Origin: Tabrizicola flagellatus
GTDB taxonomy: Bacteria > Pseudomonadota > Alphaproteobacteria > Rhodobacterales > Rhodobacteraceae
Reading direction: 5' to 3'
DNA length: 64,000 nt
Assembly: GCF_008271465.1 (NCBI RefSeq)
Contig: NZ_VMDU01000004.1
Span: 62,001 to 126,000, forward strand
The position numbers and the translations under genes are program-made. The first letter of the stretch is position 1. The number at the start of each line of letters is the position of its first letter. Below the pieces are notes generated by a model, which searched no databases, had not been told where the DNA came from, and saw nothing but the letters and a program-made list of their open reading frames with translations. This document shows, one piece after another, positions 1 to 64,000 of this stretch.

Positions 1-45
1 CACTCCTGGGGCCTGTCGATTCAGTTTGGCATTGCGACCGGCATG

Positions 46-63
46 TGTAAACTTGAATTTACA
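46..63. promoter_or_regulatory. PpsR/CrtJ box upstream of crtD
   Basis: Exact TGT-N12-ACA palindrome (TGT at 46-48, ACA at 61-63), the known target of the redox repressor PpsR/CrtJ. It lies 38 bp before the crtD ATG. In Rhodobacter the gene to the left is usually a divergent crtE, so the box may serve both directions, but the window starts here and this cannot be seen. Confidence 0.85.
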
Positions 64-101
64 CTAGTTTGTCATATGAAGCTGACAAGAGGTCCCCCGC
101 A

Positions 102-1667
102 ATGCCTGCCGCCGACATCAAGGGACAGCCCCGCGCGGTGGTGATCGGGGCGGGCATGGGGGGCCTTGCCGCCGCGATCCGGCTGGCCGCCGGGGGCTGC
201 CGCGTGACGGTCGTGGAGGCCGCCGAGACTCCCGGCGGCAAGGCCCGCTCCCGCGCGACCCTCGCCGGGCCCGCCGCGATGGGCCCCACCGTCCTCACGC
301 TGAAAGCCGAGGTCGATGCCCTGTTCGCGCTGGCAGGCACCACCACCGAGGCCGAGGTCGGGATCACCCGCCTGCCCCGCCTCGCCCGCCACTGGTGGCC
401 GGGGTCCGGCCCGCTCGACCTCTTTCCCGACCGCGAGGCCAACATCGAGGCGATCCTCGCCTTCGCCGGCCCGCGCGAGGCGCAGGGTTTCGCCCGGTTC
501 GACACCGCCGCCCGCGCGCTTTACGACGCCTTCGAGACGCCCGTGATGCGCGCCCCGAAGCCCGACCTTGCCGCCATCGCCCGCACCGCGCTGCGCCGGC
601 CGAACCTCTGGCCCGCGCTCCTGCCCGGCATGACGCTCGACCGCTGGCTCGGCCGGTTCTTCCGCGACCCCCGCCTGCGCCAGCTGTTCGGCCGTTATGC
701 CACCTATGTCGGCGGCCGCCCGGCCCATACCCCCGCCGTCCTGTCGCTGGTCTGGCAGGCCGAGGCGCAGGGGGTCTGGGCCGTGACCGACGGCATCCAG
801 GCCCTTGCCGCCGCGCTGGCCCGCGCGGCAGAACGGCTGGGCGTCCGCTTCCACTTTGCCACGCAGGCCCGCCGCATCACCCGCCAGTCGGGCCGCGTCG
901 CCCATGTCGAGACCGACCAGGGCCACCACCCGGCCGACATCGTCGTCTTCAACGGCGACCCGCGCGCCCTGACAGATGGCCTGCTGGGCGAGGCCGCGCA
1001 ATCGGCGCTGAAGCCCCCCGGCAAGCCCAGCCTCTCGGCCTGGGTCTGGTCCTTCGCCGCCACGCCCGAAGGCCCGCGCGCCGCAGACCTCCTGCACCAC
1101 AACCTCTTCTTCACCGCCGACCCGGATGCCGAATTCGGCCCCATCGGCCGGGGCGAGATGCCGCAAAGCCCCACGCTCTACCTCAACGCCCAGGACCGCG
1201 AGCTTGGCCCGACCCCGGCCACAGAACGTTTCCAGATCATCCTGAACGCGCCCGCAAACCGCCCCGACCATCCGAACGAGGACCCCTCATGCCACGACCG
1301 CAGCTTCCCGCCCTTGGCACGCATGGGCCTGACCTTCTCGCCCCCGCCGGGACCCGAGGCGCTGACCCGACCGAAAGACCTGGCGCAACGACTCCCGGCC
1401 TCCCTCGGCGCGATATATGGCGCCTCGCCCGAGGGGGCACTGGCGGCGTTCCGGCGCCCGGTGGCGCGGACGGGCCTGCCGGGGCTCTACCTCGCGGGGG
1501 GCGGAGTGCATCCGGGGGCGGGGGTGCCGATGGCGCTTTTGTCCGGCCGGCAAGCCGCCTTACAGGCGCTTCAGGACCTGACTTCTCCCTCCCCGTCGGG
1601 CCGGACGGCTATGCCTGGTGGTATGTCGACGGCATCTCGGACGACGGCACAAAGGCCGTCTCGCTGA
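102..1667 (+). CDS. crtD: Hydroxyneurosporene/methoxyneurosporene desaturase CrtD
   Basis: FAD-dependent carotenoid C-3,4 desaturase of the spheroidene pathway. The N-terminal dinucleotide fold VVIGAGMGG is at residues ~13-21. The family C-terminal motif GLYLAGGGVHPGAGVPMALLSGR is present as a long, well-conserved block (positions ~1477-1550). I chose ATG 102 because AAGAGG precedes it at good spacing; an in-frame TTG at 69 would overlap the promoter side. The frame runs on to a TGA at 1665-1667, giving 521 residues. The last ~35 residues lie beyond the conserved end and overlap sequence that encodes a conserved CrtC N-terminus in another frame. It is followed directly by crtC and preceded by a PpsR box. 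Confidence 0.95.
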   Translation: MPAADIKGQPRAVVIGAGMGGLAAAIRLAAGGCRVTVVEAAETPGGKARSRATLAGPAAMGPTVLTLKAEVDALFALAGTTTEAEVGITRLPRLARHWWPGSGPLDLFPDREANIEAILAFAGPREAQGFARFDTAARALYDAFETPVMRAPKPDLAAIARTALRRPNLWPALLPGMTLDRWLGRFFRDPRLRQLFGRYATYVGGRPAHTPAVLSLVWQAEAQGVWAVTDGIQALAAALARAAERLGVRFHFATQARRITRQSGRVAHVETDQGHHPADIVVFNGDPRALTDGLLGEAAQSALKPPGKPSLSAWVWSFAATPEGPRAADLLHHNLFFTADPDAEFGPIGRGEMPQSPTLYLNAQDRELGPTPATERFQIILNAPANRPDHPNEDPSCHDRSFPPLARMGLTFSPPPGPEALTRPKDLAQRLPASLGAIYGASPEGALAAFRRPVARTGLPGLYLAGGGVHPGAGVPMALLSGRQAALQALQDLTSPSPSGRTAMPGGMSTASRTTAQRPSR

Positions 1668-2497
1668 TCGCCTTCATCGGGTCGGTCTTCTCGCCCTGGT
1701 ACAAGTGGTCGGGCCGGCGGGATCCGCAGAACCACTGCTGCCTCAACGTGGTGACCTCGGGCCTGAACGGCCGCTTCACCATGACCGACCGCGGGCGATC
1801 CGCCCTGAAACAATCCCCCGAAAGGCTGGAAATCGGCCCCTCCAGCGTCACCTGGACCGGTCGCCAGCTGGTGATCGAGGTCAACGAATGGGGCGCGCCG
1901 CCGATGGTGACGCCGGTCAAGGGGCGCATCACCCTGACCCCCCGCGCGGTGACAGGGGCCGAGGTCTGGCTGACGCCCGACGGCGCCCATCTCTGGCGCC
2001 CCTTCGCCCCCATCGCGGACATCGAGGTCGACCTGACCCAGGGCCACCGCTGGCGCGGCCACGGCTATTTCGACGCCAATTTCGGCACCCGCGCGCTTGA
2101 GACGGACTTCAGCTTCTGGACCTGGGGCCGATATCCCCTGCGCGACCGCGCTCTCTGCTTCTACGACGCGACCTTGCGCGACGGCGGGCATTTCGACCTG
2201 GCGGTCGAGATCACCCCCGACGGCCAGGTCCGCGAGACCACGGCCCCGCCCCGCACCCGGTTCCGCCGCAACCCCTGGGCCGTCCGCCGCGAGACCCGCG
2301 CCGACCCCGGCACCACGCCGCGCCCGCACCTGTCGCTGCTGGAGGCCCCGTTCTACTCGCGCGCGCTGGTGGAGACGCAGATCGAGGGCGAAAGGACCAT
2401 CGGCATGCACGAGGCGCTGGACCTTGTCCGCTTCCGCCAGCCGCTGCTGAAACCGATGCTCGCCGTCCGCGTCCCCCGCCGCGCGCGCTGGCCGTAA
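1664..2497 (+). CDS. crtC: Hydroxyneurosporene synthase (carotenoid 1,2-hydratase) CrtC
   Basis: Adds water to the psi end of neurosporene/lycopene, the first step from neurosporene to spheroidene. The frame contains the family blocks LIAFIGSVFSPWYKWSGR, NHCCLNVV and FTMTDRGR, and the C-terminal HDFDxNFG-type segment as GYFDANFGTRALE. No ATG, GTG or TTG lies at a sensible place. The start used here is CTG 1664-1666, which overlaps the crtD stop as CTGA and has AAAGG at 1651-1655, eight bases upstream. The same frame also encodes a family-like GYAWWYVDGISDDG block further upstream (~1608-1650), so the true protein may start earlier, at another unusual codon. The stop is certain and the start is uncertain. 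Length from CTG is 277 residues, close to the usual ~280. Confidence 0.85.
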   Translation: MIAFIGSVFSPWYKWSGRRDPQNHCCLNVVTSGLNGRFTMTDRGRSALKQSPERLEIGPSSVTWTGRQLVIEVNEWGAPPMVTPVKGRITLTPRAVTGAEVWLTPDGAHLWRPFAPIADIEVDLTQGHRWRGHGYFDANFGTRALETDFSFWTWGRYPLRDRALCFYDATLRDGGHFDLAVEITPDGQVRETTAPPRTRFRRNPWAVRRETRADPGTTPRPHLSLLEAPFYSRALVETQIEGERTIGMHEALDLVRFRQPLLKPMLAVRVPRRARWP

Positions 2498-2501
2498 GCC
2501 A

Positions 2502-2523
2502 AAGAATTTCCGCGAAAATTCTT
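2502..2523. terminator. Bidirectional hairpin between crtC and tspO
   Basis: An 8-bp perfect inverted repeat, AAGAATTT / AAATTCTT, around a six-base loop. It sits between the convergent ends of crtC (stop at 2497) and tspO (stop at 2528). The A-rich left arm and T-rich right arm would let it act as a terminator from both sides. Confidence 0.55.
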
Positions 2524-2527
2524 GGGT

Positions 2528-3025
2528 CTAGACGGTGGTCTCCGCCACCGGCCTCTTCGCCTGGTCCGGGTTCAGCGTCATCACCGACCAGTTCAGCGCC
2601 GCCGCGATGCTGACCCAGGCGATATAGGGCAGGAACAGAAGCCCCGCGATCCAGTCCACCCGCCAGAAGGCCACCAGCGTCGCGGCGACCGCGACCCACA
2701 GCAGCGCCAGCACCAGCATCCCCGCCCGCATCCGTTTCAGTCCGAAGAAGACCGGGGTCCAGAGGCAGTTCAGCCCCATCTGCAAGGTGTAAAGCGCCAG
2801 CGCCATGCCGACCGCCGGGGTGACGCCGGCCTGCCGCGCCACCCGTTCGGCGGCCAGCGACATGCAGAGGTAAAGCGTGGTCCAGGCCACGGGGAACAGC
2901 CAGTTCGGCGGGGTCCAACTGGGCTTTTTCAGGCTTTCGTACCAAGCGCCGGGCGAAAACATCGCGCCCGTTGCGGCGGCCGGCCCGCAGGCCAGAAGAA
3001 ACACGAGGAAGACCCAGATATCCAT
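2528..3025 (-). CDS. tspO: TspO/MBR family tryptophan-rich sensory protein
   Basis: Five-helix outer/inner membrane protein of the TspO/peripheral benzodiazepine receptor family (165 residues, normal size). In Rhodobacter sphaeroides TspO modulates photosynthesis gene expression in response to oxygen, probably through tetrapyrrole handling. The family signature is visible as PSWTPPNWLFPVAWTTLY (residues ~34-52), with a Trp-rich core and five hydrophobic segments. The start ATG at 3025 opens with the hydrophobic first helix MDIWVFLVFLLACG. It lies 55 bp downstream of crtB in the same direction, as in other Rhodobacter photosynthesis clusters. Confidence 0.95.
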   Translation of the reverse strand: MDIWVFLVFLLACGPAAATGAMFSPGAWYESLKKPSWTPPNWLFPVAWTTLYLCMSLAAERVARQAGVTPAVGMALALYTLQMGLNCLWTPVFFGLKRMRAGMLVLALLWVAVAATLVAFWRVDWIAGLLFLPYIAWVSIAAALNWSVMTLNPDQAKRPVAETTV

Positions 3026-3080
3026 GGCGCGATCCTAGCGGTTGCGCCCCGGAAACGCCAGCGCAGGCGGTCCGGTTCCC

Positions 3081-4088
3081 TCAGACCGCGCCGCGCCGGT
3101 CGCGCGCCTCGAGCTGGGAAAGGATCGCGAGCAGCGTCTCGGAGCGCTGCGCGCGCGCCGGGCGCTGGCCTGCCGCCTCGACGAGGAAGGCCACCTCGGG
3201 CACCGGACGGGCGTGCAGTTGCGCAGGCTGTGGCATCAGGTGGGTCAGCAGGGAAGCCCCGGCGGCCTTGCCCATCAGCACCAGCTTCTGCCCGCGCGAG
3301 GTGCGCGCGCGGCGGGTGACGCTGTCATGGCCGGCCCGCGCGACCTCGGACCCGATCGCCGCGTAGATGTGCCGCGCCGCCGCGATCCCCAGCCGGCAAT
3401 CCGACGGCAGCGCCGAGACGCCCGCCCCCGCCCGGAGGTACAGATCCTCGGCCACCGCCAGAAGCCGCCGCACCACCCCCGCCAGCGCCGGCGAGGGCCG
3501 GGGGTCGGCCAGGAATGCATCCACGTCGATCCCGGCCTCGGCCAGCCAGTCCAGAGGCAGGAACAACCGCCCCGCCCGGGCGTCCTCGCCCACGTCGCGG
3601 GCGATGTTGGTCAGCTGCATCGCCAGCCCCAGGTCCGCCGCCCGCGCCAGCGCATCGGGGTCGCGCACCCGCATCAGGACGCACATCATCACCCCCACCG
3701 CCGAGGCGACCCGGGCGCTGTAGGCATGCAGGTCCGAAAGCGTGCGATAGCGCCGCCCCATCGCATCCCAGGCCAGCCCCTCCAGAAGCGCATCCGGCAG
3801 CGTGCGCGGCATGTCGAACCCCTCGACCACCGCCGCGAAGGCCCGGTCCGAGGAGCGCGGCTCGGGCCGCCCGGCATAGATCAGGTCCAGCCTCTCGCGC
3901 AGGCGAAGGACGGCATGCGCCTTGTCCTGCACCTCGTCCACGTCGTCGTCGGCCACCCGGCAGAAGGCATAGAGCGCGAGCGCCGGGTCCCGCACCCGTG
4001 CCGGCAGCAGACGCGAGGCGGCATGGAACGACAGGCTTCCGGTGCGGATCATCGCCCGGCAGGCCGCCATGTCCCCCGGCGCGATCAT
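3081..4088 (-). CDS. crtB: Phytoene synthase CrtB
   Basis: Condenses two geranylgeranyl diphosphates to phytoene. Both Asp-rich prenyl-binding motifs are present: CRVADDDVDEVQ near residue 45 and NIARDVGEDARAGRLFLP near residue 165. The 335-residue length is typical. The ATG at 4088 overlaps the crtI stop as ATGA, so crtI and crtB are translationally coupled. The pair should be transcribed from the PpsR-controlled promoter upstream of crtI. Confidence 0.97.
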   Translation of the reverse strand: MIAPGDMAACRAMIRTGSLSFHAASRLLPARVRDPALALYAFCRVADDDVDEVQDKAHAVLRLRERLDLIYAGRPEPRSSDRAFAAVVEGFDMPRTLPDALLEGLAWDAMGRRYRTLSDLHAYSARVASAVGVMMCVLMRVRDPDALARAADLGLAMQLTNIARDVGEDARAGRLFLPLDWLAEAGIDVDAFLADPRPSPALAGVVRRLLAVAEDLYLRAGAGVSALPSDCRLGIAAARHIYAAIGSEVARAGHDSVTRRARTSRGQKLVLMGKAAGASLLTHLMPQPAQLHARPVPEVAFLVEAAGQRPARAQRSETLLAILSQLEARDRRGAV

Positions 4089-5665
4089 TCCGCCGCCATC
4101 GGCAACGGCGCCGCCGCCCGCACCGGGGCATCCGGCACCAGCGTCGCCAGCACCTCGGCCGTCCCGATCACCCCCGGTACGCCCGCGCCGGGATGCGTTC
4201 CGGCCCCGGCGAGATACAGCCCCGGCAGTTCCTCCGACACATTGTGCGGCCGGAACCAGGCCGATTGCAGGATCCGCGGCTCCAGCGAGAAGCCCGCCCC
4301 GTGCGGCGACAGATAGCGGTCGCGGAAGGTCTCGGGCGTGAAGACGAGGCTTTCGGCGACCCTGGCGGACAGCCCCGGCAACAGCCGATCCTCCAGCACT
4401 TTCAGCATCTTCAGCCGGTAGGGCTCGGCCTCCCTGGCCCAGTCCACCCCGTTGACGTGCCCCAGATGCGGCACCGGCGACAGGACATAGAAGGTGTCGT
4501 CGCCCTCGGGCGCGACCGAAGGGTCGGTGACCGAGGGCCGGTGGACGTAAAGGCTCATGTCCTCGGCCAGCCTGCCGGTCTGGAAGATGTCGCGGATATG
4601 CTCGCGATAGCGCGGGCCCACGACGATGGAGTGATGCCCGACCTCGGGCCACATCCCCTTGGTTCCCCTGGTCCCGAAATACCAGACGAACAGGCTCATC
4701 GACCAGCGCGACCGAATCAGGCGCGGCGCGGTCCAGCGTTTCACTGGCTGGCGGCGCAGAAGCCGCGTGTAGGTCGTCGCCGGATCGGCGTTCGACACCA
4801 CAACCTCGGCAGGCAGGACCCGCCCGTCGGCGAGCCGCACCCCCGACGCCCGGCCGCCGGCGACCAGCACCTCATCCGCCTCGACCCCCTGCACGACGAC
4901 CCCGCCCTGGTCCTTCACGACCTGTGCCATGGCCTCGGCAATCGCCTGCACGCCGCCCATCGCGTAGTGCACCCCGAAGGCCCGCTCCAGATGGCTGACA
5001 AGGGCATACATGCTGGTCACATGGAACGGATCGCCCCCGATGAACAGCGGATGGAAGGACAAGGCAAAGCGCAGCCTTTCGTCCCTGACCCGCCGCGCCG
5101 CGTGGGCGTAGACCGAGCGGTCCGCGCGATACCAGGCGAATTTCGGCAGGACCTTCACCAGGTCGAGGAACCTGTGCATCGACCGCCGACCCAGATCCTC
5201 GAAGCCGAACCAGTAGCGCGCCTCGGCATCCTTCAGGAACCGCCGGAACCCCGGCAGATCGCCGGGGGAAAGCCGCGCCACCTCGGCCTCCATCCGTTCG
5301 TCGCCCGGGCGCATGGTGAAACTCGATCCGTCCTGCCACAGAATCCTGTAGAACGGGTCCATCGGCACCAGCCGCACATCGCGGTCGAAGTCGCGCCCGC
5401 AGGCGGCCCAGAGTTCGCGCAGCGTCTGCGGCACCGTCACGATGGTCGGCCCGAGGTCGAAGCGGTGGCCACCCTGGGTGATGGAAGACCCCCGCCCCCC
5501 CGGCCGGTCCAGCCGGTCCACCACCGTCACCTGCCAGCCCTTCGCCCCCAGCCGCATCGCCGAGGCAAGGCCGCCAAGCCCCGCGCCGATCACCACCGCC
5601 CGGCCCTGACCGGCTTTCACGTTCGGCAGGCTCTCGACCTGCCCGGACCTTGAGGACTGTGTCAT
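4085..5665 (-). CDS. crtI: Phytoene desaturase CrtI
   Basis: FAD-dependent desaturase that converts phytoene to neurosporene in spheroidene producers. The N-terminal dinucleotide fold is VVIGAGLGGLASA (residues ~24-36), followed by DRLDRPGGRGS and the substrate-proximal FDLGPTIVTVP. The C-terminal flavin-binding block GLYLAGAGTHPGAGVPGV is intact. Length is 526 residues, near the family norm. The chosen ATG (5665) is the first in-frame start downstream of the PpsR box at 5682-5699. It is the first gene of crtI-crtB, divergent from crtA. Confidence 0.97.
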   Translation of the reverse strand: MTQSSRSGQVESLPNVKAGQGRAVVIGAGLGGLASAMRLGAKGWQVTVVDRLDRPGGRGSSITQGGHRFDLGPTIVTVPQTLRELWAACGRDFDRDVRLVPMDPFYRILWQDGSSFTMRPGDERMEAEVARLSPGDLPGFRRFLKDAEARYWFGFEDLGRRSMHRFLDLVKVLPKFAWYRADRSVYAHAARRVRDERLRFALSFHPLFIGGDPFHVTSMYALVSHLERAFGVHYAMGGVQAIAEAMAQVVKDQGGVVVQGVEADEVLVAGGRASGVRLADGRVLPAEVVVSNADPATTYTRLLRRQPVKRWTAPRLIRSRWSMSLFVWYFGTRGTKGMWPEVGHHSIVVGPRYREHIRDIFQTGRLAEDMSLYVHRPSVTDPSVAPEGDDTFYVLSPVPHLGHVNGVDWAREAEPYRLKMLKVLEDRLLPGLSARVAESLVFTPETFRDRYLSPHGAGFSLEPRILQSAWFRPHNVSEELPGLYLAGAGTHPGAGVPGVIGTAEVLATLVPDAPVRAAAPLPMAAE

Positions 5666-5681
5666 GCGGATCAGCCTATAC

Positions 5682-5699
5682 TGTCCATCCAGATTTACA
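5682..5699. promoter_or_regulatory. PpsR/CrtJ box, crtI side of the crtI-crtA promoter
   Basis: Exact TGT-N12-ACA match (TGT 5682-5684, ACA 5697-5699), 16 bp upstream of the crtI start on the other strand. It pairs with a second box at 5759-5776. Two boxes in one divergent intergenic region suit cooperative PpsR binding. Confidence 0.9.
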
Positions 5700-5758
5700 A
5701 CTTGGCTTTTATGCCGCAGGAAACAAGGCCGATTTGACTTCCCTGCGGCTGCATTAAG

Positions 5759-5776
5759 TGTAATCTTGTCCTGACA
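5759..5776. promoter_or_regulatory. PpsR/CrtJ box, crtA side of the crtI-crtA promoter
   Basis: Exact TGT-N12-ACA match (TGT 5759-5761, ACA 5774-5776), 77 bp from the box at 5682. It lies 22 bp before the inferred crtA start and would control the crtA-bchIDO operon. Confidence 0.9.
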
Positions 5777-5798
5777 CCTGCGCCCGGGGGATCGACTC

Positions 5799-6521
5799 AT
5801 TTCCGTAGCCACGCTCAGCCTCTTCCGCTTTTCCACCCCGGCCAGCCGGCTCTGGGTGATCGGGCAGATGGCGCTTGCGCGGTCGCGCGGTCTCTGGACC
5901 GGGGCGCGGTTCGTGAAACTCTGCGGCTCGGGCACGGGCGAGGGCTTTACCCCGAAACCCAACTGGTCCGTCTGGGCGATCTTCGCCGTCTGGCCCGACC
6001 TGGCCCGCGCCCGCGACCACATCGCCACCAACAGGGTCATCACCCGCTGGCGCGCCCGCGCGGCCGAGGACTGGACGGTTTTCCTCGCCCCCTTCTCGGC
6101 CAGAGGCAGCTGGGCGGGCGTGAATCCGCTGACCGACACCGTGGACCCGAAGACCCAGGCAGGCCCCATCGCCGCCCTGACCCGCGCCACGGTCAAGCCG
6201 CAGCACGCCCCCGCCTTCTGGCGCCGCGTGCCCGACATTTCGGCCCGGATCGGCGCGGACCGGAATGTGCTGTTCAAGATCGGCATCGGCGAGGTGCCGC
6301 TGCTGCATCAGGTCACCTTCTCGATCTGGCCCGACGCCGCCCGGATGGCCGAATTCGCCCGCCACATGGGCCCCCATGCCGAGGCGATGCAGGCCGCCCG
6401 CGACAACGGCTGGTTCGCCGAGGAACTCTACGCCCGCTTCCATGTCCTTGAGACACAAGGCAAATGGAACGGCACCGACCCCCTCGCCGGGGCCTGGGAC
6501 GCAAGAAAGGACGCCGCATGA
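5799..6521 (+). CDS. crtA: Spheroidene monooxygenase CrtA
   Basis: Introduces the 2-keto group that turns spheroidene into spheroidenone under oxygen. The frame shows the family N-terminus TLSLFRFSTPASRLWVIGQMALARS and the block FTPKPNWSVWAIFAVW. The only in-frame GTG (5856) would remove the conserved first ~19 residues. Upstream of it the frame is open back to a TGA at 5772, with only CTG 5778 and ATT 5799 as possible starts. ATT 5799 has GGGGGA seven bases upstream and gives 240 residues, the expected size. I annotate ATT but the start is unproven. The stop overlaps bchI as ATGA. Confidence 0.85.
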   Translation: MSVATLSLFRFSTPASRLWVIGQMALARSRGLWTGARFVKLCGSGTGEGFTPKPNWSVWAIFAVWPDLARARDHIATNRVITRWRARAAEDWTVFLAPFSARGSWAGVNPLTDTVDPKTQAGPIAALTRATVKPQHAPAFWRRVPDISARIGADRNVLFKIGIGEVPLLHQVTFSIWPDAARMAEFARHMGPHAEAMQAARDNGWFAEELYARFHVLETQGKWNGTDPLAGAWDARKDAA

Positions 6522-7567
6522 CCGCGCTGCACCGCGACAAGGCCCCCGCGCAAGCCGCCACCGGCAAGCCGCCCTTCCCCTTCACCGCCATCGTGGGCCA
6601 GGACGACATGCGCCTGGCGATGGTCCTCACCGCCATCGACCCGATGATCGGCGGCGTCCTCGTCTTCGGCGACCGGGGCACCGGCAAGTCCACCGCCGTC
6701 CGGGGCCTCGCCGCGCTCCTGCCCCCCATCCGCGCCGTGGCCTCCTGCCCGGTCAACAGCGCCTCGCTTGACCAGTGCCCCGCCTGGGCCGCGATCACCG
6801 ACGCCACCGTCATCGACAAGCCCACCCCGGTCGTGGACCTGCCCCTCGGCGTCTCCGAGGACCGCGTCACCGGCGCACTCGACGTCGAACGCGCCATCGC
6901 CGCAGGCGTCAAGGCCTTCGAGCCCGGCCTCCTCGCCCGCGCCAACCGGGGCTATCTCTACATCGACGAGGTGAACCTCTTGGAGGATCACATCGTGGAC
7001 CTCCTCCTCGACGTGGCCCAGTCCGGCGAGAACGTGGTCGAACGCGACGGCCTGTCGATCCGCCACCCCGCCCGCTTCGTCCTCGTGGGCAGCGGCAACC
7101 CCGAGGAAGGCGACCTTCGCCCCCAACTCCTCGACCGCTTCGGCCTCTCGGTCGAAGTCCGCTCCCCCCGCGACATCGCCACCCGCGTCGAGGTGGTCCT
7201 CCGCCGCGAAGCCTACGAAGCCGACCCCATCGCATTCGCCGCCACCTGGGGACCGGAGGAAGCCAGACTCCGCGCCACCATCCTTTCCGCCCGCGCCGCC
7301 CTGCCCAAGGTCCAGACGCCCCGCGCCGCGCTGGAAGACTGCGCCGCCCTCTGCATCGCGCTTGGCTCCGACGGCGTGCGGGGGGAACTCACCCTCCTCC
7401 GCGCCGCCCGGGCGCTGGCGGCCAGTGAGGCAGCGCCCAAGGTCACCCGCGACCACCTCCGCCGCGTGGCCGCCATGGCGCTTGGCCACCGCCTGCGCCG
7501 CGATCCGCTGGACGAGGCCGGGGCCTCGGACCGCGTTGCCCGCGCCGTCAGCGAAACGCTGCCCTGA
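6518..7567 (+). CDS. bchI: Magnesium chelatase ATPase subunit BchI
   Basis: AAA+ motor of the BchHID chelatase that inserts Mg into protoporphyrin IX. Walker A GDRGTGKST is at residues 51-59. Walker B is in YLYIDEVNLLEDH, followed by the sensor block VGSGNPEEGDLRPQLLDRFG. At 349 residues it has the normal length. It starts with an ATGA overlap on crtA and ends in a TGATG overlap with bchD, so the four genes crtA-bchI-bchD-bchO look like one transcript under the crtA PpsR box. Confidence 0.97.
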   Translation: MTALHRDKAPAQAATGKPPFPFTAIVGQDDMRLAMVLTAIDPMIGGVLVFGDRGTGKSTAVRGLAALLPPIRAVASCPVNSASLDQCPAWAAITDATVIDKPTPVVDLPLGVSEDRVTGALDVERAIAAGVKAFEPGLLARANRGYLYIDEVNLLEDHIVDLLLDVAQSGENVVERDGLSIRHPARFVLVGSGNPEEGDLRPQLLDRFGLSVEVRSPRDIATRVEVVLRREAYEADPIAFAATWGPEEARLRATILSARAALPKVQTPRAALEDCAALCIALGSDGVRGELTLLRAARALAASEAAPKVTRDHLRRVAAMALGHRLRRDPLDEAGASDRVARAVSETLP

Positions 7568-9219
7568 TGGATCCCTGGGCGCGCCTTTCCCTCGCGCTGC
7601 GCATCCTCACCGTCGATCCGGTGGGCCTTGGCGGCCTCTGGCTGCGCTCCCGCGCCGGCCCCATCCGCGACATCGCCACGACCGCGCTGAGCGAAACCCC
7701 CTTCGACCGCCCTCAGCGCCGCCTCTCGGCCAGCATCGACGACCTCGCCCTGCTGGGCGGCCCCGACCCCGCCGCCACCCTTGCCGCCGGCCGCCCGGTC
7801 CACCGCCCGGGCCTCCTGTCAGACCGCGCGGTCCTGATCCTCCCCATGGCGGACTCCGCGCCCCCCTCCCTCACCGCCCGCCTCGCGCAAGCCCTCGACC
7901 GCGGCCAGCACGCCCTGATCGCGCTGGACGAGGCCGCCGAGGACGGCGAGGGCCTCCCCTCTGCCCTTTCCGACCGCCTCGGCCTTTTCGTCACTCTCGA
8001 CGGCGAGCGCAGCCCGCGCGTGCTCCCCAGACCCATAGGCCGCCGCCGCCTCGCCAAGGCCCGCACCCTCTACCACCTCGTCACCCTGCCCGATGATCTG
8101 ACCCAGGCCCTTGCCCAGCTCGCCGCCCGCCTCGGCATCACCTCGACCCGAGCCCTCCTCACCACCCGCCGCGCCGCCCGCGCCATCGCGGCGCTCGACG
8201 GCCGCGCCGAAGTCACCGAGGCCGACCTGATCCGGGCCGCCGAACTCGGCCTCGCCCACCGAGCCCAGCCCGCGGCCGAGGCCCCGCCCGACCAGCCCTC
8301 CGAACCACCGCCGGACCAGCAGGACCAGCCGGACCAGCAGCCGCAAGAGCAAGACCTCCAATCCCTCGCCGACCTCCTGATCGAGGCCGCCCAGGCCGCC
8401 CTCCCGCCCGACATCCTGGCGAAACTCCAGTCCGACCGCGCCACCCGCGCGGCCCGTGGCGCCTCCGGCACCGGCGCCGCCAAGGCGGGCAACCGCCGCG
8501 GCCGCCCGCTTCCATCAAGACCCGGCCGCCCCGACGGCCGCTCGCGCATCGACCTCGTCGCCACCCTGCGGCAGGCCGCCCCGTGGCAGGTCCTCCGCAA
8601 ACGGACCGACCAGCACGACCGCGCCCTGATCGTCCACCGCTCCGACCTGCGCCTCAAGCGCTACAAGGAGGTGTCCGACCGCGTCCTGATCTTCGTCGTC
8701 GACGCCTCCGGCTCCTCGGCCATGGCCCGTCTGGGTGAGGCCAAGGGGGCTGTCGAACTGATGCTCGCCCAGGCCTACAGCCGCCGCGACCATGTCGCCC
8801 TCGTCGTGCTGCGCGGGGCACAGGCCGAACTCATCCTCCCCCCCACCCGCAGCCTGACCACCACCAAGGCCCGGCTGCGCGGCCTGCCGGGGGGAGGCGG
8901 CACCCCCCTCGCCTCGGGTCTGGCCACCGCCTTGGACACTGCCCTGCGCGCCAGACGCCATGGGATGACCCCCAGCCTCGCCCTCCTCACCGACGGCCGC
9001 GCCAATATCGCGCTGAACGGCCAGCCCGACCGCGCCCAGGCCCAAGCCGACGCGGAACAGATCGCCACCGCCATCCGCGCTGCCGGCATCGCTGCCGTCA
9101 CGCTGGATGTCGCCAACCGCCCGCAGCCGGCGCTGGCCCAGTTGTCCGGCCTGATGAACAGCCGCTATGTCCCCCTGCCCCGCGCCGACGCCCGGGCGAT
9201 TGCAGCAACCCTGGCCTGA
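7567..9219 (+). CDS. bchD: Magnesium chelatase subunit BchD
   Basis: Platform subunit that docks BchI on BchH. The N-terminal AAA-like domain lacks an intact Walker A. A Pro/Gln/Asp-rich linker follows (about residues 235-265: runs of PPDQ and DQPDQQ). The C-terminal von Willebrand A domain carries the MIDAS motif DASGSSA from residue 379. The ATG shares one base with the bchI stop (TGATG). Total length is 550 residues, as expected for Rhodobacter BchD. Confidence 0.96.
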   Translation: MDPWARLSLALRILTVDPVGLGGLWLRSRAGPIRDIATTALSETPFDRPQRRLSASIDDLALLGGPDPAATLAAGRPVHRPGLLSDRAVLILPMADSAPPSLTARLAQALDRGQHALIALDEAAEDGEGLPSALSDRLGLFVTLDGERSPRVLPRPIGRRRLAKARTLYHLVTLPDDLTQALAQLAARLGITSTRALLTTRRAARAIAALDGRAEVTEADLIRAAELGLAHRAQPAAEAPPDQPSEPPPDQQDQPDQQPQEQDLQSLADLLIEAAQAALPPDILAKLQSDRATRAARGASGTGAAKAGNRRGRPLPSRPGRPDGRSRIDLVATLRQAAPWQVLRKRTDQHDRALIVHRSDLRLKRYKEVSDRVLIFVVDASGSSAMARLGEAKGAVELMLAQAYSRRDHVALVVLRGAQAELILPPTRSLTTTKARLRGLPGGGGTPLASGLATALDTALRARRHGMTPSLALLTDGRANIALNGQPDRAQAQADAEQIATAIRAAGIAAVTLDVANRPQPALAQLSGLMNSRYVPLPRADARAIAATLA

Positions 9220-9220
9220 G

Positions 9221-10108
9221 ATGACCCCCGCCGCCCTGCCCGCCGACTGGCCATTCAAGGCCCGATCAAGCCTGATCCAGTCCGGCCACCACCGATTCTG
9301 GGTCGCCGACATCGGCCCGAAGGAGGCGCCCGCGCTCCTGCTCCTCCACGGCACCGGCGCCTCCGGCCACAGCTTCCGCCGCACCGCCCCCGGCCTGGCG
9401 CAGCATTACCGCACCGTCATCCCCGACCTGCCCGGCCACGGCTGCTCGGCCGCAGGATTCCGGGGCCGCCTCGGCCTCGACGCGATGGCCGAGGATCTCT
9501 GGACCCTCTGCGACACGCTGCAAGTGCGGCCCACGGCCATCATCGGCCATTCCGCCGGCGCGGCGATCAGCCTGCGCATGGCCGAACTGCGTCCCGTCCC
9601 GCAGGTCATCGGCCTGAACGCCGCACTCGGGGAATTCGACGGCGCCGCCGCCTTCCTCTTCCCGATCATCGCCAGGGGCCTTGCCACCCTTCCCTTCGCG
9701 GCCAGTGCCATCACCGCCTTCTTCGGCCGCCCCGGCACGGTCGACCGCATCCTTGCCGGCACCGGCTCGCCCCTCGACCCGGAGGGCCGCGCGCAATACC
9801 TGAGGCTCGTCCGCGACCCCGACCATGTCACCGGCGTGCTCGGCATGATGGCCGACTGGCGGCTGCAACCCCTGCTGAACCGCCTGCCGCAGACGACCAC
9901 GAAAGTCACCCTGATCGCCAGCGAAGGCGACCGCGCCGTCCCGGCCCAGGTCTCCATCGATGCGGCCAGGCGCATCCCCGGCGCAAGGCTGCACCTGCTG
10001 CCGAACCTCGGCCACCTTGCGCATGAGGAAACACCGGACGGACTCTCGGGCCTGATCCTGGACACGCTTGCGCGCGACGGATCGACCGGGACTCCGCATC
10101 GGACCTGA
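9221..10108 (+). CDS. bchO: Alpha/beta hydrolase BchO (Mg-chelatase associated)
   Basis: Alpha/beta-fold hydrolase found next to bchD in most Rhodobacter photosynthesis clusters. It is annotated as a putative magnesium chelatase accessory protein with no settled reaction. Visible motifs are the oxyanion region LLLHGTGASGHSFR, the nucleophile elbow GHSAGAA and the C-terminal His in LPNLGHLAHEE. ATG 9221 begins one base after the bchD stop. Length is 295 residues. Confidence 0.93.
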   Translation: MTPAALPADWPFKARSSLIQSGHHRFWVADIGPKEAPALLLLHGTGASGHSFRRTAPGLAQHYRTVIPDLPGHGCSAAGFRGRLGLDAMAEDLWTLCDTLQVRPTAIIGHSAGAAISLRMAELRPVPQVIGLNAALGEFDGAAAFLFPIIARGLATLPFAASAITAFFGRPGTVDRILAGTGSPLDPEGRAQYLRLVRDPDHVTGVLGMMADWRLQPLLNRLPQTTTKVTLIASEGDRAVPAQVSIDAARRIPGARLHLLPNLGHLAHEETPDGLSGLILDTLARDGSTGTPHRT

Positions 10109-10124
10109 TCCGGGGCGCGTCAAC

Positions 10125-10685
10125 TCAGACTGAACCGGCGATCTCCGAAGCCCGGAAGATCATCGGAGCGTGCCGTTCCAGGTAGATCCGCAGCCAGGGC
10201 GTGAAGGCCTCCGGCTTGGCGGCAATCTCGGCCCGCAAGGCATCAAGCGACACCCAGCGCACCGCCTGAACCTCGTCGGGGTCAAGCTCCAGGTCCAGGG
10301 GCCAGCCAGCCTCGCCCACGAAGACCTCGACCACCTCGTGCTCGATCAGCGGCTCCCGGCCGCCCGGCACCTCGGCGCGATACTCCACCTGCCCGACATG
10401 CCGCAGCGCCAGCCCGGTGATCCCCAGCTCCTGCCCCAGCCGCCGCACCGCGCAGTCCGACGCGGCCTCGCCCCAGTTCGGATGCGTGCAGCAGGTGTTC
10501 GCCCAGAGCCCGGGCGTGTGATACTTCCCCGCCGCCCGCTGCTGGATCAGGATCTCAGACCCGCGCAGCACGAAGACCGACACCGCCGGATGCCGCAGAC
10601 CCTGCCGGTGCACGGCAAGCTTGCCCACGGGCTGCAAGGCACCGTCGGGACCCCAGGCCGGGATCGGCAGGTCGATCGGCTCCAT
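10125..10685 (-). CDS. idi: Isopentenyl-diphosphate delta-isomerase (type 1)
   Basis: Interconverts IPP and DMAPP, feeding carotenoid and phytyl-tail synthesis. It is a Nudix-fold protein with the active-site Cys segment TCCTHP and the Nudix-like helix GEAASDCAVRRLGQELGI. A conserved Glu region lies in EHEVVEVFVGE. The ATG at 10685 shares a base with the bchP stop (TGATG). An alternative ATG at 10694 would add three residues (MVV). It is the last gene of bchG-orf428-bchP-idi, the standard Rhodobacter arrangement. Confidence 0.94.
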   Translation of the reverse strand: MEPIDLPIPAWGPDGALQPVGKLAVHRQGLRHPAVSVFVLRGSEILIQQRAAGKYHTPGLWANTCCTHPNWGEAASDCAVRRLGQELGITGLALRHVGQVEYRAEVPGGREPLIEHEVVEVFVGEAGWPLDLELDPDEVQAVRWVSLDALRAEIAAKPEAFTPWLRIYLERHAPMIFRASEIAGSV

Positions 10686-11863
10686 CACGACCATTTCGGA
10701 CTGACCACTCCCATCAGGTGCATCACGTTCTTCACCCCGATCTTCAGATGGGCGAGCGGGCGCGCCGCCACAAGCTTCTTGTTCATGTAGGCCTCGAAGG
10801 TCAGCCGCTGCACGTCGATGTCGTGGCACAGGCTCACGAACCGCTCGCGCCGGTCGTCGCTGCGATAATAGGCATTCTGCATCGACCGCAAGACCTTGAA
10901 GACCGTCCCGTGCTCCTTGAGGAACAACTTCCGCGCCATCTTCAGCTCGCTGGCCCGACCCGTCCGCAGGAAGGCCTGAGCCGCTGTCGCCGCAGCCCGC
11001 CCCCCCGCCATCGCGTAATAGATGCCCTCGCCCGAGGACGGCGCCACCACACCCGCCGCATCCCCGGCCAGCACCACGTCCCGCCCGTTGTCCCAGCGGT
11101 CCAGGGGCTTCAGCGGGATCGGGGCGCCCTCGCGCCGGATCGTCTCGCAGTCGGACAACCCCGACATCGCCCGCAGATCCGCCGTGGCCTTCTTCAGGTC
11201 CACCGCCCCGTCCTCGGTCCCCATGCCCACGGAGGCCTTGTCGCCATGCGGGAACACCCAGCCGTAGAAATCGGGGGAAATCTGCCCATCGTAAACGACA
11301 TCACACCGCACCGGGTCATAGCCGGCATTGTCCGCCGGGGCCTTGATGATCTCATGGTAGGCAATGACATACGGGATCTTGTCGCCCCCCGGCACCTCGG
11401 CCCGCGCGACCCCCGACTTCGCCCCATCCGCGCCAATGACCACACGGCACAAGGACCGCTGCTCCTGCCCCGAGGCCTTCTCGCGCCAGACGACATGAGT
11501 CCCTTGGGCGTCCCGCTCCACCCGCAGGAAAGTGCCGGTCAGCCGCTCTGCCCCCACCATCCGCGCGCGGTCGCGCAGGAATTCGTCGAAATCCTCGCGG
11601 TCCACCATGCCGACATAGCCGCCCTCGATGTGGATATCGACCGCCCGCCCCGTGGGCGAGATCATCCGCGCCGTCCTGATCCGGGCGACGAGCAGCCGAT
11701 CGGGGATGTCGAAATCCCGGATCAGCCGGGGCGGGATCGCCCCTCCGCAGGGCTTGATCCGCCCGTCCCGGTCGAGAAGGGCCACCCTGTAGCCCGCCCG
11801 GGCCAGATCCTCGGCCGCTGTCGCGCCCGAAGGTCCACCGCCCACCACGAATGCGTCATACAT
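10685..11863 (-). CDS. bchP: Geranylgeranyl reductase BchP
   Basis: Flavoprotein that reduces the geranylgeranyl tail of bacteriochlorophyll to phytyl. The N-terminal FAD motif VVGGGPSGATAAEDLARAG is followed by KPCGGAIPPRL, typical of the BchP/ChlP family. The second FAD segment is DVVLAGDAAGVVAPSSGEGI. Length is 392 residues. It starts two bases after the stop of orf428 and overlaps idi by one base at its end. Confidence 0.96.
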   Translation of the reverse strand: MYDAFVVGGGPSGATAAEDLARAGYRVALLDRDGRIKPCGGAIPPRLIRDFDIPDRLLVARIRTARMISPTGRAVDIHIEGGYVGMVDREDFDEFLRDRARMVGAERLTGTFLRVERDAQGTHVVWREKASGQEQRSLCRVVIGADGAKSGVARAEVPGGDKIPYVIAYHEIIKAPADNAGYDPVRCDVVYDGQISPDFYGWVFPHGDKASVGMGTEDGAVDLKKATADLRAMSGLSDCETIRREGAPIPLKPLDRWDNGRDVVLAGDAAGVVAPSSGEGIYYAMAGGRAAATAAQAFLRTGRASELKMARKLFLKEHGTVFKVLRSMQNAYYRSDDRRERFVSLCHDIDVQRLTFEAYMNKKLVAARPLAHLKIGVKNVMHLMGVVSPKWS

Positions 11864-11865
11864 GC

Positions 11866-13152
11866 CTATTCTCCCGGAACTAGGTTCGGCGCGGGCGCGC
11901 GCAGGCGGCCCCCGTCGATGATCCGCCAGGCCATCAGCCCGGCTGCGAGGAACAACAGCGCCTCCAGCGCGAAGACGATCCCGAAGGCATTGGCGGTGGA
12001 CCCCGCCAGCCGCAGCGCATCGACCAGCGCCGCGCCCGCGAACCCGCCAAGGCCCTGCGCGATCGCCTGCGACGCACCCCAGACGCCCATCCTCGTCCCC
12101 TCGCGCCCCGCGCGGCCCTGACCCGCCAGTTGCATCATCGCCCCGATCGAGGCGATGGCGAACATGCCGGAAAACACCCCCAGCACCGCCACCGCCGGTG
12201 TGAGCAGATCGACGCTGACCTGCCCCAGCACCGCGATCACCGCCAGCATGAATGCCGACCCGAGGCAACCGCCCACGACCCAGGCTCGCAGGGACCCGAT
12301 CTTCAACCCGGATACCGCGATGCCCACGGCCAGCATGCCCACGAACATCCCGCCGTGCTGCGCCCCCGAAAGGCTTGTGGACGCACCCGGCGTATAGGCG
12401 AAGACCAGGCCCGCATAGGGTTCCAGGATCAGCTCCTGCAGGAAGAAGGCGGTCATCGACAGGAAGATGAACAGCGTGAACACCCGCGTCCGACGCTCGC
12501 CCCAGACTTCGGCCAGGCCTTGCCGCAGCGGGGTCTCGTCGGGCAGCCGCGCCGGGATCACCCGCCGCTCGATGCCCCAGATGGCAAGCGATGTCAGGAC
12601 CACCGCCCCCAGCGTCACCACCGCGACAATCGCCATCAGCCGGGACGGAGAATACGGGTCCAGCAGTGCACCAATGACCCCGGATGTCACCGCGATCCCG
12701 AAGATCATCATCAGCCAGGTGATCGTCGCCGCCGCCGCCCTCCGGCCGGGGGCGCAACCGCTTGCCAGCAGCGCGAGCAGCGAGGTCCCCGAGGCCCCCG
12801 CCCCCATCCCGATCAGAATATAGGCCAGCACGGACAGGACCAGCCCGACCCCATGCCCGGCAATGCCCAGCGCCACCAGCCAGGATGCCAGCGCGGCCCC
12901 CGCCGACAGCACCGCCATCCCGCCGATGATGAAGCGCGTCCGGTTGCCCTGCGCGTCCGACAGGAAGCCCCAGCTCGGCCGGGTGATCTGCACGAAGGAA
13001 TGCAGCGCCACCAGCGCCCCCGACAGCATCGCCGGCAGGGCGAGTTCCACCACCATCAGCCGGTTCAGCGTCGAGGTCGTCAGCACCACCACCGCGCCGA
13101 TGCACAGCTGCACCAGCCCGAGCCTTGCGATCTGAACCCAGGACAAGGTCAT
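11866..13152 (-). CDS. PucC/LhaA-family transporter-like protein (Orf428/Bch2)
   Basis: A 428-residue, twelve-helix membrane protein of the BCD/PucC branch of the major facilitator superfamily. It has the same length as the orf428 (bch2) product found between bchG and bchP in Rhodobacter. Family features include STLNRLMVVELALPAMLSGALVALH near the N-terminus and RPSWGFLSDAQGNRTRFI after helix 2. Relatives (LhaA, PucC) are light-harvesting assembly factors; the precise role here is inferred. ATG 13152 overlaps the bchG stop as ATGA. Confidence 0.93.
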   Translation of the reverse strand: MTLSWVQIARLGLVQLCIGAVVVLTTSTLNRLMVVELALPAMLSGALVALHSFVQITRPSWGFLSDAQGNRTRFIIGGMAVLSAGAALASWLVALGIAGHGVGLVLSVLAYILIGMGAGASGTSLLALLASGCAPGRRAAAATITWLMMIFGIAVTSGVIGALLDPYSPSRLMAIVAVVTLGAVVLTSLAIWGIERRVIPARLPDETPLRQGLAEVWGERRTRVFTLFIFLSMTAFFLQELILEPYAGLVFAYTPGASTSLSGAQHGGMFVGMLAVGIAVSGLKIGSLRAWVVGGCLGSAFMLAVIAVLGQVSVDLLTPAVAVLGVFSGMFAIASIGAMMQLAGQGRAGREGTRMGVWGASQAIAQGLGGFAGAALVDALRLAGSTANAFGIVFALEALLFLAAGLMAWRIIDGGRLRAPAPNLVPGE

Positions 13153-14048
13153 GCCAACCCCCGGATCGCAAAGGCGGAAATCATCATGCCGGTGACATAG
13201 AGCACCACGCCCGTCCCGTTGTACCAGGGCGCCTTGCCCTTCGGGTCGCGGAACAGCACCCGCATCGCCGCGACCTGGGCCAGCAGCACCGCCAGCACCG
13301 CCAGCGCATGCCAGGGCTTGCCCCAGATCGCCAGCAGGCAGACGACCAGCACCTGCGCCATGCCCATCACCGTGCAGGCGATCTTCGCGGCCACCTCCGG
13401 CCCCAGCACCACGGGCAGAGAGCGCACCCCGTGCTGCCGGTCGCCCTCCAGCGCCTTGAAATCGTTCAGCGTCATGATGCCGTGCGCGCCGAAGGCGTAA
13501 AGTCCCGCGATCACCAGGTTCTCGAACCGCGGCCCCGTGCCCAGCAGGACCGCCGCACCGGTGAACCAGGGCAGGCCCTCGTAGCTCAGCCCCACCAGCC
13601 CCGGCCCCCACCAGCCCGACCGTTTCAACCGCACGGGTTCGGCCGAATAGGCCCAGGCCGCGATCACCCCGACCACGGTCGCCCCGAAGCCCCAGGGTCC
13701 CAGAAGCCAGCCCACCGCCAGCGACAGGACCGTCATCGCCAGGGCGATCCAGAGGCCCCAGCGCCCGGGGATCCGACCCGAGGGGATCGGCCGGTCGGGT
13801 TCGTTGATCGCGTCCACATGCCGGTCGCACCAGTCGTTCGCGGCCTGGCTCATCCCGCAGACGATGGGGCCGGCCAGCACCATGCCCAGAAGCACCGTCC
13901 CCCAATTCGCGCCCAGGGGCACGCCCGAGGAGACCGCGCCGCAGAGAAAGGCCCAGATCGGCGGGAACCAGGTGATCGGCTTGATCAGCCGCAGCATCGC
14001 GCGCGGCTCGGGCCAGCTTTGCGGGGGGTGGATGAGTGCGTCGCTCAT
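13149..14048 (-). CDS. bchG: Bacteriochlorophyll synthase BchG
   Basis: UbiA-type membrane prenyltransferase that esterifies bacteriochlorophyllide a with geranylgeranyl diphosphate. The polyprenyl-diphosphate site is visible as NDWCDRHVDAINEPDRP (residues ~75-91). Multiple hydrophobic helices follow, and the length is 299 residues. It is the first gene of the bchG-orf428-bchP-idi operon. A PpsR box begins two bases upstream of its start codon. Confidence 0.96.
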   Translation of the reverse strand: MSDALIHPPQSWPEPRAMLRLIKPITWFPPIWAFLCGAVSSGVPLGANWGTVLLGMVLAGPIVCGMSQAANDWCDRHVDAINEPDRPIPSGRIPGRWGLWIALAMTVLSLAVGWLLGPWGFGATVVGVIAAWAYSAEPVRLKRSGWWGPGLVGLSYEGLPWFTGAAVLLGTGPRFENLVIAGLYAFGAHGIMTLNDFKALEGDRQHGVRSLPVVLGPEVAAKIACTVMGMAQVLVVCLLAIWGKPWHALAVLAVLLAQVAAMRVLFRDPKGKAPWYNGTGVVLYVTGMMISAFAIRGLA

Positions 14049-14049
14049 G

Positions 14050-14067
14050 TGTCAATTAAGCCTGACA
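14050..14067. promoter_or_regulatory. PpsR/CrtJ box upstream of bchG
   Basis: Exact TGT-N12-ACA match (TGT 14050-14052, ACA 14065-14067), immediately upstream of the bchG start at 14048. Bound PpsR would block an operon promoter placed between bchJ and bchG, or transcription reading in from bchE-bchJ. Confidence 0.85.
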
Positions 14068-14125
14068 CTTTCGAGTCTGGCAAGGATTACATTGCCGCGC
14101 CCCTGCCGCACCGCCGCGCATCGCG

Positions 14126-14168
14126 CCTCCCCTCCCCCTCGTGGGGAGGGGATGGGGGGGTGGGGGGG
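14126..14168. repeat. G-rich intergenic palindrome, copy A
   Basis: Hairpin CCCCTCCCC (14129-14137) / GGGGAGGGG (14143-14151), followed by a G-rich tail ATGGGGGGGTGGGGGGG. It lies directly after the bchJ stop. It belongs to a family of five copies in this window (others near 20837, 20918, 51055 and 56222). Confidence 0.8.
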
Positions 14169-14744
14169 CTAGCCCGCAATGAGCTCGAACCGGCAGGCCG
14201 GATCGCCGCAGGCGCAACAGGCGGTCTCGCGCACCTCGACGCCCGGCCAGACGAGCCGCCCGTAGAGCCTGCGGAACACCGCGACATGCCAGATGCACTG
14301 GGGGCGCTCCGCCCGCCAGCCCGCCACCAGCGGATTGCGCGCGACCGACAGGACCAGGGGCCGCGACGCCTCTACCCGGAAGAGCCCGGTCCCCGCGAAG
14401 GTCCAGGCATGCCGCGCGATCGCCCGCGTCAGGACCGGCGCGGCCAGGGCGCCCGGCATCAGCCGCAAGGCGCGCTGCGCCAGTTTCGGAATCCGGTAGG
14501 TCAGGATGTAATCCCCTGTCGCCGTGCCCGCCTCCTCCAGCAACTGCCCGGCGGAGGGAGACAGTCGCCGCAGCGCCTGATGCACCGCCGCGCAATCGGC
14601 CTCGGGCAGCATCCCGGCATCGCGCGGGGGACGGGGAACCCGTGCCTCGGCCAGCACGGCGGACAGAAGCGCCCCCTCGCCGCGCCGCTCCAGCACATCG
14701 ACCAGTTGCAGGATCGCGTTGGGGCCGATCCGGCCGGGCTCCAT
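14169..14744 (-). CDS. bchJ: BchJ (4-vinyl reductase-like V4R protein)
   Basis: Protein of the bchEJ unit linked to bacteriochlorophyll synthesis. It was first proposed as the 8-vinyl reductase, an assignment later moved to BciA/BchX-type enzymes; an accessory or substrate-carrier role is possible. The C-terminal V4R domain ends in a cysteine cluster, ETACCACGDPACRFELIAG. The ATG at 14744 overlaps the bchE stop (TAATG). Length is 191 residues. An upstream in-frame extension exists but falls inside bchE. Confidence 0.92.
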   Translation of the reverse strand: MEPGRIGPNAILQLVDVLERRGEGALLSAVLAEARVPRPPRDAGMLPEADCAAVHQALRRLSPSAGQLLEEAGTATGDYILTYRIPKLAQRALRLMPGALAAPVLTRAIARHAWTFAGTGLFRVEASRPLVLSVARNPLVAGWRAERPQCIWHVAVFRRLYGRLVWPGVEVRETACCACGDPACRFELIAG

Positions 14745-16411
14745 TACTCCGCCGGCTCCTGCATCTGCTCGCGGCCCCCGCCGCAAGCCATCGGCCCAAG
14801 GTCCGGCACCGCGCGCTCGGCCGCACGGTCGTCCGAACGGGCCTTCATCTGCGCCTTCACCGCAGCGCGCCGCTCCGCTGCCCGCGCGGCGCGGTCGGCA
14901 CTGGCCTCCCAGTCGGCCATCTGCGCCTCGGCGATGGTACGGGTCGTGTCGAAGCCGAATTCCAGGTTGTCGCGCTTCACCGGCCTGAAATAGCCATGCT
15001 TGCCAAGGTCATAGAAGCTGCGCCGCACCCCCGCCTTCAGGAAGGCCTTCAGGCACCCCAGAAGATACCGCCGCCGGAACCCCGTCCCCCTCCAGGGGTA
15101 ATGAAACAGCGCCTTCTTCATGTAGAAGCGGCGGTAGTTCTTCAGCACCCCCTCCAGCAGCGCCCCGCGGGTCATCGCGGCGGGCTTCATGATCGGCGTC
15201 ACGAAGTTGTATTTCGAGAAGTCGAACACCTCGACCTGATCGCGGATTTCCTGGAAGAGCGGCGTGAAGGGCCAGGGCGTGTACATCGACCAGTTCGCCA
15301 GGTCCGGCTGCCAGTCCCAGGCCATCCGGTAGGTCTCTTCCAGCGTCTCGGGCGTCTCGTTGTCGAGGCCGACGATGAACTGCGCCTCGGTGAAGATGTC
15401 CGCCTCGCGCAGCAGCCGGATCGCCTCCTTGTTCTGCGCGACGGTGGTTTCCTTGTTGAACAGATCCAGCTTCAGCTGCGCCGCCGCCTCGGTCCCGAGG
15501 CTGACATGGACCAGCCCCGCCTCGCGGTAGAACTTCAAGAGATCCCGGTCCCGGTAGATGTCCGTGACCCGCGTGTTGATCCCCCACTTCACCCGCTTGT
15601 TGAGCCCCCGGTCGATCAGCTCCTGGCAGAACTCCACGAACTTCTTCTTGTTGATGGTCGGCTCCTCGTCGGCCAGGATGAAGAAGCCCACGCCATGATC
15701 GGTAACCAGCCGCTCGATCTCGTCGGCGACCTTCTTCGGGTCCCGCACCCGATAGTCGCGCCAGAACTTCCATTGCGAACAGAACGAACAGGTGAACGGG
15801 CACCCCCGCGCCATGTTGGGGATCGCGACCTTCACGCCCAGGGGGATGTAGATGTAGCTGTCCCAGTCCAGGATCGACCAGTCCGGGTCGATCCCGTCCA
15901 GGTCCTTGACGGTAGAGGCGGCCTGCGTCGCCACGATCTCCCCACCCTCCGCAAAGGCCAAACCCTTGATCTTGCGACGATCCGCAGGCCAGCGGCCATC
16001 CCGCACCGCCTCGGCAAGGGCGACCATGATCTCCTCGCCCTCGCCCCGGACGATCACATCGACCCAGGGCGCCTCGCTCAACACCTGCCGGAACATGAAG
16101 GTCGCATGGACCCCGCCCAAGACCCGCAGCGCCCCCGGCACCACCTCCTGCGCGATCCGCAAGACCTCCTCGGCCTCGTAGATCGAGGGCGTGATCGCGG
16201 TCACCCCCACGATGTCGGGCTGCAACTCAGCCAGCTTCGCCCGCAGCACCTCCGGCCCCAGGTGATAGGTCATCGCATCGAGGAAATGGATGTCCTGAAA
16301 CCCCGCCCGCTTCAGGCTGCCCGCCAGATAGGCGACCCAGGCCGGGGGCCAGTTCCCCGCGATCTCGGCGCCGCCGGAGTGATAGTTCGGATGGATGAAG
16401 ACGATACGCAT
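14744..16411 (-). CDS. bchE: Anaerobic Mg-protoporphyrin IX monomethyl ester oxidative cyclase BchE
   Basis: Cobalamin-dependent radical-SAM enzyme that forms the isocyclic ring E without oxygen. The N-terminal part (about 1-150) is a B12-binding-like Rossmann domain. The radical-SAM cluster motif CPFTCSFC is at residues 204-211 (Cys 204, 208 and 211). Length is 555 residues. It has its own promoter region with one FnrL box and one PpsR box, consistent with low-oxygen induction. The window also encodes the O2-dependent cyclase AcsF. Confidence 0.97.
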
Positions 16412-16451
16412 GGCGGCCCCTTCTATGCCAAGGCACCCGCCGGGAGCAGCG

Positions 16452-16469
16452 GTGTCAATCCAGATTGAC
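16452..16469. promoter_or_regulatory. PpsR/CrtJ box upstream of bchE
   Basis: Exact TGT-N12-ACA match (TGT 16452-16454, ACA 16467-16469), 41-58 bp upstream of the bchE start and 19 bp from the FnrL box. On the bchE strand it also contains TTGACA, a good -35 hexamer. Confidence 0.9.
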
Positions 16470-16487
16470 AGATTTCCGTCAGCGCGA

Positions 16488-16501
16488 CTTGACCCAGATC
16501 A
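16488..16501. promoter_or_regulatory. FnrL/FNR box upstream of bchE
   Basis: TTGAC-N4-ATCAA, one base away from the FNR consensus TTGAT-N4-ATCAA. It is 77-90 bp before the bchE ATG and overlaps the ppsR stop codon (16499-16501). If FnrL acts as a class II activator, the bchE transcript would start near 16453. FnrL activation of bchE is established in R. sphaeroides; its use here is inferred. Confidence 0.85.
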
Positions 16502-17911
16502 AGCCTGGTCGCTGGATTCCTTGTTGAGGATGCCGAACTTGCGCAGCTTCACATAGAGCGACTGGCGCGACAGGCTCAGAAGCTCGGCCGCCGCCGCGCG
16601 GTTGTTGCCGGACATTTCCAGCGCCGCCTCGATGCACATTTTCTCGATGATCTCGGTCGTCTCGTCCACGATCTCCTTCAGCGTGGAATAACCGACCAGC
16701 CGCATCACGTTGCGCAGGCCCTCGTTCTCGGCGCCGGGGGCAGAGGGCCAGACGATGCTGTCCTTCAGCACCGAATCCCGGGCGACGATGGCGATGATCT
16801 GCTTGCCGCGGTCCTGGAACAGGCTGGCCGACAGCTCGACCGAGACCTCGCCCATGTAATCGGTGTTCAGCCGGGTCCGGTAGTGCCGCAGGTGGCCCAG
16901 ACGCTTGACGTTGTCGAGCAGCACCTTCAGGTCCACCGCGCCGCGCGACAGGAAATCGGAAAAGGCCCGGTCGATAACCACCGACTGGCTGTGGCTGTCG
17001 GTCAGGTTCAGGAAGGCCTCGTTCGCGGCCTTGATCGTGCCGTTGCCGTCCAGGAAGACGATGGCGTCGGTGCCCTTCTCGAACAGGTTCTGCAACATCA
17101 GGCTGCGGTCGCTTTCCTGCGACTGGGCACTTTCCGACAGGCCGATCCGGCACAGGAGAAGCCGGTCGCGCGCGGCGCGGAACAGCTTGGCGTTGATCTT
17201 CACCCGCTGCGCCGTGCGCCGGACGGTCAGGTCCAGGTAACTTGTGGCGTCGCTGGTCGCATTGCGCGAGAGCGACTCGATCAGTTCGCCCCGCCGCCGG
17301 CCGTCGAACTCCTGCGCGACGGGCGCGTTCAGCAGGTCGTTCCGCGCCGCCCCCAGAAGCCGCGCGGCCGAACTGTTCAGATCGACGATCCGCCCCGTGG
17401 TCTCGGACACGATCATAAGCGGGAAGGAATTCTCCTCCATCAGCACCCGATACCGCGTTTCCAGTTCGCGCTGCGCCTCGTGGTCGCGCCCGATCGCGCG
17501 GTGGGCCAGCACCAGTTGCTGCTGCACCTCGGCCAGCGGGCGCAGGTCGCGCCCCATCATCAGTACCTTCCCCTGCCAGCTGCGCAGGGTGTAGCGCACA
17601 GGAAACTCGTACTGGATGGGCCCCGCGTGGTTCAGCTCCATCGCCGGTCCGCCGTCCGGCTGGTCCAGCCGCGCGCTCAGCTTGGCCCAGCTGTCCTCGG
17701 CGAACAGGGATTGCAGCGGGCGGCCTTCCCAGCCGACCGCCAACCCTGCCAGTCCGGATTGCGGGTTCGCCACGACGCTTTCGACGACGCGGTCAGGTCC
17801 GATGACCAGCACAAGATCGGACGCGGCGCCCAGCAGGTCCAGGACGGCCCGAACCTCGCCCGAGACGGCACCCGCGTCCGATCCCAAGTCACCGTGACGT
17901 TTCAACTCCAT
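16499..17911 (-). CDS. ppsR: PpsR/CrtJ redox-responsive repressor
   Basis: Aerobic repressor of bch, crt and puc genes. There are PAS-like domains in the N-terminal and middle parts, including VLMEENSFPLMIVSETTGRIVDLN and the block around DAIVFLDGNGTIKAAN. The C-terminal Fis-type helix-turn-helix is NNRAAAAELLSLSRQSLYVKLRKFGI. Both cysteines linked to redox sensing in the family are present, at residues 254 (LLLCRIG) and 426 (EKMCIEA, just before the HTH). Length is 470 residues. Its ATG lies inside the 3' end of aerR/ppaA (23-base overlap), so repressor and antirepressor are made together. Confidence 0.97.
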   Translation of the reverse strand: MELKRHGDLGSDAGAVSGEVRAVLDLLGAASDLVLVIGPDRVVESVVANPQSGLAGLAVGWEGRPLQSLFAEDSWAKLSARLDQPDGGPAMELNHAGPIQYEFPVRYTLRSWQGKVLMMGRDLRPLAEVQQQLVLAHRAIGRDHEAQRELETRYRVLMEENSFPLMIVSETTGRIVDLNSSAARLLGAARNDLLNAPVAQEFDGRRRGELIESLSRNATSDATSYLDLTVRRTAQRVKINAKLFRAARDRLLLCRIGLSESAQSQESDRSLMLQNLFEKGTDAIVFLDGNGTIKAANEAFLNLTDSHSQSVVIDRAFSDFLSRGAVDLKVLLDNVKRLGHLRHYRTRLNTDYMGEVSVELSASLFQDRGKQIIAIVARDSVLKDSIVWPSAPGAENEGLRNVMRLVGYSTLKEIVDETTEIIEKMCIEAALEMSGNNRAAAAELLSLSRQSLYVKLRKFGILNKESSDQA

Positions 17912-18731
17912 CCCCTTTCGCGGCAGACATTCTGCGCAGCTTTAGGGTCTTGCGCACCCCACGATCAAGTGTCAGGTCCTGCTTGCACTCCTCAAACTCC
18001 GCGAGCAGTGCAGAAACATCGCGCAGGACGCGGTCGGCGCCCGTTTCGCGCAGCAATCCGTCGTCCGGAAGCGGGATCGCCCCCCCCACGAAGATGCACA
18101 TCTCGGCCCGCGACAGAAGCCGTAGCGTGCGGACCAGCGCAGCGCCCGACTCAAGCGCCGCCTGGCAGCCGACCGACACCAGCGCCAGGTCGAAGCGGTT
18201 CGCCGCAAGCAGCTGCGTCAATTCAGCAGCGACCGGCGCCACCCGGACCACGACGCCACATCCCGCCGCCCGCAGGCGCAGGGCCACGACGAAGGCGCCC
18301 AAGGTGTGCTGCTCGGCCTCGGCCACCAGCACCAGCGCGGTGGGCCCGGAAATCGGGCTGGCCACATCGAGGATCTCGTCCACCCGGCGGACCAGTTCGT
18401 GCAGCCGCTCGACGCGCACCGTCACATCGACGAAGCTGACCTGATCGGCCGCCCACTGCTCGCCCAGGGACCGTGCCGCCTCGGGCACATAGGCGCAGGC
18501 GACGGTGGCCGGGTCGATGCGCAACAGCCCCATCTCGTCGAGGACCTGCGTCGCGTCGAATGCCCGGTGCTTCGCCAGAACCTGCATCAAGTGGTCCAGA
18601 TGCTCGCGCCTGACCGAAACGTTCTGACAGCTGCGCTCCGACACCAAACGGTTCAGCGCCTCCCGCGCAAGGCCGGCAAAGGTATCATGACCGCAGTCGA
18701 CCTCGGCATCGGATATTCCGTTGTCACGCAT
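17889..18731 (-). CDS. ppaA: AerR/PpaA cobalamin-binding antirepressor of PpsR
   Basis: B12-binding regulator that relieves PpsR/CrtJ repression in light. The middle and C-terminal part is a B12-type Rossmann domain. AEQHTLG near residue 135 holds the His/Gly signature used as a cobalamin ligand in this family. I start at ATG 18731 because GGAAGGG lies six bases upstream; an in-frame TTG at 18791 would add 20 residues. R. capsulatus AerR is reported in long and short forms, so the upstream start is worth noting. Length is 280 residues. It precedes ppsR and overlaps it by 23 bases. Confidence 0.93.
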   Translation of the reverse strand: MRDNGISDAEVDCGHDTFAGLAREALNRLVSERSCQNVSVRREHLDHLMQVLAKHRAFDATQVLDEMGLLRIDPATVACAYVPEAARSLGEQWAADQVSFVDVTVRVERLHELVRRVDEILDVASPISGPTALVLVAEAEQHTLGAFVVALRLRAAGCGVVVRVAPVAAELTQLLAANRFDLALVSVGCQAALESGAALVRTLRLLSRAEMCIFVGGAIPLPDDGLLRETGADRVLRDVSALLAEFEECKQDLTLDRGVRKTLKLRRMSAAKGDGVETSR

Positions 18732-18840
18732 CGGCAACCCTTCCGTGCGGTGGCGCTGATGCCCGGCCACTTTACCATTGCCCCCTGGCAATGAGAAGAC
18801 CGCGACTCGCGTATTTCATGACACTCCAATCCACACCTTA

Positions 18841-18858
18841 TGTCCATAAAAATTGACA
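18841..18858. promoter_or_regulatory. PpsR/CrtJ box, aerR side of the aerR-bchF region
   Basis: Exact TGT-N12-ACA match (TGT 18841-18843, ACA 18856-18858), 110 bp upstream of the aerR/ppaA start. It suggests that PpsR regulates its own operon. A second box lies 142 bp away on the bchF side. Confidence 0.85.
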
Positions 18859-18982
18859 CTCCGAACCCGCCAGCCGCGCTGGATCCATTTAAAGTATTGT
18901 CTTACAATGATATTTTGTGTCGCAGCGCGACGATCATCACGATAATCCGTTCGCCCGGTCATGCGTCTGGGTCGCGAAGTAG

Positions 18983-19022
18983 TGTAAATTTACGTTGACA
19001 GACAATGCGGCCTGACTAGGTT
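18983..19022 (+). promoter_or_regulatory. bchF promoter with overlapping PpsR box
   Basis: A TGT-N12-ACA box occupies 18983-19000. Its final bases form part of a TTGACA -35 hexamer (18995-19000). A 16-bp spacer leads to TAGGTT (19017-19022), a fair -10. Repressor on this box would cover the -35 directly. bchF starts 34 bp downstream. Confidence 0.8.
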
Positions 19023-19054
19023 TGATGTCAATGTGGCTGAACTCGAGGCGTTAG

Positions 19055-20821
<1,767 letters not shown>

Positions 20822-20836
20822 CCGCTCTCCGGCACG

Positions 20837-20957
20837 CCCCCCACCCCCATCCCTTCCCCACCGGGGGGAGGGGAGCCGCCTGCCGCATCCGGTCGGCCGA
20901 GACCGCCGCAACCCGCGCCTCCCTCCCCCCCGGTGGGGGAGGGATGGGGTGGGGGGG
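20837..20957. repeat. Inverted pair of G-rich palindromes (copies B1 and B2) between bchN and bchB
   Basis: B1 (20837-20874) is the reverse complement form, with CCCCATCCCTTCCCC then GGGGGGAGGGG. B2 (20918-20957) is the forward form, with CCTCCCTCCCCCCC then GTGGGGGAGGGATGGGG. The two copies face each other across ~45 bp and fill most of the bchN-bchB spacer. In RNA they could form individual hairpins or one long structure. Confidence 0.8.
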
Positions 20958-21002
20958 CACCCGGCCGGCCCCAGGCGCACCATCGACCAAGGGGGCCAGG
21001 CT

Positions 21003-22545
21003 ATGAAGCTGACCCTCTGGACCTACGAAGGCCCCCCGCATGTCGGCGCGATGCGTGTCGCCACGGGAATGAAGGGCGTCCACTACGTCCTGCACGCCCC
21101 GCAGGGCGACACCTACGCCGACCTCCTCTTCACGATGATCGAGCGGCGCAACCACCGCCCGCCGGTCACCTTCACCACCTTCCAGGCCTCCGATCTCGGC
21201 GCCGATACCGCCACGCTCTTCAAACGCGCGGCGCAAGGGGCCTTCGACCGCTTCCAGCCGCAGGCGATGATCGTCGGCGCCTCCTGCACGGCCGAGCTGA
21301 TCCAGGACGACCCCGGCGGCCTAGCCTCGACCCTGGGCCTGCCCTGCCCGGTCGTGCCGTTGGACCTGCCCTCCTACTCCCGCAAGGAAAACTTCGGCGC
21401 GGACGAGACCTTCCTCGCCCTCACCCGCGCCCTGGCCCGGCCTTGCGACCGGACCGCCGAGGTCTCCTGCAACATCCTCGGCGCGACGGCCCTCGGCTTC
21501 CGCCACCGCGACGACGTGGCCGAGATCACCGGCATCCTCGCGCAGATGGGGATCGCGGTGAACGCGGCCGCCCCTCTCGACGCGACGCCCGAGGATCTCG
21601 CCCGCCTTCCGGCCGCGCATTTCAACGTCCTCCTCTACCCCGAAACGGGCGAGGGCGCCGCCCGCTGGCTGGAAAAGACCCACGGCCAGCCCTGGACGAA
21701 AATCATCCCGATCGGTGCCCATGCCACCCGCGAGTTCATCGCCGAGGTCGCCGCCCTCGCGGGCGTCAGCGCCAAGGTGGATGAACGGAACCTCCGCCAA
21801 CCCTGGTGGTCGGCCTCGGTCGACTCCACCTACCTCACCGGCAAGCGCGTCTTCATCTTCGGCGACGCCACCCACGCCATCGCCGCCGCCCGCGTCGCCC
21901 GCGACGAGATCGGCTTCGAGGTCGTGGGCCTTGGCTGCTACAACCGCGAATTCGCCCGGGTCGTCCGCAGCGCCGCGAAGGACTACGGCCTCGAGGCGCT
22001 GATCACCGACGACTATCTCGAGGTCGAGGCCGCCATCATCGCCGCCGCACCGGAGTTGATCCTCGGCACGCAGATGGAACGCCACATCGCCAAGCGCCTC
22101 GGCATCGCCTGCGCCGTGATCTCGGCCCCGGTCCACGTCCAGGACTTCCCCGCCCGCTACTCGCCGCAGATGGGGTTCGAGGGCGCCAACGTCCTGTTCG
22201 ACACCTGGATCCATCCCCTCGTCATGGGCCTCGAAGAACACCTCCTCACCATGTTCCGCGAGGATTTCGAGTTCCACGACGCCGCCGGCCCCAGCCACCA
22301 TGGCGGGAAGGCCGCGCCACCGCCCGCCCCGATCCTCGAACCCACCGCCGACGCCGCCGCCCAGATGATCGAGGCCGCACAGGCCCTGGCCCAGGCGCTC
22401 CACTGGCTGCCGGATGCCGAACGCGAGCTGAAGAAGATCCCCTTCTTCGTCCGCGCCAAGGCCCGCCGCAACACCGAGAAATACGCCGCCGAGAAGGGCG
22501 TGACGCAAATCAGCATCGAAACCCTCTACGAGGCCAAGGCCCATT

Positions 22546-22556
<11 letters not shown>
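21003..22556 (+). CDS. bchB: Dark-operative protochlorophyllide reductase subunit BchB
   Basis: Catalytic partner of BchN; the NB cluster is ligated by three BchN cysteines and a BchB Asp. Visible blocks include [18 protein letters not shown] at the N-terminus, [18 protein letters not shown] and the C-terminal DUF/PCP_red-like helix region [31 protein letters not shown] 21003 gives 517 residues. In-frame sequence upstream belongs to the repeat spacer and bchN. bchH begins 11 bp before the bchB stop. Confidence 0.97.
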
Positions 22557-27153
<4,597 letters not shown>

Positions 27154-27154
<1 letters not shown>

Positions 27155-27822
27155 TGTCCGACTACGGCCTCACCCGCGACCGCGTCGAAACCTATTTCGA
27201 CCGCACCGCGACCCAGACTTGGGAGCGGCTGACGAGCCATGAGAAGGTCAGCCGCATCCGCGAAACCGTGCGCAAGGGCCGCGACCGGATGCGTGCCCTG
27301 ATGCTGTCGCGTCTGCCGGAGGATCTGCGCGGCGCGCGGGTCCTCGATGCCGGCTGCGGCACCGGGGCGATGGCCGCCGAACTTGCCCAGCGCGGGGCGC
27401 AGGTGGTCGGCGTGGACATCTCGCCCCAGCTGATCGACATCGCCCGGCGCCGCCTGCACCCCGCGCTCGCCGACAGCGTGGACTTCCGCGCCGGGGACAT
27501 GTCGGACCCTTCGCTCGGCCGCTTCGACTTCGTGATGGCGATGGACAGCCTGATCTACTACCGCGACGCCGACATCGGCCGCGTGGTGGGCAACCTCGCC
27601 ACCCGCACCGCGCAGTCCATCGTCTTCACCGTCGCGCCCCGCACGCCCTTCCTGATGGCCTTCTGGACGCTGGGCAAGGTCTTCCCTCGCTCGGACCGCT
27701 CGCCCACCATGGTCCCGCACGACGCGGCCCGCCTTGCGCGGCATTGCCCCGGCACCCTGGCCAGGGTCGGTCGCATCACCTCGGGCTTCTACATCTCGGA
27801 ATGTCTGGAGCATCGGTCATGA
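27154..27822 (+). CDS. bchM: Mg-protoporphyrin IX O-methyltransferase BchM
   Basis: SAM-dependent methylation of Mg-protoporphyrin IX before ring E closure. SAM motif I VLDAGCGTGAMAAELAQRG starts near residue 64, followed by VVGVDISPQLIDIA. Length is 222 residues. It overlaps bchL (TGATG) at the start and lhaA (ATGA) at the end. Confidence 0.97.
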
Positions 27823-29252
27823 TCCTGCGCCGCAAGGACATCGCGAAACTCGGGGCCCGCTGGATGCCCTTCGCGGATGCGGCCTCCGAGGACCTGCCGC
27901 TGGGCCAACTCTGGCGGCTGGCGCTGTTCCAGGTCTCGGTCGGCATGGCGCAGGTGCTGCTTCTGGGCACGCTGAACCGGGTGATGATCGTGGAAATGTC
28001 GGTGCCGGCGATGGTCGTCGCGCTGATGATCTCGATCCCGGTCCTCGTCGCCCCGTTCCGCGCCCTTCTCGGCCACCGGTCGGACACCTACCGCTCCGCG
28101 CTCGGCTGGAAGCGCATCCCCTATCTCTGGTTCGGCTCGCTCTGGCAGATGGGGGGCCTTGCCGTCATGCCCTTCGCGCTGATCGTCCTGTCGGGCGACC
28201 AGTTCAAGGGGCCCGCCTGGGCGGGCGAAGTCCTTGCGGCCCTGGCCTTCCTGATGGCGGGCCTCGGGATGCACATGGTCCAGACCGCGGGCCTTGCGCT
28301 CGCCGCCGACCGCGCGACCGAGGAGACGCGGCCCCGCGTCGTCGCCATGCTCTACATCCTCTACCTTACCGGCATGGGCATCTCGGCCCTGATCGTGGGG
28401 CTGCTCCTCAGGAACTACGAACCGCTCTGGCTGGTGCAGGTCGTGCAGGGCTGCGGCGCGGCGACGCTGATCCTCAACATCATCGCCTTCTGGAAGCAAG
28501 AGCGTGTCCGCCCCATGTCCAGGGCCGAACGCGAGGCGCCGCGGCCCTCGTTCAAGGGCGCCTGGAGGGACCTGATGCAGCAGGACGGCGCGCGCCGCCT
28601 GCTGGTCGTCGTGTTCCTCGGGACGCTCGCCTTCAACATGCAGGACGTGCTCCTCGAACCCTACGGCGGCCAGGTCCTGGGCCTGTCGGTCTCGGCCACC
28701 ACCGTCCTGACCGCGATGTGGGCGCTTGGGGCGCTGTGCGGCTTTCTCTGGGCCACCCGCCGCCTTGGTCGCGGAGCCGATCCCTACCGGCAGGTGTCCA
28801 TAGGCCTCCTGATCGGTATCACCGCCTTTTCGGCAGTGATCTTCGCCAGCCCGCTGGAAAGCTGGCCCCTGTTCTACGTCGGCGCCTTCACCATCGGGCT
28901 TGGCAACGGGGTCTTCGGGCTTTCCACCCTGAACGCCGCCATGGCCCGCACGCAGGGCGCGCTTGGCTCGGGCCTCATCCTCGGCGCCTGGGGATCGGCC
29001 CAGGCCACCGCCGCGGGGCTTGCCATCCTGACCGGCGGCATCCTGCGCGATGCCGTCAACCACCTTGTCGACGGGGGCCTCTTCGGCCCGGTGCACGATG
29101 TCAGCCTTGGCTACACCGTGGTCTACCACGTCGAGATCGCGCTTCTCTTCCTGACCCTCGCCGCGCTTGGACCGCTCGTCCGGATCGGCGTTCCCCAATC
29201 CAAACCGGACCAAGGCCAGCCAGGCTTGCGGCTGACCGAATTCCCAACCTGA
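27819..29252 (+). CDS. lhaA: Light-harvesting 1 assembly protein LhaA (PucC family)
   Basis: Twelve-helix PucC-family membrane protein needed for LH1 assembly around the reaction centre. ATG 27819 overlaps the bchM stop and gives 477 residues; an earlier in-frame start lies inside bchM. Family blocks: GTLNRVMIVEMSVPAMVVALMISIP, LGHRSDTYRSALGWKRIPYLWFG, and LLEPYGGQVLGLSVSATT. In Rhodobacter the puhA promoter lies within this gene, so LhaA and PuhA expression are linked. Confidence 0.95.
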   Translation: MILRRKDIAKLGARWMPFADAASEDLPLGQLWRLALFQVSVGMAQVLLLGTLNRVMIVEMSVPAMVVALMISIPVLVAPFRALLGHRSDTYRSALGWKRIPYLWFGSLWQMGGLAVMPFALIVLSGDQFKGPAWAGEVLAALAFLMAGLGMHMVQTAGLALAADRATEETRPRVVAMLYILYLTGMGISALIVGLLLRNYEPLWLVQVVQGCGAATLILNIIAFWKQERVRPMSRAEREAPRPSFKGAWRDLMQQDGARRLLVVVFLGTLAFNMQDVLLEPYGGQVLGLSVSATTVLTAMWALGALCGFLWATRRLGRGADPYRQVSIGLLIGITAFSAVIFASPLESWPLFYVGAFTIGLGNGVFGLSTLNAAMARTQGALGSGLILGAWGSAQATAAGLAILTGGILRDAVNHLVDGGLFGPVHDVSLGYTVVYHVEIALLFLTLAALGPLVRIGVPQSKPDQGQPGLRLTEFPT

Positions 29253-29269
29253 CAACGGAGGACCTCTGA

Positions 29270-30034
29270 ATGGTTGGTGTCACTTTCTTCGGAAACTTCG
29301 ACCTCGCCTCGCTGGCGATCTGGCTCTTCTGGGGCTTCTTCGCGCTGCTCATCTACTATCTCCAGACCGAGAACATGCGCGAAGGCTTCCCCTTCGAGAA
29401 CGAGGACGGCACCCCCGCCTCGAACCAGGCGATCTATCCGCTGCCGAAACCCAAGACCTTCCTCCTGCCGCTGGGCAGGGGGACCGTCACCGTTCCCTCC
29501 GCGGAGAACGAGGCCGCGCATCGCCGCACCGACCTCGCACTCGTCCCCTCTGGGTCCGAGGGCTTCCCGCTGATCCCCACCGGCAACCCGATGCTCGACG
29601 GCGTCGGCCCCGCCTCCTGGGTGCCGCGCCGGGACGAGCCGGAGCTGGACGCGCACGGCCACGCCAAGCTGAAGCCGATGTCCCAGGTCGAAGACATGAT
29701 CGTCAGCGCCGGGCGGGATCCGCGCGGACTGCCGGTGCAGGCGGGCGATCTGGAGGTCGTCGGCCGGGTCAAGGAGATGTGGGTGGACGTGCCGGAACAG
29801 CTGGTGCGCTACCTGGAGATCGACCTGAACTCCGGCTCCTCGCGCCTCGTGCCGATGACCATGTGCAAGATCTGGGCCGACCGGGTGCGGATCAACGCGC
29901 TGACCTCGGACCTGTTCGACGGGATCCCGGCCACCAAGAGCCTGACCTCGGTCACCAAGCTCGAAGAGGACAAGATCTCCGCCTATGTCGCCTCGGGCTG
30001 GATGTATGCCAAGGGCCGCAAGCGCGGGTTCTAG
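29270..30034 (+). CDS. puhA: Photosynthetic reaction centre H subunit PuhA
   Basis: Single-pass H subunit that caps the reaction centre and helps proton transfer to QB. The one membrane helix is [21 protein letters not shown] (residues ~12-32). The cytoplasmic beta-barrel domain contains [22 protein letters not shown], where the conserved proton-path Glu (H173 in R. sphaeroides) lies. Length is 254 residues. GGAGG precedes the ATG. A strong hairpin lies directly after the stop. Confidence 0.98.
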
Positions 30035-30043
30035 AAGCTGAGG

Positions 30044-30069
30044 GAAGCGGCGCGCGCCCGCGCCGCTTC
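30044..30069 (+). terminator. Hairpin between puhA and puhB
   Basis: Perfect 11-bp stem GAAGCGGCGCG / CGCGCCGCTTC with a CGCC loop, ten bases after the puhA stop. It is followed by only a short CGTCTT rather than a U-run, so it probably stabilises puhA mRNA or partly terminates it, keeping PuhA above the assembly factors. Confidence 0.75.
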
Positions 30070-30098
30070 GTCTTACCCCTGATGCGAAAGGGTCTGCC

Positions 30099-30737
30099 AT
30101 GTCAGACCAGGACAAGGACTTCGACTTCGAGCCGCAACCCGGCCTTCCGAAACCCCTGCCCCCCGGAGAAGACCTTCTCTGGCAAGGCTCCCCCGATCCC
30201 GCCGCTCTGGCGCGTGAGGCGTTCAAGGCGAACTGGATCCTCGGCTACCTGCTGATCCTCGCCGTCTGGCGCGCCTCTGCCGCCTTTGCGGATGGCGGCT
30301 TCGGCCGGTCGGTCGCGGTGTTCCTGCCCTATCTGGTGCTGGCGCTGGTCGGCTATGGCCTGATCCGCCTGCTGGCCCGTGCCGTCGCGAAGGCCGCAAT
30401 CTATTCCATCACCACGCACCGCGTGATCCTGCGCATCGGGGCGGCGCTCCAGGTGACCTGGACCATTCCCTTCGCGAAGATCGCCGCCGCCTCGCTGTCC
30501 GTCCGCCCGGTGACCGGTACCGGGACCATCGCGCTGGAACTGGTCGAGGGGCAGCACATCTCGTATCTCGCGCTCTGGCCGCACCTCAGGCCCGGCTTTG
30601 CCCGCAAGGTCCAGCCCGCCTTCCGCTGCATCCCCGATGCCGCGCGCGTGGCGCGGATCCTGTCCGACGCCGCCCAGACCCGCGTCAACGAACCCGTCGT
30701 CGCCTTCGCGCCGCAAGGCGCGCTGGCCGCGGAATAG
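30099..30737 (+). CDS. puhB: Photosynthetic complex assembly protein PuhB
   Basis: Membrane protein (212 residues) required for reaction centre and LH1 assembly in Rhodobacter. The N-terminus is soluble with EDLLWQGSPDP. Two membrane segments follow (about 47-66 and 72-95), then a PH-like YdbS domain with YSITTHRVILRIGAALQVTWTIPF. It lies after puhA and before puhC with short spacing, in the standard puh order. Confidence 0.94.
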   Translation: MSDQDKDFDFEPQPGLPKPLPPGEDLLWQGSPDPAALAREAFKANWILGYLLILAVWRASAAFADGGFGRSVAVFLPYLVLALVGYGLIRLLARAVAKAAIYSITTHRVILRIGAALQVTWTIPFAKIAAASLSVRPVTGTGTIALELVEGQHISYLALWPHLRPGFARKVQPAFRCIPDAARVARILSDAAQTRVNEPVVAFAPQGALAAE

Positions 30738-30746
30738 GGGGTTCAG

Positions 30747-31211
30747 ATGTCCTATCTCAAGGCCCTCTCCGACCGCCCCAGCCCCGAACGCGAGATGATC
30801 CCGCGGGCGCTCCTTTGGGCCATGCTCGCGCTTGCGCTCTCGGCGCTGGCGATCACCAGCTTTGCGGTCCTCACCGGCCGCCCTCCCGTGGGCCAGCCCG
30901 CCCCAGGCAAGATCGTCGCCGAACGCGCGCTGATCCTGGAAGGCCGCTCGGCCCAGGCCGTCACCGTCTATGCGGCCGACGGCACCCTGATTGCCGACAT
31001 GGACCACGGCGGCTTCGTCACCGTCATCCAGAACGCCATCCAGCGCGCCCGCACCGTGGCGCGCGTGAAGGGAAACCCGCCGATCCGGCTGGTGCGTTAC
31101 GACAACGGCCGCCTCGTGGCCGAAGACCCCGCCTCGGGGGCGTCGATCGAACTCTACGCCTTCGGGAACGACAACAAGGCCGCCGCAGAGCGGCTTCTCG
31201 ACCAACCATAG
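30747..31211 (+). CDS. puhC: Photosynthetic complex assembly protein PuhC
   Basis: 154-residue protein with one N-terminal membrane anchor (IPRALLWAMLALALSALAITSFAVLTG) and a periplasmic domain. PuhC aids LH1-reaction centre organisation in Rhodobacter. The start is ten bases after the puhB stop with GGGGG upstream. Identification rests on size, topology and position between puhB and the bciE-acsF pair. Confidence 0.93.
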   Translation: MSYLKALSDRPSPEREMIPRALLWAMLALALSALAITSFAVLTGRPPVGQPAPGKIVAERALILEGRSAQAVTVYAADGTLIADMDHGGFVTVIQNAIQRARTVARVKGNPPIRLVRYDNGRLVAEDPASGASIELYAFGNDNKAAAERLLDQP

Positions 31212-31222
31212 GGAACGAAATC

Positions 31223-31519
31223 ATGGCACTCTTCACCAGAACCAAGGAAACCGTGCCCTGCACGGTCGAAGTCAGCCACCGCTTCGAAAGCCTGCATGCC
31301 CACGTCCGCTTCGACAACGGCGCCGTGGTCAACCCCGGCGACGAAGTCCTCGTCCATGGCGCGCCGATCATGGCGGCCTATGGCGAGGTCATCGTCGAAC
31401 GCCGCACCGCCACCATCACCCGCGCCACGGCCCTCGAACGGCTCTGGACCCGGATGACCGGCGACTTCGGCTTCATGGAGCTTTGCGAATTCTCCTTCTC
31501 AGAGGAGCTGACGGCATGA
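31223..31519 (+). CDS. bciE: BciE-type auxiliary subunit of the O2-dependent cyclase
   Basis: A 98-residue soluble protein encoded immediately upstream of acsF and overlapping it as ATGA. In alphaproteobacteria a small protein in this position (BciE in R. sphaeroides) is needed for AcsF cyclase activity, in a role like that of Ycf54 in cyanobacteria. The sequence has no motif I can tie to chemistry; it begins MALFTRTKETVPCTVEVSHRF. The assignment rests on size, position and translational coupling. It is also known simply as an unnamed puh-region open reading frame. Confidence 0.8.
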   Translation: MALFTRTKETVPCTVEVSHRFESLHAHVRFDNGAVVNPGDEVLVHGAPIMAAYGEVIVERRTATITRATALERLWTRMTGDFGFMELCEFSFSEELTA

Positions 31520-32616
31520 AGGACACGGCACACGACACCACGCACGGGGAACTGCACTCCGAACTGGCCGACCGCTTCGACACGACCGCGATGGCCACGG
31601 AGACGACGCTGCTCAACCCGCGCTTCTACACCACCGACTTCGACGAGATGGACAAGATCGACGTGACCCCCGTCCGCAAGGAATGGGACGCGCTGCTGGC
31701 GCAGATGAAGTCCGACCCGAACAAGGGCCATTTCAAGAAGACCGCCGACTGGGACCATGTGGACTGGGAAGGCATGGACCCCGCGCTCCGCGCCGAGTTC
31801 ATCGACTTCCTCGTCTCCTCCTGCACCGCCGAGTTTTCCGGCTGTGTCCTCTACAAGGAAATGAAGCGCCGCGGCACCAACCCCGACATCTGCGAGCTGT
31901 TCAGCTACATGTCGCGCGACGAGGCGCGGCACGCCGGCTTCATCAACGACGCCCTGCGCGAGGCGGGGGTGGCGGTGAACCTGGGCTTCCTGACCAAGGC
32001 GAAGAAATACACCTACTTCCGGCCGAAGTTCATCTACTACGCCACTTACCTTTCGGAAAAGATCGGCTACGCCCGCTACATCACCATCTTCCGGCACCTC
32101 GAGGCGCACCCCGAGCACCGCTTCCACCCGATCTTCAAGTGGTTCAAGGAATGGTGCAACGACGAGTTCAGCCATGGCGAGGCCTTCGCGCTTCTCATGC
32201 GGACCGACCCGAAACTGACCCAGAGCTGGAACAACAAGCTCTGGATCAAGTTCTTCCTGGTCGCCGTCTATTCGACGATGTGGGTCCGCGACCACGCGCG
32301 GAAGGATTTCCACAAGGCGCTGGGGGTGGACATCGACTGGTACGACCAGGAAGTGTTCCGCAAGACCTCGACCATCGCGCGGCAGGTCTTTCCGATCGAG
32401 ATCGACATCGACCACCCGGCCTGGATTCCGGCGCTGCGCGCCATGAACGCCGCGATGATCGACATGGAGAAGGGCAAGAAGAAGGGCGGGCTTTCGGGCC
32501 GCACCCGGCACGCCCTCGCCTCCTTGCGCGCGATGCTTGCCTTCGCGCGGCTCTACCTGATCCCGGTCAAGGCCAACACGCCGCCCGTCTCGGTGCGGCT
32601 GGAGCCGTCGTATTGA
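31516..32616 (+). CDS. acsF: O2-dependent Mg-protoporphyrin IX monomethyl ester cyclase AcsF
   Basis: Diiron monooxygenase that forms ring E with molecular oxygen. The two ExxH iron-binding motifs are visible in SRDEARHAGFIND and NDEFSHGEAFAL. Length is 366 residues, the normal size. It is translationally coupled to bciE. With bchE also in the window, ring E can be made with or without oxygen. Confidence 0.96.
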   Translation: MKDTAHDTTHGELHSELADRFDTTAMATETTLLNPRFYTTDFDEMDKIDVTPVRKEWDALLAQMKSDPNKGHFKKTADWDHVDWEGMDPALRAEFIDFLVSSCTAEFSGCVLYKEMKRRGTNPDICELFSYMSRDEARHAGFINDALREAGVAVNLGFLTKAKKYTYFRPKFIYYATYLSEKIGYARYITIFRHLEAHPEHRFHPIFKWFKEWCNDEFSHGEAFALLMRTDPKLTQSWNNKLWIKFFLVAVYSTMWVRDHARKDFHKALGVDIDWYDQEVFRKTSTIARQVFPIEIDIDHPAWIPALRAMNAAMIDMEKGKKKGGLSGRTRHALASLRAMLAFARLYLIPVKANTPPVSVRLEPSY

Positions 32617-32682
32617 CCGCACAGGATCATACCGCCGCGCAAGCGGCCGGTAGGATGCGGGATGGGCGCGTCCCGGCATCCT

Positions 32683-32710
32683 GTGCGGCATCCCTTCGGG
32701 GGTGCCGCAC
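32683..32710 (+). promoter_or_regulatory. UUCG-tetraloop hairpin abutting the puhE start codon
   Basis: GTGCGGCATCCC (32683-32694), loop TTCG, then GGGGGTGCCGCAC (last 12 bases 32699-32710) form a 12-bp stem with one G-U pair, ending at the base before the puhE ATG (32711). The only purine-rich stretch that could bind ribosomes is inside the stem. A second imperfect hairpin (GGATGCGGGA / TCCCGGCATCC) lies just upstream at 32653-32681. The pair may attenuate transcription or gate puhE translation. Confidence 0.7.
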
Positions 32711-33508
32711 ATGACCAATCCCTGGATCATCGCCCTTTCGGCCATCTTCCTCTGGTGGGCCTCGACGGGGCTGATCCTCTGGCGCGTGCGCAAGGCCGAT
32801 CTGGGTGGACCGGACGACCACCTCTGGTCCGTCCTCCTCGGGCTGCCGCTCCTCGTCGGCGGGGTCGCGGGCGCGCATGCCTCGGCCGGCAGCCTGACCG
32901 TCGGGTCGGTCTACATGGGCTTTCTCTCGGCGCTGGCCTTCTGGGGCTGGATCGAGCTTGCGTTCCTGTCGGGCATCGTCACCGGCCCGCACCGCAAGCC
33001 CTGCCCGCCCGACGCGAAACTGCCTGAACGCATCTGGCGCGCCGTAGGCTCGATCCTCTGGCACGAATTCGCGCTGATTGCGGGCCTTCTGGCGCTGACC
33101 CACCTCACGCTGAACGCCCCGAACCCCTTCTCGGCGCTGACCTTCGCCACGCTGTTCTTCGCCCGGGTCCTGGCCAAGCTTAACCTCTTCCTCGGCGCGC
33201 CGCGCATCAACGTGGAATTCCTGCCGAAACCGCTCGCCCATATCGCCAGCCACTTCCGCAAGGCCCGCGCGACGGCCCTCCTGCCGCTATCCATCGCCGC
33301 GCTCGCGCTCGCCACCGGCTGGTGGGCCGCCCAGGCCGCCAACGCGACCGAGGATGCCAGCTTCATCGGCTACCTCCTCCTCTCCGTCCTCACCGCCCTT
33401 GCCCTGATCGAACACCTCTTCATGGTCGTGCCGATCCCCGACCAGAAACTCTGGCGCTGGATGCTTCCCGAAGCCCCCGCTGCCCAAGCCACGAAGCAAG
33501 ACACCTGA
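32711..33508 (+). CDS. puhE: Photosynthetic complex assembly protein PuhE
   Basis: Multi-pass membrane protein (265 residues, about seven hydrophobic segments) found downstream of acsF in purple bacteria. Loss in R. capsulatus alters pigment level and reaction centre assembly. ATG 32711 is preferred ([20 protein letters not shown]). A GTG at 32702 would lie inside the hairpin stem. It is followed 14 bp later by hemA in the same direction. Confidence 0.92.
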
Positions 33509-33522
33509 CAGGAAGCACGCCA

Positions 33523-34737
33523 ATGGACTTCGCCACCTACTTCCAGGACCGCCTCGCCGCCCTCAAGTCCGAGGGCAACTACCGCGTCTTCGCCGACCTG
33601 GAAAAACGCTGCGGCAGCTTTCCCAGGGCCGAACGCCACCGCCCCGACGGGACCAAGGATGAAGTGACGATCTGGTGCTCGAACGACTACCTGGGCATGG
33701 GCCAGCACCCCGACGTGGTGGCCGCGATGGTCGAGGCCGTGCAGACCTGCGGCACCGGCGCGGGCGGCACCCGCAACATCTCGGGCACCAACCACCACCA
33801 CGTCATGCTGGAACGCGAACTGGCCGACCTGCACGGGAAGGAGGGCGCGCTGCTGTTCACCTCGGGCTACGTTTCGAACTGGGCCGCTCTGTCCACGCTC
33901 GGCGCGCAAATCCCGAACGCGGTGATCCTGTCGGACGAAAAGAACCACGCCTCGATGATCGAAGGCGTCCGCCACTCGCGCGCCGACAAGGTGATCTGGA
34001 AGCACAATGACTGGCGCGACCTCGACCGCAAGCTTCACGCCGTCGGCGACCGCCCGAAGATCGTGGCATTCGAATCCGTCTATTCCATGGACGGCGACAT
34101 CGCCCCCATCCGCGAGATCGTCGAGGTCTGCGAGGCGCACGGCGCGCTGTCCTACATCGACGAGGTCCATGCCGTCGGCATGTATGGCCCGCGCGGCGGC
34201 GGCGTGTCGGAAGAACGCGGCCTCGCCCACCGGATCGACGTGATCGAGGGCACGCTCGGCAAGGCCTTCGGCGTCGTCGGCGGCTACATCGCCGCCCGCG
34301 CCGAACTGATCGACTTCGTCCGCAGCTTTGCCAGCGGGTTCATCTTCACCACCGCGCTCCCCCCCGCCTGCGCCGCGGCCGCCGCGACCTCGATCCGCCA
34401 CCTCAAGACCTCGGATCAGGAACGCGCGCGCCAGAAGGCGAACGTGGCGAAGGTCCGCGCCCAGCTCGATGCCCACGGCATCCCGCACATGCGCAACGAA
34501 AGCCACATCATCCCGGTGATGATCGGCGACCCGGTGAAGTGCCGGATGATCTCGGACATGCTGATGGCCGACTGGGGCATCTACGTCCAGCCGATCAACT
34601 ACCCGACCGTCCCCAAGGGCACCGAACGGCTGCGCATCACCCCCGGTCCGCTGCATTCGGCCGAGGACATCGCGCACCTCATCGCCGCGCTTTCCTCGCT
34701 CTGGAGCCGCTGCGCCCTCGCCCACGCGGTCGCATAG
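33523..34737 (+). CDS. hemA: 5-aminolevulinate synthase HemA
   Basis: PLP enzyme that condenses glycine and succinyl-CoA, the first step of alphaproteobacterial tetrapyrrole synthesis. The PLP lysine is Lys247 in [14 protein letters not shown]. Further blocks are [24 protein letters not shown] and [10 protein letters not shown]. Length is 404 residues, and AGGAAG lies before ATG 33523. Placement at the end of the puh series ties precursor supply to the photosynthesis genes. Confidence 0.97.
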
Positions 34738-34826
34738 GCCATCTCGCGCCGAAGTGCTCGCGCACCCCTTGCCTTCAATCAAAGGCGGAACATCTGATAA
34801 TGCCGCCAATACCCCCGGAGGAACCC

Positions 34827-35273
34827 ATGAAACTCTCGCTTACCGCCGCAGCCCTTGCCCTGGTCGCCGCCCCCGCCTTCGCGCAGGACGCCCCCACCGG
34901 CGACGCCGCGGCCGGAGAAAAGGTCTTCAACAAGTGCCAGACCTGCCACATGGTGGTGAACGAGGCCGGCGAAGTGCTGGCCGGCAAGGCTGGCAAGACC
35001 GGCCCCAACCTCTATGGCCTGCCGGGCCGCACCGCCGGCACCTACCCCGACTTCAAGTATGGCGACTCGATCGTCGCCCTGGGTGCCACGGGCTTTGCCT
35101 GGAACGAAGCGGATTTCGTGACCTATGTCGCCGATCCCGCGAAATTCCTGGAGGACAAGCTTGGCGACAAGAAGGCCAAGTCCAAGATGACGTTCAAGCT
35201 GCCGAAGGAAGAGGACGCGCGCAACGTCTGGGCCTACATCGCCTCGCTCTCGCCCGCCCCGGCCACGAACTGA
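34827..35273 (+). CDS. cycA: Cytochrome c2 (periplasmic electron carrier)
   Basis: Class I c-type cytochrome that shuttles electrons from cytochrome bc1 to the photo-oxidised reaction centre. A signal peptide with cleavage after AFA-Q (residues ~1-20) is followed by the heme site CQTCH at residues 37-41. The sixth ligand Met121 is in KSKMTFKL. The c2 fold blocks KTGPNLYGLPGRTAGT and NVWAYIASL are present. Length is 148 residues. GGAGG precedes the ATG, and a strong terminator hairpin follows the stop. Confidence 0.94.
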   Translation: MKLSLTAAALALVAAPAFAQDAPTGDAAAGEKVFNKCQTCHMVVNEAGEVLAGKAGKTGPNLYGLPGRTAGTYPDFKYGDSIVALGATGFAWNEADFVTYVADPAKFLEDKLGDKKAKSKMTFKLPKEEDARNVWAYIASLSPAPATN

Positions 35274-35279
35274 TCCTGC

Positions 35280-35307
35280 GGCCCGCCGCCTCCCGCGGCG
35301 GCGGGCC
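35280..35307 (+). terminator. GC-rich hairpin after cycA
   Basis: Perfect 11-bp stem GGCCCGCCGCC / GGCGGCGGGCC with a six-base loop, beginning seven bases after the cycA stop. It lies between convergent cycA and the glyoxalase gene. No clear U-run follows, but position and stability suit a terminator at the end of the photosynthesis cluster. Confidence 0.75.
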
Positions 35308-35313
35308 TGCCTC

Positions 35314-35742
35314 CTACCAGTGGCCGGTCGAGGCCATGCTGGCCCAGGGCTCGGCCGGCGGCTTAGCCGCTCCCCTCTGCAACAACTCGATCGACACGTT
35401 GTCCGGGCTGCGGACAAAGGCCATCCGCCCGTCCCGCGGCGGCCGGTTGATCAGAACGCCGTGCTTCTGCAGGTGCTCGCACATCGCATAGATGTCGTCC
35501 ACCTCATAGGCCAGGTGCCCGAAGTGTCGGCTGTCCGACGGCAGGCCGGGATCGCCGTCCCAGTTGTAGGTCAGTTCGATCGGGCAGTCCTCCTGCCCCG
35601 GAGGCGCCATGAACACCAGCGTGAACCGCCCCTGCTCGCTTTCGTGGCGCCGCGTCTCCTTCAGGCCCAGAAGCCGGTAGAACGCCATCGACTTCTCCAG
35701 ATCCTTCACGCGCACCATCGTGTGCAGATACCTGATCGTCAT
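35314..35742 (-). CDS. gloA: Lactoylglutathione lyase (glyoxalase I)
   Basis: Glyoxalase I detoxifies methylglyoxal as its glutathione hemithioacetal. The four metal ligands of the family are visible: His in RYLHTMVRV, Glu in CPIELTYNW, His in [10 protein letters not shown] and Glu in VSIELLQRG. Length is 142 residues, with ATG 35742 preceded by AGGCAAGG. It is convergent with cycA and divergent from thyX. Confidence 0.93.
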
Positions 35743-35828
35743 CCTTGCCTCCATCCATTCATCTAGCGGTATCACGCCCCGCACACGCAAGCTATAGTCA
35801 CAACCGACTCGTCATTACGGAGCCCGCC

Positions 35829-36734
35829 ATGCCGCTGACCCCCGAACAACAGGCCGAGATCGAGGCCGCACGCGCCACGCCCCGCCCCACGCTCCGCGCC
35901 GTCAGCCCCGGCATGGAGGCGCATCTCTACCGCGCCCATCCCGTCCTCGACCACGGCTTCATCCGCGTCATCGACTACATGGGCGACGACAGCGCCATCG
36001 TCCAGGCCGCCCGTGTCTCATATGGGGCGGGCACCAAGCACGTCCAGAACGACGAAGGCCTGATCCGCTACCTGATGCGGCACTGGCACTCCACCCCATT
36101 CGAGATGTGCGAGATCAAGCTGCATGTGAAACTGCCGGTCTTCGTCGCCCGCCAGTGGATCCGCCACCGCACCGCGAACGTCAACGAATACTCCGCCCGC
36201 TACTCGATCCTCGACCGCGAGTTCTACATCCCCGCTCCCGAACACCTGGCCGCGCAAAGCACCGTCAACAACCAGGGTCGGGGCGAGGTGCTGACCGGCG
36301 AGGAAGCCGCCCGCGTGCTGGAGATCCTGAAATCCGACGCCAACCGCGCCTATGACCATTACGAGGCGATGCTGAGCCAGGACGGCCAGCAGGGCCTCGC
36401 GCGCGAACTCGCCCGGATGAACCTGCCGGCCAACATCTACACCCAGTGGTACTGGAAGGTGGACCTGCACAACCTCTTCCACTTCCTGCGGCTGCGCGCC
36501 GACCCCCACGCCCAGTATGAGATCAGGGTCTATGCCGAGGCGATTGCGGCCTGTGTGAAGGACTGGGTGCCATTGGCCTACGGGGCGTTCGAGGACTACC
36601 GGATGGGGGGAGTGACGCTGTCGGCGAAGGCCATCGCGGTCCTGAAGCGGCGGCTGGCCGGGGAGACGGTCACGCAAGAGGCCTCGGGGATGAGCAAGGG
36701 CGAGTGGCGGGAGTTTGTGGAGGTTTGGGGTTAG
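35829..36734 (+). CDS. thyX: FAD-dependent thymidylate synthase ThyX
   Basis: Makes dTMP from dUMP using FAD and methylenetetrahydrofolate. The ThyX signature RHRTxxxNE is present as [17 protein letters not shown]. Length is 301 residues with ATG 35829 after a weak GGAGC. It is a single gene, divergent from gloA and followed by the REP/RAYT island. Confidence 0.95.
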
Positions 36735-37057
36735 ACGGCAAAGAGAAGGAAAAACAATTACCCAGGGTTTTGGATGCAAATTATTACCGATGAAGCCCGT
36801 AGGGTGGGGTTCCACCCCACCCTCCCCACGCCCGATCCCAAACACCCCGCCTGGTTACAACGTCGGATGGTGGGGTGGAACCCCACCCTACGAACCCGGA
36901 TCGCCGCCCGCATCGCGGTGCCACGATCAATACGGCTCCCGACCAATCGATGTGTCAACGGGCGCCCGTAGGGTGGGGTTCCACCCCACCACTTCCCACG
37001 CCCGAACCCAAACGCCCCGCCCGGTCTCACCGTCGCATGGTGGGGTGGAACCCCACC
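36735..37057. other. Gene-free stretch between thyX and the RAYT gene
   Basis: About 60 AT-richer bases after thyX, then two complete REP pairs with their spacers and a ~76-bp segment between them. That segment resembles the 3' end of the transposase gene: GCATCGCGGTGCC occurs at ~36910 and again at ~37084. I see no coding potential here apart from peptides encoded by the REP sequences themselves. Confidence 0.7.
36799..36891. repeat. REP pair 1 (BIME-like unit)
   Basis: Two 23-bp REPs in perfect inverted orientation: 36799-36821 (begins GTAGGGTGGGG, ends CCCCACC) and 36869-36891 (its exact reverse complement). They are separated by 47 bp. Each REP is itself an imperfect palindrome (GGTGGGGT / ACCCCACC type). 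Confidence 0.93.
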
Positions 37058-37061
37058 CTAC
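36968..37061. repeat. REP pair 2 (BIME-like unit)
   Basis: Same two 23-bp REPs at 36968-36990 and 37039-37061, separated by 48 bp. The spacer is clearly similar to that of pair 1 (shared CCCACGCCCGA and CCCCGCC blocks). The right REP overlaps the transposase stop codon. Confidence 0.93.
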
Positions 37062-37639
37062 AGTATCCCCGCATCAGCCCCGGCATCGCGGTGCCGTGAT
37101 GAAAACGGCCAATCTTTCGGGTGTTCCGCCAACCCGTGCTTCACGGGATTGATCCAGCAATACCGGACGCAAGCCGCGAACGCCTCGTCGTCCCGGATGT
37201 GGTGCTCCCAGAACCGCCGCTGCCACACCCGCCCGTCGCCCTTCATGACCTTCGACTTGGAACGCGGCCTGCCATTTATCGTAGGGTGGGGTTCCACCCC
37301 ACCACCCACAGCAACCACCCGAGACATGCCCCGGTCATCCTCGACCATGGTGGGGTGGAACCCCACCCTACCGGTCAATGCCCGCGTGAACCGTGCCTTG
37401 ATCGCCCCCATTCGCACCGAATAATCGGCATCCCCCTCCGGCAATGTCCAGACCGCGTGCATGTGGTCGGGCAACACCACCCATGCGTCGATCCGGAACG
37501 GCCGCTCGGCCTTTGTCAGCCGCACCGCCACGCGCAATGCATCGACATGCTCGACCAACGTCCATGCACTGCGGTCAGCCAAATTCACGGTGAAGAACAC
37601 CGATGCGCCGGGAACCCTGGGGCGGATGTAGCTGGACAT
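37058..37639 (-). CDS. REP-associated tyrosine transposase (RAYT)
   Basis: Y1-type single-strand transposase of the RAYT/TnpA-REP group (193 residues). The HUH metal motif is HMH in VVLPDHMHAVWTLPEG. The catalytic Tyr is in CVRYCWINPVKHGL, and the family block WQRRFWEHHIRDD lies between them. The stop codon TAG is inside the right REP of pair 2. Residues ~91-121 are encoded by a complete REP pair inserted in frame (GRVGFHPT and GGGVEPHPT peptides). The catalytic motifs on both sides remain in one frame. ATG 37639 is the first plausible start. Whether the enzyme tolerates the insert is unknown. Confidence 0.9.
   Translation of the reverse strand: MSSYIRPRVPGASVFFTVNLADRSAWTLVEHVDALRVAVRLTKAERPFRIDAWVVLPDHMHAVWTLPEGDADYSVRMGAIKARFTRALTGRVGFHPTMVEDDRGMSRVVAVGGGVEPHPTINGRPRSKSKVMKGDGRVWQRRFWEHHIRDDEAFAACVRYCWINPVKHGLAEHPKDWPFSSRHRDAGADAGIL
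37281..37371. repeat. REP pair 3, inside the RAYT coding sequence
   Basis: The same two 23-bp REPs at 37281-37303 and 37349-37371, separated by 45 bp. Orientation matches pairs 1 and 2. The pair lies wholly within the transposase gene and keeps its frame open. Confidence 0.93.
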
Positions 37640-37684
37640 GCGGCGATCATCGCCGGGGTTGGTTAATCGGGGGTTTCCGACGAT

Positions 37685-37706
37685 GGTGCGCTGTAGCGCA
37701 CCCTAC
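37685..37706. repeat. Variant REP-like hairpin upstream of the RAYT gene
   Basis: GGTGCGC-TGTA-GCGCACC (37685-37702) followed by CTAC. It shares the GGTG...CACCCTAC ends of the right-hand REPs but has a different core. It stands singly, 46 bp upstream of the transposase start. Confidence 0.7.
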
Positions 37707-37751
37707 CCCTCGCCGCCTCCCGCCCTACCTCCCTCCCCCAAGGAGACCGCC

Positions 37752-38144
37752 ATGACCCTCACCCTCTACGTCGTCACCGCCGCCGTCTTCCTGATCCTCG
37801 ACGCGATCATGCTGACGCTGGTGATGAAGCCGCTCTTCACCCGCCATATCGGCCCGCTCCTGGCGGAACCCATCCGCCTCGCCCCCGCCGCGCTCTTCTA
37901 CCTCGCCTATGTCGGCGGCCTCGTGTATCTCGTCTCGCTGCCGGCGCTGAAGACCGGCGCGCCGCTGCTGTTGCCTGCGCTCATCATCGGCCTGATGGCC
38001 TACGGCACCTACGAATTCACCTCCTGGGCGGTGATGAAGGACTGGCACTGGACGATGGTGGCGACCGACACGCTCTGGGGCGGCACGCTGACCGCATTCT
38101 CCGCCTGGGCCGGGGTCGCGATCACCCGGATGATCCACGGCTGA
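37752..38144 (+). CDS. DUF2177 family small membrane protein
   Basis: 130-residue integral membrane protein with about four helices: LYVVTAAVFLILDAIMLTLVM, LAPAALFYLAYVGGLVYLVSL, LLLPALIIGLMAYGTYEFTSWAV and a C-terminal segment. This is the pattern of DUF2177 proteins, whose function is unknown. AGGAGA precedes ATG 37752; the longer open frame upstream runs into the REP region. Confidence 0.85.
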   Translation: MTLTLYVVTAAVFLILDAIMLTLVMKPLFTRHIGPLLAEPIRLAPAALFYLAYVGGLVYLVSLPALKTGAPLLLPALIIGLMAYGTYEFTSWAVMKDWHWTMVATDTLWGGTLTAFSAWAGVAITRMIHG

Positions 38145-38227
38145 TCCCTTTGCGGCCCCCGGAATCTGTGTTACCACCCGGTAAACGCCTACGGGCAACC
38201 GTCTGAAACGAATAGCGAATCCGGAAA

Positions 38228-38242
38228 TGTCCACCGTGGACA
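38228..38242. promoter_or_regulatory. Inverted repeat upstream of the ArsC/Spx-like gene
   Basis: Perfect 7-bp inverted repeat TGTCCAC-C-GTGGACA, 11 bp before the ATG at 38254. A second short palindrome, TTACC-ACCC-GGTAA, lies at about 38171-38184. Either could be an operator; no regulator is assigned. Confidence 0.45.
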
Positions 38243-38253
38243 GAAAGGCCAGC

Positions 38254-38580
38254 ATGATCCTCTACGGCATTCCCACCTGCGACAGCTGCAAGAAGGCCCT
38301 CAAGGCGCTGCAAGCCGCGGGCAAGGACGTGACCTTCCGCGACATCCGGGCCACACCGCTCACGCAAGCAGAGGTCGAGCGCATCGTGCAGGAATTCGGG
38401 GACCGGGCGGTAAACCGGCAGTCCACCACCTATCGCAGCTTCAACGATTTCCTGAAGGCATCCGACCCCGAGGCGCAGATCATGGCTCAACCGACCGTGA
38501 TGAAACGGCCGGTCATCCAGGACGGGGATCGCTGGTATCTGGGGTGGGACAGCGCGACCGAAGCCGCGCTGACCGCCTAG
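38254..38580 (+). CDS. ArsC/Spx family (YffB-like) thioredoxin-fold protein
   Basis: 108-residue protein of the arsenate reductase/Spx/YffB group. The N-terminus ILYGIPTCDSCKKALKALQ has the CxxC pair, and the C-terminal PTVMKRPVI matches the family. It lacks surrounding ars genes, so a YffB-like role is more likely than arsenate reduction. ATG 38254 has AAAGG upstream. Its stop codon shares a CTAG with the convergent cold-shock gene. Confidence 0.85.
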   Translation: MILYGIPTCDSCKKALKALQAAGKDVTFRDIRATPLTQAEVERIVQEFGDRAVNRQSTTYRSFNDFLKASDPEAQIMAQPTVMKRPVIQDGDRWYLGWDSATEAALTA

Positions 38581-38783
38581 AGCAGGCGCAGGTCGCCGGC
38601 CGACATCTTGCCGTCGCGGCCCGACTGCAATTCGTAGCCGATCTTCTGGTTGTCGCTCAGGCCCTTCAACCCGGCGCGCTCCACCGCCGAGATGTGCACG
38701 AAGACGTCCTTCCCGCCGTCATCCGGCGCGATGAACCCGTAGCCCTTGGTCGAATTGAACCATTTCACGGTGCCTGTCGGCAT
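38577..38783 (-). CDS. Cold-shock domain protein (CspA family)
   Basis: 68-residue nucleic acid chaperone. RNP1 is KGYGFIAPD and RNP2 is DVFVHISAV, in the usual order after MPTGTVKWFN. Full length for a CspA protein. The stop overlaps the convergent ArsC-like stop within CTAG (38577-38580). Confidence 0.96.
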   Translation of the reverse strand: MPTGTVKWFNSTKGYGFIAPDDGGKDVFVHISAVERAGLKGLSDNQKIGYELQSGRDGKMSAGDLRLL

Positions 38784-38918
38784 TCCGCTTCTCCTCTCAG
38801 AACCCCCTGCGGCGCCATTACCGCAAGTCGTGCCACCAGGTCTTCCAGGGCTTCGATCCGAGAGCCGTGCAGGAATTCTGTCGTCACTGAAGGGATGATG
38901 CCAAGGATTCGCAATAAA

Positions 38919-39458
38919 TCAAGCCGCAAGGCGAGCCGGCGCAACCCCGAGGATACGATCCGCCGAAAGCGGTCCCGCCCCCTTGCACACCAGAACGGCA
39001 AGCAGCACCAGCCACATCGCCCGCTGGTCCAGAATCGCCGCATCCGAGGCCCGGTCGAACCAGCGTCCTGCCCCTGCCCCGTGGCCGAGAATGTCGGTCA
39101 GGCTCTGCACCAGCACGAACCCCGCCATTCCCAGGGCCGCAAGCCGGGTCATCAGCCCCAGGACGATCAGCGCAGGCAGGATGACCTCGGCCCAGGACCC
39201 GGCCAGCACCACCATCCGCGGCCAAAGGCCCAGCCCGCCCGGATCGAAACCGGCGGCCTCAAAGGCCCGCGGAAAGATCTGGGCGTAGGCTCCGGGGGAT
39301 GGGGTGAAGGGTCCGTCGAACTTGGTCATGGCCGAGGACCAGAAATAGACCATGAGGACCCCGGCAAAGGCCAGACGGGCAAGGGTCGGAAGCAGCCAGT
39401 CGGCCTGCCCCTCGCACAGCCGCGACAGCCGGGCATCAAGGCGTGCCAAGGCGGTCAT
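38919..39458 (-). CDS. bufD: DoxX family membrane protein of the bufferin operon (BufD)
   Basis: 179-residue DoxX/DUF417-type membrane protein with about four helices, including LPTLARLAFAGVLMVYFWSSAMTKF and the C-terminal MWLVLLAVLVCKG. It is the last gene of the bufABCD operon, where DoxX proteins often accompany DUF692 and DUF2063 genes. A redox or membrane-handling role is suggested for the group but not shown. The ATG overlaps the bufC stop (ATGA). Confidence 0.85.
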   Translation of the reverse strand: MTALARLDARLSRLCEGQADWLLPTLARLAFAGVLMVYFWSSAMTKFDGPFTPSPGAYAQIFPRAFEAAGFDPGGLGLWPRMVVLAGSWAEVILPALIVLGLMTRLAALGMAGFVLVQSLTDILGHGAGAGRWFDRASDAAILDQRAMWLVLLAVLVCKGAGPLSADRILGVAPARLAA

Positions 39459-40186
39459 GGCGATACTCCGATGATGGCACGGCCCCGGATCAGCAGCGCC
39501 AGATTGGCGGCAAGGTCGAGCCCCGGCACTGCCGAGGCGACGGCCTCGCCCAGCCTGTGCCCGGCCAGCAAGGCGGCGAGGAAGGCCCCTCCGCCGGGCG
39601 GCAGCGCCTCGGGTCGGGGGTCGAATTCGGGCCGCAGGATCAGGGCGTCCTCGGCCGCGGGACGCGGCGGCGGAGCGCCTTCATTGTTGGCCCGCCAGAT
39701 CGACACGATCGGCCAGGCCGACCGCACAAGGCGCAGCGCGGGCGCAAGGCACAGGCGCAGCTCGCCGAGGTCTTCGCCGATCAGCCGCTGGAAATCGGCT
39801 TCGGGCAGGGGCCGGCTGTCCGCCGCGTGATAGCTTTCGCGCATCGCCTGATCCAGCCGCGCCACGTCGGGCAGGTAACCCAGATGCGCCACCGGCGGGA
39901 AACGCTCCAGGAACTCCGGCATCTCGGCACCGTAGAGCATCAGCAGCCGCGACCGCGGCGGATGCGCGCGCAGGAACACCCCGGCCATGGCGGCAAAGAA
40001 CGTGTCCCCGACCAGCTTGCGCACCGTGGGAAAGCCCGCCTCCAGCGCGCGGGTCAGGGACAGGGCGACATTGTTGCGATAGACCGAGAAGCGTTTCGGG
40101 GCCGGCAGACCGTCGGGTCCGACAAGTCCGGGGGGGACCGCCGCGTCCGGGTCCAGCAGGGCCTGGGCAAAGGCGGACTGGCTCAT
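39455..40186 (-). CDS. bufC: DUF2063 partner protein of the MNIO enzyme (BufC)
   Basis: 243-residue protein with a DUF2063 (putative DNA-binding) N-terminal domain: [32 protein letters not shown] is the family block, followed by [32 protein letters not shown]. In bufferin-type operons this is the partner subunit that helps the MNIO enzyme recognise the precursor. ATG 40186 overlaps the bufB stop (ATGA); an upstream extension would lie inside bufB. Confidence 0.9.
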
Positions 40187-41031
40187 GCGACCGGCTCCAG
40201 GATCCGGGCGGCGCGGGTGGCCTCGGCGGCCAGCACTGGCCACTCGGGCACGTCGTTGTCCCATTCGATCAGCGTCGGGATCGCGCCGGCCCGCCGGATC
40301 ACCCGCGCGAACAGCGACCAGACCGGATCGGCCACCTCGGCCCCGTGGCTGTCGATCAGCAAGGGCCGCCCCCTGTCGTCGCGGTCCTCGTCGTGGCCGC
40401 CCAGGTGGATCTCGCCCACCAGATGCAGCGGAAAAGCGTCCAGATAGGCCACCGGGTCACGGTTCTGGTTCGTGCCCGAGACATGAACGTTGTTGACATC
40501 GAGCAGCAGCCCGCAGCCCGTCCGCCGCGCGACCTCGGCCAGGAAATCGACCTCGTCCATCGCCGTCTCGGCAAAGGCGATGTAGGTCGAGGGGTTCTCC
40601 AGCAGCATCCGGCGCCCCAGAACCTCCTGCACCTCGTCCACATGATCGGCGACGCGGGCCAGGGTGGCTGCGGTGTAGGGCAAGGGCAGAAGATCGTTCA
40701 GATAGGCGCCGTCATGGGTGGACCAGGCCAGATGCTCGGAAAAGCTTGCGGGGTTCAGCCACTCGCACAGATGCTTCAGTCGCATCAGATGATCGCGGTC
40801 TAGCGGTCCCTCCCCGCCAATCGAGAGGCCCACCCCGTGGACCGAGATCGGAAAGCGTTCCGCGAGGTGCCGCAGTTGCGCCAGCGGACGCCCGCCCGCG
40901 CCCATGTAGTTCTCGGCATGCACTTCCAGCCAGCCGACCGGGCCGGGGTCGGCAAGGATCGCGGCGAAGTGCTGCGGCTTGTAGCCGACACCGGGTTTCG
41001 CGGGCAGTGCGGTCAGGCTCTGGTCAAGCAT
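40183..41031 (-). CDS. bufB: DUF692 multinuclear non-heme iron oxidase (BufB)
   Basis: 282-residue TIM-barrel enzyme of the MNIO/DUF692 family, which modifies Cys residues in RiPP precursors. Putative metal-site blocks: [55 protein letters not shown] and [15 protein letters not shown] precedes ATG 41031. It lies downstream of the precursor gene bufA, with a strong hairpin between them, and is coupled to bufC. The likely task is conversion of BufA cysteines to thiooxazole-type groups for copper binding. Confidence 0.92.
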
Positions 41032-41050
41032 GGTGTCCTCCAGGGAGATA

Positions 41051-41076
41051 CCCCTCCGGCAGATCGGCCGGAGGGG
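41051..41076 (-). terminator. Attenuator-like hairpin between bufA and bufB
   Basis: Perfect 10-bp stem CCCCTCCGGC / GCCGGAGGGG with a six-base loop, between the bufA stop (41086) and the bufB start (41031). There is no U-run after it on the transcribed strand. It would reduce readthrough or protect the 3' end of bufA mRNA, giving more precursor than enzyme. Confidence 0.75.
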
Positions 41077-41085
41077 CGAGGGGCG

Positions 41086-41388
41086 TCACGCCTTCGGCAG
41101 GTCGCGCTCCAGCGGCGTCAGCGAGCCCTTGCGTGCCATCCCGTCCATGCCCGCGGGCAGTTCCATCGTCTCGCAGGTGCCGGCCGGGACCAGCTTCCAG
41201 GCATTGCCCTGGTAGTCGACCTTCGAGGTTCCGGCGCAGGTGGTGCCTTCACCCGCCGCGCAGTCGTTCTGGCCGGCCAGCGCCACGCCGTAGCACTTCT
41301 CGTTTTCCTGGGCCGAGACGGCGCCCGCGACCGACAGGGCGGCAGCCAGCGCACCGGCGATGACCAGGGTGTTCGATTGACAGGACAT
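41086..41388 (-). CDS. bufA: Bufferin-type (DUF2282) RiPP precursor (BufA)
   Basis: 100-residue exported protein. The signal peptide covers about residues 1-26 ([19 protein letters not shown]). The mature part has four cysteines, Cys32 (KCYG), Cys43 (NDCAAG), Cys51 (TTCAGT) and Cys72 (AGTCET), with the DUF2282 blocks [15 protein letters not shown] and WKLVPAGTC. Members of this family (bufferins) carry MNIO-made Cys modifications and bind copper in the periplasm. A GGAGGAGGGA ribosome site precedes the ATG. It is the first gene of bufABCD; two CACG-N4-CGTG palindromes lie upstream. Confidence 0.9.
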
Positions 41389-41414
41389 GTGTGCAGTTCC
41401 CTCCTCCAGTGAGC

Positions 41415-41431
41415 GTCGCATCCCTTGCGAC
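41415..41431. promoter_or_regulatory. Inverted repeat in the bufA leader
   Basis: GTCGCA-TCCCT-TGCGAC, a perfect 6-bp inverted repeat 27-43 bp upstream of the bufA start codon. It could be an operator or a small 5' UTR hairpin. Confidence 0.45.
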
Positions 41432-41470
41432 TGCCAATGGGATAAGGGCAGGCTACGATCACAAGCGACC

Positions 41471-41497
41471 CACGGCGCCGTGAGGCACGGCATCGTG
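41471..41497. promoter_or_regulatory. Tandem CACG-N4-CGTG palindromes upstream of bufA
   Basis: CACGGCGCCGTG (41471-41482) and CACGGCATCGTG (41486-41497) are two copies of the same palindrome with centres 15 bp apart, 83-109 bp upstream of bufA. Same-face spacing of about one and a half turns and identical half-sites suggest an operator for a dimeric regulator of the bufferin operon. The regulator is not known. Confidence 0.55.
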
Positions 41498-41576
41498 ACA
41501 GGATGTCGCAGGCGCAGCGATGCCGAATGCCCCGACGGCCATCCGGGTCTTTTGAAATCAGATCAATGGCTTGCGG

Positions 41577-43523
41577 TCAACTACCGGCGGGCGGCAGCGC
41601 TTCCAGGCCGAAGGTCGCCACGGCTTGATCGAGGGAGATCGTTTCAGTCCGGGTCTCGCCCAGGCGGCGCATTGAAACAGTTCTCGCCTCGACCTCCTGC
41701 ATGCCCACCGCCAGGATCACGGGAACCTTGCCGACCGAATGTTCGCGGACCTTGTAATTGATCTTCTCGTTGCGCACGTCGGCCTCGGCGCGGACCCCGG
41801 CCTTGCGCAGCGCGGCCACCACCTCATGCACGAAGGGATCGGCGTCCGAGACGATCGAGGCCACCACCACCTGCCGCGGCGCGAGCCAGAAGGGGAGTTT
41901 TCCGGCGTAGTTCTCCAGCAGGATGCCGATGAAGCGTTCGAAGGAGCCGAGGACCGCGCGGTGCAGCATGACCGGGCGATGCTTCATCCCGTCCTCGCCG
42001 ACATATTCCGCATCCAGCCGGACCGGCAGGTTGAAGTCGGCCTGGAAGGTGCCGCACTGCCATTCGCGCCCGATGGCGTCGGTCAGCTTGAAGTCCAGCT
42101 TCGGGCCATAGAAGGCGCCATCGCCGGGGTTGATCTCGTAAGGCAACCCCAGCCCTTCGATGGCTTTCTGCAGTGCGTTCTCGGCCTTGTCCCAGATCTC
42201 GTCGCTGCCCACGCGGACATCGGGCCGGGTGGAGAGCTTGATGTCGAACTTGTCGAAGCCAAGGTCCTTGTAGACGCTGGACAGAAGCGAGATGAACCCC
42301 GCACATTCCTGCTCGATCTGGTCCTCGGTGCAGAAGATATGCGCGTCGTCCTGGGTAAAGCCGCGCACCCGCATCAGCCCGTGCATCGAGCCGCTCGACT
42401 CATACCGATGGCAGGACCCGAACTCCGCGAGCCTGAGCGGCAGGTCGCGGTAGCTCTTGAGGCCCTGGTTGAACACCTGCACATGGCAGGGGCAGTTCAT
42501 CGGCTTCAGCGCGTTGATGCGCTTTTCCTTGGCGCCTTCCTCGTCCACCTCGACGATGAACATGTTCTCGCGGTAGGCCTCCCAGTGGCCCGACTTCTCC
42601 CACAGGATGCGGTCCACGACCTGCGGCGTGCGGATCTCCCTGTAGCCGGCCTGGCGCAGGCGGCCGCGCATGTAATCCTCGAGCTGGCGGTAGATCGTCC
42701 AGCCGTTCGGATGCCAGAACACCATGCCGGGCGCTTCTTCCTGGAGGTGGAACAGCTCCATCTCGCGGCCCAGCTTGCGGTGGTCGCGCTTGGCGGCCTC
42801 TTCCAGCATCGTCAGATGCGCCTTCAGGTCGTCGCGGTTGCGGAAGGCCACGCCGTAGATGCGTTGCAACATGGGGCGGGACGCATCGCCCAGCCAGTAG
42901 GCCCCGGCGACATGGGTCAGCTTGAAGGCATCCGCAGGAACCTGGCCCGTGTGTTGCAAATGCGGACCGCGGCACAGGTCCTGCCAGTCCCCGTGCCAGT
43001 ACATGCGGATGTCCTCGCCCTCGGGGATCCGGTCCAGCAGTTCCAGCTTGAAGGGCTCGCCCCGGCCCCGGTAGTATTCGACGGCGCGGGCGCGGTCCCA
43101 GACCTCGGTCCGCACCGGATCGCGCGCGTTGATGATCTGCTTCATCCGCGCCTCGATCGCACCCAGATCCTCGGGCGTGAACGGCTCTTCCCGGTCGAAG
43201 TCATAGAACCAGCCCTGGTCCCTGACCGGCCCGATCGTGACCTTCACGTCCGGCCAGAGCTCCTGCACCGCACGGGCCATGATGTGGGCCAGGTCGTGCC
43301 GGATCAGCTCCAGCGCCGGGGCCTCGTCCTTCATCGTGTTGAGGCTGATCGTCGCGTCGCGCGTGATCGGCCATTGCAGATCCCAGTGCTTGCCATCCAC
43401 CATCGCCGAGATCGAGGCCTTGGCCAGCGAGGGCGCGATCGACGCCGCCACCTGAGCAGGCGTCACCCCCGCGTCATAGACACGCTTGTTGCCGTCGGGA
43501 AATGTCAGGGAAATCTGGGCCAT
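41577..43523 (-). CDS. thrS: Threonyl-tRNA synthetase
   Basis: Class II aminoacyl-tRNA synthetase (648 residues, normal). An N-terminal TGS domain ([19 protein letters not shown]) is followed by the editing domain and the catalytic core with [28 protein letters not shown]. Motif 3 is in [21 protein letters not shown], and the C-terminal anticodon-binding domain is last. ATG 43523 is chosen because the TGS domain starts there. I see no T-box-like leader in the 164 bp upstream. Confidence 0.97.
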
Positions 43524-43687
43524 CGGCCTGCTCCTCGTCGGTTTGGCGCCCACGAAACGCCCGGTTGCGGGTTGTATCGGGCGCCGTCTTGCCCCTGGCC
43601 GCGCTGCAAGTCAAGCCATGCGCGGTTCTTCGCCCGCCGGATGCGGCAACACTGACCAAAGCTGCCTGGGCCTGCTATCTTCTGCCC

Positions 43688-44485
43688 ATGACAACTTTTC
43701 TCACCACCCCGCAGGGCCGTCACATCGCCTATAGCCACACGCCCGGCCGCGGTCCCGGCGTGGTGTTCCTCGGCGGGTTCCGATCCGACATGACCGGCAC
43801 CAAGGCGCTGCACCTGCAGGCCTGGGCCGAGGCCACGGGGCGCTCCTTCCTGCGCTTCGACTATTCGGGCCATGGCGCCTCGCATGGGGCCTTCGTCGAT
43901 GGCGCGATCTCGGACTGGCGCGAGGACGCGGCGGCGGTGATCGAGGTGCTGACCGAGGGGCCGCAGATCCTGGTCGGGTCGTCCATGGGCGGCTGGATCG
44001 CGCTTCTGCTGGCGCGCGACATGCCGGATCGGGTTGGCGGCTTCGTCGGCATCGCCGCGGCGCCCGACTTCACCGAGCGGATGTGGGAGGCCGAATTCAC
44101 CCTGGCCGAGCGGACCGCCCTGCTGGAAGAGGGCGTATTCCTGCGGCCCTCCGACTATTCCGACGACCCCTACCCGATCACCCTGCGCCTGATCGAGGAC
44201 GGCCGGCAGAACCTGGTGATGAACGGACCGCTGCCTCTGCACATGCCGGTCCGCCTCTTGCAGGGCAGCGCAGATGCCGATGTGCCGCCTGCGGTGGCGA
44301 TCCAGCTTTTCCACCAGATCGCCAGCCCCGACCTGCGGCTGACCCTGGTCAAGGATGCCGACCACCGGTTTTCCAGCCCTGCCTGCCTGGCCATGATCAC
44401 CGACGCGGTCGAGGACGTGATCCTCGCCCGCGAGGCATTGCCCGTGGAGGATGCGGCGGGCTTGCAGGTATCGAACCTTCGCTGA
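43688..44485 (+). CDS. Alpha/beta hydrolase (ABHD10/thioesterase-like)
   Basis: 265-residue serine hydrolase. The nucleophile elbow is GSSMGGW, the acid is probably the Asp in GSADADVPP and the His is in KDADHRFSSP. Overall it resembles bacterial relatives of ABHD10 acyl-protein thioesterase, judging from GGFRSDMTGTKALHL and FDYSGHGAS. The substrate is unknown. ATG 43688 is preferred; the longer open frame overlaps thrS leader sequence. Confidence 0.85.
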   Translation: MTTFLTTPQGRHIAYSHTPGRGPGVVFLGGFRSDMTGTKALHLQAWAEATGRSFLRFDYSGHGASHGAFVDGAISDWREDAAAVIEVLTEGPQILVGSSMGGWIALLLARDMPDRVGGFVGIAAAPDFTERMWEAEFTLAERTALLEEGVFLRPSDYSDDPYPITLRLIEDGRQNLVMNGPLPLHMPVRLLQGSADADVPPAVAIQLFHQIASPDLRLTLVKDADHRFSSPACLAMITDAVEDVILAREALPVEDAAGLQVSNLR

Positions 44486-44524
44486 TGTGACCTTTCCGCC
44501 AGTCTTGCGAAAGTTGGATGGAAA

Positions 44525-44540
44525 CTGGATTTGAATCCAG
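44525..44540. other. Short perfect hairpin between the two hydrolase genes
   Basis: CTGGATT-TG-AATCCAG, a 7-bp stem in the 129-bp spacer 44486-44614. A second imperfect stem, CTTTCCGC / GCGAAAG, lies at 44492-44513. There is no U-run and no recognisable RNA family; I see nothing else in the spacer. Confidence 0.35.
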
Positions 44541-44614
44541 AGCCTTGTGGGTTACCGTTCACGAAAGACCAGGAACAGCCGCTTGCAGAAACCCTGCGTT
44601 GAAGGCCCGCGCCC

Positions 44615-45364
44615 GTGAACATGCTCGTCCTGCGAGACCCGACCCCTCCCGAACCGCTGGTGCTGATCCCCGGCTTCATGGCCGATGCCCGAAGCTTCAT
44701 GCCGCAGCTTGCCCGGCTGGGGGCGGACCGGCAGGTGATCCTGCTGGGTCCGGGTCTCGGCGACAGTCTCGAGAAGATCGTCGCCGAACATGCCCCGCAC
44801 CTGCCGCCGCGCTTTGCCGTGGTGGCGCATGGCCTCGGCGGCAACATCGCCATCGAGATCCTGCGCAAGCGTCCCGGTGCCGTGACCCGCATCGCGCTCA
44901 TCTCGACCGATCCGCTGCCGGAACCGCCTCAGCTCGCCGCGCAGCAGGAGGCCCTGCTGGTGGCGGCCAAGACCGGGCATCTGCGGGCCTGCATCGCCCA
45001 GATGCTGCCGGCGACGGCGCTGCACGATGCGCCCTGGCGCGACGAGGTGATGGCCCTGGTCATGGACATGGCCGAAACCCTGGGCCCCAGGCAGTTCCAG
45101 CGCCACCTGCGCGTGCTTCAGCGCCGGCCCGACCAGCAGAAGACGCTGCGCAAGGCCAACATCCCGACGCTGATCCTTACCGGCGCCAGCGACACGCTGA
45201 TTCCCCGTCGCCGGGCCGAGTTCCTGGCCGCGATGATGCCGCAGGGCTGCCTGGAGATCATCCCCGAGGCCGGTCACATGCCACAGCTGGAACAGCCCGA
45301 GGCGGTGACTAAGGTGCTTGAAACCTTCCTCGCGGGACGCCTGCCCACGCTGATGCTGAAGTAG
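44615..45364 (+). CDS. Alpha/beta hydrolase-fold protein lacking the nucleophile Ser
   Basis: 249-residue protein with the alpha/beta hydrolase layout: LVLIPGFMADARSFMPQL at the oxyanion side, Asp in TGASDTLIP and His in PEAGHMPQLEQPE. The usual GHSMGG elbow reads AHGLGGN, so the catalytic Ser is Gly (codon GGC, one transition from AGC). It is probably inactive as a serine hydrolase or has a changed role. GTG 44615 is chosen because GAAGG lies nine bases upstream; ATG 44621 is possible. Convergent with phaZ. Confidence 0.82.
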   Translation: MNMLVLRDPTPPEPLVLIPGFMADARSFMPQLARLGADRQVILLGPGLGDSLEKIVAEHAPHLPPRFAVVAHGLGGNIAIEILRKRPGAVTRIALISTDPLPEPPQLAAQQEALLVAAKTGHLRACIAQMLPATALHDAPWRDEVMALVMDMAETLGPRQFQRHLRVLQRRPDQQKTLRKANIPTLILTGASDTLIPRRRAEFLAAMMPQGCLEIIPEAGHMPQLEQPEAVTKVLETFLAGRLPTLMLK

Positions 45365-45448
45365 CCTCGTCAAGCATGTCATGCAGGCGTCGGAGCCGCG
45401 CCCCCACGCGAGGAGTGCGCGAAGTGCTCGACGAGCCCAGCCTCGCGG

Positions 45449-46717
45449 CTACTGCGCCGACGCCAGCGCGATCTTGGCCTTGGGCGTGCCGGCCGCCCGG
45501 TCGATGAAGTTCAGGACCAGCGGACGGATGTTCAACCGCCAGCTCTTGCCCGCGAAGATGCCGTAGTGGCCCGCGCCCGGCTCCACATGGTGGCCCTTCT
45601 TGTCGTCGGACAGTCCCGTCAGCAGCTTCAGCGCCGCAACGCATTGACCAGGCGCCGAGATATCGTCGTTCGCGCCCTCGACCGTCATCACCGACACACT
45701 GGTAATCGCCCCCATGTCCACCTTGCGACCGGCCACGGCAAAGTCGTTCCGGGCGATCTCGCGCTTCTTGAAGATGCGTTCGACGGTCGAAAGGTAGAAT
45801 TCCGCGGTCATATCCATGACTGCCAGATATTCGTCGTAGAACCGGTTGTGCGCGTCGTGGTCCGACGCCTCGCCCTGCGCGACGCGGAAGATCTGCTGGA
45901 CGAAAGCCTTGCCATGGCGTTCGGCGTTCATCGCCATGAAACTTTGCAGCTGCAAAAGCCCCGGATAGACCAGCCGCCCCGCGCCCTTGTACTTGAAGCC
46001 GACGCGCTGGATCGCGATGTGTTCAAGCTGGCCCATCGTCACACGGCGGCCGAAGTCGGTCACCTCGGTCGCCGCCGCATCGGGATCGACCGGCCCGCCG
46101 ATCAGGACCAGCGACCGCGGCTGCGCCTCGGGATGCTCGGCGGCAAGATAGGCCGTCGCGGCGAGCGTAAGCGGCGCGGGCTGGCAGATCGCGATCACAT
46201 GCGTGTCCGGCCCCAGAACCTTCATGAATTCCGCAAGATAGAGCGTGTAATCCTCGATGTCGAACTTGCCGGCCGAGACCGGAATGTCGCGGGCGTTGTG
46301 CCAGTCGGTGACATAGACATCGGCATCGGGCAACAGCGAGGCGACCGTGGACCGCAACAGCGTGGCATAATGCCCCGACATCGGCGCGACCAGGAGCACC
46401 TTGCGCGGCATGGGCGCGCGGCGGCGGACGAAGAACTGCACCAGGTCGCCGAAGGGTTTCTGCACCACCGGGTTCACATCGACCAGGTGATCCTGGCCAT
46501 CGGGCCCGACGATCGACCGGATCCCCCAGTCGGGCTTGGCCACCATCCGACCGAACGTGCGCTCGGTCACCTCGCCCCAGGCGGCCATCAGCGGCAGGAC
46601 CGGGTTCAGCGACATGGCGAAGGCCGGGTAACTGGCAAAGGCCCTGGCGGTCGCGCCCAGCCACTCATTCGTGTTGCGGGCGCTTTCCATCAGGTCATAG
46701 GTGTACATATACTTCAT
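45449..46717 (-). CDS. phaZ: Intracellular polyhydroxybutyrate depolymerase PhaZ
   Basis: Mobilises stored PHB granules. It belongs to the intracellular depolymerase family (422 residues) that uses a Cys nucleophile, seen in VIAICQPAPLTLAA. Further blocks are MSGHYATLLRSTV, YVTDWHNARDIPVSAGKFDIEDY and the C-terminal His in EPGAGHYGIFAGKSWR. ATG 46717 has AGGAG at good spacing; ATG 46720 is one codon earlier. Divergent from phaC across ~84 bp. Confidence 0.95.
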   Translation of the reverse strand: MKYMYTYDLMESARNTNEWLGATARAFASYPAFAMSLNPVLPLMAAWGEVTERTFGRMVAKPDWGIRSIVGPDGQDHLVDVNPVVQKPFGDLVQFFVRRRAPMPRKVLLVAPMSGHYATLLRSTVASLLPDADVYVTDWHNARDIPVSAGKFDIEDYTLYLAEFMKVLGPDTHVIAICQPAPLTLAATAYLAAEHPEAQPRSLVLIGGPVDPDAAATEVTDFGRRVTMGQLEHIAIQRVGFKYKGAGRLVYPGLLQLQSFMAMNAERHGKAFVQQIFRVAQGEASDHDAHNRFYDEYLAVMDMTAEFYLSTVERIFKKREIARNDFAVAGRKVDMGAITSVSVMTVEGANDDISAPGQCVAALKLLTGLSDDKKGHHVEPGAGHYGIFAGKSWRLNIRPLVLNFIDRAAGTPKAKIALASAQ

Positions 46718-46801
46718 CATGTCTCCTTGCCCCGGTCGGTCGGATGTCGCATGGCGGGCAGGGACGACCGCAATGCTGCACAGCGGCGACGATAAGGGGG
46801 A

Positions 46802-48601
46802 ATGGTTAGCATGACAACAGAAGACAACACCCCCCCGACCAATGAACGAGCCGAGCGGTTGCAAGCCAACCTCGAAAAGCTTGAGGAATTGTCAAAGCGC
46901 CTCACCGCCGCGCTGACCCATCGCCGGACGGTCGATCCCTCGCTGAACGGCCCCGCGCCCGACGTCTACATGAAGGCCGCCGCCGCCTGGTTCGCCGGGC
47001 TGGTCTCGAATCCGGCGAAGGTGGTCGAGCACCAGGTCAACTACTGGGGCAAGACGCTGAAGCATTATCTCGAGGCGCAGCAGGTGCTTGCCAAGGGCGA
47101 GTTCAAGGCCCCCCCCGATCCGAACCCCAAGGACCGCCGCTTCCAGAACCCCCTGTGGGAGACGCATCCCTTCTTCAACTACCTCAAGCAGCAGTACCAG
47201 TTGAACGTCGAGGCAATCTCGACGGCCGTCGGCGACATGGAGACGCTTTCCCCCGAGGATCGCCGCCGGGTGGAGTATTTCACGAGACAGATCGTTGACA
47301 TGTTCAGCCCGACGAACTTTCTCGGCACCAATCCCGAGGCGCTGGAAAGGGCGGTCGAGACCGACGGCGAAAGCCTGGTTCAGGGCCTGGAGAATCTGGT
47401 CCGCGACATCGAGGCCAACCAGGGGGAACTGCTGGTCACGCTCGCCGACAAGGAGGCGTTTCACGTCGGCCAGAACATCGCCACCACGCCGGGCGCGGTC
47501 GTCTATCGCAACCGGATGCTGGAACTGATCCAGTACGAGCCCACGACCGAAAAGGTCCACAAGACACCTTTGCTGATCTTCCCGCCCTGGATCAACAAGT
47601 TCTACATCATGGACCTCAAGCCCCAGAACTCGCTGATCAAGTGGATCGTGGACCAGGGCTTCACCCTGTTCGTCGTGTCCTGGGTCAATCCCGATGCGAG
47701 CTACGCCGGGACGGGCATGGACGACTACATCCGGGACGGCTACCTCCGCGCCATGGCCGAGGTGCGCCGGATCACCGGCGAAAAGCAGATCAATGCCGTC
47801 GGCTACTGCATCGCCGGCACCACCCTGGGCCTGACGCTGGCGCACCTGCACAAGGCGGGTGACGACAGCATCAAGACCGCTACTTTCTTCACCACGCTGA
47901 CCGACTTCTCCGACCCTGGAGAGGTGGGCGTGTTCCTGAACGACGATTTCGTGGACGGGATCGAGCGCCAGACCGCGAATGACGGAATCCTGTCCAAGTT
48001 CTTCATGAGCCGAACCTTCAGCTTCCTGCGCTCGAATGACCTGATCTACACCCCCGCCATCAAGTCCTACATGCTGGGCGAGGCGCCGCCGGCCTTCGAC
48101 CTGCTGTTCTGGAACGGCGACGGCACCAACCTGCCGGCGAAGATGGCCGTGGAATACCTGCGCGGCCTCTGCCAGCAGGATGGCTTTGCGAAGGGCGAGT
48201 TCAAGGTATTCGGCCGCCCGGTCAGCCTGTCCGACATCACCCTGCCGATCTGCGCCGTCGCCTGCGAGACGGACCACATCGCCCATTGGCGGGGCAGCTT
48301 CAACGGCATCAAGCAGATGGGCTCGAAGGACAAGACCTTCATCCTTTCCGAATCGGGCCACATAGCCGGGATCATCAATCCGCCGTCCAAGGACAAGTAT
48401 GGCCATTACACCAACGACGGCCCCGTGGCAGGAGATCCGGATGCCTGGCTGAAGGGCGCCACCTTCCACAAGGGCAGCTGGTGGCCGCGTTGGCGGGCTT
48501 GGCTGGCGGGGCACTCCGGTCCCCTGGTCAAGGCGCGGATTCCTGCCGATTCGCTTTGCCCTGCGCCCGGAACCTATGTGGTGGCGACCCCCGCCTCCTG
48601 A
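46802..48601 (+). CDS. phaC: Class I poly(3-hydroxyalkanoate) synthase PhaC
   Basis: Polymerises hydroxyacyl-CoA to PHB at the granule surface. The lipase-like box is GYCIAGT with catalytic Cys, and the His is in LSESGHIAGIINPP. The Asp lies in ACETDHIAHWRGSFNG. Length is 599 residues. ATG 46802 follows AAGGGGGA; ATG 46811 would remove three residues. phaP and phaR follow in the same direction and phaZ is divergent, the usual Rhodobacter/Paracoccus PHA locus. Confidence 0.96.
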   Translation: MVSMTTEDNTPPTNERAERLQANLEKLEELSKRLTAALTHRRTVDPSLNGPAPDVYMKAAAAWFAGLVSNPAKVVEHQVNYWGKTLKHYLEAQQVLAKGEFKAPPDPNPKDRRFQNPLWETHPFFNYLKQQYQLNVEAISTAVGDMETLSPEDRRRVEYFTRQIVDMFSPTNFLGTNPEALERAVETDGESLVQGLENLVRDIEANQGELLVTLADKEAFHVGQNIATTPGAVVYRNRMLELIQYEPTTEKVHKTPLLIFPPWINKFYIMDLKPQNSLIKWIVDQGFTLFVVSWVNPDASYAGTGMDDYIRDGYLRAMAEVRRITGEKQINAVGYCIAGTTLGLTLAHLHKAGDDSIKTATFFTTLTDFSDPGEVGVFLNDDFVDGIERQTANDGILSKFFMSRTFSFLRSNDLIYTPAIKSYMLGEAPPAFDLLFWNGDGTNLPAKMAVEYLRGLCQQDGFAKGEFKVFGRPVSLSDITLPICAVACETDHIAHWRGSFNGIKQMGSKDKTFILSESGHIAGIINPPSKDKYGHYTNDGPVAGDPDAWLKGATFHKGSWWPRWRAWLAGHSGPLVKARIPADSLCPAPGTYVVATPAS

Positions 48602-48649
48602 CATTTCAGCCGATTTCCGCAGGGTTAAGCAGAGCAACCTGCAGTTTTG

Positions 48650-48689
48650 CTGCATCGCAGAAAAAGACTTGAAATGCTGCGCCGCAGCA
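48650..48689. promoter_or_regulatory. PhaR-type TGC palindromes upstream of phaP
   Basis: CTGC-ATC-GCAG (48650-48660) and TGCTGCG-C-CGCAGCA (48675-48689), 70-109 bp before the phaP ATG. PhaR of Paracoccus and Rhodobacter binds CTGC-N3/4-GCAG-type sites in phaP promoters. Both sites match, and phaR lies just downstream. Confidence 0.75.
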
Positions 48690-48758
48690 TCTATATGTCT
48701 GTCATCAAGCCGGGGTAGCATCCCCGATACCGATAACCCCTCAGATCGGAGTGATCAG

Positions 48759-49208
48759 ATGACCAAGACCCCGGATTTCACCAAAGTCATGCAGGACATG
48801 ATGGCTTCGTTCCCGGTTGACGCCTCGGCGTTCCAGAACGCGTTCAAGACCCAGGCCGCCTTCGCCGAGAAGTTCTCGAAAGTGGCGATCGAAGCCGCCG
48901 AGAAGTCGACCGAAATCTCGGCCAAGTGGACCAAGGACGCGCTGGCCAAGGTTGGCGAGATCGCCAAGGCCAAGGCCGAGCCGGCCGACTACACCAAGTC
49001 GATGACCGATTTCGCTTCGGCCGCCGCCGAGATGGCCGCCGAGAACCTGGCCGCCTTCGCCGAAGTGGCCAAGAAAGTGCAGATGGAAACCGTCGAGCTG
49101 ATGCTGGCCGCGGGCAAGGACATGTCGGAAGACGCCACCGCCGCCGTCAAGAAAGCCACCGCGGACGTGACCTCGGTCGCCAAGAAGGCCGCTGCGGCCG
49201 CGAAGTAA
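48759..49208 (+). CDS. phaP: Phasin PhaP
   Basis: 149-residue granule-coating protein, helical and Ala/Lys/Glu-rich, with typical phasin segments FQNAFKTQAAFAEKFSKVAIEAAEKS and LAAFAEVAKKVQMETVELMLAAGKDM. GGAG precedes ATG 48759. PhaR sites lie upstream and a strong terminator follows, so it is probably transcribed alone and derepressed when PHB accumulates. Confidence 0.94.
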   Translation: MTKTPDFTKVMQDMMASFPVDASAFQNAFKTQAAFAEKFSKVAIEAAEKSTEISAKWTKDALAKVGEIAKAKAEPADYTKSMTDFASAAAEMAAENLAAFAEVAKKVQMETVELMLAAGKDMSEDATAAVKKATADVTSVAKKAAAAAK

Positions 49209-49257
49209 GTCGCACCCGTATTCGTGACGAGTTCGGCGTCCCCCAAGACGCGTCAAA

Positions 49258-49284
49258 GGCCCGGAGGCGACTCCGGGCCGTTTT
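49258..49284 (+). terminator. Rho-independent terminator after phaP
   Basis: GGCCCGGAG-GCGA-CTCCGGGCC, a perfect 9-bp stem with a GNRA loop, followed by GTTTT. It is 50 bp after the phaP stop. This is the clearest intrinsic terminator in the window. Confidence 0.9.
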
Positions 49285-49441
49285 CATTCGGCCCGCCCCC
49301 GCCGAAAGGCCTCGCCACCGTGCGACGGCCATCGGGATCTTCGCCGATGCGGCACGGCCGGAAAGACCGCTGCGAAAGCTTTGCTTTTCGCTGCACCCTC
49401 CCCTAAGCTTCTCTGCAAGCGCATAATCCCGGGGGGGAACC

Positions 49442-49996
49442 ATGGCCGACACCGACAAGCCGCTTCTCATCAAGCGTTACGCCAGCCGCAGGCTCTACAA
49501 CACCGAGACCTCGGATTACGTCACGCTCGAAGACATCGCGGGCTTCATCTGCCAGGGGCGCGAGGTGCAGATCGTCGATCTCAAGACCGGCGACGACCTG
49601 ACCCGGCAATACCTGCTCCAGATCGTCGCCGAACACGAATCCAAGGGCGAAAGCGTGCTGCCCATGGATGTCCTGACCGACCTCGTGCGCAGCTATGCCA
49701 CTGGCATGCAGGCGGTGATGCCGCAGTTCCTCGCCTCCTCGTTCGAGATGCTGCGCGACAGCCAGGCCAAGATGATGGAGAACCTCTCCGCCTTTCCGAA
49801 CCCGATGGCCGCCGTCCCGGGCTTCGAGGCGCTGCGCAAGCAGCAGGAGGCCTTCCTCAAGTCGATGATGGGCGGCATGCCCGGCTGGGGTGGCTCGGGC
49901 CCGTCCAAGGAGGAGGACGCCCCCACCGCCGCGGACGACATCGCCGAGATCAAGAAGCAACTGGCCGAGTTGCAGAAGAAACTCTCCAAGCTCTGA
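49442..49996 (+). CDS. phaR: PHB synthesis repressor PhaR
   Basis: 184-residue repressor of phasin genes that senses PHB. The N-terminal PHB/PHA DNA-binding domain LLIKRYASRRLYNTETSDYVTLEDIAGFICQG is nearly canonical, and a C-terminal coiled coil ends EIKKQLAELQKKLSKL. GGGGGG precedes ATG 49442. The 5' region is TGC-rich (around 49370-49415), compatible with autoregulation. The next gene starts three bases after its stop. Confidence 0.95.
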   Translation: MADTDKPLLIKRYASRRLYNTETSDYVTLEDIAGFICQGREVQIVDLKTGDDLTRQYLLQIVAEHESKGESVLPMDVLTDLVRSYATGMQAVMPQFLASSFEMLRDSQAKMMENLSAFPNPMAAVPGFEALRKQQEAFLKSMMGGMPGWGGSGPSKEEDAPTAADDIAEIKKQLAELQKKLSKL

Positions 49997-49999
49997 GCC

Positions 50000-50947
50000 A
50001 TGGCCGAAACCGAAGGCCGCGTCACGCTCTGGGGGATCGAGGTCTTCGTCGCGTCAGCCGAGGAAGGCTCGATCTCGGCCGCCGCGCGCCGCCTTGGCGT
50101 CAGCCCCTCCGCCATCAGCCAGCAGATCAGCGCGCTGGAAACCGCGCTCGGCGCGACACTGCTCGACCGCGCCAGCCGCCCTGTGCAGGTGACGCCCGCA
50201 GGGGCGATGTTCCGCCGCCATGCCCAGACCATCCTCAATGCCGCCTCCGAGGCGCGGGCGGAGCTGGCCATGGCCGACCTGTCGGGCATGACGACGCTGC
50301 GCCTAGGCGTGATCGAGGATTTCGACAGCGACGTGACGCCGCATCTCCTCACGCTGCTCGCGCGCGACCTGAAGGGCTGCCGCTTCCTGCTCGAAACCGG
50401 CGCCAGCCACCGGCTGCTCGACCAGCTCGATACCCGGGCGCTGGACATCGTGATCGCGGCCGATTCCGGGGCCGAACAGGCGCCCGAAGACTGGCGCGAG
50501 GTGCACCCGATCCTTGCCGAACCCTTCGTCGCCGTCGCCCCCAGGGGACGCGGGATCGGGGACCTGCCGCTGATCCAGTACACCGCCCGGCACCTGATGG
50601 GCCGACAGATCGCCGCGCATCTCGCGCGTCACGGGGTGAAATCCGCCCACCGCTTCGAACTCGACAGCTACGCCGCGATCCTGGCCATGGTCGCGGGCGG
50701 CGAGGGCTGGACGATCCTCACGCCCCTTGCCCTGCACCAGGCCCGCGCCTTCCGCGCCCAGGTCGAGGTCCAGCCCCTGCCCGTCCCGCCGCTCGGCCGC
50801 ACCCTGTCGCTCTCGGCCCGCGCCGGCATCCTTCAGGACATGCCGGCCCGGATCGCCCGGCACCTGAAACCCCTGATCGCCGCCGAGGTCATCGCCCCCG
50901 CCCTGGCCGACCAGCCCTGGCTCGCCCCCGACCTGCGCGTCCTCTAG
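50000..50947 (+). CDS. LysR family transcriptional regulator
   Basis: 315-residue LysR-type regulator. The N-terminal winged HTH FVASAEEGSISAAARRLGVSPSAISQQISALE is followed by a substrate-binding domain. It begins three bases after phaR and is probably co-transcribed with it. The target and effector are not evident; sox genes and the aminotransferase lie downstream on the opposite strand. Confidence 0.9.
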   Translation: MAETEGRVTLWGIEVFVASAEEGSISAAARRLGVSPSAISQQISALETALGATLLDRASRPVQVTPAGAMFRRHAQTILNAASEARAELAMADLSGMTTLRLGVIEDFDSDVTPHLLTLLARDLKGCRFLLETGASHRLLDQLDTRALDIVIAADSGAEQAPEDWREVHPILAEPFVAVAPRGRGIGDLPLIQYTARHLMGRQIAAHLARHGVKSAHRFELDSYAAILAMVAGGEGWTILTPLALHQARAFRAQVEVQPLPVPPLGRTLSLSARAGILQDMPARIARHLKPLIAAEVIAPALADQPWLAPDLRVL

Positions 50948-50974
50948 CACTGCGCCGGGCTCTTGCCCTTTTCC

Positions 50975-51096
50975 AAATACTCCCGCCGGAGGCATCCGCC
51001 CGCCGCCCCGGGAACGGCCGTCGCAGGCTCGAGACAATGGCAAAAACACAATCATCCCCTCCCCCTCGTGGGGAAAGGGGATGGGGGAGGGGGGGC
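50975..51096. repeat. Composite intergenic element, copy 1 (with G-rich palindrome C)
   Basis: AAATACTCCCGCCGGAGG plus CATCCGCC (50975-51000), then ~55 bp, then the G-rich palindrome CCCCTCCCC / GGGGAAAGGGG with a GGGGG tail (about 51055-51096). The same two modules recur in the same order and spacing at 56146-56262. Confidence 0.75.
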
Positions 51097-51127
51097 GCCC
51101 CTGTGTCGTCGCGGGCGCCCGGCCGGA

Positions 51128-52315
51128 TCAGCCGCGCACTTCGGCGGCCGCCTCGACGATCGCCCGGGCGATGAAGTCCAGCTCGGCCTCGGTCAGCCGG
51201 GTCGGCAGGCGCACGTCGCAGGCCCGCATCAGCATGGCGCGAGTCCTGGGCAGGTCCGGCACCTCGCCCAGGAACTGCCAGTTCCAGAAGGCCCGCGCAT
51301 TGCCCTCGCTCAACCCGAAGACCTGCACGCCGACGCCGCGCGCCTTTGCCGCGGCCTGGAACTCCACCGCCTCGCGGTCGGTCCAGCCGCCGACCAGGTT
51401 GAACTGGATCGAATCCGGCGCGCGCTCCTCCGGTCCCAGGGCCTCGGGCACCGCCAGATGCGCCGACAGGTTCAACTGCGCCGCCACCCGGTCATGCCCG
51501 GCGCGGCCCTTGGCCACCCGCTCGGCCACCAGCGGCAATTGCGGCCGGATCACCGCCGCCGACAGGTTCTGCATGCGCAGATTGTAGAGCGGCAACCTGT
51601 TCTGCCAGTGCGCGCAGGAATTGGTCAGGCCGGGATGCTTCTTCCAGTTGGTCTCGTAGGCGCCCGACATGATGATCGCCTTGGCCGCGATCTCGGGATC
51701 GTCGGTGATCAGGATCCCGCCCTCGCCCGCGTTCACCAGCTTGTAGGACTGGAAGCTGAAACAGCCCACCTTGCCGATCGTGCCGATGTTGCGCCCGCCC
51801 CAGACCGTGCCCAAGGAATGCGCCGCGTCCTCGATCACCGGCACGCCCGCCGCATCGCAAAGGGCCATGATCGCGTCCATGTCCGAGGTATGGCCGCGCA
51901 TGTGGCTGATCATCACCGCATCCGCGCCCGGCAGCTTGGCGGCGAAATCCGCCATGTCCACGCGGTAGTTGTCACCCACCTCGACCAGCACCGGCACGCA
52001 ATCGGCATGCACCACGCTGGACGGGACAGCCGCGAAGGTGAAGGCCGGGATCAGCACCCTGGCGCCCCGCGGCAGGTCCAGCGCCTTCAAGGACAGGAAC
52101 AGCGCGGCGGAACAGGACGACACCGCCAGCGCATAGCGCGCGCCCAGAAGCGCCGCGAACTCCTGTTCCAGAAGCGCGACCGGAGCGTCCGAGGGCGCGG
52201 TATAGCGGAACAGATCGCCCGAACTCAGCAGCCGGTCGATCTCGGCCCGCGCGGCCTCGGGGATCGGCTCGGCGTCATAGACATTGGGGGCGATGGTCTG
52301 ACCGTCGGGGGCCAT
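51128..52315 (-). CDS. DegT/DnrJ/EryC1/StrS-family aminotransferase
   Basis: 395-residue PLP enzyme of the sugar-nucleotide/DegT family. The PLP lysine is in FSFQSYKLVNAGEGGIL, with VSSCSAALFLSLKAL for phosphate binding and DAAHSLGT for the pyridine Asp. AAGGTG precedes ATG 52315. It lies 94 bp downstream of soxG on the same strand. No sugar biosynthesis genes are nearby, so the substrate is open. Confidence 0.88.
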   Translation of the reverse strand: MAPDGQTIAPNVYDAEPIPEAARAEIDRLLSSGDLFRYTAPSDAPVALLEQEFAALLGARYALAVSSCSAALFLSLKALDLPRGARVLIPAFTFAAVPSSVVHADCVPVLVEVGDNYRVDMADFAAKLPGADAVMISHMRGHTSDMDAIMALCDAAGVPVIEDAAHSLGTVWGGRNIGTIGKVGCFSFQSYKLVNAGEGGILITDDPEIAAKAIIMSGAYETNWKKHPGLTNSCAHWQNRLPLYNLRMQNLSAAVIRPQLPLVAERVAKGRAGHDRVAAQLNLSAHLAVPEALGPEERAPDSIQFNLVGGWTDREAVEFQAAAKARGVGVQVFGLSEGNARAFWNWQFLGEVPDLPRTRAMLMRACDVRLPTRLTEAELDFIARAIVEAAAEVRG

Positions 52316-52409
52316 TCGTGCACCTTTTCTTAATCGCGCATTAAGAAAAGGTTTAAACCCGCCTTCGATCACACGCCAGTGACAAAAACCGGGGCCTGCG
52401 GCTTTCCGC

Positions 52410-52955
52410 CTAGATTTTCAGTCCCGCCCGGGCCGCGACCATGGATACTGTGGTCTCCAGCTCGTGCCAGGCGGTGCGGGCCATGGACCGGAACACCAGG
52501 ATCTCGAAGGCATGGTCCCCCGTGCGCAGGATCACCGCGTTCATGTGATTCACCTGTGTGCGCAGCGCGGTGCCCACCGGGCAGACCGGCAGCCGCAGAT
52601 CGACCGGCACCAGCCGCGCCAGCACCTCGACCGAGGCAGCGCCGGCCAGCGACAGGACCGTCCAGCCGTCGGTCTGGTCGGTCACGGCCACACCCTCGAT
52701 CGCGGGCGGGGCGACGCCGATCAGGAAGGCCTGCTCGCGCCCGGTCCAGACGATCCGCATCCCCTTCTTCTCGACAAAGGTGTTCGGCGCGGGCATGGCC
52801 AGTCCCAGCGTCTTCAACCCCTTCGCCGCCAGCTTCGCCCCGCCGGGAAACAGCGCGACCGAGGTGATCGGCCCGACCTCCACCTCGGCCAGGGTCACGC
52901 CGCCAAGCGTCAGGGAACGCCCTTCCAGGGCGGATTTCGCGATCAGTTCAGGCAC
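52410..52955 (-). CDS. soxG: Sarcosine oxidase gamma subunit SoxG
   Basis: Small subunit (181 residues) of heterotetrameric sarcosine oxidase. The segment VNHMNAVILRTGDHAFEILVFRSMARTAWHEL is typical of SoxG. It overlaps the 3' end of soxA by eight bases and closes the soxBDAG operon. Confidence 0.92.
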   Translation of the reverse strand: MPELIAKSALEGRSLTLGGVTLAEVEVGPITSVALFPGGAKLAAKGLKTLGLAMPAPNTFVEKKGMRIVWTGREQAFLIGVAPPAIEGVAVTDQTDGWTVLSLAGAASVEVLARLVPVDLRLPVCPVGTALRTQVNHMNAVILRTGDHAFEILVFRSMARTAWHELETTVSMVAARAGLKI

Positions 52956-55857
52956 GCAGCTTCTCCCCTTCCGGATCGTGGAACACGGGGGAACAGACCT
53001 CGCAGATCACGTCGAGGCCCCGCAGGTGATCGACCAGCCGCACCTTTTCGCCATGCCGGGCGCGGCCGTCCTTCAGGAAGCCCAGCCCGAGCCAGGCCCC
53101 GAGCGTGGGCGACCAGCAGACGCTGGTGACATAGCCCTGGTCGGTCTCGCGGTGGATCTCGGTCCCCGGCACGAAGAGATGCGCGCCCGCACTGATCGGG
53201 GCGCCGGCCTTCAGGCCCACCAGTTGCTCGCGCTCCGGCCCCCAGAGGCCGGGCCGCGTCGCCGCCGCCTTGCCGATGCAGTCCTTCTTCGCGCTGACCA
53301 TCTTCTCCATGCCGATGTCATGCGCGGTGACGCGGCCGTGGATCTCGGCATGGGTGATGAAGCCCTTCTCGATCCGCAGCACGTTCAGCGCCTCCATCCC
53401 GTAGGGTCCGCCGCCCATGGTCTCGGCTCGCGCGACCAGATCGCGGAACAGCGCCTCGCCATAGCGGGTGGGCACAGCCAGCTCATAGCCCTCCTCGCCG
53501 CTGAACGAGATGCGGAAGAGCCGCCCCTCCACCCCGCCGACGCGGACGGGTGCCACCCCCATGAAGGGCAGATCGACCGGCTCTTCCAGGAAGGACTGCA
53601 CCAGCGCCCGCGCCTTCGGTCCGGCCACGGCGAACTGCGCCCAGCTTTCGGTGACGCTGATGAAGCGCACCTGCCAGTCGGCACAGAAGGCCTGATGCAC
53701 GAAATCCAGATGCCGCATCACCAGTCCCGCCGCGGCGGTGGTCGTGGTCATCAGGTAATGATCCTCGCCAAGCCGGGCGCTGGTCCCATCGTCCAGCACA
53801 TGCCCGTCCTCGCGCAGCATCAGCCCGTAACGGACGCGGCCCACCGGCAGGGTCGAGAAGGTGTTCGTATAGACGAAGTCGAGGAACCTTCCGGCGTCCT
53901 TCCCCTGGATGTCGATCTTGCCCAGCGTCGAGACATCGGCCACCCCCACCGCCTCGCGCACCATCGCGACCTCGCGGTCGCAGGCCTCGCGCCAGGTGGT
54001 CTCGCCCGGTTTCGGGAAATAGGACGGCCGGTACCAGAGCCCCGCCTCGATCATCGGCGCATGCCGGTCGCGGCTCGCCTGGTCGGAGGTCAGGAAGCGT
54101 TGCGGCGCGAAGCCCTCGGCCCGGCCCCCCGCCCCCATCGCGGCGATCGACACCGGCGTGTAGGGCGGGCGGAAGGTCGTGGTCCCGGTCTCGGCAATCC
54201 CCCGCCCGGTCGCATCCGCCAGCACCGCCAGCGCCGCCACGTTCGAGTTCTTGCCCTGGTCCGGCGCCATGCCCTGGGTGGTATAGCGCTTCATGTGCTC
54301 GACCGACCGGAAGCCTTCCTGCGCTGCCAGCTTCACGTCCTTGGTCGTCACGTCATTGGCAAAGTCGAGCCAGGCCCGCCCCTTGCCCTCCACCGCCCAG
54401 AGCGCGCGGACCGCATAGGGCGCGTCCTCGGCCTGCGGCACCTCGATCTGCACCTTGCGGCCCAGCGCGGCGACGATCTTCTGCGCCGCCGCGTGGCCCG
54501 TCGTCAGCGCCCCATAGGTGGACATCGACCCGTTCGCCGCCCCCACCGCGACCAGTCCGGGCACCGCCCCCTCCATCGGCACGAAGGCCGCCAGCTCCTC
54601 GCTCCAGCGGGGCCTCCCGTTCATGTGGCAGGTCAGATGCAGCGTCGGGTTCCAGCCGCCCGACATGGCAAGGCAGTCCGTCTCGATCTGCAGGACATCC
54701 CCGCCCTTGCGCACCTGGATGCCGGCCAGCCCCAGCCGCCCCCAGCTGCCCACCACCTCGGCGCCCAGATGCACCGGGCAGTCCTCCACCGCCGAGGCAT
54801 CGGGCCTGGGGTCGATGATCGCCGCCACCGTCACCCCCGCCGCCATCAGCTCGCGTGCCACGGCCCGGGCCTGGTCGGTGTTGGCGAACAGGGTCACCCG
54901 CTTGCCGGGACTGACGCCATAGCGGTTCAGATAGGTGCGCACGGCCGAGGCCAGCATGATCCCCGGCCGGTCGTTGTCGGGGAAGGCGACCGGGCGCTCC
55001 AGCGCGCCCGCGGCGAGGACCGCATGCTTCGCCACGATCCGCCAGAAACATTCGCGCGGCAGGTTCGGCCGCGCCGGCTTGTGCAGCCCCACCCGCTCCA
55101 GCGCGCCATAGGTGCCGTGGTCATAGGCCCCGGTGACCGTGGTCCGCAGCATCAGCCGCACGTTCGGCAAGGCCTCCAGCTCGGCCAGGATCTGCGCCAG
55201 CCACTCGCCCGCCGGCACTCCCCCGATCACGCCCCCGTCCGACAGCAGCCGCCCGCCGAATGCATGGCTTTCCTCGCACAGGATCACATCCGCGCCCGCC
55301 CGCCCCGCCGTCAGCGCCGCCATCAGGCCCGAGGGACCCGAGCCGATCACCAGCACGTCGCAGAAGGCAAAGGCCTTCTCGTAGGTGCCCTCGTCGTGCC
55401 GGCCCGACAGGCTCCCCAGCCCCGCCGCCCGGCGGATCAGCGGCTCGTAAAGCCCTTCCCAGAAGACGCGCGGCCACATGAAGGTCTTGTAGTAGAACCC
55501 CGCCGACAGGAAGGGCGCGAGGTAATCGTTCACCGCCAGCAGGTCGAAGCGCAGCGACCCCAGCCGGTTCTGCGACTGCGCCACCAGCCCCTCGAACACC
55601 TCCTGCATCGTCGCGCGCACGTTCGGCGTCTGGTTCGTCGGCCCCACGACCTCGACCAGAGCATTCGGCTCCTCCGACCCGGCGGTCAGCACGCCGCGCG
55701 GCCGGTGATACTTGAACGACCGCCCGACCAGCCGCACGTCATTGGCCAGAAGCGCCGAGGCAAGCGTATCCCCCTTGTAGCCCGCGTAATCCTTCCCGTC
55801 GAAGCGGAAACGGACCGGCTTCGTCCGGTCGATCAGCCCCTTGCCGTCGATCCTCAT
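52948..55857 (-). CDS. soxA: Sarcosine oxidase alpha subunit SoxA
   Basis: 969-residue subunit that binds NAD and folate and channels formaldehyde from sarcosine to tetrahydrofolate. The N-terminal 2Fe-2S-ferredoxin-like region GYKGDTLASALLANDVRLVGRSFKYHRPRG is followed by the dinucleotide motif VIGSGPSGLMAALTAGRAG. The C-terminal half is a GcvT-like aminomethyltransferase domain. The ATG overlaps the soxD stop (ATGA). Confidence 0.96.
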   Translation of the reverse strand: MRIDGKGLIDRTKPVRFRFDGKDYAGYKGDTLASALLANDVRLVGRSFKYHRPRGVLTAGSEEPNALVEVVGPTNQTPNVRATMQEVFEGLVAQSQNRLGSLRFDLLAVNDYLAPFLSAGFYYKTFMWPRVFWEGLYEPLIRRAAGLGSLSGRHDEGTYEKAFAFCDVLVIGSGPSGLMAALTAGRAGADVILCEESHAFGGRLLSDGGVIGGVPAGEWLAQILAELEALPNVRLMLRTTVTGAYDHGTYGALERVGLHKPARPNLPRECFWRIVAKHAVLAAGALERPVAFPDNDRPGIMLASAVRTYLNRYGVSPGKRVTLFANTDQARAVARELMAAGVTVAAIIDPRPDASAVEDCPVHLGAEVVGSWGRLGLAGIQVRKGGDVLQIETDCLAMSGGWNPTLHLTCHMNGRPRWSEELAAFVPMEGAVPGLVAVGAANGSMSTYGALTTGHAAAQKIVAALGRKVQIEVPQAEDAPYAVRALWAVEGKGRAWLDFANDVTTKDVKLAAQEGFRSVEHMKRYTTQGMAPDQGKNSNVAALAVLADATGRGIAETGTTTFRPPYTPVSIAAMGAGGRAEGFAPQRFLTSDQASRDRHAPMIEAGLWYRPSYFPKPGETTWREACDREVAMVREAVGVADVSTLGKIDIQGKDAGRFLDFVYTNTFSTLPVGRVRYGLMLREDGHVLDDGTSARLGEDHYLMTTTTAAAGLVMRHLDFVHQAFCADWQVRFISVTESWAQFAVAGPKARALVQSFLEEPVDLPFMGVAPVRVGGVEGRLFRISFSGEEGYELAVPTRYGEALFRDLVARAETMGGGPYGMEALNVLRIEKGFITHAEIHGRVTAHDIGMEKMVSAKKDCIGKAAATRPGLWGPEREQLVGLKAGAPISAGAHLFVPGTEIHRETDQGYVTSVCWSPTLGAWLGLGFLKDGRARHGEKVRLVDHLRGLDVICEVCSPVFHDPEGEKLRA

Positions 55858-56117
55858 GCCTTCCGCTCCGCCACCAGTTCCACGCCGGATATCTCATGCG
55901 TCACCGTGTTTCGCGTGACGACCAGCCACTGCGCACAGCCCGCCTCGTGATACCAGAGGTCCTTCGTCACACCCGCCGGATTGTCCCGCAGGTGCAGGTA
56001 GTTATCCCACTCCGCCAGGGGCGCGCCCTCCGCCGGCCGGCGCAGGTAATCCTCCGCCCCGTAGTAGTAGAACTCCCGCCGGTCCCGCTCGCCGCACAAG
56101 GGACATGTCAGCCGCAT
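55854..56117 (-). CDS. soxD: Sarcosine oxidase delta subunit SoxD
   Basis: 87-residue zinc-binding subunit. The N-terminal MRLTCPLCGERDRREF has the Cys pair, and WYHEAGCAQWLVVTRNTVTHEI is the family C-terminal block. It is separated from soxB upstream by ~170 bp holding a composite repeat, and overlaps soxA by four bases. Confidence 0.95.
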   Translation of the reverse strand: MRLTCPLCGERDRREFYYYGAEDYLRRPAEGAPLAEWDNYLHLRDNPAGVTKDLWYHEAGCAQWLVVTRNTVTHEISGVELVAERKA

Positions 56118-56145
56118 GATCCGGCCCCCGCTTTCATCTGTCCGA

Positions 56146-56262
56146 AAATATCCCCGCCGGAGGCATCCGCCCTCTCGGCCAGGCGCAGCGCACCCGATCC
56201 CGCGGACGCCCGATGCCACGCGCCTCCCCTCCCCCAGATGGGGAGGGGATGGGGGTGGGGGG
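56146..56262. repeat. Composite intergenic element, copy 2 (with G-rich palindrome D)
   Basis: AAATATCCCCGCCGGAGG plus CATCCGCC (56146-56171), then ~50 bp, then CCTCCCCTCCCC-CAGAT-GGGGAGGGGATGGGGG (56222-56262). It sits inside the sox operon between soxB and soxD. Confidence 0.75.
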
Positions 56263-56290
56263 CTGCCGTCTGATCACGCATCACCCGCCC

Positions 56291-57541
56291 TCAATGCAAA
56301 TTGTGCTGCGACCCGGTGCCTTCTTCGTCCAGAAGATGCCCGGTCGCGAACCTGTCCAGCCGGAACTTCCGCGCCACCTCATGCGGCTCGCCCGTGGCCA
56401 TCAGATGCGCCATGCACCAGCCACTGGCCGGCACCGCCTTGAACCCGCCGTAGTTCCAGCCGCAGTCGATGAACAGCCCCTCGACATGCGTCTTGTCGAT
56501 GATCGGGGACCCGTCCGGCGTCATGTCCATGATCCCGCCCCAGGACCGCAAGACCTTGGCCCGCCCGATCATCGGCATCAGCGTCATGCCCGCTTCCATC
56601 ACATGCTCGACCATCGGCAGGTTCCCCCGCGCGGCGTAGCTTGCATAGAAATCCAGGTCGCCCCCGAACACGAGCCCCCCCTTGTCCGACTGGCTGATGT
56701 AGAAATGCCCCATGCCGAAGCTGACGACATGGTTGATGACCGGCTTCAGCCCCTCGGTGACGAAGGCCTGCAGGATGTGGCTCTCGATCGGCAAGCGCAT
56801 CCCGGCCATCGCCGCGACCTGGCTCGACCGCCCCGCCACCACGATCCCGACCTTTTTCGCCCGGATCGCGCCGCGCGTGGTCTGCACGCCCTTCACCACC
56901 CCGTTCTCGATGTCGATGCCCGTGACCTCGCAGTTCTGGATCAGGTCCACGCCCCGCCGGTCCGCCCCCCGCGCATAGCCCCAGGCCACCGCGTCATGCC
57001 GGGCTGACCCTCCGCGCGGGTGCAGAAGCCCGCCATAGATCGGGAACCGCGTGTTGCCGAAATCGAGATAGGGCAGATGCTCCCGCACCCCCTCGCGGTC
57101 CAGCAGGATCGCATCGTCGCCCTGATTGATCATCGCATTGCCACGCCGCACGAAGGCGTCGCGCTGCCCGTCGGAATGGAACAGGTTGATGAGGCCGCGC
57201 TGCGAATGCATCACGTTGTAGTTCAGCTCGGCCTCCAGCCCCTCCCACAGCTTCAGCGAATGGCTGTAGAACTCGCTGTTGCCCGGCAGGAAATAGTTGG
57301 CCCGCACGATGGTCGTGTTCCGCCCCACGTTCCCGCCGCCGAGATAGCCCTTCTCCAGCACCGCGACGTTGGTGATGCCGTGGTTCTTCGCCAGGTAATA
57401 GGCCGTCGAAAGCCCATGCCCGCCGCCGCCGATGATGACCACGTCGTATTCGGCCTTGGGTGACGGCTCGCGCCAGGCGGGCGTCCAGCCCCTGTTGCCG
57501 AACAGCCCCTCGGTGATGACCCTCAGCCCGGAATAGCGCAT
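56291..57541 (-). CDS. soxB: Sarcosine oxidase beta subunit SoxB
   Basis: 416-residue flavoprotein that holds the sarcosine oxidation site. The FAD motif VVIIGGGGHGLSTAYYLAKNHG is near residues 34-55. The His in VGRNTTIVRANYFLPG region and the C-terminal CGWNYGGFKAVPASG fit the family. ATG 57541 starts the conserved MRYSGLRVITEGLFGNRGW. It is the first gene of soxBDAG. Confidence 0.96.
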   Translation of the reverse strand: MRYSGLRVITEGLFGNRGWTPAWREPSPKAEYDVVIIGGGGHGLSTAYYLAKNHGITNVAVLEKGYLGGGNVGRNTTIVRANYFLPGNSEFYSHSLKLWEGLEAELNYNVMHSQRGLINLFHSDGQRDAFVRRGNAMINQGDDAILLDREGVREHLPYLDFGNTRFPIYGGLLHPRGGSARHDAVAWGYARGADRRGVDLIQNCEVTGIDIENGVVKGVQTTRGAIRAKKVGIVVAGRSSQVAAMAGMRLPIESHILQAFVTEGLKPVINHVVSFGMGHFYISQSDKGGLVFGGDLDFYASYAARGNLPMVEHVMEAGMTLMPMIGRAKVLRSWGGIMDMTPDGSPIIDKTHVEGLFIDCGWNYGGFKAVPASGWCMAHLMATGEPHEVARKFRLDRFATGHLLDEEGTGSQHNLH

Positions 57542-57663
57542 CGCTCTGCCTCCTGTCCCGGTCATCAAACCGGAACCGCCGGCATATTCAAGCCCGCGCC
57601 GCAATTTCCTTGGTCATCCGCGACATCACATGTCGGAGACGGTCTCGGCCCCGTCGCCATGGC

Positions 57664-58722
57664 TCAGTCCGACCCGGCCGCCCCCACGTCATAGGCCGCG
57701 ATCCCGGCCGCCAGATCGACATGCGCCGGGGCATCCAGGAACAGCTTCACCACCTCGCGCTTGCCCAACGGATCGTCGGCCAGATGGGCCAGCGCCCGCA
57801 TCCGCCGCCGCTCCATGTCCAGCGTGAAGCCGTCAGGCCCGGCCCCGGCGTCCAGGAGATGCGACTGCCCCCGGTCGCGCAGGAAGCGCTTCATGTCCCG
57901 GTAGATCTCGGGGTCATGAAGCCGCAGACGGTCGGTCCAGGGCTTGATCGGCCCGGTGAAATGCACCAGCCGCGGTCGCCGCCCCTGCAGCATCAGATAG
58001 CTGTTCTGCGAGATCTGCCAGTTCCAGCCGGGCGACAGGCTGTCCCAGTTGCCCGCCACGACCGCGTTCAGCGCCGACTGGTCGCCAAAGCGGCAAAGCC
58101 CCGGATTCCGGACGAAGAAATCCAGCGCGGCGGCCGACAGGGCGCCTTCGGCCCAGACGGGCCCGTTCACCACCAGCACCCCGGCGTTGAAGTAATCGGC
58201 GCCGATCCCGGGATGCAGGGCCGCGACATAGGCCCGCAGCTGGTGCAGCCGCCCCCTGTCCGGCCAGTGCGACCGGTTGCGCACCGCCGCCAGCGGCCGG
58301 CCGGTCTCGGGCAGGTCCAGCAGATCGGCCAGCGAGCCCCAGGCCTGATAGACATCGCCGTCCAGATAGATCACCCGGCGGTAGGCGGGCGCCAGGTCCT
58401 CGAGCGCGAACAGCCGCAGCATCGTCGCGGCAGGCACATGCGCGGTCGCGTCATAGTGGAATGCGCGCGGATATTCCGTCAGGTGGTGGACCGTCACGCC
58501 TTCGGGATAGACCGACAGAAGCCCCTCGGGCACCTCGCCCACCAGATAGGCATGGTGGTCCAGCCGGCCCGACCGGTCCAGCGCCATCGACCGGGCCAGC
58601 ACATAGGCGCCCTGCCAGGCCCAGGTCGCATCGGAACAGACCACGACGGCCGCCTCGGCCCTTTCCCGCCTGGATTTGTCCTGCACCGAACGATGGTCCC
58701 CGAAGCCACGACTGGCCCGCAC
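57664..58722 (-). CDS. GT8 family glycosyltransferase
   Basis: 352-residue retaining glycosyltransferase of family 8. The metal-binding DxD is in RRVIYLDGDVYQAWGSLADLL. Further family blocks are YFNAGVLVVN and FGDQSALNAVVAGNWDSLSPGWNW. Acceptor and sugar are unknown. The first start is GTG 58722; GTG 58686 is an alternative after GGGGAC. It is downstream of the dehydrogenase gene on the same strand. Confidence 0.85.
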   Translation of the reverse strand: MRASRGFGDHRSVQDKSRRERAEAAVVVCSDATWAWQGAYVLARSMALDRSGRLDHHAYLVGEVPEGLLSVYPEGVTVHHLTEYPRAFHYDATAHVPAATMLRLFALEDLAPAYRRVIYLDGDVYQAWGSLADLLDLPETGRPLAAVRNRSHWPDRGRLHQLRAYVAALHPGIGADYFNAGVLVVNGPVWAEGALSAAALDFFVRNPGLCRFGDQSALNAVVAGNWDSLSPGWNWQISQNSYLMLQGRRPRLVHFTGPIKPWTDRLRLHDPEIYRDMKRFLRDRGQSHLLDAGAGPDGFTLDMERRRMRALAHLADDPLGKREVVKLFLDAPAHVDLAAGIAAYDVGAAGSD

Positions 58723-58770
58723 TCTTCACGCTGCGGCCGGGCCGCGCAAGCCCGGCCTGACGCATCGCGG

Positions 58771-60201
<1,431 letters not shown>

Positions 60202-60553
60202 TCTGGCCCTCCCTGACAGGCCGCGCCTGGGGCGCCGGCGCGGCGAGACTAGCCGGCGACAGGGGGCCGAGGGAACCCCGGAAGCGGATTTTCGCCGCCG
60301 GCCGATCTCGGCGGGTTCCAGCCCAACTGCCTGCGAATCGGGCATCCGGCAAAGTGTTGCCGAACGGTTTACGACGGGCGAAGTTTCCACGCTCGGTCGT
60401 CAACCGCGGTCTTTGGGGCAAATTGTTTCCGGATTAGGGCGAACACGGCGAGGAGTCTCAGGATTTGCCTTACTTCTGCCAGAAGTTATGCCTAACTCGA
60501 CGCTTGGGGTTCCGTCGGTATTTGGCGGGCAATTGCTGCTTATGGATCGTGCC
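60202..60553. other. Gene-free divergent region between the dehydrogenase and tadG-like genes
   Basis: The first ~130 bp are GC-rich with a CGCCGGCGCGGCG stretch. The right part is visibly more A/T-rich, as expected for promoters, with TTCTGCCAGAA (60474-60484) as a short palindrome. I see no RNA gene, repeat copy, PpsR box or FnrL box here. Confidence 0.5.
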
Positions 60554-62572
60554 ATGTTTGACAAAGCTGCCAAGCTATCCGTTTCCTCACGCTTCCGTCG
60601 CAAGGTCACGGCCTTCCGGACCGACGAAGGCGGCGCGATCGCGATCTTCGTCCTGATGATCTTCGTGATGATGCTGCTCGTCGGCGGCATCGCCGTCGAC
60701 GTGATGCGCGCCGAGATGCGGCGCGTCACCTACCAACAGACCTTCGACCGTGCGGTGCTCGCCGCGGCGAACGTCTCGCTGCCGCCCGACCAGACCCCGA
60801 TCACCGTGGGCCAGAGCTGGTACAACGTGGCCGGCCTCGACGACGAGTTCATGGTCGATTACGGCACCCCGACCTTCACCGGCACCTCGACCGCCAGTTC
60901 CCGCGAGGCGAAGGCCGTCGGGCAGGTAAGGTCCTACAACCATTTCATGCACATGCTGGACGTGCCCTACTTCACCATGCCGGTGAAGTCAGCCGCCCAG
61001 CAGGGCGTGTCGAAGATCGAGGTGATGATGGCGCTCGACATCACCGGCTCGATGAACGAAGCGTCCGGGTCCACCACCAAGATCGCCGCGCTGAAACAGG
61101 CGGCGTCGAACTTCCTGACCATCCTCAAGTACAGCAAGGATGCCGGTGGCAACTACACGGTGCCGAAGGATCCCAACAACCTGATCTCGATCGGGATGGT
61201 GCCCTATTCGTCCAGCGTGAACATCCCGGCGAACCTGCGCAGCCAGTTCACCGTGTCGCATCTCTCCTCGTGGGATGGCATGGCCAACCAGGGCGTGCCG
61301 AAGACGAACTGCTTCGAGATCCCGGAAAGCACCTACGGCACGATGGCGCTTTCGCGCACCAGCGCGATCCCGATGCAGGCCGTGGCGCATACCCAGGGCA
61401 GCGCACCGGGTGTGGGGACCATCACGCTGCCGGGAGCGACAAATACCAACGGTGCCAACGGCGGCATAGTCAACCTCGGCTACACCGCCGCGGTGGAGCC
61501 GCAGATCAACAACGGCAGCTACACCTGCCATCACGGCGACAACCCCAGCACCGGTGCCGATGAATGGGCGTCGAACCTGCTTGCCATGCCGACGACCAAC
61601 ATCGCGGCGCTGAAGACCCAGATCAACTCGTTCCGACCGCGCGGGACGACCTCGATCGCCGCGGGCATGCGCTGGGCCACCGCGCTGATCGACGAATCCG
61701 CGCGTCCGATCTACGACAACATCGTCCCCGAGCCCGCCATGGCGGGACGGCCGGCGGCGAACAACGACAATGACACCCGCAAGATCATCGTCCTGATGAC
61801 CGACGGGACCCATGTCAGCAGCAAGTTCGTCAGGGACGCATACAAGTCCGGCCCTTCGCCCATCTGGCGCGGCACCGACGGCCGCATGGCGATCGAATTC
61901 AACGACAGCGGCATCGGCCTGACCGGCGGCACCCGGCCGGGGATCAACCCGACGGGCACCACCCCGCCCGGTCCGGTCAATTCCTGCTCAGGCTGGTCGC
62001 TGGCGAACCGGGTCGTCGACGGCGTTACCGTCAAGCGCAACTTCTTCGTGCCGCACCTGAAGGCCAACGCTGTCCGCAGGACAACCGACCCCAACCGCCC
62101 GGAAGGCAACGGCAACACTGGCGGCGACGTCGCCGGCGCCTGCGATCCGCGGGCCTGGATCGCGCCCACCGGCGGTGCGCCGCAATGGCCGGGCAGCGGT
62201 GTCGTCCGTCGCCTCGACTGGTCCGAAGTCTGGCGCTACGCCACCGTGGACTGGGTGATCGAGCAGCTCTTCATGCGCTCGAACGTCACCGGCGCCACCA
62301 ACTACAACACCGTCTACAACACCATGGTCGGCGACTGGATGAACGGCACGGCCAACATGGACGCCCTGCTGGCCCAGAACTGCACCGCGGCCAAGAACGC
62401 AGGCGTCGAGATCTTCGGTATCGTGTTGGGCGACGACGTGACCCCGGGCCCGATCCAGAACTGCTCGTCCCCCGGGACCGGCTATTTCTACTGGGTCAAG
62501 AACGCCGACGACCTGAACGCCGCCTTCGAACAGATCGCCGTGCTGATCTCCGAACTGAGGCTTACGCAATGA
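60554..62572 (+). CDS. TadG-like pilus assembly protein with von Willebrand A domain
   Basis: 672-residue protein. An N-terminal TadE/Flp-like region with helix GGAIAIFVLMIFVMMLLVGGIAVDVMR (about 26-52) is followed by a VWA domain whose MIDAS motif is ALDITGSMN. The large extracytoplasmic part is rich in Asn, Gly and Thr. It is coupled to a TadE-like gene by ATGA, which suggests a Tad-type pilus or secretion system. The start is uncertain: ATG 60542 (MDRAMFDK) and ATG 60488 are also in frame without strong ribosome sites. Confidence 0.85.
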   Translation: MFDKAAKLSVSSRFRRKVTAFRTDEGGAIAIFVLMIFVMMLLVGGIAVDVMRAEMRRVTYQQTFDRAVLAAANVSLPPDQTPITVGQSWYNVAGLDDEFMVDYGTPTFTGTSTASSREAKAVGQVRSYNHFMHMLDVPYFTMPVKSAAQQGVSKIEVMMALDITGSMNEASGSTTKIAALKQAASNFLTILKYSKDAGGNYTVPKDPNNLISIGMVPYSSSVNIPANLRSQFTVSHLSSWDGMANQGVPKTNCFEIPESTYGTMALSRTSAIPMQAVAHTQGSAPGVGTITLPGATNTNGANGGIVNLGYTAAVEPQINNGSYTCHHGDNPSTGADEWASNLLAMPTTNIAALKTQINSFRPRGTTSIAAGMRWATALIDESARPIYDNIVPEPAMAGRPAANNDNDTRKIIVLMTDGTHVSSKFVRDAYKSGPSPIWRGTDGRMAIEFNDSGIGLTGGTRPGINPTGTTPPGPVNSCSGWSLANRVVDGVTVKRNFFVPHLKANAVRRTTDPNRPEGNGNTGGDVAGACDPRAWIAPTGGAPQWPGSGVVRRLDWSEVWRYATVDWVIEQLFMRSNVTGATNYNTVYNTMVGDWMNGTANMDALLAQNCTAAKNAGVEIFGIVLGDDVTPGPIQNCSSPGTGYFYWVKNADDLNAAFEQIAVLISELRLTQ

Positions 62573-63114
62573 CCAGTTTCCGTCGCTTCCTGAAAGACGA
62601 GTCCGGGACGGCGACGATCGAGTTCCTGTTCGTGTTCCCGATCGTGTTCCTGGTCTTCACCGCCTCGTTCGAAAGCAGCATGTACATGGCGCGTTATGTC
62701 ATGTTCGAACGTGGCGTGGACGAGGTCATCCGCCAGATCCGGCTGGGCGACCTGCGCAACGTCACGCATCAGACCCTGAAGCAGCGGATCTGCGAAAGCG
62801 GGATCATGACCGATTCCCTGACGACCTGCATGAACCGGATGCGGATCTGGATGCAGCCGGTCAACACCGCCAGCTTCGCGATGACCGCGCCGCCGGTCAC
62901 CTGCGTTGACAAGGCCAGCGAAGTGAACACCGACGAGCCGCCGGCAAACGAATTCGCCTACGGCACCGACAACGACATCATGCTGCTGCGCATCTGCCTG
63001 AAGGAATGGCCGATGTTCCCGACCTCGGCGGTCAGCGTGAAGATGCCGCCCCAGCCTGACGGATCCGTCGCGATGATCGTGACCTCCGTCTTCGTGAACG
63101 AACCGGGGGCGTGA
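62569..63114 (+). CDS. TadE-like pilus assembly protein
   Basis: 181-residue pseudopilin-like protein. After a short basic start (MTSFRRFLKDESG) comes the TadE motif TATIEFLFVFPIVFLVFTASFESSMYMAR, with the Glu at the start of the helix. Four further cysteines lie in the periplasmic part. It overlaps the tadG-like stop (ATGA). Confidence 0.87.
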   Translation: MTSFRRFLKDESGTATIEFLFVFPIVFLVFTASFESSMYMARYVMFERGVDEVIRQIRLGDLRNVTHQTLKQRICESGIMTDSLTTCMNRMRIWMQPVNTASFAMTAPPVTCVDKASEVNTDEPPANEFAYGTDNDIMLLRICLKEWPMFPTSAVSVKMPPQPDGSVAMIVTSVFVNEPGA

Positions 63115-63118
63115 CGTG

Positions 63119-63727
63119 ATGAGAAGCCTCAAGCACCGTTTCCGCAGCTTCCTTCGCGACGAGGACGGTCTGATCCTCGCCGAGGGCCTTCTGATGCTGC
63201 CGCTCGTGGTCTGGGCGCTGGTGGCGATGTTCATCTACTGGGACGTGTTCCGGACGATCAACGTCACCCAGAAGGCCGCCTACGGCGTCGCCGACCTCCT
63301 GTCGCGGCAGAGGGACACGATCTCGACCGATTTCGCGAACGGCTTGCAGAACGTGATGGACTTCCTCACGCCCGGCGGCCACCCGGTCAAGATACGCATC
63401 ACCAGCCTCGAATGTCAGGGTGCGAGCGGCGGCGGCTGCACGGCGACCGATGGCAACTACCGGCTCCTGTTCTCCTTCTCGCCGGGCGGCAAGGTGCCGC
63501 CGCTGACCGAGGCCGATATCCAGTCCTGGAAGGCCAGCAAGATCCCCATCCTGAACAACCAGGAAAGCGTGTTCGTGGTCGAGACGTCGGTGGAGTTCAA
63601 GGCCCAGTTGCAGACCGCGATCGCGGGTTTCATGGTCGGCGTCGAAGACGCCACCTACGGCCAGTTCATCGTGACCAAGCCACGCCATCGCCGGCTCTGC
63701 CTCCAGGGCACCACGACCTGCAACTGA
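63119..63727 (+). CDS. TadE/TadG-like pilus-associated protein
   Basis: 202-residue protein with the same layout: basic N-terminus (SFLRDEDG), then helix LILAEGLLMLPLVVWALVAMFIYWDVFR with the conserved Glu, and a periplasmic domain with a CQGASGGGC loop. ATG 63119 is used; GTG 63116 is one codon upstream. The third gene of the Tad-like group. Confidence 0.83.
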   Translation: MRSLKHRFRSFLRDEDGLILAEGLLMLPLVVWALVAMFIYWDVFRTINVTQKAAYGVADLLSRQRDTISTDFANGLQNVMDFLTPGGHPVKIRITSLECQGASGGGCTATDGNYRLLFSFSPGGKVPPLTEADIQSWKASKIPILNNQESVFVVETSVEFKAQLQTAIAGFMVGVEDATYGQFIVTKPRHRRLCLQGTTTCN

Positions 63728-63777
63728 ACCTGGGCGCGAACCGCGGACAGCGGCAGCGGCTTTCCCCCGGCGGTAAG

Positions 63778-63796
63778 CCCGGCTAATCTTGCCGGG
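63778..63796 (+). terminator. Weak hairpin after the TadE-like genes
   Basis: CCCGGC-TAATCTT-GCCGGG, a 6-bp stem 51 bp after the stop at 63727 and 18 bp before the next start. No U-run follows, so termination is doubtful. Confidence 0.4.
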
Positions 63797-63813
63797 ACTT
63801 CACCGGGGTGACC

Positions 63814-64000
63814 ATGCGAACGCCTGCCCTTTGCCTTGCCGTGCTCGGCGCGCTTGCCGCCTGCGCCCCTTTCCCCGAGCTTGACGCTCTCGGCCCCGAC
63901 ACCGCGCCGCCGCCGCGGCTGCTGCCGATCGAGAGCCTGATCGGTCAGGCTGAGGTCACCGCCGAAGATCCCGGCCCGGCACTTTCCGCCCGGGCCGCCC
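63814..64000 (+). CDS. Putative lipoprotein, truncated by the window edge
   Basis: An open frame from ATG 63814 (GGGG upstream) runs off the right edge. It begins MRTPALCLAVLGALAACAP, a lipoprotein signal with lipobox LAAC and Cys at residue 17. A Pro-rich stretch (DTAPPPRLLPIESL) follows. Only 62 codons are visible, so no function is assigned. Confidence 0.75.
   Translation, partial: MRTPALCLAVLGALAACAPFPELDALGPDTAPPPRLLPIESLIGQAEVTAEDPGPALSARAA

Follow-up and report, generated by a model that had tools for sequence, protein, structure and literature searches.

REPINs, reportedly described by Bertels and Rainey in 2011, are said to consist of two inverted REPs with a short spacer, to be tied to a REP-associated tyrosine transposase (RAYT) and to lie mostly outside genes. 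In the part of their paper used here, Quentin et al. (2018, PMC6006769) present in-frame REPs inside tnpA_REP genes, between the HuH and Y motifs, as a unique feature of subclass 2.4. They matched this TnpA_REP subclass to RAYT group 4 of Bertels. In the literature that we searched, to which most subscription papers and supplements do not belong, REPs inside RAYT genes were not reported elsewhere, and absence from print is not claimed. An earlier note on the DNA studied here had called the arrangement unusual. As a kind it has been in print since the 2018 publication of in-frame REPs in tnpA_REP genes (PMC6006769, as far as the part used here goes). The finding bears on the question of how RAYTs keep step with their REP families as both diverge.

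The window is the whole stretch of DNA analysed, 64,000 nucleotides from Tabrizicola flagellatus. It contains a RAYT gene on the minus strand (37058-37639) that encodes 193 amino acids. The protein matches the NCBIfam model NF047646 (REP-associated tyrosine transposase) with 168 bits, the cut-off being 80. No Pfam family matched the RAYTs at an E value of 0.001. The nearest solved relative by sequence is E. coli TnpA_REP (PDB 4ER8, E=1.7e-37). It is also the top Foldseek hit of the predicted model, with a TM score of 0.83 on the length of 4ER8. The HUH motif, DHMH, occupies residues 58-61 (37457-37468, minus strand), and H59 and H61 are invariant in both alignments. The Y motif reads YCWINP. 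Its tyrosine Y160 (37160-37162, minus strand) stands in a column invariant in both alignments, at a distance of 102 from the HUH motif. We take it, from the RAYT literature, to be the catalytic tyrosine. With this core of HUH and a single tyrosine, the gene is, judged by its sequence, a member of the RAYT/TnpA_REP family. W139 and Q140 (37220-37225, minus strand) align with W94/Q95 of 4ER8. This position belongs to the GTAG-recognition segment described for E. coli TnpA_REP (PMC6006769, in the part used). Between helix alphaC and W139/Q140 runs a linker of 54 amino acids (residues 85-138; 37226-37387, minus strand), which contains the insert.

The gene is flanked on one side by thyX and on the other by a block of three genes. 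The thyX gene (35832-36734, plus strand, start codon approximate; TIGR02170, PF02511) encodes a FAD-dependent thymidylate synthase and marks a conserved locus. The block consists of a DUF2177 membrane protein (37752-38144, plus strand; PF09945), an ArsC-family protein (38254-38580, plus strand; PF03960 above its cut-off, NCBIfam matches all below theirs) and a cold-shock domain protein (38577-38783, minus strand; PF00313). Two further repeats lie in this region. One REP from a second family (GATGGTGCGCTGTAGCGCACCCTAC) occurs singly at 37682-37706, a short distance upstream of the start of the RAYT. This second family also provides the stop codon of the RAYT paralogue at C3 of this genome and occurs at several further genomic sites. 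A near-palindromic repeat with AATCCGGAAATGTCCACCGTGGACAG is found at about 38184-38245, upstream of the ArsC-family gene, and has about 20 other matches in the genome.

Three REP pairs are present at the RAYT gene. The arms of all three are identical, 23 bp long, and consist of GTAGGGTGGGGTTCCACCCCACC and its reverse complement. Pair 1 (36799-36891) has arms at 36799-36821 and 36869-36891 with a spacer of 47 bp. Pair 2 (36968-37061) has arms at 36968-36990 and 37039-37061 with a spacer of 48 bp, and its GTAG gives the stop codon of the RAYT (37058-37060). These two pairs lie directly 3' of the gene. Pair 3 (37281-37371; arms 37281-37303 and 37349-37371, spacer 45 bp, 91 bp in total) is inside the RAYT open reading frame, with the HUH motif on one side and Y160 on the other. 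Its inverted-repeat score is 24, against a maximum of 11 among 200 shuffles, so a chance origin of the arms is ruled out. The length of 91 bp is not a multiple of three; therefore one or two junction bases must have changed too. These elements are REPINs: they have two inverted REP hairpins, a short spacer and further copies in the genome. The copy number is low: the genome has 10 exact copies of the arm core, of which 4 lie outside the RAYT locus. The earlier note had given the three pairs with 23-bp arms and the same spacers, and had placed pair 3 in frame between the HUH and Tyr motifs. Both points agree with the sequence. It had also put the addition at about 31 residues; the addition stands, and its size is 32-33 (linker of 54 against 21-22 amino acids).

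A stretch adjoining pair 1 (36895-36936, no strand assigned, detected among repeat families) is a 42-nt copy, at 79%, of the 3' end of the RAYT gene (37068-37109). Pair 1 and this stretch are likely a decayed tandem duplicate of the gene end plus its REPIN. The spacer of pair 3 was compared with those of pairs 1 and 2, giving z values of 1.5 and 2.0 in the same orientation and of 3.0 and 2.0 in the opposite one. Kinship of the spacers is not demonstrable from such values (z 1.5-3.0), and we do not claim that pair 3 was copied from either. An assembly artefact was rejected, the same anatomy being present in many genomes.

The alignment with 4ER8 locates the insert on the protein structure. Residues 1-87 of the window protein correspond to 1-87 of 4ER8, and 137-187 to 92-142. 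The extra residues thus map between residues 87 and 92 of 4ER8, right before W94/Q95, where the window RAYT has 49 residues between the aligned blocks and 4ER8 about 4. The AlphaFold model (35 sequences) has a mean pLDDT of 82.5 and a confident core. A helix at 73-93 is followed by a low-confidence stretch, with mean pLDDT values, over ten-residue blocks, of 51 (91-100), then 62, 45, 54 and 70. In our reading of this model, the insert forms a flexible loop that joins alphaC to beta4 and lies close to the GTAG-recognition segment. Modelling on a RAYT structure had been proposed as a check of the insert. It gave a confident core and a low-confidence loop between alphaC and beta4 (AlphaFold, 4ER8).

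Uninterrupted homologues have linkers of 21-22 amino acids, against 54 in the window RAYT. One is the RAYT paralogue of the same genome (C3:256938-257408, 157 amino acids). RAYT matches are present in 28 of 32 Tabrizicola genomes, and related species carry a short linker at the same locus (L020, L021, L022, L025 and L153). Of these, L025 (genome G031) lies beside thyX and is 82% identical to the window protein before the linker and 91% after it. Among the best 80 named records, all 11 readable ones whose titles give neither Rhodobacteraceae nor a broader alphaproteobacterial name have linkers of 21-22 amino acids, four more such records being unreadable by the linker patterns. Short linkers thus occur in the own genome, at the same locus in sister species and in further proteobacteria, which marks the REP pair as something added. 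The uninterrupted version that the earlier note proposed to look for among relatives was thus found, both as the C3 paralogue and as L025 at the same locus. A clean empty site was not found, as the 21-residue linker of L025 is unrelated to that of the window. It is possible that linker segments were exchanged between RAYTs in L025.

The insert is found at the same locus in other genes, for example L012, L013, L016, L018, L061, Marivivens L068/L131 and L060/L140. Here, the same locus means at least one of the neighbour genes in the available flanks, many of which are short. By this definition 54 of the 167 loci tested have a neighbour, which in a substantial share of these loci is the cold-shock gene alone. 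In Tabrizicola aquatica (L010/L130), a linker of 45 amino acids is kept and the arms have decayed; the available flanks hold none of the neighbour genes. To judge from the sequences compared, the insert is not recent.

A family-level search over 394 genomes gave RAYT matches in 130, and the named loci are the best 80 of at least 573 relatives. Together, the family, genus and named loci comprise 150 distinct RAYTs whose linker could be read; it is long in 83 and short in 67. By the score and shuffle criterion, paired inverted arms are present in 58 of the 83 long-linker genes and 25 are without them. This count covers the linkers readable by our patterns and is not a frequency in nature, the loci having been picked by similarity to insert-bearing queries. 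The first linker table leaves aside 25 stretches (contig ends, the frameshifted L026 and pattern misses), with long linkers among them in L086, L105, L052 and L077. The second leaves aside 13 (L137, one of two L142, L148, L167, L176, L178, L183, L186, L187 twice, L191, L202 and L209), of which L137, L148, L178 and L183 have visibly long linkers. A long linker with mere remnants is the label of 20 of 149 genes. Within this scope, the arrangement that the earlier note called unusual is not a single case, given the 58 of 83 long-linker RAYTs with paired arms. The note's suggestion of a possibly self-limiting transposase is unsupported: the genus has 10 complete clade-B genes, and 9 of them are intact.

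In 45 genes both tags are intact and in the order GTAG to CTAC. The GTAG arm is in one frame in 44 of them. The REPIN length is a multiple of three in 42, and the window REPIN, with its 91 bp, is an exception. Pairs in the opposite order occur in L073, L079, L086 and L101. In the core tree of 149 genes, those with and without the insert are interleaved with mostly low support, so gains and losses of the insert were not counted. The HUH motifs among 161 genes are DHMH (70), DHLH (60), DHIH (18), NHMH (3), NHLH (2) and others (8). The HuH-Y distance in long-linker genes (n=85) has a median of 88 and a range of 75-127.

Some loci show further rearrangements. L158 of Roseicyclus marinus (3001-3711) has a composite linker of 79 amino acids, apparently made of parts of two REP families. 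In its core it hardly differs from L088, a gene with one pair of another type. In L026 (G004), of the same clade as the window gene, the first of the in-gene arms has an additional base close to its tag, which shifts the frame, and both palindromic arms remain. Finally, L015/L059 (G008) includes a C-terminal RAYT fragment with REP-like residues beside an intact gene.

We examined the stop codons of 149 distinct RAYT genes. TAG is used in 104, and in 93 it lies inside GTAG. A stem of at least 6 bp follows 78 of these 93 genes, against 6 of 149 shuffled downstream stretches. A GTAG stop with a stem is present in 27 of 66 short-linker and 51 of 83 long-linker genes. Di Nocera et al. (PMC3733652), in the part consulted, report that GTAG REPs often provide stop codons.

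To relate in-gene arms to the REP families of their genomes, we searched 32 genomes for exact arm cores of four types and counted them. In 25 of them the RAYT is of one of the four types, and the 7 others, with other loop types, stand outside the test. The in-gene copies were removed and the flanking ones kept. In 21 of the 25 genomes the in-gene arm type outnumbered each of the three others, the exceptions being G423, G439, G003 and G398. None of 20,000 label shuffles reached this value, a figure that serves only as a guide with related genomes and flanking copies kept. At the level of fine loop types within the genus, among the genomes listed, there is a fit in G004 and G002, a mixed picture in G005 and no fit in G013 and G030. 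The earlier note had regarded the in-gene pair as the transposase's own substrate. The part that stands is that the pair probably belongs to the same REP family, being of the commonest type in 21 of 25 genomes; this is an association and says nothing of binding.

The constraint on the insert was estimated with nine intact Tabrizicola orthologues (L011-L019), taken irrespective of arm type. The other clade-B loci are L026, with its frameshift, and L024, L027, L052 and L058, which are cut by contig ends; the arms of L027 differ by one base. The nine genes show four loop types, with differences from species to species, and a homologous spacer. Their arms are complementary at 22 of 22 positions in eight genes and at 21 of 22 in one, and arm variation is limited to a 7-nt loop per arm and one tag base. 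Of the 30 sites in stems and tags, 1 is variable. None of their 8 third positions is, whereas in the core 83 of 134 third positions are (p=0.0007). On the other hand, whole arms including the loops vary like the core, overall (15/44 vs 139/402, p=1.0) as well as at third positions (6/14 vs 83/134, p=0.25). The loop changes alter residue pairs in both arms: FTP/VNP, FRP/LKP, RAP/ARP and PAP/AGP. In the window and in L118, the CTAC arm is in another reading frame.

A comparison of five genes gave 0 of 14 third positions varying in the arms against 59 of 132 in the core. These genes were chosen by one arm type, so the result is partly circular as main evidence and the nine-gene set was used instead. 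In the same five genes, the core has an excess of third over first and second position changes (p=3e-10), and in the spacer 13 of 24 third positions vary against 9 of 46 first plus second ones (p=0.006). An own-partner score, beaten by none in 38 of 53 genes, was rejected as partly circular, since the arms had been picked by complementarity. From the coding pattern in core and spacer and from the frozen stems, the protein seems to be under selection through the insert, while stems and tags appear to be held as DNA and the loops to change in pairs.

The reading that we favour, with confidence slightly above even, is a tolerated and inherited REPIN kept in step with the substrate family of the enzyme. 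We set our confidence at this level because the five-gene result is partly circular. The observations behind this reading are the position of the insert, its absence from short-linker homologues, the open frame, the synteny, the intact ORFs, the coding-type substitution, the frozen stems, the mirrored loops and the association with the commonest REP type. Against it stand the whole arms, which vary like the core, the four genomes without the fit of arm type, the misfit of fine loop types in G013 and G030, the failure to find a clean empty site and the 91-bp length of the window REPIN. A REPIN of the RAYT's own substrate family would have arrived in the linker, which is exposed and leads from alphaC to the GTAG-recognition segment, presumably by RAYT-mediated insertion. 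The linker tolerates it, and the extra loop may have little effect on catalysis. The gene with its REPIN has been passed on as an apparently working enzyme, in the genus and in some other genera at one chromosomal locus. Enzyme and REP family would co-evolve, the in-gene copy being refreshed or selected along with the other copies. In Rhodobacteraceae, the in-gene REPIN might even be a built-in cis element, a protected reference copy through which the specificity of the enzyme is tied to the sequence of the REPs. Its arms would follow the REP family of the genome, and one reading frame would pass both between generations and genomes. We consider this role unlikely.

Repeated independent insertions of the genome's REP family into the linker, as a hot spot, are a possible and partly compatible alternative, which we hold only tentatively. 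The four opposite-order pairs (L073, L079, L086 and L101) suggest more than one event. The differing offsets, the composite linker of L158 with its two REP types and the interleaved genes in the core tree also favour it. However, the support of that tree is mostly low, and genus members with four different arm types share a homologous spacer, so that there the arms changed inside an inherited insert. We doubt that the insert is a neutral passenger, tolerated and with arms that match only through template switching, which copies changes from arm to arm. Such a passenger would account for the symmetry, for arms that match each other better than the fine loop types of their genome and for the persistence of decayed linkers (L010 and the 20 of 149 remnants). 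It gives no reason to expect that stems and GTAG tags stay unchanged from species to species (1/30; 0/8 vs 83/134), or that there is a family-scale fit to the genome's REP type.

Cis-regulation is another improbable explanation. A REPIN hairpin in the RAYT mRNA, or a RAYT site on its own gene, would limit RAYT synthesis, and selection would keep the arms palindromic. As sense RNA, the in-gene REPIN has a folding energy of -69.3 kcal/mol (z -6.8), and the discussion of PMC3733652, in the part consulted, suggests that REPs lower RAYT expression. But both intergenic REPINs form folds of equal strength (z -8.6 and -9.0), so folding is common to any REPIN. Such regulation is not essential either, with 67 of 150 linkers short and 25 of 83 long ones without paired arms by the criterion used. 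Least probable, and very unlikely in our view, is that the added residues act as a functional peptide, with the match to REPs as a secondary matter. The coding-type constraint of the spacer (13/24 vs 9/46, p=0.006) and the single frame of the GTAG arm in 44 of 45 genes point in this direction, although the shared frame may reflect common descent. Loop changes hit residues of both arms at once, the CTAC arm is in another frame in the window and L118, and the loop is modelled at low confidence. The earlier note had named REP-free homologues with the same extra residues as the case against an insertion. Only decayed forms were seen (L010/L130 and the genes with a remnant label), and protein constraint alone does not give mirrored loop changes and frozen stems. 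In these RAYT genes, the enzyme and a REP pair occupy one reading frame, often at one conserved locus. Natural alleles include arm switches and insert-free relatives, and therefore RAYT-REP co-evolution is testable with existing alleles. The locus is also an example of a coding sequence bound to a palindrome.

At the level of the genes compared, our finding carries what was published in 2018 over to a further RAYT lineage and a different loop, and differs from it in motif and in the loop used. Four candidate 2.4 proteins from plasmid records (Bernardetia, Chlorohelix, Gloeocapsa and R. rubrum) had long inverted arms in 0 of 4 cases, so the comparison with subclass 2.4 follows the paper. REPINs in general are mostly extragenic, whereas one lies here inside the RAYT coding sequence. 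As in subclass 2.4, according to the part of PMC6006769 used, the REP is in frame inside the gene between the HuH and Y motifs and the linker is variable in length, with a median HuH-Y distance of 88 there and of 88 in our long-linker genes. In contrast, the motifs there are NH[IFV]H and YIxNNP (consensus from the paper's table), and DHMH and YCWINP in the window RAYT. By the paper's description, the insert there lies between beta3 and alphaC, and here between alphaC and beta4. The hosts there are Cyanobacteria, Bacteroidetes and various phyla, and here Rhodobacteraceae. The E. coli TnpA_REP (4ER8), of subclass 2.2, shares with the window RAYT the equal spacing of W, Q, E, H and R in the recognition segment, but has no REP pair in its gene linker. 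The traits of subclass 2.2, in the same part of PMC6006769, are DHLH, WE, YIHYNP, a short alphaC-beta4 insertion and an SS tail, against DHMH, WQ and YCWINP in the window. Finally, intragenic REPs and Rickettsia palindromic elements are also in-frame palindromic inserts, whose dimers add 20 to 30 residues (PMC3733652, in the part consulted). They occur there mainly in DNA repair and other host genes, whereas here the host of the insert is the REP-associated transposase.
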